Assembly (NCBI GenBank): GCA_020721965.1
Contig: DYLS01000023.1
Span: 1 to 49,085 of the forward strand
DNA from: Blastopirellula marina
GTDB taxonomy: Bacteria; Planctomycetota; Planctomycetia; Pirellulales; Thermoguttaceae
Direction: 5' to 3'
Length of the DNA stretch: 49,085 bases
Shown: piece after piece, positions 1 to 49,085 of the stretch
Numbering within the stretch: position 1 is the first letter of the stretch
How the letters are laid out: the number at the start of each line of letters is the position of its first letter
Translations under genes and position numbers: made by a program
Notes under the pieces: model-generated
The model's input: only the letters and a program-made list of their open reading frames with translations
Told to the model about the DNA's origin: nothing
The model's database searches: none

Positions 1-143
1 AAATGAAGAAGCAACCAACACCGCCCTTGCCCCGCGATAGGGCGCTGGTTATTCTGACGGTCCGGATGGGAAATAGCAAGGACGTTACATCGCTGAAGGG
101 AGGCTGTTCAGGTTCCGGCTTTCGCGACACAAAGGGGAAGGAC

Positions 144-1595
144 ATGACGCGCCACTTTTTTCACCGCCGCCACTTTTTGAAACTTTCTGCCGCGGTTGCC
201 TTGCCATCCCTGATCCCCGGCTCCGCGCTGGGGCTTGCCGGGCTGTCGGCGCCCAACGAGCGGGTCACGATTGGGCTGGTGGGCTGCGGTGGGCATGGGA
301 CGGGCTGGAACCTGCCGCAGGTCTTTCGGCATCCGGATGCCCAGGTCATCGCCGTCTGCGACGTCGATAACCAACGACTGGCGGCCGCCAAGGACCGCGT
401 CGATGGCCACTATGGTCCCAAGTTGGGCGACGCCTACCGCGGTTGCACGGCCTACGGCGATTTCCGCGAATTGATCCTTCGCAAAGACCTCGACGCCCTC
501 ATGAATTGCACGCCGGACCACTGGCACGTTTTACCCGCGTTGATGGCGCTCGAGGCGGGCAAGGACGTGATCTGCGAAAAACCCTTGACCCTCTTCGTGG
601 AGGAAGGCCGCGCCCTCGCCGACAGCGTGGAACGCCACCGCGCCGTCTTCCAAACAGCGTCCGAGAACCGTTCGATCGATGTCTATCTCCGCCTGATTCC
701 CTTGGTCCGCAAGGGGGTGATCGGCCGATTGCGACACATCGAGGTCCGCTTGCCGATGGGCAACACGAATCAGCGAGTGACGGGAGACGCGAAAGATATG
801 TTCGGCAAGGACACCGTCGAGGATCCCCCGCCGCATCTGAATTACGACATGTGGATGGGACAGGCCCCCTGGATGCCGTACATGCCAGCTCGTCTGCACG
901 GCAATTTCCGCTGGAATCTGGCCTTTTCGGGCGGGGTGCTCACGGATTGGGGGGCCCACATGATCGACCTGGCCCAATGGGGACACAACACCGAACGGAG
1001 CGGTCCCATCAGCGTGGAGGGCAAGGGCGATTTTCCACCTCCCGAGGCCGTGTACAATGCCGCCCCCACGTTCGATCTGCACTATGAATACGCGGACGGG
1101 GTGACGATGCGGGTATCGGCCGGGCCGGGCGATCTCGAGACCGGAAAGAGCTACGACATCCCCATTGTCGGCCGAACCGCTTCGCCTGGCATCCGCTTTG
1201 AGGGCACGGACGGATGGATCGAATCGCACGGTTGGCGAGGATCGCTGAAAGCCTCACGCCGCGACATGCTGGACGTCCCCGTGGACTCCGCCGCGGTCGG
1301 GGTCTTCGTGCCCAGCGAGGTCGTGCGGCGGGAGGATGGCGGCCTGGGGGGCGAGCACCGCAATTTTCTCGATTGCGTCAAGTCGCGGCAGCCCTGCTAT
1401 GCTCCGGCCGAGGTCGGGCACCGCACGATCACCGTGGCCCATATCGGAAACATCGCCATGATGCTCGGCCGAAAACTGCGCTGGAATCCGCGGGCCGAAC
1501 GGTTCGTGGACGATGCCGAGGCCGACGCCCGCCTGACCCGCCCCCAACGCGAACCCTGGACCATGAAAAACGTCCAGGCGTGGCTCCAGGGGTGA
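144..1595 (+). CDS. Tat-exported Gfo/Idh/MocA family oxidoreductase
   Basis: Predicted 483-aa NAD(P)-dependent sugar or cyclitol oxidoreductase acting outside the cytoplasm. A twin-arginine signal (HRRHFLK, residues 7-13) is followed by a hydrophobic stretch to about residue 33. The Rossmann loop GCGGHG is at residues 47-52 and the family EKP motif at 145-147. The C-terminal half is the usual GFO_IDH_MocA alpha/beta domain. I chose the ATG at 144 over an in-frame ATG at the window edge because it follows AAGGGGAAGG and places the Tat motif at the N-terminus. The substrate cannot be read from sequence; planctomycetes carry many paralogues, often beside DUF1080 proteins, as here. Family assignment is secure, substrate unknown. 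Confidence 0.93.
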   Translation: MTRHFFHRRHFLKLSAAVALPSLIPGSALGLAGLSAPNERVTIGLVGCGGHGTGWNLPQVFRHPDAQVIAVCDVDNQRLAAAKDRVDGHYGPKLGDAYRGCTAYGDFRELILRKDLDALMNCTPDHWHVLPALMALEAGKDVICEKPLTLFVEEGRALADSVERHRAVFQTASENRSIDVYLRLIPLVRKGVIGRLRHIEVRLPMGNTNQRVTGDAKDMFGKDTVEDPPPHLNYDMWMGQAPWMPYMPARLHGNFRWNLAFSGGVLTDWGAHMIDLAQWGHNTERSGPISVEGKGDFPPPEAVYNAAPTFDLHYEYADGVTMRVSAGPGDLETGKSYDIPIVGRTASPGIRFEGTDGWIESHGWRGSLKASRRDMLDVPVDSAAVGVFVPSEVVRREDGGLGGEHRNFLDCVKSRQPCYAPAEVGHRTITVAHIGNIAMMLGRKLRWNPRAERFVDDAEADARLTRPQREPWTMKNVQAWLQG

Positions 1596-2192
1596 CCGGC
1601 TCGATCCCCAAGCCGCCTGCCATCGGGGCGATGCCTCGCGGCATTCTTTCGGGCCGACGCCCGGGGATCCGAAAAGCTAGCTTTAACTTCGCCATTGGGG
1701 CGATACGTCACGCTATGGACCCGGGACGCCGGCTCGATATGCTCGCACCAATCGCACCATAACCAGGGCAGGGCTGGCCGGGACAGGAGCGGGACCTTCG
1801 CCCCCAGCACCGTGGCATGACTGCGGCATGGGCGCTGGGCTGATGATATGGCGGCATCGCCCCGCGGCCCCCTGGCTCTGCCTGCACGCGGAGCCTCGGC
1901 CGCCGCCAGCCCCGCCAGGTTCGTTTCCGCCGCCAGCCCTGCCAGGTTCGCCTCCACCGCCAACGCTTGGTAAGACCGGCTACGTGAGGGTATACTTACG
2001 GCTTCGGCTCGATTTGCGTCAGTCCCCCCCAATCTCGCCAGCCCTCTCCCATCTCGTCAGCCCTCGGAGTGGCAGCGTGGCGGATTTCGTGGGTCTGGTG
2101 CAGGCCGGTGTTCCTTGAACGTTCGTCGCCCACCGCAAAGTCGTGGTCAGGGTATTGCGTTGTTCGACGTTTTTTCCCGAGGAGGATCTCAG
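1596..2192. other. Intergenic region, no supported gene
   Basis: About 600 bases between the oxidoreductase and the DUF1080 gene. Open frames here are proline- or alanine-rich artefacts of G+C-rich DNA and resemble no family I recognise. The one clear structure is the short tandem repeat at 1903-1970, listed separately. Confidence 0.5.
1903..1970. repeat. 27-bp tandem repeat, about 2.5 copies
   Basis: Two consecutive 27-base units (1903-1929 and 1930-1956) share CCGCCAGCCC and GCCAGGTTCG with four differences. A partial third unit runs to about 1970. It lies in non-coding DNA and no function is evident. Confidence 0.7.
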
Positions 2193-2885
2193 ATGACCCG
2201 GACGCTTGGGAGCTTGGCACCTCTGTTTCTAGCCCCTCCGATGTTGGCCCTGGCGGCGCTATCCGCACAGCCCGGCTCCGCCGCCGAAGGCTGTTTGTCG
2301 CAAGAGGAGAAGGCACAAGATTTCGTCTGCTTGTTCGACGGCTCCTCGCTCGATTCATGGCAGGGCGATACCAAAGGCTACGTGATCGAGGACGGCGTTT
2401 TGGTGTGCAAGCCAGGAGGCAATCTCTACACCAAGAAAGAGTACGGCGACTTCATCTTCCGCTTCGAGTTCAAGCTCACCCCCAACGCTAACAACGGGGT
2501 TGGCATCCGAACGCCGATGGGGTGCGACGCGGCCTACTGCGGCATGGAAATCCAGGTTCTGGATGATTCCGGCGAGCAGTACCGCGACAAGCTGAATCCC
2601 TATCAGTATCACGGCTCCATCTACGGCGTGGTACCCAGTAAGCGGGGCTTCCTCAAGCCGGTCGGCGAATGGAACACCGAAGAGATCTTTTGCCAGGGTC
2701 GGCATGTCCGAGTCACGCTCAACGGCACGGTGATCGTGGACGCGGACTTGGACAAGGTCGAGCCGATGGATCATCGAGATCATCCGGGACTGGCCAGGGA
2801 AAGCGGCTACATCGGTTTCCTGGGTCATGGGTCGCGCGTCGAGTTCCGCAATATCCGCATCAAAGACTTGACCGAGACGAAATGA
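2193..2885 (+). CDS. Secreted DUF1080 protein (3-keto-disaccharide hydrolase type)
   Basis: 230-aa protein with an N-terminal Sec-type signal (hydrophobic residues about 8-25, cleavage near residue 31) and one DUF1080 jelly-roll domain of concanavalin/LamG-like fold. The family opening [15 protein letters not shown] lies near residues 44-58, and the end reads IEFRN-like ([11 protein letters not shown]). Members of this family have been linked to hydrolysis of 3-keto-glycosides, which would fit the Gfo/Idh/MocA oxidoreductase upstream; that link is inference. Start at ATG 2193 follows a strong GAGGAGG. An upstream TTG in frame would spoil the signal peptide. Confidence 0.9.
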
Positions 2886-2992
2886 TGGCTGCCTAGCGGA
2901 CGTGCAGTCGATGCTGGGCGCTACGGCCCTACCCTTGAACCGGGACGGTTGTGGCGAGGCGGGTGGGCTACCATGTCAGGGAGATTGCTACG

Positions 2993-4057
2993 GTGGCACG
3001 GCTATTTCTAGGAATCGAAATCGGAGGGACCAAGCTTCAGGTGGGAGTAGGGGACGGAAATGGTCCCCCGCTAGCAGCCCTCCGCCGCGCCGAGGTAGAA
3101 CCGCGGAAGGGGGCGGAAGGCATCCGCGCGCGGATCGCGGAGATGGCGGCTCCCCTGATGGCCGAATACCGGCCCGTTGCCGCGGGAATCGCCTTCGGCG
3201 GACCGCTCGATACCGAATCGGGCCGCACGCTGCTGAGCCATCACATCGCCGGCTGGGAAGGCTTTCCACTGGCGGATTGGTGCCGCGAGGCGCTAGGTCT
3301 TCCCGGTGTTTTGGGCAATGATGCCGATCTGGCAGGCTTGGCCGAGGCTCGCTTTGGAGCGGGACAAGGTCACCCGACCGTGCTTTTTTTCACGGTGGGC
3401 ACGGGCATTGGTGGGGCACTCATTGATCGGGGTAGAATCTACGGGGGGAGTCGAGGGATCGCGACCGAGCTGGGTCATCTCCGCCCCAGCCCCGCCGCCC
3501 GGGACCCTGCCGTGGATCTCGAGTCGTACTCGGCCGGCTGGGGGATTGCCAAAAATGCCCAGGCCTGCGTGCAGACCATCCTCCAGCAAGATGCCGTTTC
3601 AGACGACGACGCCCAGGCCGTACTGCGTTGGCGCAGCCGCCTGCGTTGGGAAGATTGGTTGTTGCCTCCGGAGGGGACTCGCCCAAACGTCCTGCGCAAG
3701 GCCGCCCAGGAATTGCTGTCGGCCGCGGAAAACGATCCGGCAAAGCTCACGACGAGATTGGTGGGCGATGCCGCACGGCACGGCAACCTTGTGGCCCTCT
3801 GTGTCTTGCGCAGGGCGCTACGAGCCCTCGGCTGGGGAGTGGCACAGGCAATCACCCTCTTGGCCCCCTCTTGCGTGGTGGTTGGTGGGGGCGTCTCGTT
3901 GATGGGCGAAGAGCTGTTTTTCACACCACTCCGCCAGGAGGTCGATCAATACGTTTTCCCCCCCCTAAAAGGTACCTACCAGATCGTTCCGGCAGCTTTG
4001 GGGGAAGAGGTGATGGTCCACGGTGCGATGGCGTTGGCAGCCGACAGTTTTGCATGA
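2993..4057 (+). CDS. ROK family sugar kinase-like protein
   Basis: 354-aa cytoplasmic protein of the ROK (repressor/ORF/kinase) family, likely a glucokinase-type enzyme because no DNA-binding domain is present. The ATP-binding N-terminus is GIEIGGTK (residues 7-14), and the glycine-rich motif VGTGIGGALI starts at residue 135. The zinc-binding signature normally follows the GH motif (ELGH at residues 159-162), but the cysteines expected there are missing. Start chosen at GTG 2993 after CAGGGAGA, giving the canonical N-terminus. The catalytic aspartate of GNDAD is present. It sits in a sugar-utilisation neighbourhood. Kinase activity is inferred. Confidence 0.88.
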   Translation: MARLFLGIEIGGTKLQVGVGDGNGPPLAALRRAEVEPRKGAEGIRARIAEMAAPLMAEYRPVAAGIAFGGPLDTESGRTLLSHHIAGWEGFPLADWCREALGLPGVLGNDADLAGLAEARFGAGQGHPTVLFFTVGTGIGGALIDRGRIYGGSRGIATELGHLRPSPAARDPAVDLESYSAGWGIAKNAQACVQTILQQDAVSDDDAQAVLRWRSRLRWEDWLLPPEGTRPNVLRKAAQELLSAAENDPAKLTTRLVGDAARHGNLVALCVLRRALRALGWGVAQAITLLAPSCVVVGGGVSLMGEELFFTPLRQEVDQYVFPPLKGTYQIVPAALGEEVMVHGAMALAADSFA

Positions 4058-4387
4058 GCGTTTCCATGAGCGGCGTTTCGCGTACGTGGCGTCTATCCAC
4101 GGGCGGCGTGGCTTGTGAAATCTGCCACGAATTCGCGGGCATGGGACACGCCCGATTGTCGCAGCCTTCATATCTTACCCATACACACCACTTTACCTTC
4201 CTCCCGCAACGGTGCGTGAAAGCGTACCGATGGTAGCGATTGCGGTAAACTTCGCTTCCAACCTGGCCGACAAAGATTGGCAGCGCCCCGCAAAATCGTC
4301 CCCCGACACGGGACGGTTGGGTCGAACGGATGGTTCCTTCCGGAGTGACTTCCCACCGGCCGGTTCATTTTGGAACGAGGTCTGTTT
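4058..4387. other. Intergenic region, nothing recognised
   Basis: About 330 bases between the ROK gene and the GT-A-like gene. I see no gene, repeat or clear terminator here. Confidence 0.45.
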
Positions 4388-5317
4388 GTGCCGCAACTTA
4401 CGGTATTGATCCCTGTCGCTGGTCGGCTCGAATATTTCGAGGACACGCTCCTCTCCGTGCTGGAAACCCAGCCGGAGGATTGCCGCGTGATGGTCGTCCT
4501 CGATGAACCCTACGCCGACCCCTACGGCTTGAAACAGGAGCTGCGGTTTATCGAGGCGGGCCGCGAAGCGAACCTGACCCAGGCCATTCAATTGGCCCTG
4601 CTGGAAGTGGAGACGCCGGTGACATTCATCCTGCCGAGCGGGCACGAATTGGAGCCGGGTTGGGCCGAGGCGCCTTTGCGTCTCTTCGATGACGATCGGA
4701 TAGCAGCAGTCGTGCCCGTGGTCGTTCGCCACAACGCACCGGACGTGATCGTGGCGGCCGGGTTGGGCTACCGGCAAGATCTGGGGCGACTGGTGCCGCT
4801 TCAGGCAGGGGTGGGGTACAATCGGACTGCCTTATCCCGGCGGACGCAGGTTCTCCCCCATCCAGCCGGGGCCTTTTTCCGCACCGACTGCCTCCGCAGT
4901 CTCCCGCTGGACGAGGGGCTGGGCGATGGCTGGGTCCTGGCAGCGGTGGCGCGAGGTCTGCACGCGGCGGGGTACCTGACTGTCCTAGAACCCACGTCGC
5001 GAATCCGTGCCCGGGAGTGGCCGCAGCCCACCGACCCTTATCACGATGCCCATGACGCGGAGGTCTTCTTCTGGAGGTGGTGGGGCGGCGCCCCGCCGCT
5101 CCCCGTCGCCGCTCGGCACATGCGCGAAGTGCTGGGTAGCGCTGCGGCTGCCTTGACCCGCGGCGAGTTTTGGGCGGAGTTGTCCGGCAGGATATCCGGG
5201 GCCAGGAATGCCTCGCGGCAGGTCGCGGCGCATGGGCGACACGAGCTGCACGGCCCACACTTCCGGATCGGTAAACCCCGATGCGCCGCGGTATTCGAGT
5301 CCACCGCTACGGATTGA
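4388..5317 (+). CDS. GT2-like glycosyltransferase (GT-A fold) protein
   Basis: 309-aa protein whose first 110 residues match the nucleotide-sugar-binding half of family 2 glycosyltransferases: LTVLIPVAGRLEYFEDTLLS, then a VMVVLDEP strand. The classical DxD metal motif is not obvious; the equivalent strand reads FILPSGHEL. The enzyme could therefore be divergent or inactive. No membrane segments. GTG at 4388 is preferred because GAGG lies 7 bases upstream and the protein then begins directly with the first beta strand. Donor and acceptor are unknown. The C-terminal 50 residues are basic and not recognised. Confidence 0.72.
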   Translation: MPQLTVLIPVAGRLEYFEDTLLSVLETQPEDCRVMVVLDEPYADPYGLKQELRFIEAGREANLTQAIQLALLEVETPVTFILPSGHELEPGWAEAPLRLFDDDRIAAVVPVVVRHNAPDVIVAAGLGYRQDLGRLVPLQAGVGYNRTALSRRTQVLPHPAGAFFRTDCLRSLPLDEGLGDGWVLAAVARGLHAAGYLTVLEPTSRIRAREWPQPTDPYHDAHDAEVFFWRWWGGAPPLPVAARHMREVLGSAAAALTRGEFWAELSGRISGARNASRQVAAHGRHELHGPHFRIGKPRCAAVFESTATD

Positions 5318-6014
5318 CCCCCGGCGCTGCACGCATCCCTTAACCCGGCGGTGAATCCGCTGCCCTTCCAGCCGAGCGCAGCGCAACCCGCCGCCCGATC
5401 TGCGTGGCCGGCATACGATCCGAGCGGCAGCCCAGCCGGCAATCCGTCCCTAGATTGTTCGAGGCCGCCCGCAACCGGACTGGTCCTACATCGCAAAACC
5501 CATTGGATTGCATGATGTGTCCAGCCTATCTTGCGACGCGGTATGTCCCCGCACCACACGACGTTGAGTCCAGCAAACGATCCTGCGCTGGGGTCTTGGC
5601 GGCGTTCGTTCCACGGAAATGCTCGCGGAAATCCGCGCGAAACCGCGAATTTATCCCATCTAAATAGTTATATGCGATAACTCTTGTGAAGTATATCCAA
5701 TGCCGGCTTGTCAATTTTTTATCTTCCGCAAGCCTATATTCATTCGTTGGTTACGGCGACCATGAGGTTATTCTCAGAAGAAAATGGTTTTTGTCAGCAT
5801 CAATTGGCATGGTCCTTGCTTACGAGAAGGGAATCGAGATGGTTCACCCTGCCCGCCGGTAAAAAAGGGCACAAATTCCCTCCCTTTTTTGACTGGACCG
5901 ATTACAATGATCTGTATTCGCTGTGCCAAAAAGAAACGACATTGGAAGGCTCGTGGTCGTCGTCACACACGAAGGGGCCTTTCGAACTATTGGCGGCTAT
6001 TCGCCGTATCAACG
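5318..6014. other. Intergenic region with one dispersed repeat
   Basis: About 700 bases without a supported gene. It carries a copy of repeat family 1 (5486-5594) followed by a noticeably A+T-richer stretch (about 5650-5780) that may hold the promoter of the sigma-factor operon; no specific -35/-10 pair is convincing. Confidence 0.5.
5486..5594 (+). repeat. Dispersed repeat family 1, copy 1
   Basis: About 109 bases matching the copies at 24029-24146, 33444-33550, 34624-34730 and 45993-46100. Shared blocks include GATTGCATGATG and AGCAAACGATCCTGCGCTG. The ends are degenerate forms of the CTACAGCGCAA / TTGCGCTGTAG inverted repeat seen intact in the 45993 copy. Confidence 0.8.
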
Positions 6015-6662
6015 ATGGATTCCCGTATCCCCGATGTCCCTGGAATGCCGCCGCGGGCCGAATGGTCCGACGAAGACCTGATACGGGAGTATCAGGAGAA
6101 GGGGGAACCCAAGGCCTTTGAAGAGTTGGTGCGTCGCTACGAACGGGAGCTGTTCGGTTATTTATGTCAGTACCTGGGCGACCTCCAGATGGCCGAGGAT
6201 GCCTTTCAGAGCACCTTTTTGCAGGTGCACTTGAAGTGTGATCAGTTCGATCCCGAGCGGCGTTTCCGGCCCTGGCTGTATGCCGTGGCTACCAACCAGG
6301 CGATCGACTCGCAGCGGCGGAACCGGAGGCACCGTAACATCAGCTTAGACCGTCAATTCGCCACGGACGGGGATGGGGATCGCGCGGGGAGTTTGGCAGA
6401 GATCGTGGCCGGCGAAAATCCCGACCCCGATGATGCCATGCAAGCCGCAGAACGCCGCGAGAAGATGCGCCGAGCCGTTGAATCGCTGCCCGACAATCTG
6501 CGGCAAGTACTGATGTTGGTTTACTATCAAGGTCTGAAGTATCGCGAGGCGGCGGACATCCTCGACATCCCGGTTGGAACCGTGAAGAGCCGGCTGCACA
6601 CCGCCGTTCGCAAGCTGGAGTTTTACCTGGACGCGACGCAATCGCTCCCTCATTATGGATAA
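6015..6662 (+). CDS. ECF-type RNA polymerase sigma factor
   Basis: 215-aa sigma-70 family protein of the extracytoplasmic-function group. Region 2 (core and -10 binding) spans about residues 20-95, with AFEELVRRYERELFGYL and AEDAFQSTFLQVHLKCDQFD. Region 4 (helix-turn-helix for the -35 box) lies near the C-terminus: LPDNLRQVLMLVYYQGLKYR then AADILDIPVGTVKSRLH. Start at ATG 6015 gives a normal family length; longer in-frame starts upstream add a basic tail unlike the family. The gene overlaps the next by 8 bases, so the pair is almost certainly a sigma/anti-sigma unit. The signal sensed is unknown. Confidence 0.93.
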   Translation: MDSRIPDVPGMPPRAEWSDEDLIREYQEKGEPKAFEELVRRYERELFGYLCQYLGDLQMAEDAFQSTFLQVHLKCDQFDPERRFRPWLYAVATNQAIDSQRRNRRHRNISLDRQFATDGDGDRAGSLAEIVAGENPDPDDAMQAAERREKMRRAVESLPDNLRQVLMLVYYQGLKYREAADILDIPVGTVKSRLHTAVRKLEFYLDATQSLPHYG

Positions 6663-7635
6663 GCCTTCGCCAACGCTACTGATCGGCTATCTCCTGAACG
6701 CTCTGGAGGATGAAGAGCGGGCGAAGTTAGAGCAGTTGTTTTGCGAGCGGCCAGAGGTGTGCCGCGAACTGGCGGCGATCCGGCACCGGCTTGCCCGCCT
6801 GGAATGGGCAAGGCCGGACATCGATCCTCCGCCGGGTCTGGCCGCACGGACCTGCAAGTTCATTTTCGACGCCGTGCGCGATGGCGTCCTCCCGGCAGTG
6901 GGACGGGGAGCGGCTCACCGCCGCCCTCATTCTCCCCAGGGGCGGTTTTGCTTCACGCCGATCCACGATTATTGGCGATCCGGTGGCCCGGCCTGGTCCT
7001 GGTTAGACCTGGCCGTGGCGGCCTGTGTGCTTATCGGTTTCTTGGGGCTTTTGTTCCCGGCCTTGGTGGATTGGCGAGTCCGCAGTCAGACCGCGCAATG
7101 CCGGGAGAATCTCCGCTCGGCGTACCGCGGCATGAGCGATTACGAGGCCCACTTGGCGGGATTCTCCATGCCTGCTGTCTGGCAAGAGCCTGCAACTGTT
7201 TGGGGGGGCGAATCTCAACCCCGGATCGCGCCGCCAGCCATGGCCGTGCCTCGCGTGATGTGCTGCCCCACGGCCGTGAATATCTCGCAGCGTCACTCGC
7301 AGGGCGGTGTAGCCTGGGAAAACTCGGGCGAATCTCCGGCCAGGGATAGCTCGATGGGTGCGCTCCAGGTGCGGGGCTGGCCCGTCTATCGGATTCATCG
7401 GATGTGGCCGCTGGGTACCGCCAGCGAGTACGCCGTCCTGATGCGAGACCCTGACCTCTCGCGGTCTTCCTGCGAGATCGTACCGCCGCATGTGCGGGGT
7501 TGGAACGTGCTGTTCGAAGACGGGCACGTGGTATTCATGCCGCCTCATCCGGTGTCCTTGCCGCCTCCCTCACAGTCCTTGAATACCAGCGGATTCGCTG
7601 TGCAGGCGGCGGCCCTGGCCGCTGCGCCGCAGTGA
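6655..7635 (+). CDS. Membrane anti-sigma-like protein with C-terminal H-X9-DG motif
   Basis: 326-aa protein translationally coupled to the sigma factor (8-base overlap). Residues 1-75 form a short helical domain placed like an anti-sigma domain (LIGYLLNALEDEERAKLEQL), but without the classical zinc-finger HxxxCxxC. One membrane helix follows at about residues 120-142 (LAVAACVLIGFLGLLFPAL). The outer part resembles planctomycete DUF1559/pilin-like proteins and ends with an exact H-X9-DG motif (HVRGWNVLFEDG) near residue 282. The likely role is membrane control of the partner sigma factor with a pseudopilin-type sensor domain. That fusion is unusual and the role is inferred. Confidence 0.82.
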   Translation: MDKPSPTLLIGYLLNALEDEERAKLEQLFCERPEVCRELAAIRHRLARLEWARPDIDPPPGLAARTCKFIFDAVRDGVLPAVGRGAAHRRPHSPQGRFCFTPIHDYWRSGGPAWSWLDLAVAACVLIGFLGLLFPALVDWRVRSQTAQCRENLRSAYRGMSDYEAHLAGFSMPAVWQEPATVWGGESQPRIAPPAMAVPRVMCCPTAVNISQRHSQGGVAWENSGESPARDSSMGALQVRGWPVYRIHRMWPLGTASEYAVLMRDPDLSRSSCEIVPPHVRGWNVLFEDGHVVFMPPHPVSLPPPSQSLNTSGFAVQAAALAAAPQ

Positions 7636-7641
7636 AAGCGA

Positions 7642-7671
7642 AGCAGCGGCGATTTTGAAATCGCTGCCGCT
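7642..7671 (+). terminator. Strong hairpin after the anti-sigma gene
   Basis: Two 14-base arms, AGCAGCGGCGATTT and AAATCGCTGCCGCT, pair at 12 of 14 positions around a very short loop, just after the stop codon at 7635. There is no U-tract. It lies between two converging genes, so it could act as a terminator or RNA 3'-end structure. Confidence 0.5.
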
Positions 7672-7907
7672 CAGAGAGTGAACAGCCCCCCCGGGGCGCC
7701 TATTACGAGGTGGGTGCCCAGCACGGACGCCTTTTCAGCGCAAATCGTGGATCACCATCGGCCCCTGCCACGGGCAATCGCCGCCAAGGCCGTCCGGGAA
7801 GCCCTGCCGCAAGAGAGCCAGGGTGAACCGCAGCGGCCGATGATTGATGTTTTCCGCATCCTGCCGGTTCCACGGATGGTGCCAGCGCGGACGTTGAACC
7901 ACCGCGG

Positions 7908-9425
7908 TCACTGGTTGGGGTTTTCCACGTCGTGGGGTTGCACGCCCGCCTCCAGCACCGCATCGGGATCGTCCGTCTCCGGCAGGATACCCGGCAATCG
8001 CTGCGTCTTGCGAATGTGCTCTACCAGCAGCCGTTTGAAGCGGGCGATCCGATCCTGATGCTCGGGAGCCGCGATGATGTTGTGGAACTCTCCGGGATCC
8101 GCCTGCAAGTCGAAGAATTTGTAGGACGGTCCAGGCAGCGGCCGACCCGGATCGTAGCCGTCGTCGCGGACCCGCTTTCCCCGCTGGTAAACCAGCTTAT
8201 AGCGCGCGTCGCGAATCATGATCTCGTCGTTGTGCGCATATTCGATAATCACGTGCTCGCGGTGCTCGTCGGTCTCGCCGGATGCGATCCGCAGCAGGCT
8301 GCGTCCCTGAACGCGATCGGGGACGGCTAGCCCGCAAACCTCCAAAACAGTGGGAACGATGTCCACGAACTCGGTCAGGGAGTTGACCACTCGCCCCTTG
8401 GGGAATCGCGGCGGATAGCGGAGGATGAGGGGGGCGGATATGGCGGGGTCGTAGCTGCAATGCTTCTCGAAGCGGCCGTGATGCCCCAGCATGTAGCCGT
8501 GGTCGCCCGTGTAAATCACCAGCGTATCGTCCTCCAAGCCGGCCTGTCGCAGCGCGGTCATCACCACGCCCACGTTCTTGTCCATGAACTCTACGGAGGT
8601 GTAGTAGGCCGCGTTGATGCCCCGCTTCTGGTCGTCCGTCAGGTCGCGAAAGATGGCGGGAATCTGGTCGTCATCTTCCGTGCCGACCTCGGGCACGGTG
8701 AACTCTTCGGGCCGGTGCCTGCCGCGATATTCCACGGGAAAGTGGAACGGCGAGTGCGGCTCATAGAAGCCGACCATGAGGAAGAACGGCTCTTGGTGCT
8801 TTTGGGCCAGGAATTCCGCGCCTTTTTGTGCGAAAAACGTCCCCGCCATCTCGCTATCCCATGCCGCGAATGGGATGCACATGCTGTTGAGCCAGATCCT
8901 GGCGGGATCGCGGAAGGGTTTAAAAGGGGGCAGGACCTCCAGCCCCTCTGGTAAGGGACGCCGCGGCTGGCTCTGCCGCCACTGCCGCCACTGCGGCATG
9001 TCGATCCGCTCGTCGAAGCCGTGCTTCAGGTTGCTATTGAAGTGCATCTTCCCATACGAGGCGGTGATGTACCCGGCCTCCTTCAGCATCTCGGCCAGCG
9101 TGACCTCGCTCTGTGGCAGGGGGCTGTTCAGCACGGTCACACCCACTGAGCGCGGATAGCGGCCCGTGATGAACGATTGTCGCGAGGCCGTGCAGATGGG
9201 AGCATTGCAGAACGCCCTCGCAAAGCGGACCCCTTCCGCCGCCAGCCGGTCGATATTGGGCGTGCGGACAATGGTGTTCCCATAGCAGCCCGTCACGTAC
9301 GCGGCATGATCGTCCGCGCAAATCCACAGCACGTTGGGGCGCTGATCGGCCGACAAGGGAGCCGCCCAACCCTGAACCGCCACAAACGCTCCCCAAAGGA
9401 TGAAACCGAATGCGAATCTCCGCAT
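7908..9425 (-). CDS. Secreted sulfatase (arylsulfatase/choline-sulfatase-like)
   Basis: 505-aa protein with a Sec signal (MRRFAFGFILWGAFVAVQGW, cleavage near residue 26) and a full alkaline-phosphatase-fold sulfatase domain. The metal-binding start is NVLWICADDHA. The formylglycine site is CTASRQSFITGRYP, a C-x-A-S-R variant of the usual CxPSR. Further conserved motifs are KMHF and YTGDHGYMLGHHG. The modified cysteine would be matured by a formylglycine-generating enzyme not in this window. Start at 9425 follows GGCGGAGG. The gene converges on the anti-sigma gene. It likely removes sulfate from sulfated glycans; substrate unknown. Confidence 0.95.
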   Translation of the reverse strand: MRRFAFGFILWGAFVAVQGWAAPLSADQRPNVLWICADDHAAYVTGCYGNTIVRTPNIDRLAAEGVRFARAFCNAPICTASRQSFITGRYPRSVGVTVLNSPLPQSEVTLAEMLKEAGYITASYGKMHFNSNLKHGFDERIDMPQWRQWRQSQPRRPLPEGLEVLPPFKPFRDPARIWLNSMCIPFAAWDSEMAGTFFAQKGAEFLAQKHQEPFFLMVGFYEPHSPFHFPVEYRGRHRPEEFTVPEVGTEDDDQIPAIFRDLTDDQKRGINAAYYTSVEFMDKNVGVVMTALRQAGLEDDTLVIYTGDHGYMLGHHGRFEKHCSYDPAISAPLILRYPPRFPKGRVVNSLTEFVDIVPTVLEVCGLAVPDRVQGRSLLRIASGETDEHREHVIIEYAHNDEIMIRDARYKLVYQRGKRVRDDGYDPGRPLPGPSYKFFDLQADPGEFHNIIAAPEHQDRIARFKRLLVEHIRKTQRLPGILPETDDPDAVLEAGVQPHDVENPNQ

Positions 9426-9692
9426 GTTTTCGCCTCCGCCGTGACATGGGTAAAAGAGCATTTCGGCCCGCCGGTTCGAATGCGGCTAGCCAGTTTCCAA
9501 TGGTCTGTTTTCGATGCTCGCACCTGCCATGTCGCAAAAAGCCGACCGCCGCGCTTGCCCGATCCGCGAGCGGCGAATCGCCCCTTTGCTGCAAAGGGGA
9601 GCCGTGCCGCCATACCATGGGGCCGAGATGCGGTCGCTCCCATCGTCGCTTCCATCAACGGCTTGCGACGGAGGCTGAAGCGCCCCTTCGGC

Positions 9693-9954
9693 CCGAACGG
9701 TCCGGACGCCGAAGACCCCGCCGGCCCATTGGCCAGGGCGAGCTTGAAAGCGGATGGTAACCTCGGACTTGCCGCGTGTCAATTCTTTGGGAACGGGATA
9801 GACTGCGTCGAAAAATCGGTCTGGGGCGTTATTCTCCAGCTCTTGAGAGGCAATCGGCACGTCATCCACGAGGATCTCGAATTCGCGGTAGCCCCCCATC
9901 ACTTGCCCAATACGTGCAAATCAATTGGACGGGATGGTCAGCGTCCACCCGCAT
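9693..9954 (-). pseudogene. Remnant of GH127-type beta-L-arabinofuranosidase C-terminus
   Basis: Read on the minus strand, one frame gives MRVDADHPVQLICTYWASD (9954 down to about 9898). A second frame then gives GGYREFEILVDDVPIASQEL through ELTRGKSEVTIRFQARPG and GGVFGVRTVR (down to about 9693). Together these match the C-terminal region of GH127-family glycosidases (DUF1680 type), but a frameshift near 9892-9902 separates the halves and the catalytic domain is absent. The upstream break lies in a 16-bp direct repeat next to repeat family 4. This is a decayed gene fragment; family assignment is from memory of the motif pattern. Confidence 0.6.
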
Positions 9955-9980
9955 TTGGAGAGACGTCCACGCGCATTTGG
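9943..9980. repeat. 16-bp direct repeat at the remnant breakpoint
   Basis: GTCCACCCGCATTTGG (9943-9958) and GTCCACGCGCATTTGG (9965-9980) differ at one base and sit at the truncated end of the GH127 remnant. They may mark the deletion or slippage junction. Confidence 0.7.
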
Positions 9981-9991
9981 GAACCAGAGGC

Positions 9992-10101
9992 GTCACGAAC
10001 CGCTTGTTGACATGCCTTCGTTGTTCACCGTGGTTCACCGCTACCCGGGGATCTTTCACGTCCTGCCCCCCGATCCCTCCTCCCCACGCCGTAAGGGCTT
10101 A
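9992..10101 (+). repeat. Repeat family 4, left copy
   Basis: About 110 bases matching 13476-13586 in the same orientation. Shared blocks are TTGTTGACATGC, GTTCACCGTGGTTCACSGCT and TTTCACGTCC, plus the end CCGTRMGGGCTTA. With its partner it brackets the beta-helix gene. Confidence 0.85.
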
Positions 10102-10623
10102 GTCCTCGATCGGGGATGCCCCGGACCACCGAGTGACCACCACGGCATCCAGAACCATCCAGGGGTGGAATCCCGCGGAAAACGCGGTGTTTTCACGGCC
10201 CATGTGACAAACAAGCTGTGCTCGTGCCGCTGATTGCCCAACGGACCACAAGATGTTGTGCTCGGCACGGCGTGACACCTTGAATATTCCGTGAACGGCT
10301 ACCGGCACCAGGTGCTGCGACCATGCCCGTGGGCCGGCAGGACGCGATCGACGAGATATCACGGCCGGTACGTGCAAGCTCACCTTGCGGGGCTTGACAC
10401 GGCCTCTCCATTCGGTAAAACGAATCCCAATTAAGGCTATGCCCGCCGGGCATGGTGCCAAGCCCCCGGACCGGCCCGTGAACGGCTACCGTTGTTTGGC
10501 CGATTCCTGTCGCCTTGATCTGCCGCCATGCCGCTGCAAGAGTTGATCTCCTGGCCCGCCGCCAACTCCCAGCCGCTAAGCCCGGGGAAGTAGCTCAGCA
10601 CCGAGCGATTGGAGGAGCATTCC
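10102..10623. other. Intergenic leader with a 16-bp exact repeat
   Basis: About 520 bases upstream of the beta-helix gene with no supported gene. CCGTGAACGGCTACCG occurs exactly twice, at 10289-10304 and 10476-10491. A similar GTGAACGGTTACC is found near 41586, so this may be another small dispersed repeat. Confidence 0.5.
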
Positions 10624-13377
10624 ATGACCTGGAACAACGGTTATCGTGGGGGAGTCGCATTACTGGTTTTGGTGTTGGCAGGCCTGATCTGGCCGGCATG
10701 GGCACGAGGAGAAACGAAGTTATTCGTGGCCCCGGACGGCAGCGACCAGTGGTCTGGCAAATTGGCAGCCCCGAATGCCGAAAAGACGGATGGGCCGCTG
10801 GCCACGCCGCTGGGGGCACGCGACGCCATCCGGAGACTCCGTGGCGCGGGTGAAAAAGGGCCGGTCACCGTGTTGTTTCGGGGTGGTACGTACTGGATGG
10901 GCGAACCGTGGGTGTTCGAACCGCAAGACTCGGGCAGCGCCGAAGGGCCGGTCGTGTATGCGGCCATGGAGGGCGAGCGACCGGTCTTGAGCGGTGGCCG
11001 GCGCATCACGGGATGGAAGCCCGGTCCGCACGGTGTGTGGACGGCGCCGGTCCCGGAAGCCGCTTCGGGCAGTTGGGTGTTCCAACAACTATGGGTGGAC
11101 GGCCGACGGGCGACCCGGGCCAGATCCCCCAACGAGGGATTCTTTCGCATGGCCCGCAAGGCGCCGCCCGGCAAAGACGACGCGGGCAACACGGTGTCGC
11201 GCGACCGAACGGCCTTCGTCTTCAACCCCGGCGATATGAAGCGGTGGCCGGATTACGCACACGCCAACGTGGTCGTGTTCCATTCGTGGGAAACATCGCG
11301 CCTGCGGATCGCGACCGTGGACGAGTCAGAATGTCTGGTGACTTTCACAGGCCCCTCGAACTGGCCCTTTGAAAGCTGGGAAGCCAAACAACGATACTAT
11401 GTGGAAAACGTGCTTGAAGCGATGGATGCGCCGGGCGAGTGGTATCTGAATGCGGCTGCCGGAAAGGTGATGTATATCCCGCGGCAGGGCGAGGAGATGG
11501 CAAACGCGGAAGTGATCGCTCCGCGTTTGGACAAACTGGTGGTGTTTCGCGGCGATCCGGACGCTGGGCAGTTGGTCCAATACGTGACCCTCCGTAACCT
11601 GACTTTGGCCTACGAAGATTGGGCGCTCGAACCGGAAGGACATAGCGATCCTCAGGCGGTGGTCACGGCGCCGGCAGCGGTAATAGGCGACGGAGTACGG
11701 CACTGTGCTATCGAACAGTGCGAGATCGTCCACGTGGGCGACTACGGCGTGTGGCTCCGCCGCGGCTCGAAGCACTGCCGGGTCGTGCAAAACCGCATCC
11801 ACGACCTGGGCGCTGGTGGGGTGCGGATTGGCGAAGCCGGTATGCCACCAACCGACGAGACCGAATCGAGCGAGAACCTGGTGGACAATAACCACATCTA
11901 CGACGGCGGCCACGTCTATCCGGCCGGTGTAGGTATCTGGGTGGCTCAAAGCAGCCACAACACGATCTCGCACAACGAGATCCACGACTTTTTCTACTCC
12001 GGCATGTCTATCGGCTGGAACTGGAACGATCAGCCCAACCGCTGCCATCACAACACGATCGAATGGAATCACGTGCACCACGTGATGCAAGGGATGCTCA
12101 GTGACGGAGGAGCGATCTACACGCTCGGGGCGTCGCCCGGCAGCGTGATTCGCAACAATGTATTTCACGACGTGTGGCCGTACGACAATCCGCCGCTCGG
12201 CTGGGGGATTTACCTGGATGCTACGACCAGTGGCTACCTCGTCGAGAATAACGTCGTTTACAACATCCTCAGCGGTGGCCTGATGTATTCCAACGGCGGG
12301 CACGAAAACGTGATCCGCAACAACATCTTCGCCTTTTCGGCCAACTATATGCTTTGGCCGTTCTGGGAGCGGCGTCCCAACAGCTTTCAGCACAACATCA
12401 TTTATATGACGCAAGGCGAGTTGTTCGTGCCCTTCACCGAACGATCTCTCAAGGAGAGACTGGCGGCCGGCGAGTCTCTGGGGCCCTGGGATGAAAACCT
12501 GTATTGGCACACCGGCCAGCTCGAAGAGTTGTCCTTTTATCGCCGCCGCTTTGCGGAATGGCAGGAGTTGGGTCTGGATGGCCGATCGCGGATCGCGGAT
12601 CCGCGGTTTGTAAATCCGGGCGAATATGATTTTCGCCTCCGCCCGGATTCGCCGGCACGGGAGCTGGGCTTCCAGCCGATCGATACGTCGGGGGTGGGGC
12701 TCTACGGCGATCCGGCATGGGTCGAGGAGGCCCGGCGAGTGAAGCATCCGCGCACCGTCCTGCCGCCCCCCCCTCCTCCACCGGCGCCGCTGGAGGTCTC
12801 CGACCATTTCGAAGCGTGCAACCCAGGCGATCCTCCGCAACATGCGACCTTGAGTGGTCAGGAGCACGGTGCGGCGATCGCGGTGACCGACGAACAGGCT
12901 GCCTCAGGCCATCACTGCCTGAAGGTGACCGACGCCGCGCAGTTGCAGCCCGCCTGGCAACCGCACTTCTTCTACCAGCCGCATATCACGACCGGTACAG
13001 TCCGTCAGGCCTTTGATCTCAAACTCTCGCCCGGGGCTGCCTTCTTCACCGAATGGCGGGACGAGACGCCGTATCCGGAGTGCATCGGTCCGAGCGTCGC
13101 CTTCGACGGCTCCGGCCACGTCACCGCCGCCGGGAAGCTGTTGACCACGATTCCCGTTACGCGATGGGTCCACGTCGAGATCGAGGCCCAGCTCGGGAAA
13201 GAGGCACCGCGGCAATTCACCTTGGCCATCACCCCGCCTGGTGGCCCGCAGCAAAGATTCCAGTTGCCGCTGTCTGGCCGTGCATTTTCCGAGCTGCATT
13301 GGCTGGGATTCGTCAGCACCGCTGCGGACAACGTTGTTTTCTACCTGGACAATATTGTCGTGAAGCGACAGCAGTAA
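10624..13377 (+). CDS. Secreted right-handed beta-helix protein with C-terminal LamG-like domain
   Basis: 917-aa protein. A Sec signal (hydrophobic residues about 9-25) is followed by the start typical of pectate-lyase-like planctomycete proteins, KLFVAPDGSDQWSGK, with ARDAIRRLRG soon after. From about residue 320 to 640 there are beta-helix coils with repeated N-x-I/V-H patterns such as NRIHDLGAGGVRIGEAG, NHIYDGG, NEIHDFFYSGMSIG and NNVFHDVWPYDN. A proline-rich linker (seven prolines, about residue 715) leads to a beta-sandwich of roughly 200 residues. ATG 10624 is preceded by GGAGGAG. It probably binds or cleaves a polysaccharide; activity not determinable. Repeat family 4 flanks it on both sides. 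Confidence 0.92.
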   Translation: MTWNNGYRGGVALLVLVLAGLIWPAWARGETKLFVAPDGSDQWSGKLAAPNAEKTDGPLATPLGARDAIRRLRGAGEKGPVTVLFRGGTYWMGEPWVFEPQDSGSAEGPVVYAAMEGERPVLSGGRRITGWKPGPHGVWTAPVPEAASGSWVFQQLWVDGRRATRARSPNEGFFRMARKAPPGKDDAGNTVSRDRTAFVFNPGDMKRWPDYAHANVVVFHSWETSRLRIATVDESECLVTFTGPSNWPFESWEAKQRYYVENVLEAMDAPGEWYLNAAAGKVMYIPRQGEEMANAEVIAPRLDKLVVFRGDPDAGQLVQYVTLRNLTLAYEDWALEPEGHSDPQAVVTAPAAVIGDGVRHCAIEQCEIVHVGDYGVWLRRGSKHCRVVQNRIHDLGAGGVRIGEAGMPPTDETESSENLVDNNHIYDGGHVYPAGVGIWVAQSSHNTISHNEIHDFFYSGMSIGWNWNDQPNRCHHNTIEWNHVHHVMQGMLSDGGAIYTLGASPGSVIRNNVFHDVWPYDNPPLGWGIYLDATTSGYLVENNVVYNILSGGLMYSNGGHENVIRNNIFAFSANYMLWPFWERRPNSFQHNIIYMTQGELFVPFTERSLKERLAAGESLGPWDENLYWHTGQLEELSFYRRRFAEWQELGLDGRSRIADPRFVNPGEYDFRLRPDSPARELGFQPIDTSGVGLYGDPAWVEEARRVKHPRTVLPPPPPPPAPLEVSDHFEACNPGDPPQHATLSGQEHGAAIAVTDEQAASGHHCLKVTDAAQLQPAWQPHFFYQPHITTGTVRQAFDLKLSPGAAFFTEWRDETPYPECIGPSVAFDGSGHVTAAGKLLTTIPVTRWVHVEIEAQLGKEAPRQFTLAITPPGGPQQRFQLPLSGRAFSELHWLGFVSTAADNVVFYLDNIVVKRQQ

Positions 13378-13475
13378 ACTTGGGCTTTCCCAACTGAATG
13401 CGATCCACTGAATGCGGCCTGGGCCCGCAGGCAAAAAGTCCGGACACCTGGCACCACCTGGGAGAAAGCACAGGT

Positions 13476-13586
13476 GTCAAGAACCGTTTGTTGACATGCT
13501 TTCGCTGTTCACCGTGGTTCACGGCTGCCCAGGGACTTTCACGTCCCGACCCGCCCGATCCCTCCGCCCCATGCCGTGCGGGCTTA
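13476..13586 (+). repeat. Repeat family 4, right copy
   Basis: Direct-orientation partner of 9992-10101, starting GTCAAGAACCGTTTGTTGAC and ending CCGTGCGGGCTTA. The two copies lie about 3.4 kb apart on either side of the beta-helix gene. Confidence 0.85.
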
Positions 13587-13637
13587 CGATAATGGGACTC
13601 TTGAAAGTGACCAAAAGGGAACACTTGACACTTCGTT

Positions 13638-13746
13638 CTAGTACTCCAGCGCTATATTGCGGATTTGGCCCAACCTATTCTGCCCCAGACAAGGCTGTTG
13701 CCACTATATGCTGGGGTTTTTCTTGAAGCTAGCGCTGCCGTACTAG
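13638..13746 (+). repeat. Repeat family 2, copy A (inverted ends)
   Basis: A 109-base element with 17-base inverted ends: CTAGTACTCCAGCGCTA on the left and TAGCGCTGCCGTACTAG on the right, two mismatches. Its interior includes CTATATGCTGGGGTTTTTCT. The reverse complement matches 27017-27121. It is non-coding and MITE-like. The CAGCGC core of the ends resembles family 1. Confidence 0.85.
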
Positions 13747-14092
13747 TTGACGGTGCACCCTGCCGCTCCCAGTGGTCGCTTGGCGGAACAGTAGAGCCAA
13801 CGCGGTCGTTCGTGGAAACACACCACAGGCGGGAGTATGGATCGCCGCGAACCCTCGTCCATCTTCGAGCCCGAATGCGACGACATGCCAGCAAAAATGG
13901 AACGAAAGGAATGAATGACTTGGGCGATTGGAGAAATCGCGGCTGCCACGGTTGCCGAAGGAGAAGACACCAATTTGACAAAGGTAGTTTCTCAAACGAT
14001 GGTAAAATATGGTAGGCAGCGTGAGCGTTCCAGAAGGTGTGCGCAAGCTGCGGACGTCGGTCTGCTGTCCTTTACCGTTATTCAACCCGCCC

Positions 14093-15316
14093 ATGGTCGA
14101 CCCCTTCCAAAAGTGCCGTCAATTTTTGGCGCGACCTTATGCCGCATCTGGCGAAGATCTCGATCTCGTGAAGTTCGTCTTTAGCAGTCTTTCTCCTGCT
14201 GGGAATGCTGGTCCCTTCATGGATATTGGCGGCCGTCGTATTCTCCAATTTGGGACGAACGACTACCTTGGGTTGGCAAGCCACCCGGCAATTCGGCAAC
14301 GTGCGGCGGAGGTCGTAGCGGAGTACGGCGTGGGGCAGCCAATGGGGTCCCGGCTTCTCACGGGGACGGTGGCCCAACACGTGGAACTGGAGTCCAAACT
14401 GGCCCGATTCAAAGGCACGGAGGATGCTCTCCTGTTTTCGGCCGGTGCATTGGTCATGATAGGTGTCCTGGCTGCCCTGGCCGGGACAAACGATATGATT
14501 TTTATCGACGAAAACGCCCATGCTACCCTGAAACTCGGCGCGCGGGCTTCACTCGCCCAAATACGCGTTTTTCGGCATAACGACGCCAACCATCTCGAGG
14601 CTGTTTTGTCCAAGAGCGATTTCAAACTAGGAAAAATCGTTGTCGTGGATGGCGTTTACAGCATGCAAGGGGATTTGGCGCCGTTGCCCGATTTGGTCGA
14701 TTTACGCCATCGATTTGGATTTCGCCTGATTGTTGATGATGCGCATGCCAATGGGGTTTTGGGACCGCAAGGACGAGGCACACCGGCCCATTTCGATGTC
14801 CAGGATGAGGTCGATCTCCATCTCGGGACGTTTAGCAAGGCGTTTGGAACAATCGGCGGTTTCGCCGCTGGCCCGTCGGATGTCATCACGTATCTTCGCT
14901 ATCATGCCCCCACCTATATTTTCACGAAGGCATTGCCGCTCGTGGTGACGGAAGCCACTAGTGTGGCGTTGGATCTGTTGCAGGCAGCGGACGATCGACG
15001 GGTAGCCCTTTGGGAAAACGCAAGGCAACTCCAAGGCCTTCTTCGGGAGGCAGGTTTCCGAGTCGGCCCCACACAATCACCGATCACCCCGATTTATTCG
15101 AGTGGTTTGAAAGCCCTCTATTGGGCCAGGCAACTCAGGGAGAGATTCGCCATTTGGGCGGCTCCCTCCACTTATCCTGCGGTTAAGCTGGGGCAGTCGT
15201 TGTTGCGGGTGATTCCCACCGCGCTCCATACACCTGCGCATGTCACCTATCTTGTCGAATCACTCGAGATGATCGAAGCCATACTGAGCGTCGGTCAGCT
15301 CATGCCGGTCGATTGA
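14093..15316 (+). CDS. AONS/KBL-type PLP-dependent acyltransferase
   Basis: 407-aa enzyme of the alpha-oxoamine synthase group (8-amino-7-oxononanoate synthase, 2-amino-3-ketobutyrate CoA ligase, serine palmitoyltransferase). Seen: the NDYLGLASHP motif, the aspartate block DDAHANGVLG, and the PLP lysine in GTFSKAFGTIGG (Lys249). Members condense an amino acid with an acyl-CoA or acyl-ACP and lose CO2. The N-terminal VDPFQKCRQFLA segment is like serine-palmitoyltransferase-type forms, so a sphingolipid or long-chain aminoketone role is as plausible as biotin synthesis; no bio genes are nearby. ATG 14093 is preferred to ATG 14009; neither has a strong ribosome site. Confidence 0.88.
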   Translation: MVDPFQKCRQFLARPYAASGEDLDLVKFVFSSLSPAGNAGPFMDIGGRRILQFGTNDYLGLASHPAIRQRAAEVVAEYGVGQPMGSRLLTGTVAQHVELESKLARFKGTEDALLFSAGALVMIGVLAALAGTNDMIFIDENAHATLKLGARASLAQIRVFRHNDANHLEAVLSKSDFKLGKIVVVDGVYSMQGDLAPLPDLVDLRHRFGFRLIVDDAHANGVLGPQGRGTPAHFDVQDEVDLHLGTFSKAFGTIGGFAAGPSDVITYLRYHAPTYIFTKALPLVVTEATSVALDLLQAADDRRVALWENARQLQGLLREAGFRVGPTQSPITPIYSSGLKALYWARQLRERFAIWAAPSTYPAVKLGQSLLRVIPTALHTPAHVTYLVESLEMIEAILSVGQLMPVD

Positions 15317-15687
15317 GCACACCCGCCACAAAGTCTCACAGTCACCAAAATCTTTCGGCGTCCTCTTCCGCCTGGCACAGCCAATGTTGAAGAGTCTCCC
15401 GACTTGCCGAAGCCGACTCATTTTCCGAGGACTTTTTGGCCCAAACTTCCTGGACGTATTTTTACGTAATTCATTACTGCGTAATGACTTTCTGCTAATT
15501 TGTACTGCTTGCCGTGGTCATGTAATGTTTTTTCGTAAGTTCTTGGCCTGTAATGAGTTGCGTGATTTGCCTTGTACTCAGAAAGCGGGGGGAGAATCAG
15601 GACGCCCCATTGACGTAAGTCATTTTCTTGCAATCACTTGCAATTAGCATTCCCCTAGTTCGCGGGGAAGATGGGGGTAAGTTCGGG
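15317..15687. other. A+T-rich intergenic region with small palindromes
   Basis: About 370 bases between converging genes. The part from about 15460 to 15650 is clearly A+T-richer than its surroundings and repeats GTAAT/ATTAC motifs, including TACGTAATTCATTACTGCGT near 15465. No gene is supported, though a 71-codon minus-strand frame exists. Confidence 0.45.
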
Positions 15688-16536
15688 TTAATGATCCCCG
15701 GAGGGAGCGGCCTGCTCCGCCGATTCCTTGGCGTCCCCTTGAGGGACTTGGTCCCCTGCCGGCGTCCCAGAACCTTCGGCGGCGTGCTCCTCAGGCTGCC
15801 CCTCGGCGCGTTTCTCGACTTGTCCGCCTTGCCCCTCGACTTGCCCTTCGGGTTTGTCCTGTCCCTCGGGTTGCCCCTTCGCCTGTCCCTTGGCTTGGCC
15901 CGCCTCTTGGCCCTCGGCCTGCGATTCACCCGCCTCCGGCTCGCCTTTCGCGGTATCCGCTGCGGCTTCTGTAGCTTGCTCGGATTCGGTCGCCTCGCCG
16001 GATTTGTCCGGAGGGGCCGTCTCGGCCAGCTTTGCACGGATGCCGAACTCGTGGACCAGCCGTCCACCCAAATGCGCCGTGCTGGCAAGATACAAAGCGG
16101 CTCCACCGGACAAGACGAGGAAGATCAACCCCAGCGGAATACGGATGGCAGCCTTGGAGATGGGGCTCCATACCAGCGTGAGGAATACGAACAAGACGTA
16201 AGCGGCCGTCACTCCGGTGTAAACGTTGCGTGTCAACTCGCCCAGTTCCTCATGCTGGTCCATCACCTCGAGGGCCTGATCGGAGGCATCCTCGACGGCG
16301 TCCCGGGCGTCTTCGCCGGTCGAGACCGCCACCCAGGTCCCTGCCGTGCCTAGGATCATCAGCAAGGCGGCGGTGACGGCAAAGCCCTGCCATCGGGCGG
16401 CGACCAACGCGCCCAGCAGAACGAAGAGCGGCGCTACAAGCAGCAGCGCAATTGGGAAGTGGATCAGCAGGACGTGGAACCCCTCGGGCGGAGGCGGCGT
16501 CGGCAAAGCGGGCGGCAACCATCCAGCGATCAACAT
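15688..16536 (-). CDS. DUF2231-like membrane protein with low-complexity tail
   Basis: 282-aa membrane protein. Four hydrophobic helices at about residues 20-45, 50-70, 105-128 and 133-152 follow a proline-rich start, with FHVLLIHFPIALLLVAP typical of DUF2231. The conserved histidines may bind heme or metal. From about residue 175 the protein is a low-complexity tail rich in Glu, Gly, Gln, Ala and Lys with repeated GQ units (AKGQAKGQPEGQ). ATG 16536 follows a perfect AAGGAGG. Function is unknown; related domains occur near cytochrome and membrane-redox genes in planctomycetes. Confidence 0.78.
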   Translation of the reverse strand: MLIAGWLPPALPTPPPPEGFHVLLIHFPIALLLVAPLFVLLGALVAARWQGFAVTAALLMILGTAGTWVAVSTGEDARDAVEDASDQALEVMDQHEELGELTRNVYTGVTAAYVLFVFLTLVWSPISKAAIRIPLGLIFLVLSGGAALYLASTAHLGGRLVHEFGIRAKLAETAPPDKSGEATESEQATEAAADTAKGEPEAGESQAEGQEAGQAKGQAKGQPEGQDKPEGQVEGQGGQVEKRAEGQPEEHAAEGSGTPAGDQVPQGDAKESAEQAAPSGDH

Positions 16537-16733
16537 GAGCGGACCTCCTTAAAGCCAAGATTCTTGAACCGCAACCAAACGGAGCCATCGGCTTTCCAAG
16601 CACGTTTCGGCTCGCAACCGGAGACAACGGCCCTCCCCACGCGAAATCGCAAGGGAAAGGTATCCAGCTCGATCTCGAAGCGCACGAGTGCGGCAGCCCC
16701 CCGACATGGGTTCCGTGCTCCCGCGCTCCGCGT

Positions 16734-17840
16734 TCAATGATCCGTCAAGGGCTTCACGCTCGTTATCCAAAGAAAGGCCCGGTTGGCATCATCCAGCCGG
16801 ATTTCGCTCCTTAGTTTGGCCTGAAAAAGAGATTGTTTCAATAGGCGAAAATGCGTGATCCTGGTCTGGGGTACATTCACCAGGGATTCCTCGGGATGCA
16901 GCCCGAACCTGGCGAGGGCCACGTCGTCCCACAGATACGGCAGCTCGACGCGTTGCGAAACCGCCTGAACGACCTCGGTGACCGGGCTGTTGGTGATATT
17001 TACCGTGAGGAACTCTAGCAGTTTGGGCTGGGCTTCCGCCTCGGGGCCTTCGGGAGGCCAACCCACCGGCCAGACTCCCATCCCCTTCCGCGCGGGGAGC
17101 ACGACCAGGCTCGTCGCCGTGGCATCGGCGCGCGGGACCAAAGCCAGACCCTGCGAACGCAACACGTATGCCAAGGCCGTCCCCAGGGCGAAGCCTTGCA
17201 ACTCCGCCTTCACGGGGCCGTCACCAATCTTGTTCTGCGTTAAAGGATCGATCTGGACTGCGTAGCGGGTCATCTTCACCAATTGCGGGACGACCTCGCT
17301 GCGGGGTCGGTCCAGGGTCGAAAAGGCAACCGGCTGGGCCAGGTCTTTGCGAAGGGCCCAAAGCCGCGGCAAGTCGATCCCGAGCGGCGTCATGGGGGGC
17401 CTGGAGTCGGGCGGCCCCTTCTCCAGCAGGTCGTCCAGCCATTCCTTGATCCGCTCGGCTTCGCTGGAACGGAATCGCGTGCCGGGCAACAAAAGCTCGT
17501 TCGTGGAGTTGATGACGGCTCGGACCGCATAGTCGGGCGGGTCGCCGCCCAGGCTTCGAATCTCGGGCTGCTCTGCCGCGAAAGCGGTGCGCAGGCGGAT
17601 GCGCTGGATGCCCGCCGCCGCCAATCGCCGCATCCATTCCTGCTGCGTGGTGGGAGGCAAACGTGGATCGACCGCGATTTCGAGCCGCACCTGTGGTTGG
17701 CGCTGGGCCAGGGCCGCACGCGCCCCGAGGCCCGCCCACTCCATGCCGCACCCGGCCGCGCAAATCCCCAGCCAGATCGCCACGCCGCGAACGAAGCGGC
17801 TAGCTCGTCTTCGGAAAAAGGCTGCAATCCGTGATGGCAT
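16734..17840 (-). CDS. Uncharacterised exported (lipoprotein-like) protein
   Basis: 368-aa protein of no family I can name. The N-terminus is strongly basic (RRRASRFVRG) and then hydrophobic, ending in ICAAGC at about residues 26-31, a possible lipoprotein cleavage site. The C-terminal region (about residues 270-368) has the pattern of a secretin/STN-like small domain: LLEFLTVNITNSPVTEVVQA, then a closing strand FLWITSVKPLTD. It lies 18 bases after rarA on the same strand, so it is probably co-transcribed. GGGAGG precedes the start. Function not inferred. Confidence 0.8.
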   Translation of the reverse strand: MPSRIAAFFRRRASRFVRGVAIWLGICAAGCGMEWAGLGARAALAQRQPQVRLEIAVDPRLPPTTQQEWMRRLAAAGIQRIRLRTAFAAEQPEIRSLGGDPPDYAVRAVINSTNELLLPGTRFRSSEAERIKEWLDDLLEKGPPDSRPPMTPLGIDLPRLWALRKDLAQPVAFSTLDRPRSEVVPQLVKMTRYAVQIDPLTQNKIGDGPVKAELQGFALGTALAYVLRSQGLALVPRADATATSLVVLPARKGMGVWPVGWPPEGPEAEAQPKLLEFLTVNITNSPVTEVVQAVSQRVELPYLWDDVALARFGLHPEESLVNVPQTRITHFRLLKQSLFQAKLRSEIRLDDANRAFLWITSVKPLTDH

Positions 17841-17858
17841 ACCGAACCTCCCACACGG

Positions 17859-19244
17859 TTACGGAGACGCAGGGCCGCCTCCTGGCAATGCTTTGCGATC
17901 CCGCGAGGCCTCTGGCTCACAATCGGGTTGGCGGCCACGCCGGAGCTTTTCTCGAATCGTGACCAAGCGGCGGGACAGCTCTTGCTCGAACCCACGCTCG
18001 GTCGGCCGATAATACTCCTTCTCCACGCCCAGGTAGTCTTGCGCGGCAATACCGTCGGGTTCGTTGTGGGCGTACTGATAGTCCTTTCCGTGTCCCAACC
18101 GCCGCGCGCCCGCGTAATGCGCATCGCGAAGGTGGACCGGCACGGGGGCCACGCGATCCTCGCGGACGTCGGCGATGGCGGCGTCGATGGCCGCAATGAC
18201 CGCATTCGACTTGGGTGCACAGGCCAAGTAGATGGCGGCTTGGGCAAGATTCAAGCGGCACTCGGGCAGACCCACGTATTCGCAGGCCTGGGCGGCGGCC
18301 ATGGCCAGCGGCAGGGCGGCGGGATCCGCGTTGCCCACGTCCTCGCTCGCCAAAATCACCAATCGCCGCGCGACGAAGCGGACATCCTCTCCCGCCTCCA
18401 GCATCTTAGCCAGCCAGTAAACGGCCGCGTCCGGATCGCTCCCCCGAATGCTCTTGATCAGGGCACTGATCGTATCGTAATGCGCGTCGCCACCGCGATC
18501 GTACACGGCGGCCTTGCGCTGCAAGGCCTCCTCGGCCAGGGCACGCGTGAAGTGCAGGGGGAATCGCTCGGCCGACAGCACGCCCACCTCCAAGGCGGAG
18601 AGCGCGCGGCGGGCGTCGCCGTCGCAGGCCCGGGCTAGAAAATCCAGCCCCTCTTCGCTCATCTGCACCGCGTAGTCGCCCAGCCCTCGCTCGCGGTCTT
18701 GCAGCGCCCGCTGCAACAGCACTCGAATCTCCGATGGCGCAAGCGGTTGAAACGGAAAGACCCGACTTCGACTGACCAACGCGCTGGTCACGGTAAAAAA
18801 GGGGTTCTCGGTCGTGGCTCCCACCAGGACGATGACGCCCTCCTCCACGTGCGGCAAAAGGACTTCCTGCTGGGCGCGGTTGAAGCGGTGGATTTCGTCG
18901 ATAAACAGCAGCGTCCGCCGTCCCTCGGCCTCCAAGCGGCGGTGGGCCTCGTCGATCACTTCGCGAAGCTCCTTGACGCCCCCCATCACGGCGCTGATTT
19001 GGCGGAAGACGCTCTTGGTCTCGCCGGCCAGCAGTCGGGCCAGGGTCGTCTTCCCTGTCCCCGGCGGACCGTAAAAGATCACCGACCCCAAGCGGTCCGC
19101 CTTCAACAACCGGCGAAGGGCCTTCCCCTCGCCCAATATGTGCTCTTGCCCGACAAACTCGCTGAGCGTGCGCGGTCGCATTCGCGCGGCCAAGGGTTGC
19201 GCCGCCCGGCGATGGGCTTCCTCTTCCGCCTCGAATAACGACAT
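17859..19244 (-). CDS. rarA: Replication-associated recombination protein A (RarA/MgsA AAA+ ATPase)
   Basis: 461-aa clamp-loader-like AAA+ ATPase that acts at stalled replication forks. Seen: RPRTLSEFVGQEHILGEGK at the start, Walker A GPPGTGKT (residues 59-66), Walker B LLFIDEIHRF (DEIH at 115-118), sensor-1 region GATTENPFF, and the C-terminal tetramer domain with RGSDPDAAVYWLAKMLEAGE. Length and order match the family. The gene lies 45 bases after the glycosylase gene and 18 before the unknown lipoprotein-like gene, all on the minus strand. Assignment is firm. Confidence 0.96.
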   Translation of the reverse strand: MSLFEAEEEAHRRAAQPLAARMRPRTLSEFVGQEHILGEGKALRRLLKADRLGSVIFYGPPGTGKTTLARLLAGETKSVFRQISAVMGGVKELREVIDEAHRRLEAEGRRTLLFIDEIHRFNRAQQEVLLPHVEEGVIVLVGATTENPFFTVTSALVSRSRVFPFQPLAPSEIRVLLQRALQDRERGLGDYAVQMSEEGLDFLARACDGDARRALSALEVGVLSAERFPLHFTRALAEEALQRKAAVYDRGGDAHYDTISALIKSIRGSDPDAAVYWLAKMLEAGEDVRFVARRLVILASEDVGNADPAALPLAMAAAQACEYVGLPECRLNLAQAAIYLACAPKSNAVIAAIDAAIADVREDRVAPVPVHLRDAHYAGARRLGHGKDYQYAHNEPDGIAAQDYLGVEKEYYRPTERGFEQELSRRLVTIREKLRRGRQPDCEPEASRDRKALPGGGPASP

Positions 19245-19289
19245 GGCTTCTCGGTGCTCTCGGGCTTTTGCGGTCGGTCAGCGATCTGT

Positions 19290-19967
19290 TCACGCCCCGT
19301 CCACAGGTTCCACGGGACCGCCTTCGGGGAGGAATTGCTCCAACGGGCAAGCTTGGCACTGCGGCTTCCGCTTGTAACAGCGCTCCTTACCCAGGCGTAC
19401 CAGCAGGGCATGGTATTCATTGTAAAGCGCGGCATCCCGTTCCAAACCGTCCTCGAATAGGCTTTTCAACTGATGGTAGTCGCAATCGGGTTCCGCCCAG
19501 CCGTGCCGCGCAAAAATCCGCAAGGTGTACGCATCCACCACGAAGGTCGGCAGGTTGCCGGCGTAAAGAAGGATCGAATCCGCGGTTTCCGGGCCGATCC
19601 CGTTGATCTCCAGCAATTCGCGGCGGAGGCGGTCGAGCGGCGTTTGAAACATAGCCTCCAGCGATCCGCCGTGGCGATCCCGAATGTAGGCCAGCAGGTT
19701 TTTGAGCCGCTTTCCCTTGATTCGGTAATATCCCACCGGCCGGATCAACTCGAACAGCTCCTCGATCGCCAAATCATCCAGGTCCTCCACGGTGCGCATG
19801 CCTTCCTCGCGAAGGATTCCCATCACCTTCTCCACGTTGCTCCAGGAGGTGTTTTGCACCAGGACCGCGCTGACGAGCACCTCGAACGGCGACTCGGCAG
19901 GCCACCAGTACTGCCGCCCGAAGTGATCCAGCAAACGCTCGTAAATCTCCATCAAGGGTACGCTCAT
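19290..19967 (-). CDS. HhH-GPD DNA glycosylase, MagIII/endonuclease III-like
   Basis: 225-aa base-excision-repair protein. The helix-hairpin-helix is INGIGPETADSILLYAG (GIGPETAD, residues 123-130) and the catalytic aspartate is Asp145 in VVDAYTLRI. The bifunctional lysine of endonuclease III is replaced by Glu127, so it should act as a monofunctional glycosylase like 3-methyladenine glycosylase MagIII. The C-terminal iron-sulfur motif keeps Cys197, Cys204 and Cys207, but the expected fourth position (213) is Leu, so cluster binding is doubtful. Start at ATG 19967 follows GGAGG; a GTG 27 bases upstream is possible. It is beside rarA and near ruvA. Confidence 0.88.
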   Translation of the reverse strand: MSVPLMEIYERLLDHFGRQYWWPAESPFEVLVSAVLVQNTSWSNVEKVMGILREEGMRTVEDLDDLAIEELFELIRPVGYYRIKGKRLKNLLAYIRDRHGGSLEAMFQTPLDRLRRELLEINGIGPETADSILLYAGNLPTFVVDAYTLRIFARHGWAEPDCDYHQLKSLFEDGLERDAALYNEYHALLVRLGKERCYKRKPQCQACPLEQFLPEGGPVEPVDGA

Positions 19968-20349
19968 GGATCCTCCGTAATCCTCGGTAATCACGTCGAT
20001 GCGTCAACCAAAAAGGCAGCCGCTTGGGGGAAACCTGCAACAAAAGTCAACGGGATAGCCGCACGAAATTCGAAACGAACGCTGACCCGATAGGCGACAC
20101 GCAATGGGAAACGAAAGCTGACAGGAAAGTTCGCAGGATAGCCGAAACGAAATTGGAAACGAATGCCGAGAGCCAAACTGAAAGGAAACCTGCCGCGGCA
20201 TTCACCGCTCTAGCTACAACCGCTTGCGCCCCTGCCCGCTTCCGTCCCGGTGAGATTGGGCGAATAGGAGCGAATGCAGCGGACGCGGGCGGGCCTTGCA
20301 TCCGCATGTGCTCCGCGTCACGATCCGCGTTGCAGACCACGCCGCGGCA
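19968..20349. other. Intergenic region with degenerate tandem repeats
   Basis: About 380 bases between the ceramidase-like gene's stop and the glycosylase start. The main content is the imperfect repeat array at about 20050-20185; no gene supported. Confidence 0.5.
20050..20185. repeat. Imperfect tandem repeat, about three units of 42 bases
   Basis: Units beginning GATAGCC, GATAGGC and GATAGCC contain ACGAAATTCGAAACGAACGC, then TGGGAAACGAAAGC, then ACGAAATTGGAAACGAATGC, followed by more GAAA-rich sequence. The units are degenerate but clearly related by eye. Confidence 0.55.
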
Positions 20350-21720
20350 TCACCGCACCGAATCCACCAGCCGTTTCACCTCCGCGAGGATGCGGTCTTC
20401 AATGTCACCCTGCCAGCGGACGGCCGGCAACCCGTAGACGGAAAAGGCCCCCGACTCGTATCCTCCCTCTTCCCACACGCGGCGTGAGGGGATATAGGCC
20501 ATCACGTCGTTGGCGTAAGCGGCGACCCAAACGCGGGGGCCGACAAGCTCCTCCAAGCGATTCGCGTAATCAACGACGGCCTCTCCGCCCAGGGCCACCC
20601 AATATTGATCGGCACCCAATCGCCAGACCTGCACGGGATAGGGATACGTGCGCAGCCAAGCGACGCCGGCTTGCCGTTCTGCGAGCAATCGCCGGGCCCA
20701 GTGTGCGGTGTAGCCGCTGCCCTCCGCCATCTGCCGCAGACGCTCCTCGTCCGGCGGCTCGAACCCCAGTTCGAGAGTGGCAAAGGACGTCTTCAGCGTT
20801 GGCTCTAGCGGGCGACCGTGCTCGGCGGCTGCCTTGGCAACGGCCTCGGCCAGGCGCAGGCCATAACTCTCGCACAACTCTACCGAACGCCGTGGGATAG
20901 GGTTCTGGTCCGCCCCGCATCCGGCGAAGAACAGCGCCGTTGCACCTTGCTGGCAGGACTCCAACGCTAGTTGGGCGTAGCCCGGATAATCGCCGCACCA
21001 CTGGTAGCCGTCGAGGACCGTGGCGTGGCAGGCATAGCCGAAGACGACGGCCATCAGCTTCCCCGCCGCGTCGCGGATGGTCATGCCCGGGACGCGATGG
21101 TTGACCGGGCCCGGTAGAGGCTCCCCACGTTCCCGGAGTGAGGGTACGTCGGCTTCCCGGTTATTGCGGCGATTGACGGCGAAGTCAGCGGAGCCTTCGA
21201 AGTCGCTCAGTTGGGCGGTTGTGAGCGACTGCAAGGCCCGCCCCACCGTCTCCACCGCCACAGCCTCCAGGTGCCGCGTGTAGCGAGCAATCGCCTCACA
21301 CTGGGCCTCATCGAGGGGATAGATATCGTACAAGGCATTCTCCAGCACCGGCCCGCTGTGCGTATGACTGGCTGCCAGCATGATCTGATCGCGAGTCAAT
21401 CCATATTTCTCCCGCAGGGCCGTGCAAATCCGCTCGGCCGATGCCCGCGGAAATCCTAGGATGTCACCAGAGACCAAAACAGCGCGTCCCCCGTCCGCCG
21501 CTTCGAGAGCCAATGCCTTGAGCCACAGATCGTGCAGTTTGCCCTCGGCGGGCCGTTGCCGCGCGGCATAGCCCGCCAGCCACAACGGCTCGTCGGGAGT
21601 TATGACCGCTCGTGCGACACCGGCCCTCCACGTGCGAGCGTCCTCCGCCACGGCGCAAGCCGCAGCGATCCCCACGGCGCAGAGCGCCGCGACCCAAGCA
21701 AACCAGTGGAATCGTGTCAT
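20350..21720 (-). CDS. Secreted neutral/alkaline ceramidase-like protein
   Basis: 456-aa protein. A Sec signal (hydrophobic residues about 5-25) is followed by a domain like the N-terminal part of neutral/alkaline non-lysosomal ceramidases: RAGVARAVITPDEPLWLAGY near the start, then MLAASHTHSGPVLENAL, whose histidines are the family zinc ligands, and FGYACHATVLDG with another zinc-site histidine. FFAGCGADQNP is also conserved. Planctomycete genomes contain many such proteins and their true substrates are mostly unknown. ATG 21720 has GAGGTG upstream and overlaps the stop of a small zinc-ribbon ORF by ATGA. Confidence 0.88.
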   Translation of the reverse strand: MTRFHWFAWVAALCAVGIAAACAVAEDARTWRAGVARAVITPDEPLWLAGYAARQRPAEGKLHDLWLKALALEAADGGRAVLVSGDILGFPRASAERICTALREKYGLTRDQIMLAASHTHSGPVLENALYDIYPLDEAQCEAIARYTRHLEAVAVETVGRALQSLTTAQLSDFEGSADFAVNRRNNREADVPSLRERGEPLPGPVNHRVPGMTIRDAAGKLMAVVFGYACHATVLDGYQWCGDYPGYAQLALESCQQGATALFFAGCGADQNPIPRRSVELCESYGLRLAEAVAKAAAEHGRPLEPTLKTSFATLELGFEPPDEERLRQMAEGSGYTAHWARRLLAERQAGVAWLRTYPYPVQVWRLGADQYWVALGGEAVVDYANRLEELVGPRVWVAAYANDVMAYIPSRRVWEEGGYESGAFSVYGLPAVRWQGDIEDRILAEVKRLVDSVR

Positions 21721-22031
21721 GGCAACACCTCGTGGTAAGGGCTATCCTCATCGTTTCTGCTCGGTTCTCCTTTGTGCTCCATCGAAATCCTCCGCGACCT
21801 CGCAGCGAATGCGATCACATGGGCGAATTCGTAGAAGGGGCGGACATCGCTGCGATTTCCCGGCTCCATGCGAATCTCCGCCCCGCAATTCCAGCAACGA
21901 AAGCCCTGCTCGACCTGGAGAACCGCAAGCTCCGCGCAGCCGCATCGCTGTTTGCCGCAGGACGGGCAGCGTTGATCGGCCGGGCCCACGCGCACGCCGC
22001 GGAGGGGACCCGGCTCACCCCGGGGAGGCAC
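21717..22031 (-). CDS. Possible small zinc-ribbon protein
   Basis: 104 codons from a GTG at 22031. The translation has three cysteine pairs in zinc-ribbon style: CPSC (22-25), CGC (30-32) and CWNC (46-49), followed by a polar tail. The stop overlaps the start of the ceramidase-like gene as ATGA, which favours real coupled translation. Against it: no clear ribosome-binding site at the GTG and a weak C-terminal half. No function proposed; it could be a remnant. Confidence 0.42.
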   Translation of the reverse strand: MPPRGEPGPLRGVRVGPADQRCPSCGKQRCGCAELAVLQVEQGFRCWNCGAEIRMEPGNRSDVRPFYEFAHVIAFAARSRRISMEHKGEPSRNDEDSPYHEVLP

Positions 22032-22107
22032 GGCCTGGGTATCTGGGCGGGGAACCTACCACCGCGCGGCATCTCCCCCTCTCCCGCGAGCGCCACCCGA
22101 TCGCAGC

Positions 22108-22731
22108 TCAGGTCGTTTTCTGTTTTTGGTAGATGGCATGAATCAGGGACTCGAAGTCGGGATAAGACTTCTTCTCGGCCAGGGCGGCATTCAGCAATCG
22201 CCGCGCTTCGGCCTCGGGATGCCCGATCTTCACCAGAAAGGCGAATGTCTCCTCCACCACATCCGGCGTCACCTCGGCCACCACTTCATCGCGCGTGACC
22301 ATGAGCGCGAACTTGGGCATTCTACGCCTCAATTTGGCGATGATTCGCTCGGCCGTCGCTGGCCCGATGCCGGGCAAGCTGGAAACCGCCTTGACATCCT
22401 GCTGTTCGATGGAAACGGCAATCTCTTCCACCGGCCGACCCATGGCGCGGAGGGCCTTTTTGATCCCCATCCCATCCACCGAACAGAGCAGCTCGAAGAA
22501 CTCTCGTTCGACTTCGCTGGAAAAGCCCACCAAACGCGGCGTCAATCGCCCCTGATTGGCCTGGCCCTCCAAATACTGGATGGTGAAAAGCCGGATCGTG
22601 CGGTCGATCTGCTGTTGCAAATACCGCCGCGTGTATTCCGGTACCAATACCTCGTACTCGAAATCACCACATTCCAGATAGGCGGCCTCGCCCTCCAGCC
22701 GGGTCAGTTTCCCTTGGATTCTGGTAATCAC
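22108..22731 (-). CDS. ruvA: Holliday junction branch-migration protein RuvA
   Basis: 207-aa protein with the three RuvA domains. The OB-fold starts [20 protein letters not shown]. Tandem helix-hairpin-helix motifs are [14 protein letters not shown] (about 90-103) and [17 protein letters not shown] (about 117-133). The small C-terminal UBA-like domain ends the protein and would contact RuvB. RuvA tetramers bind Holliday junctions and load the RuvB motor. ruvB and ruvC are not in the window, and the neighbouring rarA and HhH-glycosylase genes make this a small DNA-repair neighbourhood. Starts at ATG 22731. Confidence 0.93.
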
Positions 22732-22807
22732 GTTTCGGTCGGCTCCTCCGTGTTCCGTATCGGTTCGGATTCCGTGACTGGCTCGGACCAGGCCGGGCAG
22801 ATGGCCC

Positions 22808-23653
22808 TCAGCCCAGAATCTTGCGTTTCAACTCCTCGATCACGCGGACCGCCTGGCCGATCTCCGCCTTCTGCCGATGCGGTTCCTGCGGGATTTCGCG
22901 TTCGATGGTCAATGGCCCGTCGTATCCGATCTCGACCAGGGTCCGCAAAAATTGCTCGGCATTCACGTCGCCGGTGCCGAAGGGGACTTCGGTTCCCCAT
23001 TCTTCACCCGGTCGCGCGGCCCATTTGGCGTCCTTGCAATGCACGCTTCGCACGTAGGCCCCTACCTTCCGCAAGGCAGGCAGCGGCTCGCCCGAGCCGT
23101 ACAAAATCATATTGGCGGGATCGAAGTTCACGAAGAGGTTATCTCGATCCACGTCGTGGAGGAATTGCAGTAGGGCATCCGCTGTTTCCTGGCCCGTCTC
23201 CAAATGAATCCGCTGCCCGTTGCCGCGGCAATGATCGCAGACCTCGCGGACAACCGCGAGCAGGTCGGGATAGGAGGGATTAGCCGGGTCGTGCGGGATG
23301 AAACCCACGTGCAGCCCCACCGCGTCCACACCCAGCAACTTGGCGAAGTCCGCGATCTCCTTCAGCTCCTGCTTGCGCGCCTCCCGTGTCTGCGGAGGCA
23401 CAAGCCCCACTGTCTTCGCCACCGTGGGAATGTCAGCATAGCTTTCACCCTCGAAACCGGCGAAGACCACGCTGATCCGCAAGCCAAATTCCTTGAGCTT
23501 GGCCGAAAACTCCCTAGCCTTCGCCTCCGTGCGGGAAGGCTTGTGAGGCGTATGGAGATGGACGGTTGGCACGCCCAACTCGCGGGCCACATCCAGTTTC
23601 ACTCCCAGCCCAGCATCGATGCTGGCAAAGACTCCCACCGGCCACTTTTCCAC
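22808..23653 (-). CDS. Sugar phosphate isomerase/epimerase-type TIM barrel protein
   Basis: 281-aa xylose-isomerase-like TIM barrel protein (AP_endonuc_2 family), cytoplasmic, with no signal. Conserved features are VHLHTPHK near the N-terminus, VGLHVGFIPHD in the middle, HLETGQE (metal-binding Glu), NFDPANMILYGSG, SVHCKDAKW with a metal-ligand histidine, and the closing TIEREI glutamate. GTG 23653 is chosen because GGAGGTG lies 5 bases upstream; longer frames run into basic, unrelated sequence. It probably isomerises or epimerises a keto-sugar and fits the sugar catabolism of the region. The gene ends 76 bases before ruvA. Confidence 0.9.
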   Translation of the reverse strand: MEKWPVGVFASIDAGLGVKLDVARELGVPTVHLHTPHKPSRTEAKAREFSAKLKEFGLRISVVFAGFEGESYADIPTVAKTVGLVPPQTREARKQELKEIADFAKLLGVDAVGLHVGFIPHDPANPSYPDLLAVVREVCDHCRGNGQRIHLETGQETADALLQFLHDVDRDNLFVNFDPANMILYGSGEPLPALRKVGAYVRSVHCKDAKWAARPGEEWGTEVPFGTGDVNAEQFLRTLVEIGYDGPLTIEREIPQEPHRQKAEIGQAVRVIEELKRKILG

Positions 23654-24264
23654 GATACACCTCCGTTTTTCCAACGTCTTTCCAGGGAAGAAACCGTCTT
23701 TTCTAGGCGAGAAAGATAGCGCTGGCCCTGCCCCGGCCTGTTTCCTACTCACCGACCTTGCGACCGCCCGCCCCGTCCGCGGAGGCCCAGCCGCTTCCCC
23801 GAACAAGAGGCTGTCCCCGCGCGCCGGCCGCGAGGAAAAACCGCTCGCTTGGAGACGGTTTCAAGATAGCCGCCCGGCGTGGAACGTTCAAGCGTCCGTC
23901 ACAGGCCAAAGACGCAGACCTTGGAGCCGCCCGCTCGCCGCCAGCCTTCTTTTCGGGAACGCCTCGGCCGACGGTTTGCATTCACCGCGTTCGAACGCCA
24001 CAATGAGTCGCTGAAGGCGAGCCTCATACTTCAGCGCATGGTTTGCCCGATGGGACGGGGTGCCCAGCGTATCTTGCAAGGCGCTATGTCCCATCAGCAC
24101 AAATCACTACAAAATGTTGAGCGAAGCAAACAATCCTGCGCTGTAGTAGTGAAGGGGATTCCCGGGAATCGGTCCACCGTGGAACTATCCAGTCTCCCGG
24201 CGAGATTGCCGCGGCGCCGTTTGCGTGAGACCGTAGGATCGCAAGATGATTGAGGAGCCAACCG
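23654..24264. other. Divergent intergenic region with one dispersed repeat
   Basis: About 610 bases between two divergent genes. It includes family 1 repeat copy 2 (24029-24146). Elsewhere I see no gene and no convincing operator. Confidence 0.5.
24029..24146 (+). repeat. Dispersed repeat family 1, copy 2
   Basis: About 118 bases with the family blocks GTGCCCAGCGTATCTTGCAA, GGCGCTATGTCCCATC and AGCAAACAATCCTGCGCTGT. The right end CTGCGCTGTAG matches the terminal repeat of the 45993 copy; the left end is CTTCAGCGCA. Confidence 0.82.
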
Positions 24265-25164
24265 ATGTCTGCTTCACTCCGATCTTGTTTTCACCGATCT
24301 ATTCATCAACAGCAAAGGCAGCCAGCCGCGGAGGCATTCGGGCGGCAAAGGGTGTCTGGCGGATCGGCCAGGCCGCGACTACGGGCCACCGGGGCCTGGA
24401 TCTGCGCGGTGGTTATCGCTTGGCCCGTCGCACACTTGGCTTTGGCGGAAGAGGCGGCATCCCCGGCCCCCGCGGCACAAGCTCCAGCGGCGCAACCATC
24501 CCCCAGCGCCAATACCGCGGAACAATCGCAAAAGACTCAGCAGGCGAAAAAGCCATCCCCGTATGAGTGGCGCGACCTTTTCGACGGCAAGGCCCTGATC
24601 GATTGGAAGGCCCCGGCATTCGGTGGCGAGGGCGAGGTCCACGTTCAAGATGGCGCTATCATCATGGAGCGGGGGGATACCATGACCGGCATCACCTACA
24701 CCGGCAAAGACCTCCCCAAGACGAATTACGAGCTGGAATGGGTCGCCAAACGGACCGACGGCATCGACTTCTTCGCTACCGCCACGTTTCCCGTCGGCGA
24801 CAGCTTTTGCAGCTTTGTGACGGGCGGCTGGGGGGGCACCATCGTGGGGCTTTCATCCATCAACTACTACGACGCCTCGGACAACGAAACCACCCAATTC
24901 AAGGTCTTCAAGGATAACCAATGGTATCAGTTCCGGGTCCGCGTCAGCGAGGCCAAGATCGAGGCTTGGATCGACGGCGAGAAGGTCGTCGATTTTGTGA
25001 TCGGCAAAAACAAAATCTCTACCCGCTTCGAGGTCGATCTCTGTAAGCCGCTGGGGTTTTCGAGCTGGTGTTCGACCGGGGCCATCAAGAGCATCCGATT
25101 GCGCCAATTGACGCCCGAGGAAGCAAAGGCCATTCGCGAGAAGGCTGACAGCCGCCCACACTGA
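24265..25164 (+). CDS. DUF1080 domain protein with long N-terminal region
   Basis: 299-aa exported protein. An unusually long basic N-terminus is followed by a hydrophobic segment at about residues 44-62 (ATGAWICAVVIAWPVAHLAL), then an Ala/Pro/Gln-rich linker, then one DUF1080 domain from WRDLFDGKALIDWKAP (about residue 105) to IKSIRLRQLTPEE. This domain is a beta-jelly-roll associated with binding or hydrolysis of (3-keto-)glycans. ATG 24265 follows TTGAGGAGCC. It differs from the protein at 2193 in the linker and lack of a short signal. Substrate unknown. Confidence 0.85.
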   Translation: MSASLRSCFHRSIHQQQRQPAAEAFGRQRVSGGSARPRLRATGAWICAVVIAWPVAHLALAEEAASPAPAAQAPAAQPSPSANTAEQSQKTQQAKKPSPYEWRDLFDGKALIDWKAPAFGGEGEVHVQDGAIIMERGDTMTGITYTGKDLPKTNYELEWVAKRTDGIDFFATATFPVGDSFCSFVTGGWGGTIVGLSSINYYDASDNETTQFKVFKDNQWYQFRVRVSEAKIEAWIDGEKVVDFVIGKNKISTRFEVDLCKPLGFSSWCSTGAIKSIRLRQLTPEEAKAIREKADSRPH

Positions 25165-25230
25165 TAGCGGCGCGAGGGCGGATCTTGGCAGGTGGGACGG
25201 CTATCGGCGGGAAGCCGGACATCGCCCGGT

Positions 25231-25331
25231 GCCTACTCTCGTTGCGCATGCCCATTGAGGCACAACATACAGCATTAACAGCGACCTCTAGACGCAACAT
25301 GTAGTGGCGTGCAATGGCGGTGGGGCACCAC
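25231..25331 (+). repeat. Repeat family 3, copy A
   Basis: About 101 bases matching the reverse complement of 26412-26512. Shared text includes GCCTACTCTC, CCCATTGAGGCACAACATA, and GTGGCGTGCAATGGCGG. The pair brackets the secreted-protein gene at 25396-26175. Confidence 0.88.
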
Positions 25332-25395
25332 AGGACATCGGCGGGGGCATGATCTTGGCGGGAGGGGAACGCCGTGCCGTGCGGGATCGCTGCGA

Positions 25396-26175
25396 CTACT
25401 CGTCGCCCCTCTTGCCTAAATAGTCGGCCAGCGGGAGCGGGCGAAATTCGCTGACAGCGCGGTCGGCTTCACTCACCCGTCGTAGCATGTCGTCCGTCGG
25501 CGGCGTATGCCAAAGGTGCTCGCTCCGAACCAGCGTGCGGCGTTGGGGTAGCCAATCGATCAGGTTGCGGGGCGCAGGGGTCAATTCCACACGACGGGGC
25601 AGCACCCCGGCGGGAGCCAAGGTCGCGTTGACCTCCAGCCGGGCCAGGGGGGTCGGCGAACCAGGACGCAACAGAAGATTCAGCCGGCAGAGCCAATCCG
25701 ACACGCTCCAGTACATGCCCGACGGGCCAGGTTCCGCGCGAAACGTCTCGACCCGGTAGGTCAGCCGCTGGGCCTCGAACTCGAACTTCCCCGCCCCTGC
25801 ATCGTGGATGATATGGAATTTCGGGTGGGCGTAAAACTGGAAATCGCGGTCCGTGTGTTCGGCCAACCGCTGCCGAAGACGTTCCGTCAGCATCACCAGC
25901 GTGCCGAAGTCGATCTCCGTCTGGGATCGCTTGGCCGTGTTCAGCAGGCGGATACGTTTGCCGGGGAGATCGATGATCGTCGATTCGGGCGGCTCGGCCA
26001 GAAAATCGTATGCCCGCTCGCCCACCAACACGGTCAGGCTCTCACTCTGTGGCTGGTCGTCGTGGCCCAAGTAGATACGGTTTTCCACGGCGAAGTCGCC
26101 TGCCGGGGCGCGGAGGGCACAGAAAAGCCCCATGCCCGCCACGCCGAACCACGCCAACAGGGGGATGATTCTCAT
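25396..26175 (-). CDS. Uncharacterised secreted protein
   Basis: 259-aa protein. A hydrophobic N-terminus (residues 4-24, IPLLAWFGVAGMGLFCALRA) is a probable Sec signal. No catalytic motif or known domain is visible. The remainder is a mixed alpha/beta periplasmic-looking sequence with GERAYDFLAEPPESTIIDLPG and the strand-like YRVETFRAEPG. I do not recognise the family; it is plausibly planctomycete-specific. It is isolated, with GAGG a short distance upstream of the start and repeat family 3 in inverted orientation on both sides. Confidence 0.78.
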   Translation of the reverse strand: MRIIPLLAWFGVAGMGLFCALRAPAGDFAVENRIYLGHDDQPQSESLTVLVGERAYDFLAEPPESTIIDLPGKRIRLLNTAKRSQTEIDFGTLVMLTERLRQRLAEHTDRDFQFYAHPKFHIIHDAGAGKFEFEAQRLTYRVETFRAEPGPSGMYWSVSDWLCRLNLLLRPGSPTPLARLEVNATLAPAGVLPRRVELTPAPRNLIDWLPQRRTLVRSEHLWHTPPTDDMLRRVSEADRAVSEFRPLPLADYLGKRGDE

Positions 26176-26411
26176 TTACCGCAGTCCTCAAGTCCTCGCA
26201 CGCCTGCATGCAGGTCGAAAAGCGGTGGATGTTCCAAATCAGCGCCGACGTTCGTTGCTCGTGCCGCGGGGGCGATCCAAGAAACAAATTCGGCGTAGAT
26301 TAACAAATCTGGACCAGCGTTCAAGGCGAAAAGGTGATGGGATTGGACGTTTGCAAGCTGTGCGATCCCCATTTGAGATAGGATCACAAATCGGCAGCCC
26401 GCGCAATTCAC

Positions 26412-26512
26412 GTGGTGTCCCGCCGCCATTGCACGCCACTATATGTTGTTCCTAGAAGTCGCTATCAATGCTATATGTTGTGCCTCAATGGGCGTGAGCA
26501 ATGAGAGTAGGC
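26412..26512 (-). repeat. Repeat family 3, copy B (inverted)
   Basis: Inverted partner of 25231-25331, beginning GTGGTGTCCCGCCGCCATTG and ending ATGAGAGTAGGC in plus orientation. Together the two copies form a 1.3-kb inverted-repeat frame around one gene. Confidence 0.88.
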
Positions 26513-27016
26513 CACAGGGGCAATTCAGGCAAGCAGCGAAAGCCGGTTCCGCAGTAAACCCCATTTGCCGTGCTGCACCCCCTGGGAGATGGGTGATTGA
26601 GATCCCAATTCGCAAGAGTCGAAAAGGGACTTTTCCCGGCGGGTGCGTCCGGGATTGATGCCCTCTCCGACTGACGGCCCCGTTCCCCTCAACCGCCATG
26701 GATACCCAGTGCCTCGACCGGGTTGGCTCGCCGACAGGGGTATTCCGGGCGGGCACGCCGCCGCACGGGACCTTACGACCCAACCGACAGCTCGCAAGCC
26801 CGGTAAACCAATAAAACCGCTACCAAACGACCTGCGGCCGCGATGTTGGGGCACCGTTTCGTTGCGATCGAGCCGGGCGGGATTTATAGTGGAGATTTAC
26901 CCCCCGAAAAATGGGAGTCGAAAAGCTCGTCGCTGCCGCAAGCGCCGTTCGGTCATTGCCATCTGGTGGGACGAGAGACGATCATACACAGTATGGGGAG
27001 TGTACAACCGCTAATT

Positions 27017-27121
27017 AATACGGCAGCGATAGTTTCAAGAAAAACCCCAGCGTATAGTGGCAGCAGCCTTGTCTTGGGCACAACAGGTTGGGCGAAATCC
27101 GCAATATAGCGCTGTAGTATT
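27017..27121 (-). repeat. Repeat family 2, copy B (inverted)
   Basis: Reverse-complement match to 13638-13746. Ends AATACGGCAGCGATA and TAGCGCTGTAGTATT are inverted repeats with three mismatches. The interior contains AGAAAAACCCCAGC and TATAGTGGCAGCAGCCTTGT. The right part (CACAACAGGTTGGGC) also resembles family 1, so the two families are probably related. Confidence 0.85.
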
Positions 27122-27130
27122 CAATGCATA

Positions 27131-27305
27131 CGACATGGTTTTGAAAACGAATCGAACCGTAGTCTCAACGCTCACGTAAGAGTCGCGTTACCTACTCCGT
27201 TCTCGGAAAGGGATGCGAAGACGTGGTTTTGGGAAAAAATCGAACCGTAGCTCTACTGCACACGTAAAAGCCGCGCTATCTACTCCGTTCTCGGAAAGAG
27301 GTGAA
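27131..27305 (+). repeat. 88-base tandem duplication in the ABC operon leader
   Basis: Two diverged units 88 bases apart. Each contains ACRTGGTTTTG, ATCGAACCGTAG, CACGTAA and CTACTCCGTTCTCGGAAAG. The second unit ends in the ribosome-binding site AAAGAGGTGA of the ABC ATPase gene. It could be a duplicated promoter or mRNA leader. Confidence 0.8.
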
Positions 27306-27309
27306 GCCT

Positions 27310-28266
27310 ATGTCTCAGTTCACAGTGGACTCGATCGATGCCGAACGTGGGCCGACGTCGACGCCCCGGGACGTGGTCATCGAGACTCGCGGCCTATCCA
27401 AGTTCTACCGCGACTTTTGGGGCCGAAAAAAGGTGCAGGCCCTGAAGGCCCTGGACCTGCAAGTCTATCGCGGCGAGATCTTCGGTCTGCTGGGACCGAA
27501 CGGGTCCGGCAAGACGACCACCATGAAGCTGCTCTTGGGGCTTTTGTTTCCGACGGGCGGCGATGTTCTGGTCTTCGGCCGACCCGCTACCGATGTGGCC
27601 AAGAACGAGCGGATCGGTTACCTGCCCGAGGAGTCCTATCTCTACCGCTTCTTGAATGCCGAGGAGACGCTGGACTTTTACGGCCGGCTTTTCAACATGT
27701 CGCGGAGCGTGCGGCGGCAACGGGTCTCCGACCTGATCGAGATGGTGGGGTTGACCTGGGCCAAGCGGCGGACCTTGAAGGAATACTCCAAAGGGATGAC
27801 ACGGCGGATCGGGCTGGCCCAGGCCTTGATCAACGACCCGGAACTGATCCTCCTGGATGAGCCGACCTCCGGATTGGACCCCATCGGTACCCGAGAGATG
27901 AAGGACCTGATCCTCAAGCTTCGGGATCAAGGCAAGACCGTGGTGATGTGCAGTCACCTGTTGGCCGACGTGCAAGACGTGTGCGACCGCATCGGCATCT
28001 TGTACCAGGGCGAGCTGAAGGAATTGGGCCGCGTGGATCAGTTGGTCACCCTGAAGGACGTGACCGAAATTCGCGTCCCGAAACTCGATCCCCGCGTGGA
28101 GAACGAGATCCGGGAGGTGCTGGCGAGGCACCAAGTATCGGTCCTCGAGTGGGGAAACCCCTCCACCACGCTGGAGGATTTGTTCCTCCGCATCATCCGC
28201 GAGAGCGAAGCCCACCCCGGTTTGCGCGTGCATGGGAGAGGTAACGGGAATGCCGATCGAAACTGA
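27310..28266 (+). CDS. ABC transporter ATP-binding protein (ABC-2 type)
   Basis: 318-aa cytoplasmic ATPase. Walker A GPNGSGKT (residues 62-69), signature [15 protein letters not shown], Walker [14 protein letters not shown] and H-loop CSHLL are all intact. A C-terminal extension of about 80 residues is typical of ABC-2 exporter ATPases. ATG 27310 is chosen over GTG 27301 because AGAGGTGA lies 5-7 bases upstream. The gene overlaps the permease by 17 bases, so it energises that permease. Substrate unknown; a diverged 88-base duplication lies in its leader. Confidence 0.94.
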
Positions 28267-30193
28267 TATCCCGCAACTGGACCACTGGTTGTTGCCGAGC
28301 CTGGGCATTTGGGTGATCGCCTTGGCAGGGTTGGCGATCCTGCTGTTTCTGCTGGGTTGGGTCTGGGCCTTGCTCCACGGCGGAGTGATTGGCGCCCCAC
28401 GGCTCTTCCGCCCGGTCACCAGGCGATTCCTCAGCCGGACGTGGGCCGCGATTGCGGACCTGATCTTCATCAGCCCGCGGCGCGTCGGCGCCTTGGCCTG
28501 GCTGGGTATCAAGGAGGCGATCCGGCGCCGGGTGATCATCGTCTTCGTGGTCTTCTTGGCCACCCTGCTGATGGCAGGCTGGTTCCTCGACCCGGCTTCC
28601 GATAACCCGGTCAAGCTGTACCTCAATTTCGTCATGGGCACCAGCGACTACCTCATCTTGCTCCTGATATTGCTGGTAACCGTCTTCAGCCTGCCAACCG
28701 ACATCCAGAAGAAGACGATTTACACGGTATTGACCAAGCCGGTCCGGCCCAGCGAAATCATCCTCGGCCGCGTCCTCGGCTTCACGTTGGTGGGAACGGT
28801 GTTGGTGGTGGGGATGGGCCTCATCAGCTACGCCTTCGTGGTGCGGGGCCTGGCACACACCCACCAAATCGATACCTCCACACTCCGCCCGCTGGGCGAT
28901 CCCGTCCCGCAACCAGACGGTTCCACTAAGACCATGCAGCAGGGCTGGACCACCAAGGTCAACGGCCATCGGCATCGCGTATTCATCGACTTGCAGGGCC
29001 ACGCCCGGCTGGAGATGGAACAAGGGCACACCCACCTCGCGCAGGCCGACGCCAGCCAGGAAGGCGGCTTCGTCTTGGGCGGTCCCGAGGGGCTGCTCAC
29101 CGCGCGCGTGGCAAAGTATGGGAATCTCGTCTTCCGTGACCGGAACGGCTTCGACGAAGTCAAGGGCATCAGCGTCGGCGACGAATGGACCTACCGCAGC
29201 TACATCGAGGGCGGTTCCGAAGCCGCGGCCATCTGGACCTTCAGCGGCTTGAACCAAGCCGAGCTTGCCGGCGATTCCGTCCCCGTGGAAATGAGTATCG
29301 GCGTGTTTCGCACGCACAAGGGCGACATGAAGCGGGGCATCTTGGGCAGCCTCGCCGTCCGCAATCCAGACACCGGCCTCTTGGTCGAGTTGGAGGTCTT
29401 CGAATCCAAGGAATTTTCCATCCTTCAGCTCCAGATTCCCAAAAAGATCGAGCGATTCGCCGCCGCCCGCTTCGTGCAGCGCCGCACGCGCAGCCCGGAC
29501 GGCTCCGTCACGTTCTCGCCCCAGCAACCGCCCGCCAGCGATCCCGCGAAGCAGAAGGCGTTCGACTTGTTCCGGGACCTGGTGACCAAGGATGGCCGCC
29601 TGGAGGTCTGGCTGCAATGCCTGGAGGGAGGGCAGTACTTCGGGATGGCCAAGCCCGATCTGTACCTCCGCGTGGGCGAAGGCACCTTCTTCACGAACTT
29701 GATGAAGGGTTACGCCGGTACCTGGTGCCAGATGGTCCTCGTGATCGTCTTCGGCGTGACGCTGAGCACATTCCTCAGCGCTCCGGTGGCCATGGTAGCG
29801 ACGCTGGGCATCCTCGTCGGCGGCTTGGCGCACACCTTCCTCACGCAAGTGGCCGTGGGGCAGATCTTCGAAGGCGTGGAGACCCCCTACCAGGCCGGGC
29901 CGATCGAGTCCCTGGTGCGATTGGTCACGCAAATCGGCGTGATGGAGGAGATGCCGGAGAGCGTCGCGTTTCACGTGATGCGGGCAGTGGATACCGGTTT
30001 TCGGCTCTGGTTGGAGTCGATGTCGTATGCCATTCCCCCGCTTTCCCAAATGAGCTTTGCCCAATTCGTCATGAATGGATACGATGTCAGTGGGGAGCTG
30101 CTGCTGATCGATCTGCTCCGGGTCTTGGGGTATTTCGTTCCGGTATTCTTTTTAGGCCACTTCTTCCTCAAGTCGCGTGAGGTGGCAGCATGA
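28250..30193 (+). CDS. ABC-2 type permease with large extracytoplasmic domain
   Basis: 647-aa membrane protein. An N-terminal membrane helix (about residues 20-45) and helices near 105-125, 135-155 and 180-205 are followed by about 280 residues outside the membrane, then a helix block from about 495 to 535 and a last helix at about 625-642. The sequence [20 protein letters not shown] is typical of ABC-2 permeases of the planctomycete type. It overlaps the ATPase upstream and the next gene by ATGA, forming one translational unit. The large outer domain may bind a partner or substrate; its fold is not recognised. Confidence 0.9.
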
Positions 30194-32331
30194 CGTGGCG
30201 TCAGGTATTTCTGCGCAAAATCGGTTACTTGGCGGGGATCGCCGTACTGCTGGGGCTTTTGGCCTGGCTGGGAACCCCGCCCGCTCCCTCGCTGGACCGC
30301 GAGAAGTCCTCACCGGGCGGGTTGCTGGCCCAGGTCCGCGACAAGGCCGGGTTGACGCCCTCGCAATTGGGTGAATTGGACCCCGGCGGCGAGGCCGTCC
30401 AACTCGCCACGCTCGGCATGCGGGGCGTAGCCATTCACATCCTTTGGACCAAGGCCGAAGACTACAAAAAGAAAAAGGATTGGACAAATCTCTCCGCCGC
30501 CCTCGAGCAGATGGCCAAGCTGGAACCGCACTTCATCACGGTGTGGCGGCATCAAGGCTGGAACCTCTCCTACAACGTCTCCGTGGAGTTCGACGACTAT
30601 CGCGAGCGTTTCCGCTGGATCCTCCGTGGCATTCAGTTCCTCAAGACCGGGATTCGCTACAATCAGCGGGAGCCGGTGCTGTACGGCGACGTGGGCTGGT
30701 TCTACTCGCAAAAGATCGGTCGTGCCGATGAATCGGCCCTGTTCCGCCGCCTCTTCCTGGATCCGAACGATCCCTACGAAATCCACGGCGGCCGCCCCCC
30801 CCGCGACAACTGGCTGGTCGGCAAGGACTGGTACGCCGCGGCGGAAAAGCTGGTGGATGAAGGCGAGGTTCTGCGAACAACGCCGCTGGTTTTCTTCTCC
30901 CACCGCCCCATGTGCCAGATGAATTACGCGGATGCCATCGAAAAGGAGGGGACCTTCGGCGACGCCGCGATCCGAGCCTGGCAGACCTCCTTGCACGAGT
31001 TCCGCGACGAGTTCGGCCACCGCGAACTTCCCAGTGGGTACAAGTTCGCTCCGTTCATCCGAATGGAAGAGGAGGAACAAATCCGGCGGGAAATCGACGA
31101 ACTGGCCCAACAGATCGACGCGATGCAGCCGGGCCTGCGGGAGGAAATGCTGGCCGAAAGGCGCACCGATTTGACGCCGGAGGAGCTGGCCGCCGTGACC
31201 ACCCCCGCGGAGCAACGCACGCCCTTGCAACGCGAAATCGCCGCAGCCATGCAATTGACCAAGCTGCGCATGACGCACGAACAGGTCGCACGCCGCATCC
31301 GCGATCCCGAAAAACGCAAGCAGGCGCTGGCCTTGGCCAAAAAGGCGGTGGAATTGGAACGCACCGCCGATGCCATCGCGCACAATCGCAACATCATCAA
31401 CTACACCTATTGGCGGCGCCATGCCGAGGTGGAACAAACCCCCGAAGCAGTGGCCGCCCGCGAACTGATGTACCGCTCCGAGGAGGCCTATCACCGCAAC
31501 GACCACATCACGGCCCAGGAACTTTTCTATCAGGCGGCCCGACAGTGGCGCGAAGTGCTGGATAAGAATCCCGACCTCCAGTACGACGATTATGTCGTCA
31601 ACGACCTGGCGGAGTTCATCAACCGCTATATGAAGATTCTCGATCAACTGGATACCGTCTTCCCCGAGGATTTCGCGCTGCAATCCGTGGTCCGGCGATT
31701 CGTTCGCAACCTGGCCGCCCACGAATCGCTGACCCGTTTGATGAAACAGGCCCGGCAGGCGGTGGAAAAGCAAGACTACGCCGCCGCCCGGCGCGATCTG
31801 GAGGAAGCCTTCCAGGAATGGAGCAACGTCTTGGATCGCGCGAAGAGCCTCAAACTCCTCTCTGATCGGGAAACCGCCCGGGAGATTATGGATACGACGG
31901 CCCTGTACGATCAAGTACTTCAGGCCCTGAATGACACCTTCCCGGGCCAGATGGCGGTCGCGGATGTGATCCGTATCCAGATCGCTCAGTCGCCCCAAAT
32001 GAAGCGCACCAAGCAGGATATGGCGCAGGCGAATTACATCTTGCTGCAAGGCACAGGCCCTGCCCAATTGCAGAACGCACGCAAGCTGTTCGAGGATGCC
32101 CTCCCCTTGGCGGCGGAAATCCTCAAACAATATCCGCACCTGATGCGGCTTTCGGAACGCAAGACCGTGCAGGAGCTGGCCGAGTTGCACGAAAACTACC
32201 GCCGCCTCCTAGACACACTGCAAGAAGCGCTGCCCGAGAACTACCCCCTCCGCGAATTCGCGGACAAGGTCATTCCCAAGCTGCTCCAGCGGCAATCGAG
32301 TTCGACCACGGGCACCGGCAGCGGCTCGTAA
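30190..32331 (+). CDS. Large membrane-anchored protein of the ABC operon
   Basis: 713-aa protein beginning in the ATGA overlap with the permease. One N-terminal membrane helix (about residues 12-30) is followed by an outward- or inward-facing, largely helical body with many E/Q/R/K residues and patterns suggestive of TPR-like helices (LSAALEQMAKLEPHFITVWR, AYHRNDHITAQELFYQAARQ). No catalytic motif seen. Because it is translationally coupled to the ABC pair, it is probably a structural or accessory subunit of that exporter. Function not further assigned. Confidence 0.85.
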   Translation: MTWRQVFLRKIGYLAGIAVLLGLLAWLGTPPAPSLDREKSSPGGLLAQVRDKAGLTPSQLGELDPGGEAVQLATLGMRGVAIHILWTKAEDYKKKKDWTNLSAALEQMAKLEPHFITVWRHQGWNLSYNVSVEFDDYRERFRWILRGIQFLKTGIRYNQREPVLYGDVGWFYSQKIGRADESALFRRLFLDPNDPYEIHGGRPPRDNWLVGKDWYAAAEKLVDEGEVLRTTPLVFFSHRPMCQMNYADAIEKEGTFGDAAIRAWQTSLHEFRDEFGHRELPSGYKFAPFIRMEEEEQIRREIDELAQQIDAMQPGLREEMLAERRTDLTPEELAAVTTPAEQRTPLQREIAAAMQLTKLRMTHEQVARRIRDPEKRKQALALAKKAVELERTADAIAHNRNIINYTYWRRHAEVEQTPEAVAARELMYRSEEAYHRNDHITAQELFYQAARQWREVLDKNPDLQYDDYVVNDLAEFINRYMKILDQLDTVFPEDFALQSVVRRFVRNLAAHESLTRLMKQARQAVEKQDYAAARRDLEEAFQEWSNVLDRAKSLKLLSDRETAREIMDTTALYDQVLQALNDTFPGQMAVADVIRIQIAQSPQMKRTKQDMAQANYILLQGTGPAQLQNARKLFEDALPLAAEILKQYPHLMRLSERKTVQELAELHENYRRLLDTLQEALPENYPLREFADKVIPKLLQRQSSSTTGTGSGS

Positions 32332-32392
32332 CCTGGCTCGGGTCGGGTTTATCCCTTCCGGGCAAGCAATCCCAGCAAGTGGAGAACTCCGT

Positions 32393-33367
32393 ATGGTCGG
32401 GATCGTAAACCGCATCGATTGGCGCGTGTGGGCGGTAGTGCTGGTCCTCGTCACAAGCTGGGGCCAGAGCCCGCGACCGGCCAAGGCTCAAGCGATGCCC
32501 GACCATGCCAACAAGCACATCGTGTTTTTGGCGGGCGGACCAAGCCATGATTTCGGCAGCCACGAGCATCGGGCGGGTTGCCTGCTGCTGGCCAGGAAGC
32601 TCTCCGAGGCCGTGCCCGGCGTCGGCACTGCTGTCTATTCCCCTTGGCCGGACGACCCCAGCGTGCTGGGCAAGGCCGACGCCATCGTCGTATTCGCCGA
32701 TGGTGGTGGCGGCAATCTGATTCAACAACATTTGGCCGAGTTGACGCCGATCCTCGATCGCCCCACGGGACTGGTGGTCATCCATTACGCGCTGGACGTC
32801 TCCGATCCCACCGTCCGGCAACAAATGCTGCGTTGGATCGGCGGCTATTACGAAACGTTCTGGTCCGTGAATCCGGTTTGGCGTGCCGAGTTTCGGGAAT
32901 TGCCGGACCATCCCATCACGCGGGGAGTGCGGCCGTTCTTTATTGAGGACGAGTTGTACTATCACATGCGATTCCAAGAAGGGATGGAAGGGGTAACCCC
33001 GATCCTGACGGCCATCCCCCCCGACGCTACCCGCACTGGCCCCGACGGCCCCCATAGCGGCAATCCCGCCGTGCGCGCCCGGCTGGGCCTGCCCGAGCAT
33101 GTCGCCTGGGCCTACCAGCGACCCAACGGCGGCCGGGGCTTCGGCTTTACGGGCGGGCATTGGCACTGGAATTGGGCCAACGACAACTACCGGACCCTGG
33201 TGCTGAACGCAATCGCCTGGGCGGCTGGCATCCCTGTCCCGCCCCTGGGACTGCGGACCTCACCCCCCACCGTGGACGAACTGTTGCAGAACATCGACGA
33301 GCCAATCCCCGATTCCTTTAACCGCGAGAGCATCGAGCAACGTATCCGATCTTGGGCGACCCCTTGA
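32393..33367 (+). CDS. Secreted ThuA-like protein
   Basis: 324-aa exported protein. A signal region (hydrophobic residues about 11-22, ending near AQA) is followed by the ThuA domain, a class-I glutamine-amidotransferase-like fold. Typical motifs are KHIVFLAGGPSHDFGSHEH, the middle ADAIVVFADGGG, and a late GFGFTGGHWHWNWANDNYR ending in LNAIAWAAG. The catalytic cysteine of true amidotransferases is absent. Planctomycete ThuA proteins are usually found beside Gfo/Idh/MocA or DUF1080 genes in sugar-oxidation loci. Substrate unknown. Confidence 0.9.
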   Translation: MVGIVNRIDWRVWAVVLVLVTSWGQSPRPAKAQAMPDHANKHIVFLAGGPSHDFGSHEHRAGCLLLARKLSEAVPGVGTAVYSPWPDDPSVLGKADAIVVFADGGGGNLIQQHLAELTPILDRPTGLVVIHYALDVSDPTVRQQMLRWIGGYYETFWSVNPVWRAEFRELPDHPITRGVRPFFIEDELYYHMRFQEGMEGVTPILTAIPPDATRTGPDGPHSGNPAVRARLGLPEHVAWAYQRPNGGRGFGFTGGHWHWNWANDNYRTLVLNAIAWAAGIPVPPLGLRTSPPTVDELLQNIDEPIPDSFNRESIEQRIRSWATP

Positions 33368-33443
33368 AGGCCGCCGGGGGCGTGAATCCTCCCCGATCTT
33401 CCGAGGGGAGATGACGCCCCGCCACAGTTCGAACCTCGGCTGG

Positions 33444-33550
33444 CACAACAGCACAGGGCTGTTTCGTTGGCCCAACATCTGGCGGTGATGGGACATAGCG
33501 CCCCGCACGATACGCTGGGCACATCATGCAACCTGGCGGACTTTGCGATC
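33444..33550 (-). repeat. Dispersed repeat family 1, copy 3 (inverted)
   Basis: Read on the minus strand it gives GTTGCATGATGTGCCCAGCG, then GGGGCGCTATGTCCCATCAC and finally GCCCTGTGCTGTTG, matching the other family 1 copies. Ends are degenerate. Confidence 0.78.
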
Positions 33551-33638
33551 TACGGCGAGTCGATCGCCGGCTAGCAGATCATTGGGCAGTGCATGGGCCT
33601 GCGAAGCCAAATTCGGGACGCTCCCGCTCCGGGTAAGA

Positions 33639-34417
33639 CTAGCGTCCCTGGAAGGCCGCGCGAACCTGACCGTCGCTGAGTACCACCAGTGCCCAAATGC
33701 CCATCCCCAAGCCGAGCGGCCAACAGCAAGAAAGGCAGGGTAGCATTGCAAGAATCGCTCCCGTCATGGCTAGACCCCGCATTCTTTGTTGCAGCATCAT
33801 GATTCCCCCCAGGAGCGTCAAGACGTTCGTGATCCCGCCGAGGGCGATCATAGCCATCATAGCCCGGAATCCCACCTGATACGCAACTACAGCGTCGGGA
33901 TCGACATTCGGTGGCGGAGGAGGCACCTCCAATACTCCGAGTACGAACCTCAATACAATCAGTAATAGATTGACAGCAGCGGCAACGATTAGCCCGATCG
34001 CGGGACCTGTCAACTTGGCCCTGGCGATGGCCGCCTGAGGCGAGGCGTACGCGGCATACGGGGGTAGCTGGTGTGCCATCGGCGCCGTGCCCGCACCCAG
34101 CGCAGCGGATGCTTGCGGGGTGAATGCCCCCCGCCGCCCTGCTGTGGCCCGGCTCCCCAGTTGGCCCCCGCCCCTTGCCGTCCCGCTATGCCGCTCACTT
34201 CGCGGAGGGCCTCTTCCCATGCACTAGAAGGCGGCTGCGGCGCGAAACCAGCACTAAGAATCTGGTCTGGATCGCCCATGTTCTGGGCACCGCTGGTCTC
34301 GTCTGGGGCAGCAGGCACCGTGCTGATGCTGCCACATGCGGGACACTTCACGCTTCTGCCCGCGTTGCCATCCGGGACCCGCAACATCTGACCACAATTC
34401 GGACAGATGAAATTCAC
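33639..34417 (-). pseudogene. Zinc-ribbon membrane protein gene with frameshift in a G6 run
   Basis: On the minus strand a GTG at 34417 starts VNFICPNCGQMLRVPDGNAG, with KCPACG next: a four-cysteine zinc ribbon. It is followed by a Gly/Ala linker ending in GPQQGGGG. The continuation FTPQASAALGAGTAPMAHQL and then three hydrophobic helices (AIGLIVAAAVNLLLIVLRFV; MMAMIALGGITNVLTLLGGI; MTGAILAMLPCLSCCWPLGL) lies in the next frame down to 33639. The switch falls at the G6 run (34127-34132 on the plus strand); one extra G would fuse both halves. It is a recent frameshift, a sequencing error, or programmed slippage. Related zinc-ribbon plus membrane proteins are common in planctomycetes. Confidence 0.75.
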
Positions 34418-34814
34418 CGATCCAGCTCCGGAAAGCTCTCTTCGAACCACCACGCAACGGCCCAAAACATGCCAAAAATTGTAGCACGGGCCGACGGCGC
34501 CGTCCACGCAAGCCACCTGGGCCGCGGGCCGGCGCGACGATATGCTGGTTTACAGGCTAAGGCTCTGTCGCTTGTTGCCCCAGCGCAAAGTACGCGATTA
34601 CCCCAGCGCACGGTCCGCTATTACTATAGCGATCAGTCCGCCTGGTGCATGATGTGCGCGGCATAGCTTGCGAGGCCCAACGTCCCATCGCCCCAAGACG
34701 TTGCCCCAAGCCAACAGCCTTCGCTGTCGTATTAGCCGTTTTCGCTGATCGGTTTCCGCGGCGCCTTATGCCACGCGGCCGCATATCCATTGGAACCCTG
34801 AAAAGGTGATACTC
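34418..34814. other. Divergent intergenic region with one dispersed repeat
   Basis: About 400 bases between the zinc-ribbon gene and the dehydratase, with family 1 copy 4 (34624-34730). Just before it are two more CCCCAGCGCA motifs (from 34578 and 34601). No gene is supported. Confidence 0.5.
34624..34730 (+). repeat. Dispersed repeat family 1, copy 4
   Basis: Contains AGTCCGCCTGGTGCATGATG, GCGGCATAGCTTGCGAGGC and AAGCCAACAGCCTTCGCTG, closest to the 45993-46100 copy. Ends are decayed. Confidence 0.78.
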
Positions 34815-36797
34815 ATGTCTCGCTGCAACGCCGACTTCGAGGCCCGATCTCGCGATTTGCTCCACGACGGCGACGCCGTTCCCGGCGATCTGATGATCGA
34901 AGGGCCAGGTCCGGCAGGCACGCTCCCCTTGAGCGACGAACTGCTTCGCTATCAGCCGAGCGGCCACATCTTCGGAATAAGTCAAGACGCCGCGATGGGC
35001 TGGGAGCCGGATCGGACCGATGCCCCGCAATTCGTCATCCTCAGCACGATGGGTGGGCTGCGGGAGCCGGCTGGGCGAGCGATTGCACTGGGCTATCACA
35101 CCGGCCACTTCGAGCTGGACGCCGCTGTCCGCGAGGCCGCCGAGGAATTCCGCCGCGGCGGTGCCATTCCCTATGCCGGCTACTGCTCGGACCCCTGCGA
35201 CGGGCGGACGCAAGGCACGCCCGGCATGTTCGACAGCCTCCCCTACCGCAATGACGCGGCGGTGGTGTTTCGTCGCCTGGCGCGATCCATTCCACGGGCA
35301 CGAGGCGTGCTGGGGGTGGCCTCGTGCGACAAGGGGCTGCCCGCCATGATGATGGCCCTGGCCGGGCTGCCGCACCTGGCCAGCGCGATCATGCCGGGCG
35401 GCGTGATGTTGCCCACCACTGGCCCGGAGAATACGGCCTACGTGCAGTCCCTGGGGACCAGATACGCGCACCAGGAGATCACGCTGGACGACGCCCGCCT
35501 GGCCGCCTGCCATGCCTGTGCATCGCCGGGCGGTGGTTGCCAATTCCTGGGCACAGCGGCCACATCCCAGGTGATCGCGGAGGCATTGGGATGGACGCTC
35601 CCGCACGCAGCCCTGGCGCCGTCGGGCCAAAGTATCTGGCGGGAACTTGCGCGGCGCACCGCCCGAGCCGTCACGCTCCTGGCCGAGCGAGGCATCACGG
35701 CCCGCCATATCGTTACCGAGGCTGCCCTGCACAACGCCATGGTAGTTCATGCCGCCTTTGGAGGCTCGACGAACCTCATCCTGCACCTCCCCGCCATCGT
35801 GCACGCGGCCGGCATCCCGCGACCGACCTTGGAAGACTGGGATCGCGTCAATCGGCAGGCCCCACGGCTGGTGGATGTCTTGCCCAACGGCCCGAACAAT
35901 TATCCCACCCTATTCGTCTATTTGGCGGGAGGCGTGCCCGAGGTCATGCTCCACCTTCGCGAGTTGGGGCTGCTGCGGACCGACGCGATGACCGTGACCG
36001 GCCGGACGCTGGGCGAAAACCTGGATTGGTGGGCCAGCTCACCACGCCGCGTACAATTGCGGCAGCTTCTCGAGCGTCAGGCCGGGGTACCACCCGATCA
36101 CGTCGTGCTTTCTCCCGCGGCGGCGCTGGCGGCTGGCATCACATCCACCAACTGCTTTCCCCGCGGCAATTTGGCTCCCCAGGGGTCGGTCATCAAAAGT
36201 ACCGCCATCGATCCCCGACTGCTGGACGAGCAGGGGGTGTATCACAAGGTCGGCCCAGCCCGCGTCTTCACCAGCGAACCCGAGGCGGTGGCCGCCGTGA
36301 AAGGCCAAGGTGGACGCCCGATCCGCCCCGGCGATATCCTGATCCTCATCGGTCGGGGACCACTCGGTTCCGGCATGGAAGAGACCTATCAGCTCACCTC
36401 CGCCTTGCGATACCTGTCCTGGGGTCATGAGTGTGCCATTTTGACAGACGCCCGATTTTCCGGGGTCAGCACGGGGGCGTGTATCGGGCTGATCGCCCCG
36501 GAGGCCCTGGCCGGCGGCCCCATTGGGAAGCTCCGTGACGGCGACCGGATTCGCATCCGGATCGACACACGGCGGTTGGAGGGTTCCGTGGACATAGTCG
36601 GCGAGGAGCGCGAGACGTGGTCGGCGGAAGTGGCGGCGGAGAAGCTGGTCGGGCAAACCTCGCACCCCGACTTGCGGCCCGACCCGCTGTTGCCCGACGA
36701 CACCCGGCTTTGGGCCATCCTCCAGCAAATCAGTGGAGGACCTTGGTCCGGATGCGTGTTCGATCTCGACAAGATCCAAGCCCGGCTGCTCGGTTGA
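34815..36797 (+). CDS. YjhG/YagF-type dehydratase (IlvD/Edd family)
   Basis: 660-aa enzyme of the IlvD/Edd superfamily, longest-length subgroup related to YjhG/YagF D-xylonate dehydratases. Iron-sulfur cysteines appear in CSDPCDGRTQGTPG, ASCDKGLPAMMMAL and ACASPGGGCQFLGTA. The C-terminal swivelling domain has LSWGHECAILTDARFSGVS. Such enzymes dehydrate aldonic acids such as D-xylonate to 2-keto-3-deoxy sugars. Start at ATG 34815 follows AAAAGGTG. It is a stand-alone gene flanked by repeats in a carbohydrate-rich stretch, so non-phosphorylative pentose catabolism is plausible. Exact substrate is inference. Confidence 0.9.
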   Translation: MSRCNADFEARSRDLLHDGDAVPGDLMIEGPGPAGTLPLSDELLRYQPSGHIFGISQDAAMGWEPDRTDAPQFVILSTMGGLREPAGRAIALGYHTGHFELDAAVREAAEEFRRGGAIPYAGYCSDPCDGRTQGTPGMFDSLPYRNDAAVVFRRLARSIPRARGVLGVASCDKGLPAMMMALAGLPHLASAIMPGGVMLPTTGPENTAYVQSLGTRYAHQEITLDDARLAACHACASPGGGCQFLGTAATSQVIAEALGWTLPHAALAPSGQSIWRELARRTARAVTLLAERGITARHIVTEAALHNAMVVHAAFGGSTNLILHLPAIVHAAGIPRPTLEDWDRVNRQAPRLVDVLPNGPNNYPTLFVYLAGGVPEVMLHLRELGLLRTDAMTVTGRTLGENLDWWASSPRRVQLRQLLERQAGVPPDHVVLSPAAALAAGITSTNCFPRGNLAPQGSVIKSTAIDPRLLDEQGVYHKVGPARVFTSEPEAVAAVKGQGGRPIRPGDILILIGRGPLGSGMEETYQLTSALRYLSWGHECAILTDARFSGVSTGACIGLIAPEALAGGPIGKLRDGDRIRIRIDTRRLEGSVDIVGEERETWSAEVAAEKLVGQTSHPDLRPDPLLPDDTRLWAILQQISGGPWSGCVFDLDKIQARLLG

Positions 36798-37580
36798 ATC
36801 GCAGGCCAGACCGAAACGCGGAAAAATGCGGAAAGCTAGCAGTCTTTTACGAGGTTCTCGTCACTGCACAGCGCATCGTCCCCTTGTCATTTCGAGCGAA
36901 GCGAGAAATCTTGCGAAGCGAGAAGGATTGCGAAGCGAAAAGGATTGCGAAGCGAAAAATTTTTTCGACAGTGGTTAAGATTTCTCCTCGCTGACGCTCG
37001 TCGAAACGACACTGCTGGCGGTCGTCAAAATAACAGGCCATTCCAGACTGAAGGAATGTCTCAACAACCCTCGGAAACGTCTGAACGATCCTTGGAAACC
37101 TCTCAATAACCCTCGTTGTTTCACGAATCTTTTCAGCTATAGCTCCGGCTACAGTTTATTGCTGCGGTGGAGGGAACGGAACGGGCATGGGACAGGGCAC
37201 GCCACAAATCTTCACCGAAATCCCCGCCGGCACTTGTGGCTCCCGGTTGGGCGGCGTAAATCGCACGACGTGAGTAGCTGCGTAAGGACGGTACCGAGGC
37301 CCCGGTGGAGTGCGGGTGAAATAGGACTCTGCAAAACTGAGCAATATGCGAAACGTAGGAGGTTTCTGGCTTGGTTGGTCGGCTAGCCTGTTTTGGCGGC
37401 GATTGACAGGCCAGATTTCCCTGTTCAAGATTATGGCCGTCCCCGTATCGCTGCGGCGTTCGGCCAAGGGAACGACAGGGTAAGAACCGCGTGAGTGGCT
37501 ACCATGATCGGTGGCTGCGGAAAGTGAGGCTTTGTGCTTGGATGCGCAACAATTTGGACTCGCCGATGAGGAGAACAGCA
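36798..37580. other. Intergenic region with long repeat and GH106 leader
   Basis: About 780 bases. Repeat family 5 left copy occupies 36884-37147. From about 37159 to 37540 there is no gene I can support; a minus-strand frame ending near 37156 has a proline-rich C-terminus but no recognisable family. Confidence 0.5.
36884..37147 (+). repeat. Repeat family 5, left copy, with 17-bp tandem array
   Basis: Matches 41361-41582 directly. It begins TTGTCATTTCGAGCGAAGCG, has the stem GCGAGAAATCTT...AAGATTTCTCCTCGCT, then CATTCCAGACTGAAGGAATG, and ends TTTTCAGCTATAGCTC. Three tandem 17-base units (TTGCGAAGCGAAAAGGA type, 36911-36961) are inserted inside the stem and absent from the right copy. Confidence 0.88.
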
Positions 37581-40500
37581 ATGCGTCTCGCACTGAAGGA
37601 CTGGTCTGTCGTGGCGGCACTCGGTGCCGCGGCGATTGCCTGGACATCGCACGTTGCCGGTGGGGAAGTCACCTCGGGCAGCGACCCGGCAGGGCAAGCC
37701 GCGCTGGAAGACGGCTTCAACCAGCCACCGGCCTCGGCAAGACCCTGGGTGTATTGGTTTTGGCTCAACGGCAACATCACGGCCGAAGGGATCACGGCCG
37801 ACCTGGAGGCCATGCAGCGGGACGGCATCGGCGGCGTGCTCATCATGGAAGTGGACCAGGGCGTGCCTGAGGGAAAAGTGGGATTCATGAGCGAGCAGTG
37901 GCGGGCGCTATTTCGCCATGTAATCCAGGAGGCCACACGCTTGGGCCTGGAAGTGAATATGAACAACGATGCAGGCTGGAACGGAAGTGGCGGGCCGTGG
38001 ATCCAGCCCCAGCAGTCGATGCAGAAAGTCGTGTTCAGCGAACTCCAGGCCGATGGCCCCAAGCATCTGGAAGTCGCCTTGCCACAGCCGGAGACCGTTG
38101 CCGGGTACTACCGTGATATTGCGGTGTTAGCGTTTCCAACGCCTAGGCCATACCGCATCGAGCACATTCGGCATAAAGCGACCTTCGAGATCGGGTATGC
38201 CGGCCCCAGCAGCAAAGAGATCCCGGCCGACTCGATCATCGAGCAAGCGCGGATCGTGGACCTCACCTCCCACATGGACCCAAGCGGTCGCCTGGTATGG
38301 GACCTGCCCGAGGGCCAGTGGACCATCATGCGTTTCGGCCACACCAGCACGGGCATGCAAAACGCCCCGGCGCCGGCCAGCGGGCGGGGCCTGGAATGCG
38401 ACAAGCTCAGTCCGGAAGGGGTGAAAGCCAATTTCCGCGGCATGATGGCCCCGTTGATTGGCGATGCCGGGTCGGCAGCAGGCAAGACCCTGATGGCCAC
38501 CCATGTCGATAGCTGGGAAAACGGCTCACAGAACTGGACCGCACGCATGGGCGAAGAGTTCCGCAAGCGGCGCGGCTATGACCTGGTTTCCTTCTTGCCG
38601 GTGCTAACCGGCCGTGTTGTCGGGGGCCCGGACATCTCCGAACGCTTCCTCTGGGATTTGCGCCGCACGATCTCGGAACTGGTGGTGGAAAACTATGCCG
38701 GTCACCTGCGGGAACTAGCCCACCAGCACGGATTGCGGTTTACCATCGAGGCCTATGGGAGCCCCTGCGACCACCTGGCCTATGCCGGCCAGTGCGACGA
38801 ACCCATGGGCGAGTTCTGGGTCGGCGGCGGGGCGATGAACACGTGCAAAGGGATGGCCTCCGCTGCACACATCTACGGCAAGCCCATCGTCGGCGCCGAG
38901 GCCTTCACGGCGACCGACCAGGAACGCTGGCGCGATCACCCCGCCACGGTAAAGGCCCTGGGCGACATCGCCTTTTGCGAGGGGATCAACCGCTTCGTTG
39001 TCCACCGATACGCCATGCAGCCGTGGCGGGACCGCCGACCTGGCATGACCATGGGCCCCTGGGGCCTGCACTACGAGCGGACCCAAACGTGGTGGGACCT
39101 GACGCCCCCGTGGCACCAGTACCTAGCGCGGTGTCAATATCTCTTGCGGCAGGGCCTTTTCGTCGCCGATATCGCCTACCTCGAACCGGAGGACTCGCCG
39201 CAGGGCTTCCACGATCACCCCCGGCTGGGATACGACTGGGACCAGATGAATGCCGAGGTCCTCTGCTCAAGGGTTCGTGTGGAGGGCCAGCGGCTGGTAT
39301 TGTCCAACGGTATGAGCTACCGCCTCCTGGTGCTCCCGGAAACGCGCACCATGACGCCCCGACTCGCTGAGAAGATCAAGGAGCTGGTCGAGGCCGGGGC
39401 CACGGTGGTCGGCCCCCGGCCGCTGCGGTCCCCCACCCTAACCGACTTTCCTGATTGCGACGCCAAGGTGGCACGCATCGGCCAGGAGGTGTGGGGCGAT
39501 TGCGATGGCCAGCAGGTCCAACGCCACCGCCTGGGCAAAGGCGAAGTCGTGTGGGGCATCTCGCCCGAAAAGGTGCTGGCCGAGGCGGGCCTGCCACCCG
39601 ATGTCACGACGCCCGCCCGCTTGCGATGGATCCATCGACGCGCGGCGGAGACCGACATCTACTTCCTGGCCAACCCGTCGCGGCAGTGGGTCAACACGGT
39701 GGTCGGCTTCCGCGTGAGCGGTAAACCGCCAGAGTTCTGGCACCCCGAGACCGGGCAGATCGAACCGGCGGCGATGTTCCTGGAGGCGGACGGCATCACC
39801 CGCGTGTTTCTCGCGCTGGAACCCAGCGAGTCGGTGTTCGTGGTATTTCGACCTCAGGCCCGCCGCATCGATCCGGCCATCAGCCTCGTGGCCGACGGCA
39901 AACCGCTGGCTACTGTGACCGAGCTTGCGCCCAAAATCACCATTGAAAAGGCCACCTACGGGATACCTGGCGATCCCGCGCACAGCCGCGACGTGCGGCA
40001 GGAAGTGATGGCCAAGCTGGCCGCCGGAGAATACCGCTTCCCGGTTACCGACATGGCCGCGGGCGGCGACCCGGCTCAGAAGGTTGTCAAGACGCTCCAG
40101 GTGGATTATACATGGCAGGATCGGCAGTTTACGGTACGGGCGCGGGATGGAGAGTTCGTACATATCAACCCCCAAGCCATAGCGATCGTGGTGGAAAAGG
40201 CCGTTTATGGAGTGCTGGACGACCCCAACCGCACCCGGGATGTCAAGGCGAGAGTGCAGCGCTGGGCCGACGCAGGCGAAAACAGCTTCCAGGTTGCACG
40301 CCTGGCCGAAGGCGATGATCCCGCCTTCGGCATTGTCAAGACCCTCGTCCTGGAATACACGGTGGACGGTAAGCGTCTGACCGTTCAGGCAACCGACCCG
40401 GACACCGTGGTGCTGGAGTCGCCCCAGTCGTCCCCACCCGCTGCCCGACTCATCGTCGATGACGCAGGTCAGATACGGTTATATACGTCACAACCCGGCA

Positions 40501-41126
40501 GGTACGAAATCCGGCTGGCCTCCGGAAAGCTGCTCACTCGCACCGTCGCGCCAATGTTGCCAAGGCCCATGGAAATCACTGCCCCCTGGGAGGTTAGCTT
40601 CCCCCGCGAGGCCGGGCTTGCCGGGCCGATTTCCTTGGACCGTTTGGTCTCGTGGACCGAGCGTCCGGAACCCCAAGTGAAATTTTTCAGCGGCACCGCA
40701 GCTTACCGCACGCAGTTCACCTTACCTGAAGGGCTGGACCGCTCCGCCCATCGGGTGTGGCTCGACCTGGGCAATGTGCAGGCAATCGCCCGGGTGCGAG
40801 TCAACGGCCATGACCTGGGCGTGTGGTGGCGGGGCCCCTTCGCACGCGACATTACCGACGCCCTGGCCCCCGGGGAGAATCGCCTCGAGGTCGAGGTCAC
40901 CAATCTTTGGCCAAACCGGATGATCGGCGACGAATATCAGCCGGAAGATAGCCTCCGCAATCCCAATGGCACGCTCAAAGAGTGGCCCGACTGGCTGCTG
41001 GCTGACAAACCCAGTCCCACAGGCCGCCAGACCTTTACCACTTGGCGGTTGTGGAAAAAAACTGACAAGCTGTTGGACTCGGGCCTGCTCGGTCCGGTCC
41101 GGTTGCTGCCCGTGGCCCGCCAATAG
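37581..41126 (+). CDS. GH106-like glycosidase (alpha-L-rhamnosidase type)
   Basis: 1181-aa secreted enzyme. A Sec signal spans about residues 10-27. The body opens with PWVYWFWLNGNITAEGITAD, typical of GH106-type rhamnosidases, with TIM-barrel motifs EVDQGVPEG and NMNNDAGWNGSGGPW. Between about residues 786 and 947 two tandem copies of an approximately 80-residue domain are inserted (EKATYGIPGD and EKAVYGVLDD starts; VVKTLQVDY and IVKTLVLEY ends). The C-terminal beta-sandwich includes VRVNGHDLGVWWRGPF. ATG 37581 follows AGGAGA. It likely cleaves rhamnose-bearing plant or algal polysaccharides; the activity is family-based. Repeat family 5 flanks it. Confidence 0.9.
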   Translation: MRLALKDWSVVAALGAAAIAWTSHVAGGEVTSGSDPAGQAALEDGFNQPPASARPWVYWFWLNGNITAEGITADLEAMQRDGIGGVLIMEVDQGVPEGKVGFMSEQWRALFRHVIQEATRLGLEVNMNNDAGWNGSGGPWIQPQQSMQKVVFSELQADGPKHLEVALPQPETVAGYYRDIAVLAFPTPRPYRIEHIRHKATFEIGYAGPSSKEIPADSIIEQARIVDLTSHMDPSGRLVWDLPEGQWTIMRFGHTSTGMQNAPAPASGRGLECDKLSPEGVKANFRGMMAPLIGDAGSAAGKTLMATHVDSWENGSQNWTARMGEEFRKRRGYDLVSFLPVLTGRVVGGPDISERFLWDLRRTISELVVENYAGHLRELAHQHGLRFTIEAYGSPCDHLAYAGQCDEPMGEFWVGGGAMNTCKGMASAAHIYGKPIVGAEAFTATDQERWRDHPATVKALGDIAFCEGINRFVVHRYAMQPWRDRRPGMTMGPWGLHYERTQTWWDLTPPWHQYLARCQYLLRQGLFVADIAYLEPEDSPQGFHDHPRLGYDWDQMNAEVLCSRVRVEGQRLVLSNGMSYRLLVLPETRTMTPRLAEKIKELVEAGATVVGPRPLRSPTLTDFPDCDAKVARIGQEVWGDCDGQQVQRHRLGKGEVVWGISPEKVLAEAGLPPDVTTPARLRWIHRRAAETDIYFLANPSRQWVNTVVGFRVSGKPPEFWHPETGQIEPAAMFLEADGITRVFLALEPSESVFVVFRPQARRIDPAISLVADGKPLATVTELAPKITIEKATYGIPGDPAHSRDVRQEVMAKLAAGEYRFPVTDMAAGGDPAQKVVKTLQVDYTWQDRQFTVRARDGEFVHINPQAIAIVVEKAVYGVLDDPNRTRDVKARVQRWADAGENSFQVARLAEGDDPAFGIVKTLVLEYTVDGKRLTVQATDPDTVVLESPQSSPPAARLIVDDAGQIRLYTSQPGRYEIRLASGKLLTRTVAPMLPRPMEITAPWEVSFPREAGLAGPISLDRLVSWTERPEPQVKFFSGTAAYRTQFTLPEGLDRSAHRVWLDLGNVQAIARVRVNGHDLGVWWRGPFARDITDALAPGENRLEVEVTNLWPNRMIGDEYQPEDSLRNPNGTLKEWPDWLLADKPSPTGRQTFTTWRLWKKTDKLLDSGLLGPVRLLPVARQ

Positions 41127-41270
41127 ACTGAGGGTGTCCCGGAATTAGATTCCGCAGATTACGCAGATTCTCAACCGCACAGATACGCGAAACCGTGCGG
41201 CCAAATGTCCGAACACCATTGAAAACAAGAGGTTACGACTGTCAAATTCCCGGACACCCTCAATAGACTG
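41121..41270 (+). mobile_element. 130-bp MITE-like element with 10-bp target duplication
   Basis: The element 41131-41260 starts AGGGTGTCCCGGAATT and ends AATTCCCGGACACCCT, inverted repeats with one mismatch. It is flanked on both sides by the exact 10-base direct repeat CAATAGACTG (41121-41130 and 41261-41270). The left copy contains the TAG stop codon of the GH106 gene, so insertion happened precisely at the gene end. Internally it has an inverted pair CCGCAC/GTGCGG (41175-41202). It has no transposase, so it would be mobilised in trans. A 10-bp duplication is compatible with some IS4-superfamily enzymes; that link is inference. Confidence 0.9.
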
Positions 41271-41360
41271 TAAGGCACATGCTTTGCCCCCCGGGGTAAC
41301 CGTTCACAGGGGGTAGTCGTTCACAGGGATTCCCATCACTCCAAAACGGATTGTCCTGCT

Positions 41361-41582
41361 GTCATTTCGAGCCGTTGTCATTTCGATCGCAGCGAGAAAT
41401 CTTTCGAAGCGAGAAATCTTCTCGGCAGGGGTTAAGATTTCTCCTCGCTGACGCTCGTCGAAATGATACTGGCGGCGATTGTTGAACTGACAGGTCATTC
41501 CAGACTGAAGGAATGTCTCAACAATCCTTGGGAACGTCTGAACAAACCTCCTTGTGTCACGAATCTTTTCAGCTATAGCTCA
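41361..41582 (+). repeat. Repeat family 5, right copy
   Basis: Direct-orientation partner of 36884-37147, sharing GTCATTTCGA, TTAAGATTTCTCCTCGCTGA, ATTCCAGACTGAAGGAATG and the end TTTTCAGCTATAGCTC. It lies beyond the 3' end of the GH106 gene; the 17-base tandem units are missing here. Confidence 0.88.
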
Positions 41583-41994
41583 GGCGTGAACGGTTACCAT
41601 TTTTATTCCTGGGCATGATCGATCAGTCTCCGGCGCACAGGATTCAGCTAGAGATCATCCATCATTTGCTGCAGAGTGCGTGAGCATGGCCCAGTGAGAT
41701 GCCGGGGCTTCCCTATGGTCCAGCCCCGGCCACCCGATGCGCGTCCCGGCCACCCCCATGCGGGAACCGTCCCCCATCCGTGGCTGTTGCACGAGCTCGC
41801 CAGTCAAATCGGCCTTTTTCTCCGCCCGAGACCGAAAATCCTCCCGCCTCAGATACTTCGACACTGAGTAGAGTTCAGGCGTCACCGTGTTGACCACCCG
41901 ATCCTTGGGGAATAAGATAAAATGTTTTAGAACTGGACTCTCGCGATTTGGGGTTACAAGGTCCGCCCTTCCCCGGGGAGATGGTGGGACGAAG

Positions 41995-42015
41995 GCTATT
42001 TCCCGTGAAAATAGC
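41995..42015 (+). promoter_or_regulatory. Hairpin in the leader of the sulfur-redox operon
   Basis: Inverted arms GCTATTT and AAATAGC around a 7-base loop, about 190 bases before the TusA start. Extending the stem with one mismatch gives about 10 pairs. It could be a terminator of upstream reading or a regulatory leader; no U-tract is present. Confidence 0.35.
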
Positions 42016-42201
42016 TTTCCTTGTTTCTCTGAACTGGCCATCGCTCCAGTTCGTAGTCCTCTCTTAGAGAGGGATCGAGCACTTTGCAAAAGTCCAGTCA
42101 GGAAAGTTCACCCCGTTAGGTCAACCTGGCTCATTCGATCAATCGCTACAGTGAGAGTCTCTTTTACCCAAACTTCGGTTTTTCGTAACGAAAGGAGCGG
42201 T

Positions 42202-42447
42202 ATGGATCTCAACGCGTTAAAGCCGGACAAAGTTGTGGACGCTCGTTCATTGGCTTGCCCTGGACCGCTGCTGGAAGCCAAGAAGGGTATCTCGGGTGTA
42301 GCGGCAGGTGGTGTGTTGGAAATTCTTTCGGGCGACAAGGGTAGTCGTGAGGATATCCCCGCTTGGTGCGATAAATCGGGGCACGAATATGCCGGCCTGA
42401 TTGAGCGTGAGGGCTACGACAGCCACTTTGTTATCCGGAGGAAGTGA
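42202..42447 (+). CDS. tusA: TusA-family sulfur carrier protein
   Basis: 81-aa protein of the TusA/SirA family. The sulfur-carrying cysteine is Cys19 in the hallmark CPGPLLEAKKGI, followed by VLEILSGDKGSREDIPAWCD, the usual second beta-strand and helix. TusA proteins carry a persulfide between sulfurtransferases, either in tRNA modification or dissimilatory sulfur metabolism. ATG 42202 follows AAAGGAG. It is the first gene of a run that also contains FlpD, two HdrA proteins, a QmoC-like protein and DsrE2, so here it probably delivers sulfane sulfur to that dissimilatory module rather than to tRNA. That role is inferred from context. Confidence 0.93.
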   Translation: MDLNALKPDKVVDARSLACPGPLLEAKKGISGVAAGGVLEILSGDKGSREDIPAWCDKSGHEYAGLIEREGYDSHFVIRRK

Positions 42448-42516
42448 TTTTCCGCGATCTGACCGTCGGGTTGTAAGCCGTTGCTGGTGTCCCGCTGCCC
42501 ATCGCGAAGGGGAGCC

Positions 42517-42897
42517 ATGTCGCTCAAGAAGATTCTCATCATCACCACCGAGCATGCCTCTTACCCTGCCGCCAACGCCGTAGGCCAAGGTAGGATGGGG
42601 TACGACGCGAATACCTGTATCATTCGCGTTCCGGATCCGGTGATGTTTCCGGAAGACTTCTACATCCGGGCATTTGAAAAGGGAATCGGCGGCATCATCA
42701 TCATGTCCTCCGGTTCCGATTGTCCGTACGAAGGTGCGTACGAGCGGCTAGCCAAACGTGTCGACCGTGTTTATGCGAAAATGCAGGAGGGAGGGATTGT
42801 CCCCTCACGTCTGAAGCTCACCACAATCTGCTCGGTGTGCCGGGCAGCCTTCCTGAAAGAAATTGCCGAAATGGAGAAGGTGGTCGCTGCCTTATGA
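42517..42897 (+). CDS. Stand-alone FlpD/MvhD-type electron-transfer subunit
   Basis: 126-aa protein of the MvhD/FlpD family (hydrogenase iron-sulfur delta subunit). In methanogens FlpD/MvhD links an electron donor to heterodisulfide reductase HdrA; in QmoB the same domain is fused to HdrA. Seen: ASYPAANAVGQGRMGY near the N-terminus, where relatives carry cysteine before the aromatic residue, then Cys34, Cys69 in SSGSDCPYEGAYERL, and Cys105/Cys108 in ICSVC. The first canonical cysteine is missing, so the [2Fe-2S] ligand set may be altered. ATG 42517 follows AAGGGGAG. It overlaps the next gene by ATGA. Confidence 0.88.
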   Translation: MSLKKILIITTEHASYPAANAVGQGRMGYDANTCIIRVPDPVMFPEDFYIRAFEKGIGGIIIMSSGSDCPYEGAYERLAKRVDRVYAKMQEGGIVPSRLKLTTICSVCRAAFLKEIAEMEKVVAAL

Positions 42898-44207
42898 CGG
42901 AGAGTATCGAAGTCGATGTACTCGTCATCGGTTCGGGTATTGCCGGTCTGCAAGCCTCGCTGGACGTCGCCGACCAGGGGTTTTCGGTCGCAATCGTCGA
43001 AAAGTCGCCGAGCATCGGCGGCAAGATGATATCGCTCAGCAAGGTATTCCCGACGCTCGACTGCGCGAGTTGCATTACCACGCCGCGCATGGCTTCCGTT
43101 TCGCATCACCCGCGCATTCAAACCTTCACCTACAGCGTTGTGGAGGCCATCCGGCGTGTGAACGGAAGCTTTGTGGCGGCCGTCACGCGTCGGCCTCGCT
43201 ATATCGACGAAGCCGCGTGCATCTCGTGCGGTCACTGCGAGGATGCCTGTCCCGTCTATGTACCGGACGAATTCGAGGTAGGCCTGGGAACGCGGAAAGC
43301 CATTTCCATTCCTTTCACCAATGCCATCCCGCAATTTCCCGTCTTGGATATGCAATATTGCATTCGCTGTGGGGCCTGCGCTCGTGCCTGCCCAAAGGAG
43401 TGCATCAACTTCCTGCAACAACCGTCCCCCTTGGAAATCACTGCTAAGGCGGTGATCCTGGCCACCGGCTACGAGACCACCCCCATGACGATCAAGAAGC
43501 AGTATGGGATGGGGCGATTTCCCAACGTAATCTCAGCCCTGGCCGCAGAGCGACTGCTAGCACCGCACGGTCCGTATGGCCGCGTCCTGCGTCCCTCCGA
43601 CGGTAAGGTGCCTGATTCCATCGCCTACGTGCAATGTGCCGGGTCGCGCGACAGCAGCATTGGCGTCCCGTACTGCTCGCGAGTTTGCTGCATGTACGCT
43701 ATCAAGCAGGCCATCTTGCTTTCCGGGTCGTTGCCGCGAGCCGACATCACGATCTACTATATGGACATTCGCGCGTTCGGCAAAGGATATGAGCAATTCT
43801 ACAAATTCGCTCGGGACATGGACATTCACTTCATCAAGGCCAAGGTAGCGCGTATTACCGAAGATGCCGCGCATGACCTGATCCTTCACATCGAGCGACA
43901 GGAGGGAACATCGGCCCCCGAGGAGGTGAAACACGATTTGGTAGTGCTCTCTCAAGGCATCGTGCCCGGCTGCGACGTCTCTAGGTTTAGCCTTGATGTT
44001 CCACGCAACGAGTTTGGTTTTATGGGTCCCGCGAACGAGCACCTTTCTTCATCGGTCACCACCACGACGGGCGTGTTCGTTGCTGGTGCAGCCAAGGGTC
44101 CCCGTGATATTCCAGACTCGGTGATTGACGCCAGTTCCGCCGCGGTGGAAGCCGTTAATTACATCAGGAGCATGGCATCAGGAGCACGGCATGAATGCAA
44201 ATGTTGA
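42894..44207 (+). CDS. HdrA/QmoA-like FAD and iron-sulfur oxidoreductase subunit
   Basis: 437-aa flavoprotein of the HdrA family, closest in layout to QmoA. The FAD-binding Rossmann motif is VIGSGIAGLQAS (GSGIAG, residues 13-18), followed by VEKSPSIGGK and a cysteine pair TLDCASC (57, 60). Two [4Fe-4S] sites: Cys109, 112, 115, 119 (CISCGHCEDACP) and Cys156, 159, 162, 166 (CIRCGACARACP). Later conserved motifs are VILATGYE, VQCAGSRD and YCSRVCCMYAIKQA. It would pass electrons between FlpD and the membrane subunit via FAD. It starts inside the FlpD stop and overlaps the next gene by 17 bases. Confidence 0.93.
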   Translation: MTESIEVDVLVIGSGIAGLQASLDVADQGFSVAIVEKSPSIGGKMISLSKVFPTLDCASCITTPRMASVSHHPRIQTFTYSVVEAIRRVNGSFVAAVTRRPRYIDEAACISCGHCEDACPVYVPDEFEVGLGTRKAISIPFTNAIPQFPVLDMQYCIRCGACARACPKECINFLQQPSPLEITAKAVILATGYETTPMTIKKQYGMGRFPNVISALAAERLLAPHGPYGRVLRPSDGKVPDSIAYVQCAGSRDSSIGVPYCSRVCCMYAIKQAILLSGSLPRADITIYYMDIRAFGKGYEQFYKFARDMDIHFIKAKVARITEDAAHDLILHIERQEGTSAPEEVKHDLVVLSQGIVPGCDVSRFSLDVPRNEFGFMGPANEHLSSSVTTTTGVFVAGAAKGPRDIPDSVIDASSAAVEAVNYIRSMASGARHECKC

Positions 44208-45978
44208 GGGCAACGTACCCGGCGATGTCAGCGGTCGCCAGCCGAAGGTAGCGGTGTACATTTGCCACTGCGGAGGAAATATCTCCGACACGGTCGATGT
44301 GGCCGCGGTCGCCGCCGCAATGGCGCAATACCCCGGTGTGGCCATCGCGCGGGAGTACCCCTTCATGTGCTCGTCGGGTGGCCAGGACCTGATTCTCGAC
44401 GACATTGCCAAGCTCGGTGTCGAGCGAGTGGTGGTAGCTGCCTGTGCTCCCAGCCTGCACGAGCTTACCTTCCGCGGCGTTCTACAGCGTGCCGGCATCA
44501 ATCCCTACCTCTATGAGCATGTTAACATCCGCGAACAGGTCAGTTGGGTTCACAAGGCAGACCACGACGGTGCCACAGCCAAGGCCATTCGACTGGTTCA
44601 GGCGGGTGTGGAAAAGGTGTTGCGACAGGCACCGCTCAGCGCTTTGCATGCCCCGGCAAATCGGCGCGTCGCAGTCATCGGTGGCGGCCCCGCTGGCTTA
44701 AAGGCCGCCTTGTGCCTGGCAGCCAAGGGGCACGAGGCCGTGATCATCGAGAAGGCTCCATGGCTCGGTGGAAAGCTGCGAGATCTGGGCAAAGTGTTTC
44801 CCACCGGTGCCGAAGCCTCCGAAACCCTGCGAAAGCTGGAAGAGCTTGTGGCCGCCGAGAAACGGATCACCGTTCATACCAGAGCGGAAATCGATTCCAT
44901 CAGCGGATTCGTCGGCAACTTCACGATCACTTTCAACACCCCGGATGGCTCGTCCCAAGTGACTGCTGGGGCCGTCATCGTAGCCACTGGGTTTGAGCAT
45001 TATCGCCCGCATCCAGGCGAGTTTGGTTACGGCCAAGCGGCCCACGTCATCACCTTGCCGGAATTGATCTCGCTGTTGAAGGACTCCCCCCCGCGACGAC
45101 TGGAGCACCATGGCAAGGAGATCAAAAGCCTGGCCATGATCCACTGTGTCGGTTCACGGCAAGTGGAAGGCGTACATCAGCCACAAGCAGATGGCAAAGT
45201 CAACGACTATTGCTCACGCGTTTGCTGTTCCGCAGCCCTCTACACGATCAACCGGTTGAAAGACAAATATCCTCACGTACGAATCTACGACATCTATCGC
45301 GATATCCGTAGTTATGGGATGCAGCACGAGGGCTATTACGAACGGGCGTCCAAGCACGGAGTGCTCTTCTTTCGTCACACCGAAACCGACCAGCCGATCG
45401 TGGAATCCTCGGAGCGAGGCCACACCGTCAAGGTGAAGGACGTGCTGACTTGGAACGAGGAAATGGAGATGCAGGTGGACTTGCTCGTGTTGGTGACCGG
45501 CATGATGCCTTCCGACACGAAGCGGCTGACCTCGCAACTCAAGCTATCGGTAGGCGCGGACCGCTTTCTGCAGGAGGTGCATCCCAAGCTGCGTCCGGTG
45601 GAAATGGCCATCGAGGGGGTCTTCGTGGCCGGTGCTGCCCAAGCGCCCATGGATATGACGGAGGCCATCGCCGCGGGAGCGGCCGCTGCCGCCAAGGCTG
45701 CTATCCTCCTCTCGGAGCCGGAAATCCCATTGAAACCCTTCGTGGCCGTGGTGGACGAGAGCCGATGCACAGGCTGCGGCGATTGTCTTGCCGAATGTTC
45801 GTACCAAGGTACCCTGGTAATGGCTGAAGTAAACGGCCGAACCGTGGCTCAAGTCAACCCGGCACTTTGTAAGGGTTGCGGTGCGTGCGTAGCCGTCTGC
45901 CCGACCCGCGCGATCAACGTGGCTGGATGGACGTTGGATCAATTCGAGGCCATGGTGGAGGCGATCGCAAAGGCCTGA
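44191..45978 (+). CDS. HdrA/QmoB-like FAD and iron-sulfur oxidoreductase subunit
   Basis: 595-aa HdrA-family protein with the HdrA N-terminal domain (VYICHCGGNISDTVDV; Cys25, Cys27), absent from the preceding gene. FAD motif VAVIGGGPAGLKAALCLAAK near residue 155, then VIIEKAPWLGGKLRDLG. The mid-region MIHCVGSR with YCSRVCCSAALYTI is conserved, and two C-terminal [4Fe-4S] motifs are CTGCGDCLAEC and CKGCGACVAVCP. Unlike QmoB it lacks a fused FlpD domain, which is instead encoded separately at 42517. It starts at ATG 44191 after GGAGC. It is the best candidate for electron transfer to or from a soluble sulfur-redox partner. Confidence 0.93.
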   Translation: MNANVEGNVPGDVSGRQPKVAVYICHCGGNISDTVDVAAVAAAMAQYPGVAIAREYPFMCSSGGQDLILDDIAKLGVERVVVAACAPSLHELTFRGVLQRAGINPYLYEHVNIREQVSWVHKADHDGATAKAIRLVQAGVEKVLRQAPLSALHAPANRRVAVIGGGPAGLKAALCLAAKGHEAVIIEKAPWLGGKLRDLGKVFPTGAEASETLRKLEELVAAEKRITVHTRAEIDSISGFVGNFTITFNTPDGSSQVTAGAVIVATGFEHYRPHPGEFGYGQAAHVITLPELISLLKDSPPRRLEHHGKEIKSLAMIHCVGSRQVEGVHQPQADGKVNDYCSRVCCSAALYTINRLKDKYPHVRIYDIYRDIRSYGMQHEGYYERASKHGVLFFRHTETDQPIVESSERGHTVKVKDVLTWNEEMEMQVDLLVLVTGMMPSDTKRLTSQLKLSVGADRFLQEVHPKLRPVEMAIEGVFVAGAAQAPMDMTEAIAAGAAAAAKAAILLSEPEIPLKPFVAVVDESRCTGCGDCLAECSYQGTLVMAEVNGRTVAQVNPALCKGCGACVAVCPTRAINVAGWTLDQFEAMVEAIAKA

Positions 45979-45992
45979 AGGTGTTCTTCATT

Positions 45993-46100
45993 CTACAGCG
46001 CAAAATCCGCCTGATTGCATGATCCGTGCGGCATAGATTGCGAGGCGTCAAGTACCATCACCACAACAGGTTGAGCCAAGCAAACAATCTTGCGCTGTAG
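45993..46100 (+). repeat. Dispersed repeat family 1, copy 5 (intact inverted ends)
   Basis: 108 bases bounded by the perfect inverted pair CTACAGCGCAA (45993-46003) and TTGCGCTGTAG (46090-46100). It is the best-preserved family 1 copy and lies between the HdrA/QmoB-like and winged-helix genes of the sulfur-redox run. Non-coding, MITE-like. Confidence 0.88.
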
Positions 46101-46167
46101 TCTGGATCGGGGGCCCAGCAGGTGCGGCCTGCACGATGTGGACAGCATACGATGCGACCAGAGAAAT

Positions 46168-46458
46168 ATGGACAAAAAAAAGATTGCTGAACAACTCAAG
46201 AAGCTCAATGAGGATGAAGGTCCTGTCACGGATGAGCTGCGCAACTACGTAGCAGCGCAAACCAAGGCACACAAAGCCATTCTGAAGTCGCTAAAGGACG
46301 GTCCCAAGTCCGTGCCGGAACTTGCGGCCGAATGCGAGCTTCCTACCGACAAGGTTCTCTGGTACGTGACCGGCCTGCGCAAGTACGGCAAGGTGAGGGA
46401 GATTCCCGGCCGCACTACTTACCCGAAATATGCGATCATGAATGCGGAGGCGGAATAG
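46168..46458 (+). CDS. Small winged-helix DNA-binding-like protein
   Basis: 96-aa protein. A charged N-terminus (MDKKKIAEQLKKLNEDEGPV) is followed by a winged-helix fold: AHKAILKSLKDGPKSVPELA, the recognition-helix-like LPTDKVLWYVTGLRKYGKV, and the wing IPGRTTYPKYAI. No cysteine cluster or enzyme motif. Its stop codon overlaps the GTG start of the QmoC-like gene by one base, so it is embedded in the operon and may regulate it or help assemble the complex. ATG 46168 has only a weak AGAGAA site. Regulator versus structural subunit is undecided. Confidence 0.8.
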   Translation: MDKKKIAEQLKKLNEDEGPVTDELRNYVAAQTKAHKAILKSLKDGPKSVPELAAECELPTDKVLWYVTGLRKYGKVREIPGRTTYPKYAIMNAEAE

Positions 46459-47573
46459 TGCAAGTCCATCCCGAACTGCTTGACGAACTGAAACAATACG
46501 GCACGTTCGATATTTCGGCCTGCTTCAACTGCGGTAACTGCACGGCTGTTTGCCGTCTTGCTCAAACGGATGCTTCCTTCCCGCGGCGGTTGATCCGCTG
46601 TGGGCAGACCGGTTTGCAGGACTCCATTCAAACGACCGTGAATCCCTGGCTTTGCTATTATTGTGGCGAATGCTCGGAAACTTGTCCGCGTCAGGCCAGT
46701 CCTGCAGAGTATATGATGGCATTGCGCCGCTACTTGATAGGTCAGTATGACATCACCGGGATTTCCAAGTTATTCTTTCGCAATAGCTGGGTGCAGTCGA
46801 TACTGACCGTCGCGATGCTCATCGCCCTGTTTGCCGGATTCATGAGCTACGTCGGCGACTTTGGCAAATTGGCCGCAATGTTAGAAGTTTTCTTCCCCGT
46901 GTATGTCTCTGTAGTGATCGTTTTATACCTCTTCCAAATCTACCGCTACGTCATCATAAAGCCGCTCGGCCAACTGGCGTTTTCCATCAGACCCAGGCAC
47001 TTTTACGAGGCACTTTACCACGGTTTCACACAAATCAACTTCACCCGTTGCGAGAAAGCGGACCTCTGGCGTTGGAGATCGCATTGGCTTGTGATGAGCG
47101 GCTATGTGATAACGCTGCTGCTTTCCAACCTGCACCTGCTGGAACCACTCCATAGGCAGTATACGCCCTTCGCACCGGTCAGCCTGCTGATCTGGTACGC
47201 CGGGCTGTCGGTCACCGTGGGCGGCGGTCTGATGTTACTCCGCAGGGTCCGCAAAAGCTCCGAATCCTCCAAGCATTCTCACCCCAGCGACTGGCTTTTC
47301 GTCACCGCTCTGTTCCTCATCGGCCTGACCGTGTTGGCCACGCATATAGCGAACGTCGCGTTCGGTCCAGAGAGTGCCATTCTCGGAGTGCTTTACAAGC
47401 TGAATATCGCCATCGAGACGACCTGGATCGTTATCGTGGTACCCTTCAGCAAGTGGATCCACATTTTCTTCCGGCCGCTGGCCATTTATCTTCACCACAC
47501 CTTGAGGGAAGTGCAACAAGGCACGGCGTTCACGTTAAAGATTGGGCAGCGACAGGGGAGCAGCGTCGCCTGA
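46458..47573 (+). CDS. QmoC-like HdrC-cytochrome b fusion subunit
   Basis: 371-aa membrane protein with HdrC-type N-terminus and a cytochrome-b-like membrane part, the organisation of QmoC. Two [4Fe-4S] motifs: Cys22, 25, 28, 32 (CFNCGNCTAVC) and Cys66, 69, 72, 76 (CYYCGECSETCP). About six helices follow, from WVQSILTVAMLIALFAGF to WIVIVVPFSKWIHIF, with helix histidines in SHWLVM, TVLATHIANV and KWIHIF as likely heme ligands. It should exchange electrons with the quinone pool at the membrane. The GTG start overlaps the winged-helix stop; GGAGG precedes it. Confidence 0.92.
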   Translation: MQVHPELLDELKQYGTFDISACFNCGNCTAVCRLAQTDASFPRRLIRCGQTGLQDSIQTTVNPWLCYYCGECSETCPRQASPAEYMMALRRYLIGQYDITGISKLFFRNSWVQSILTVAMLIALFAGFMSYVGDFGKLAAMLEVFFPVYVSVVIVLYLFQIYRYVIIKPLGQLAFSIRPRHFYEALYHGFTQINFTRCEKADLWRWRSHWLVMSGYVITLLLSNLHLLEPLHRQYTPFAPVSLLIWYAGLSVTVGGGLMLLRRVRKSSESSKHSHPSDWLFVTALFLIGLTVLATHIANVAFGPESAILGVLYKLNIAIETTWIVIVVPFSKWIHIFFRPLAIYLHHTLREVQQGTAFTLKIGQRQGSSVA

Positions 47574-47639
47574 TCGGTGCCTCCGATAAACGCGAACGAA
47601 TAAAACAGTCGAGTAGTTCTGCTGCATTGAAGGGATGAC

Positions 47640-48191
47640 ATGGACAACGTTGAAGAACTCCAGCAAAAGATCGCGGAACTCGAAAAACGTCTTTCGCTCG
47701 TCGAGCGTAACACTCCCGGCGACAAACTGTCGATGGTCATTATGAGCGGGGATCTGGACAAGCTGCTGGCCGCCTTCATTATCGCCACCGGTGCCGCAGC
47801 AATGTATGACGAGGTGGTGATGTTCTTCACCTTTTGGGCCATACCCGCTTTGAAAGACCCGAAAAAGACCGTCCCCAAGAGTATGGTCTCGAAGATGTTC
47901 GAATGGATGCTGCCGAAAGGTGCGGCTGACACGAAGCTCTCCCAGATGAACATGTGCGGGATGGGCAAGGCCATGATCAAGAGCATCATGAAAAAGCATC
48001 ATGTCCTGAGCCTGGAACAGTTGATGCAAGTCGCCGCCGATTCCGGTGTGCAGATCTACGTCTGCCAAATGAGCATGGACCTCATGGGCTACAAGATGGA
48101 GGAAATGATCGACTACCCCAATATCAAAAGCGCGGGTGTCGGCAAATTCCTAGCGGAAGCCGGTAAAAGCCGGGTCACCTTGTTCATTTGA
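47640..48191 (+). CDS. DsrE2-type sulfurtransferase (DsrE/DsrF/DrsH-like)
   Basis: 183-aa protein of the DsrE2 subgroup (DrsE_2). A short coiled-coil-like N-terminus (VEELQQKIAELEKRLS) precedes the alpha/beta core. Hydrophobic segments around residues 42-70 (KLLAAFIIATGAAAMYDEVV) are typical of DsrE2. Conserved cysteines are Cys106 in NMCGMGK and Cys142 in VCQMSMDLMG, the family persulfide site. DsrE2 proteins pass sulfane sulfur with TusA and rhodanese. Located 66 bases after the QmoC-like gene, it closes the run that TusA opens, which supports one sulfur-handling unit. Confidence 0.92.
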   Translation: MDNVEELQQKIAELEKRLSLVERNTPGDKLSMVIMSGDLDKLLAAFIIATGAAAMYDEVVMFFTFWAIPALKDPKKTVPKSMVSKMFEWMLPKGAADTKLSQMNMCGMGKAMIKSIMKKHHVLSLEQLMQVAADSGVQIYVCQMSMDLMGYKMEEMIDYPNIKSAGVGKFLAEAGKSRVTLFI

Positions 48192-48774
48192 GTTCTTCTG
48201 AAAACGTCTGATTTCTCCTGTTTCGCGCGTGAGCCTGAGTCGCTGCGGTCACCATCGGGCAAAACCGATGGGGTCAGGTCTTAAAAGCTAACTTCTCAAA
48301 GGCAGCTTCTTTCGGAGGCGCACGAGAAGTATTGACAATCGGCGATCTCAGCCGCGCTCCCCTGGGCGTCGCATTTCCACCCGGGCTACCGTGTCGGAGA
48401 CGGCCGTACGCGGACGGAGACCATTGTCCGTCACGAGTTGCTACCTCACATTGAGGCCGATTTTGCGCACCAGCGCAAGTCGCCAGGGGGAATCATCGAA
48501 CGCCTCAGCAGGAACGGTCGCGGCCCCACGCCACTGGGCACAAGAAAAGCGATCCAGCGGCAGCATCGCCGGTCGATTTGCCGGGCAGCAGGGCACTGCG
48601 GCAGCGACAGAAGGTTTCGAACGCGCCGGCGGGTTTGACTACCCGATTCCTCAGGAGTAAATTCAATGGCTTCGGGAAAATCAGATTTCCTGGCCGTCAT
48701 TGTTCGTGCGAGATTTGTCATTGTTAGTGCGCGAAACGAGTAGAAGGCCCGAAAAACGAGTAGAAAATCAAGCC
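48192..48774. other. Intergenic region with hairpin and possible esterase fragment
   Basis: About 580 bases. A perfect 7-bp hairpin lies at 48252-48271. From about 48375 to 48475 a plus-strand frame reads GDGRTRTETIVRHELLPHIE, reminiscent of esterase-type alpha/beta hydrolases, but it is short, lacks the nucleophile motif and has no start; it may be a remnant. Nothing else seen. Confidence 0.4.
48252..48271 (+). terminator. Hairpin downstream of the DsrE2 gene
   Basis: Perfect 7-base stem CCATCGG/CCGATGG with a 6-base loop, 60 bases after the DsrE2 stop. No U-tract follows, so termination is only possible. It is the first stable hairpin after the sulfur-redox run. Confidence 0.4.
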
Positions 48775-49085
48775 ATGAAGTCCGCTGTGAAGTCAGTTTT
48801 CCCTTTCTTTTCCATATTGATAGTCGCTGGCACTCATGCGCTGCTCGCCGAGGATTCGCCAGAAAGCAGGTTTGCGGCAATGTCTCCCGTTGAGGTCCGC
48901 GAGTATGAGCTGGATGTTATGCGCCGTGTGGCGGACCTTGCGCTGATTCCCCCGGTATTGAACACATCACCCTTGCCCGAATACGACTATGACAAGCTCG
49001 ATTACGGCATGACCATCGGCATCGAGCGGACGCCCAAGGGCAGACTTTGGGCGTGCTGGGTGGCCGGCGGCGATAGCCCCAAAGC
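48775..49085 (+). CDS. Sialidase (BNR-repeat) family protein, 3' end outside window
   Basis: Partial gene, 103 codons plus two bases before the window ends. A Sec signal (hydrophobic residues about 8-24, ending ALLA) is followed by SRFAAMSPVEVREYELDVMR and then YGMTIGIERTPKGRLWACWV, which matches the start of planctomycete sialidase/BNR-type exo-glycosidases. Such enzymes cleave terminal sialic acid or related sugars, or bind glycans. ATG 48775 has no strong ribosome site. Only the first repeat blade can be seen, so activity is unverified. Confidence 0.8.
   Translation, partial: MKSAVKSVFPFFSILIVAGTHALLAEDSPESRFAAMSPVEVREYELDVMRRVADLALIPPVLNTSPLPEYDYDKLDYGMTIGIERTPKGRLWACWVAGGDSPK

Follow-up and report, generated by a model that had tools for sequence, protein, structure and literature searches.

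We found that seven genes of the window, the 49,085-nucleotide stretch of Blastopirellula marina DNA analysed here, form a conserved module (tusA-flpD-hdrA1-hdrA2-wHTH-qmoC-dsrE2, all on the + strand, 42202-48191), in which the parts of a putative Qmo/Hdr-type redox complex are encoded together with the sulfur carriers TusA and DsrE2. Judged from sequence, the complex may exchange electrons between quinones or a low-potential donor and persulfide on TusA/DsrE2, most likely as an electron sink that reduces S0 or polysulfide, a reading that we hold with about even confidence. The initial annotation had likewise linked a complex of Qmo/Hdr type to sulfur carriers; the gene content supports this part, and the complex is indeed non-classical, whereas its designation as specific to planctomycetes and as undescribed did not stand. 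The genes are as follows.

42202..42447, + strand: TusA, sulfur carrier with the CPGP motif cysteine C19 (PF01206, 66 bits; cut-off 28.6)
42517..42897, + strand: FlpD/MvhD-type small Fe-S protein, own gene (PF02662, 63 bits; cut-off 22.3)
42894..44207, + strand: HdrA1, FAD subunit into which a two-cluster ferredoxin domain is inserted (NCBIfam NF040770, 463 bits, model positions 137-560)
44191..45978, + strand: HdrA2, with N-terminal HdrA domain, FAD domain, and C-terminal two-cluster ferredoxin (NF040770, 498 bits)
46168..46458, + strand: wHTH, winged-helix protein of 96 aa (predicted fold; fused to HdrA2 in some relatives)
46458..47573, + strand: QmoC-like membrane subunit, GTG start (NF038018, 128 bits; cut-off 300)
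47640..48191, + strand: DsrE2-type sulfurtransferase with C142 (PF13686, DrsE_2, 160 bits; cut-off 25)

The gene coordinates bear out the seven same-strand genes of the initial annotation and their overlaps of 4 (flpD/hdrA1), 17 (hdrA1/hdrA2), and 1 base (wHTH/qmoC). The remaining three of the six junctions are loose, with gaps of 69 (tusA-flpD), 189 (hdrA2-wHTH), and 66 bases (qmoC-dsrE2); no terminator-like sites were found in these gaps, and promoter-like sites occurred at about chance level (4 found vs 2.7 expected). The GC content of the operon is 0.566, compared to 0.620 over the first 41 kb of the window, a weak sign of transfer since values down to 0.56 occur in further 2-kb stretches of the window. 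The seven-gene arrangement is more than chance, because the same order recurs across phyla.

A search for the same gene order elsewhere, as proposed at the outset, recovered 80 related loci distributed over at least eight phyla (phylum as given in each record title), and the order TusA-FlpD-HdrA1-HdrA2-QmoC was kept in 65 of the 65 loci showing all five genes. Where 6.5 kb or more precede QmoC, TusA was present in 59 of 61 loci; the exceptions are the hydrogenase-linked L096 and the Apr-linked L105. A DsrE-family gene follows QmoC in 35 of the 80 loci and precedes TusA in 27; none adjoins the cluster in 18, several of which are incomplete. Of 20 Elusimicrobia-type loci with a visible TusA, 12 have an ArsR gene with both paired cysteines directly upstream, and one such ArsR compared with the PDB matched YgaV, SqrR, and BigR entries. 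Paired cysteines in SqrR sense persulfide. No ArsR regulator was found beside the window copy among ORFs of at least 60 aa, nor was an ArsR gene found upstream in L029, its nearest relative.

The window copy nests inside an Elusimicrobia clade in our trees, and lateral acquisition of the operon is therefore likely. The distribution is patchy (9 of 198 Elusimicrobiota), and QmoC had no match in the one same-genus genome searched (99% complete). Spread on known plasmids or phages was considered and rejected, as the plasmid collection contained no match to QmoC and the phage collection no match to HdrA2. A second module is located on contig C278 of the window genome, with no TusA gene seen on this 9.9-kb contig.

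The residues expected to carry sulfur and redox clusters are strongly conserved. C19 of TusA is cysteine in 69 of 69 aligned sequences, C142 of DsrE2 in all 46 DsrE2 proteins of 170-215 aa, and C69, C105, and C108 of FlpD in 65-66 of 68; in QmoC, eight cluster cysteines together with H209 and H335 are invariant (86/86). QmoC combines an HdrC-like two-cluster domain with a membrane domain of haem-b type, whose hydrophobic segments are seen and whose haem is presumed. Matches of HdrA1 and HdrA2 to HdrA-type models span most of each protein, with scores under the full-length cut-offs, and DsrE2 reaches 67 bits against the cut-off of 210 of its equivalog model. HdrA1 has two CxxCxxCx3C motifs, and the ferredoxin motifs of HdrA2 are at residues 526 and 560. 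The best PDB matches were HdrA chains for HdrA2 and HdrC chains for QmoC. In 19 of 72 loci HdrA1 is at least 850 aa long; in the single case checked, the insert resembles GltD as an NAD(P)H module, which suggests that the donor in that locus is cytoplasmic.

Family searches gave no match for wHTH. Its winged-helix fold comes from structure prediction (mean pLDDT 88), using an alignment of the window protein with 39 of 49 candidates, and from PDB fold matches; PDB sequence matches were weak, with protein A entries as the best, and were taken as chance. Across the 80 loci, wHTH is a separate gene in 54, is fused to the C-terminus of HdrA2 in 23, and is absent in 3, of which two are hydrogenase-linked and one is APS-reductase-linked. 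The fusions disfavour a regulator of the operon, and wHTH is probably a structural subunit.

QmoABC resembles the module in its two HdrA-type flavoproteins, FlpD domain, and membrane subunit with HdrC-like clusters and a haem-type domain. The module differs in having FlpD as its own gene, as initially noted, an extra winged-helix subunit, and TusA and DsrE2, and in lacking AprAB. In the trees against classical Qmo that the initial annotation had suggested, window QmoC, HdrA1, and HdrA2 were placed outside the classical clades, with HdrA1 in its own clade apart from QmoA and HdrA2 in its own clade apart from QmoB. An AU test rejected the grouping of window QmoC with six classical QmoC (p 0.000119), among which that of L116 is so labelled by likeness and has no aprA on its stretch. 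The QmoC tree contained 79 rows, after removal of L111 and L114, which share contigs with L094 and L135, of ten nearly identical rows of Elusimicrobia type, and of QmoC ORFs shorter than 300 aa; a careful QmoC tree contained 33 rows. The HdrA tree was built by a quick method from 67 rows (28 chosen loci, four Apr-Qmo sets, the window pair, and one outgroup). With the NCBIfam qmoC model, two module relatives scored 146 and 187 bits and the Apr-linked L113 scored 419, compared to 128 for the window; the cut-off of 300 is an imperfect divider, as QmoC of the Apr-linked L105 reaches only 232 bits. In L105, a module-type QmoC adjoins classical QmoA and QmoB. The module complex is not classical QmoABC.

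The nearest prior art is type II Qmo, noted in 2023 with HdrA-like QmoA/B, with or without Apr and Dsr, and with an unsettled function; the available part of its description does not mention a linkage to TusA, DsrE2, or wHTH (PMC10504309). The module is likely identical with this group, and the initial claim of an undescribed system was thus too strong. In the mostly open-access literature searched, we found no description of the gene order, a weak sign of novelty.

The sHdr system resembles the module in having HdrA-type subunits with TusA/DsrE-family sulfurtransferases nearby. Its layout, in the portion of the source at hand, is hdrC1B1A-hyp-hdrC2B2 with a lipoate-binding protein (PMC6067878), whereas HdrB and LbpA were not found among the seven cluster proteins, which include QmoC instead; identity with sHdr is therefore disfavoured. 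HdrABC-MvhADG and methanogen HdrA2 share HdrA domains and MvhD/FlpD with the module. In contrast, the operon has no HdrB (CCG-domain) protein, as the initial annotation held, and no hydrogenase, it has a membrane subunit, and two HdrA-type proteins each hold part of HdrA. HdrB-type proteins of the window genome are on other contigs only, one of them on contig C126, where it clusters with genes for HdrA, FlpD, and hydrogenase. A pairing of TusA and a DsrE-related gene is also seen in the YTD cluster and in dsrEFH type II of sulfate reducers and disproportionators. As far as the available text goes, dsrEFH type II adjoins qmoAB in archaea (PMC13293266), and YTD is centred on YedE, with no Hdr/Qmo genes listed in its description (PMC12998232); a YedE family match is absent among the seven operon proteins.

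An ordinary sulfate-reduction Qmo should, according to the initial annotation, come with aprAB and sat elsewhere in the genome and a classical Qmo phylogeny. In the window genome (97% complete), aprA and DsrC had no match, dsrA was not found over the cut-off, and the best sat-like protein scored 256 bits against a cut-off of 323; the trees were non-classical. The genomes behind 50 of the 80 loci, picked before results to span groups, were searched in the same way, with G000 in place of G342 for DsrC, sat, and PF01568; the 50 include L055 and L105, which are not TusA-type modules. Neither aprA nor dsrA was over the cut-off in 43 of these genomes, DsrC had no match in 33, and sat was over the cut-off in 11. 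For aprA the cut-off was passed in five, with a fragmented gene in one more; four of the five have classical aprA-qmoABC on a contig other than that of the module, and the remaining one is L105 itself. None of aprA, dsrA, sat, and DsrC passed its cut-off in 12 Elusimicrobia genomes, of which 11 also had no match to molybdopterin oxidoreductase (PF01568). Many carriers belong to fermentative anaerobic groups. The complete genome of Petrimonas sp. IBARAKI, from a genus known to reduce sulfur, carries the module and had no match at E 0.001 to aprA, dsrA, DsrC, sat, or PF01568. Petrimonas sulfuriphila converts S0 to H2S and its growth is stimulated by S0, according to the part of the report available (PMC9695182); the strain with this phenotype differs from the genome strain.

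We propose that FlpD, HdrA1, HdrA2, wHTH, and QmoC would form one membrane-anchored flavin/iron-sulfur complex, with electrons exchanged between sulfane sulfur, held as persulfide on TusA C19 and DsrE2 C142, and either the menaquinone pool or a low-potential donor of the cytoplasm. The likeliest direction would be reductive, with persulfide from S0 or polysulfide being cleaved to sulfide, and sulfide formation would act as an electron sink for anaerobic fermenters. Thermodynamically, menaquinol does not suffice as a donor for S0 unless assisted. The complex has no HdrB, the known disulfide-active subunit, to which persulfide cleavage could be assigned. On the side of reduction are the invariant TusA/DsrE2 cysteines, the five-gene order, the aprA/dsrA-poor genomes, the persulfide-sensor-like ArsR, and the Petrimonas module; on the other side are Apr/Dsr in some carriers, the window copy and L029 without ArsR, C278 without TusA, and some loci without DsrE.

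Among the alternatives, the one that survives best, and that we consider unlikely, is that the complex oxidises TusA/DsrE2 sulfane sulfur and passes electrons to quinones, in an sHdr-like manner or in disproportionation. In the available parts of two reports, sHdr gene clusters contain DsrE, DsrE2, and TusA genes (PMC6067878), and for the disproportionator Thermosulfurimonas dismutans an oxidation of sulfur by Qmo/Hdr, with sulfite as the product, was proposed (PMC4911364). QmoC would be a plausible quinone outlet. The one ArsR compared resembles SqrR/BigR-type regulators, which elsewhere are tied to sulfide oxidation. However, HdrB and the lipoate-binding protein are missing from the cluster, the fermentative nature of many carrier groups speaks against it, and aprA, dsrA, and sat are mostly missing, which leaves most carriers without these routes for handling sulfite. 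An oxidative or disproportionation role is possible in the carriers with Apr and/or Dsr genes (G308, G332, G333, G334, G337, and G340, the last with dsrA and fragmented aprA).

It is improbable that the module supplies persulfide sulfur or reducing power for thiolation or cluster assembly and not for energy metabolism. TusA has biosynthetic roles in other bacteria, but a quinone-type membrane subunit would be costly for a sulfur relay, and both the patchy spread and the same-genus genome without QmoC misfit an essential function. Just as doubtful is detoxification or balance of intracellular persulfide/polysulfide with a small energy gain, which would suit the persulfide-sensor-like ArsR, whereas a redox complex of five genes, one of them for an electron-transfer subunit in the membrane, exceeds such a need. 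A divergent Qmo serving APS reductase in ordinary sulfate respiration is very improbable, since aprA is absent from the window genome and scarce among the carriers, where classical aprA-qmoABC mostly stands apart, and the trees separate the two, even though the domain types are identical to those of QmoABC and L105 pairs a module-type QmoC with classical QmoA and QmoB at an Apr locus.

Where known, dissimilatory sulfur reduction is mostly credited to molybdopterin enzymes bound to the membrane or to soluble enzymes using NAD(P)H. If the reductive reading is true, a quinone-linked Hdr unit with TusA/DsrE2 persulfide would be a cytoplasmic route of sulfur reduction and could account for S0 use in anaerobes such as Petrimonas. 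More tentatively, and as a possibility short of probable, the module might encode a persulfide respiration complex in its own right, a hybrid of Qmo and Hdr in which the winged-helix protein is a structural subunit and the sulfane sulfur of TusA/DsrE2 is reduced at the expense of quinol and/or of NAD(P)H or ferredoxin. This complex might then be the hitherto missing S0 reductase in the cytoplasm of fermenters such as Petrimonas, laterally spread over at least eight phyla. Under the reductive reading, TusA-FlpD-HdrA1-HdrA2-wHTH-QmoC could also mark, in metagenomes, a sulfur metabolism that may now be misread as Qmo, and in Petrimonas the reductive model is testable in culture.

The TusA–FlpD–HdrA1–HdrA2–wHTH–QmoC–DsrE2 module is a real and conserved variant of the Hdr/Qmo kind that is tied to sulfur carriers and has probably spread laterally, and its function is now testable in culture. 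As the initial annotation described, the seven genes all lie on the forward strand, and the overlaps of 4, 17 and 1 bases were confirmed; the gaps at the other three junctions are 69, 189 and 66 bases. The features discussed here are:

42202-48191, + strand, seven-gene operon from tusA to dsrE2
45979-46167, 189-base gap between hdrA2 and the wHTH gene
46168-46458, + strand, winged-helix protein of 96 amino acids (wHTH)
46458-47573, + strand, QmoC-like membrane subunit

At the hdrA2–wHTH junction, the spacing in the 23 Elusimicrobia-type loci compared ranges from an overlap to a gap of 11 bases. Profile searches gave family matches for six of the seven operon proteins and none for the 96-residue protein. 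The QmoC-like subunit scored 128 bits, far below the curated qmoC cut-off of 300, versus 419 bits for the Apr-linked QmoC taken as a yardstick; the QmoC of another Apr-linked locus, L105, scored 232 bits, which makes this cut-off an imperfect divider. The GC content of the operon is 0.566 as compared to 0.620 in the first 41 kb of the window, and other stretches of the window dip equally low.

According to the available excerpts of the respective papers, type II Qmo is nearer to HdrA, occurs with or without Apr and Dsr, and has been left open in function (PMC10504309); type II dsrEFH is accompanied by tusA and yeeE, and by qmoAB in archaea (PMC13293266); and Qmo/Hdr has been proposed to serve sulfur oxidation in a disproportionator (PMC4911364). 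The module probably belongs to the type II Qmo group. A steady association of such Qmo-like genes with TusA, a DsrE-family protein and the wHTH did not appear in the literature searched, including the excerpts of these three papers.

One scan of genome contigs yielded 177 QmoC relatives, and the analysis continued with the best 80. The record titles of these best 80 of 177 include Elusimicrobia, Margulisbacteria, Bacteroidota, Chlorobiota, Chloroflexota, Desulfobacterales/Deltaproteobacteria, Verrucomicrobia, Armatimonadota (Chthonomonadales, Zipacnadia) and Planctomycetota, and some read just “bacterium”. TusA, FlpD, HdrA1, HdrA2 and QmoC follow an identical order in all 65 loci showing all five, and where at least 6.5 kb lies upstream of QmoC (n = 61), TusA is present in 59 and FlpD in 60. 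A DsrE-family gene follows QmoC in 35 of the 80 loci and precedes TusA in 27; in 18, several of which are truncated, none is seen. The distribution of the module is patchy. It is carried by 9 of 198 Elusimicrobiota, including the centre and four other known carriers, while a QmoC of at least 337 bits is found in 5 of 395 Bacteroidota, centre included; matches of about 180–190 bits in 12 further Bacteroidota genomes are, we infer, probably classical QmoC. Among 294 Planctomycetota genomes, relatives that cover most of the length are found in the window genome (two copies), in G169 and, split into two pieces, in G014; the other matches are weaker, and those inspected (G011, contig C23 of G169, and G139) are classical Qmo with aprA.

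The alignments show full conservation of the cluster ligands of HdrA1 and QmoC, of two histidines in the membrane domain, and of TusA C19 and DsrE2 C142, and near-complete conservation of the cluster ligands of HdrA2 and FlpD. Structure prediction gave the wHTH a winged-helix fold with good confidence, and its best PDB fold matches are ArsR/MarR-type regulators and Z-alpha domains. Among the 80 loci, the wHTH is a separate gene in 54 and a C-terminal fusion to HdrA2 in 23, each of these titled as Bacteroidota. The three loci that lack it are L055 and L096, which are linked to hydrogenase, and L105, which is linked to Apr; the classical Qmo stretches compared (L113 to L116 and L133 to L137) likewise yielded no wHTH. 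Its fusion to a redox subunit speaks for a role within the complex and against one as a regulator.

A quick HdrA tree of 67 rows placed the module HdrA1 (25 rows) and HdrA2 (25 rows) each in one clade with support 100, and paired QmoA and QmoB of six Apr-linked loci with support 100. In the QmoC trees, six classical sequences (five accompanied by aprA on their stretch; on that of L116 no aprA was seen) lie beyond a 100/100 branch from the module. L105 is an exception, with a module-like QmoC and classical QmoA and QmoB; the combination of classical QmoA and QmoB with a module-type QmoC in this Apr-linked locus (L105/L137) suggests that the membrane subunit has been exchanged. In four carrier genomes (G332, G333, G337 and G308), an aprA-qmoABC locus is also present on a contig other than the module's, which makes the two systems coexisting paralogues.

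The window genome (4.95 Mb, 97% complete) is placed in Planctomycetota. No QmoC match at E 1e-10 was found in G167, a congeneric genome in a single contig (99% complete), or in the order and class members listed. The window QmoC branches within a group of Elusimicrobia sequences plus one from Margulisbacteria (support 100/100), and its HdrA1 and HdrA2 likewise fall among Elusimicrobia; grouping this QmoC with the copies L094, L068 and L109 was rejected (p 0.00003). Lateral acquisition is the simplest reading. L109 is a second module in the window genome and a distant relative of the first (QmoC at 35% identity), with DsrE-like, FlpD, HdrA1, HdrA2, wHTH and QmoC genes on contig C278 (9,880 bases), where TusA was not found; it falls together with L068 and with L094, a planctomycete locus.

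The window genome gave no aprA or DsrC match, a partial dsrA match of 25 bits, a sat-like protein of 256 bits versus a cut-off of 323, and a sub-cut-off molybdopterin oxidoreductase match of 23 bits. Of the 50 genomes surveyed as sources of the loci, five have aprA over the cut-off and one more (G340) has it fragmented; five have dsrA over the cut-off, and 43 have neither. Counted over 50 genomes with the window genome in and G342 out, DsrC is found in 17, and sat and molybdopterin oxidoreductase exceed their cut-offs in 11 and 26, respectively. None of the 12 Elusimicrobia of the set has aprA, dsrA, DsrC or sat over the cut-off, and 11 have no molybdopterin oxidoreductase match.

In the reading that we favour, with roughly an even chance of being right, persulfide carried by TusA/DsrE2 would be reduced to sulfide by the module complex. 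Against it stand the missing HdrB, the uphill electron step from menaquinol, and the presence of Apr or Dsr in some carriers. Persulfide reduction is favoured because Petrimonas sp. IBARAKI, a module carrier, has no match to aprA, dsrA, DsrC, sat or PF01568, and its genus is S0-reducing according to excerpts of PMC9695182 and PMC11664143.

HdrA1 reaches at least 850 residues in 19 of 72 loci (L103:3875-6703 and 18 others). In Petrimonas, the one case checked, the insert lies inside the ferredoxin domain and matches a GltD-type Fer4_20 and Pyr_redox_2 pair, which suggests NAD(P)H as a putative partner there. In 12 of 20 Elusimicrobia-type loci, the gene immediately upstream of tusA encodes an ArsR regulator that has both paired cysteines, and the one such regulator compared aligns with YgaV and SqrR, also at the cysteines; this gene is absent upstream of TusA in the window copy and its nearest relative, L029. 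Downstream of dsrE2, chiefly in Elusimicrobia-type loci, a FadL-type outer-membrane protein family occurs in 15 loci (L050:11088-12284 and 14 others; the one member scanned is of FadL/TodX type) and might carry hydrophobic sulfur.

CCG (HdrB-type) domains are encoded in the window genome on contigs other than that of the operon. On one of these, C126, HdrA and FlpD genes adjoin hydrogenase genes of VhuG- and VhuA-like type, and CCG domains are encoded close by; this locus (L110) is likely an HdrABC-MvhADG-type cluster in a planctomycete. Two Bacteroidales clusters (L055:3817-11448 and L096), with neither TusA nor wHTH, have the order HdrA1–QmoC–HdrA2–FlpD followed by families labelled VhuG/VhuA-like by sequence clustering with L110, and possibly encode a hydrogenase-linked Qmo-like complex.
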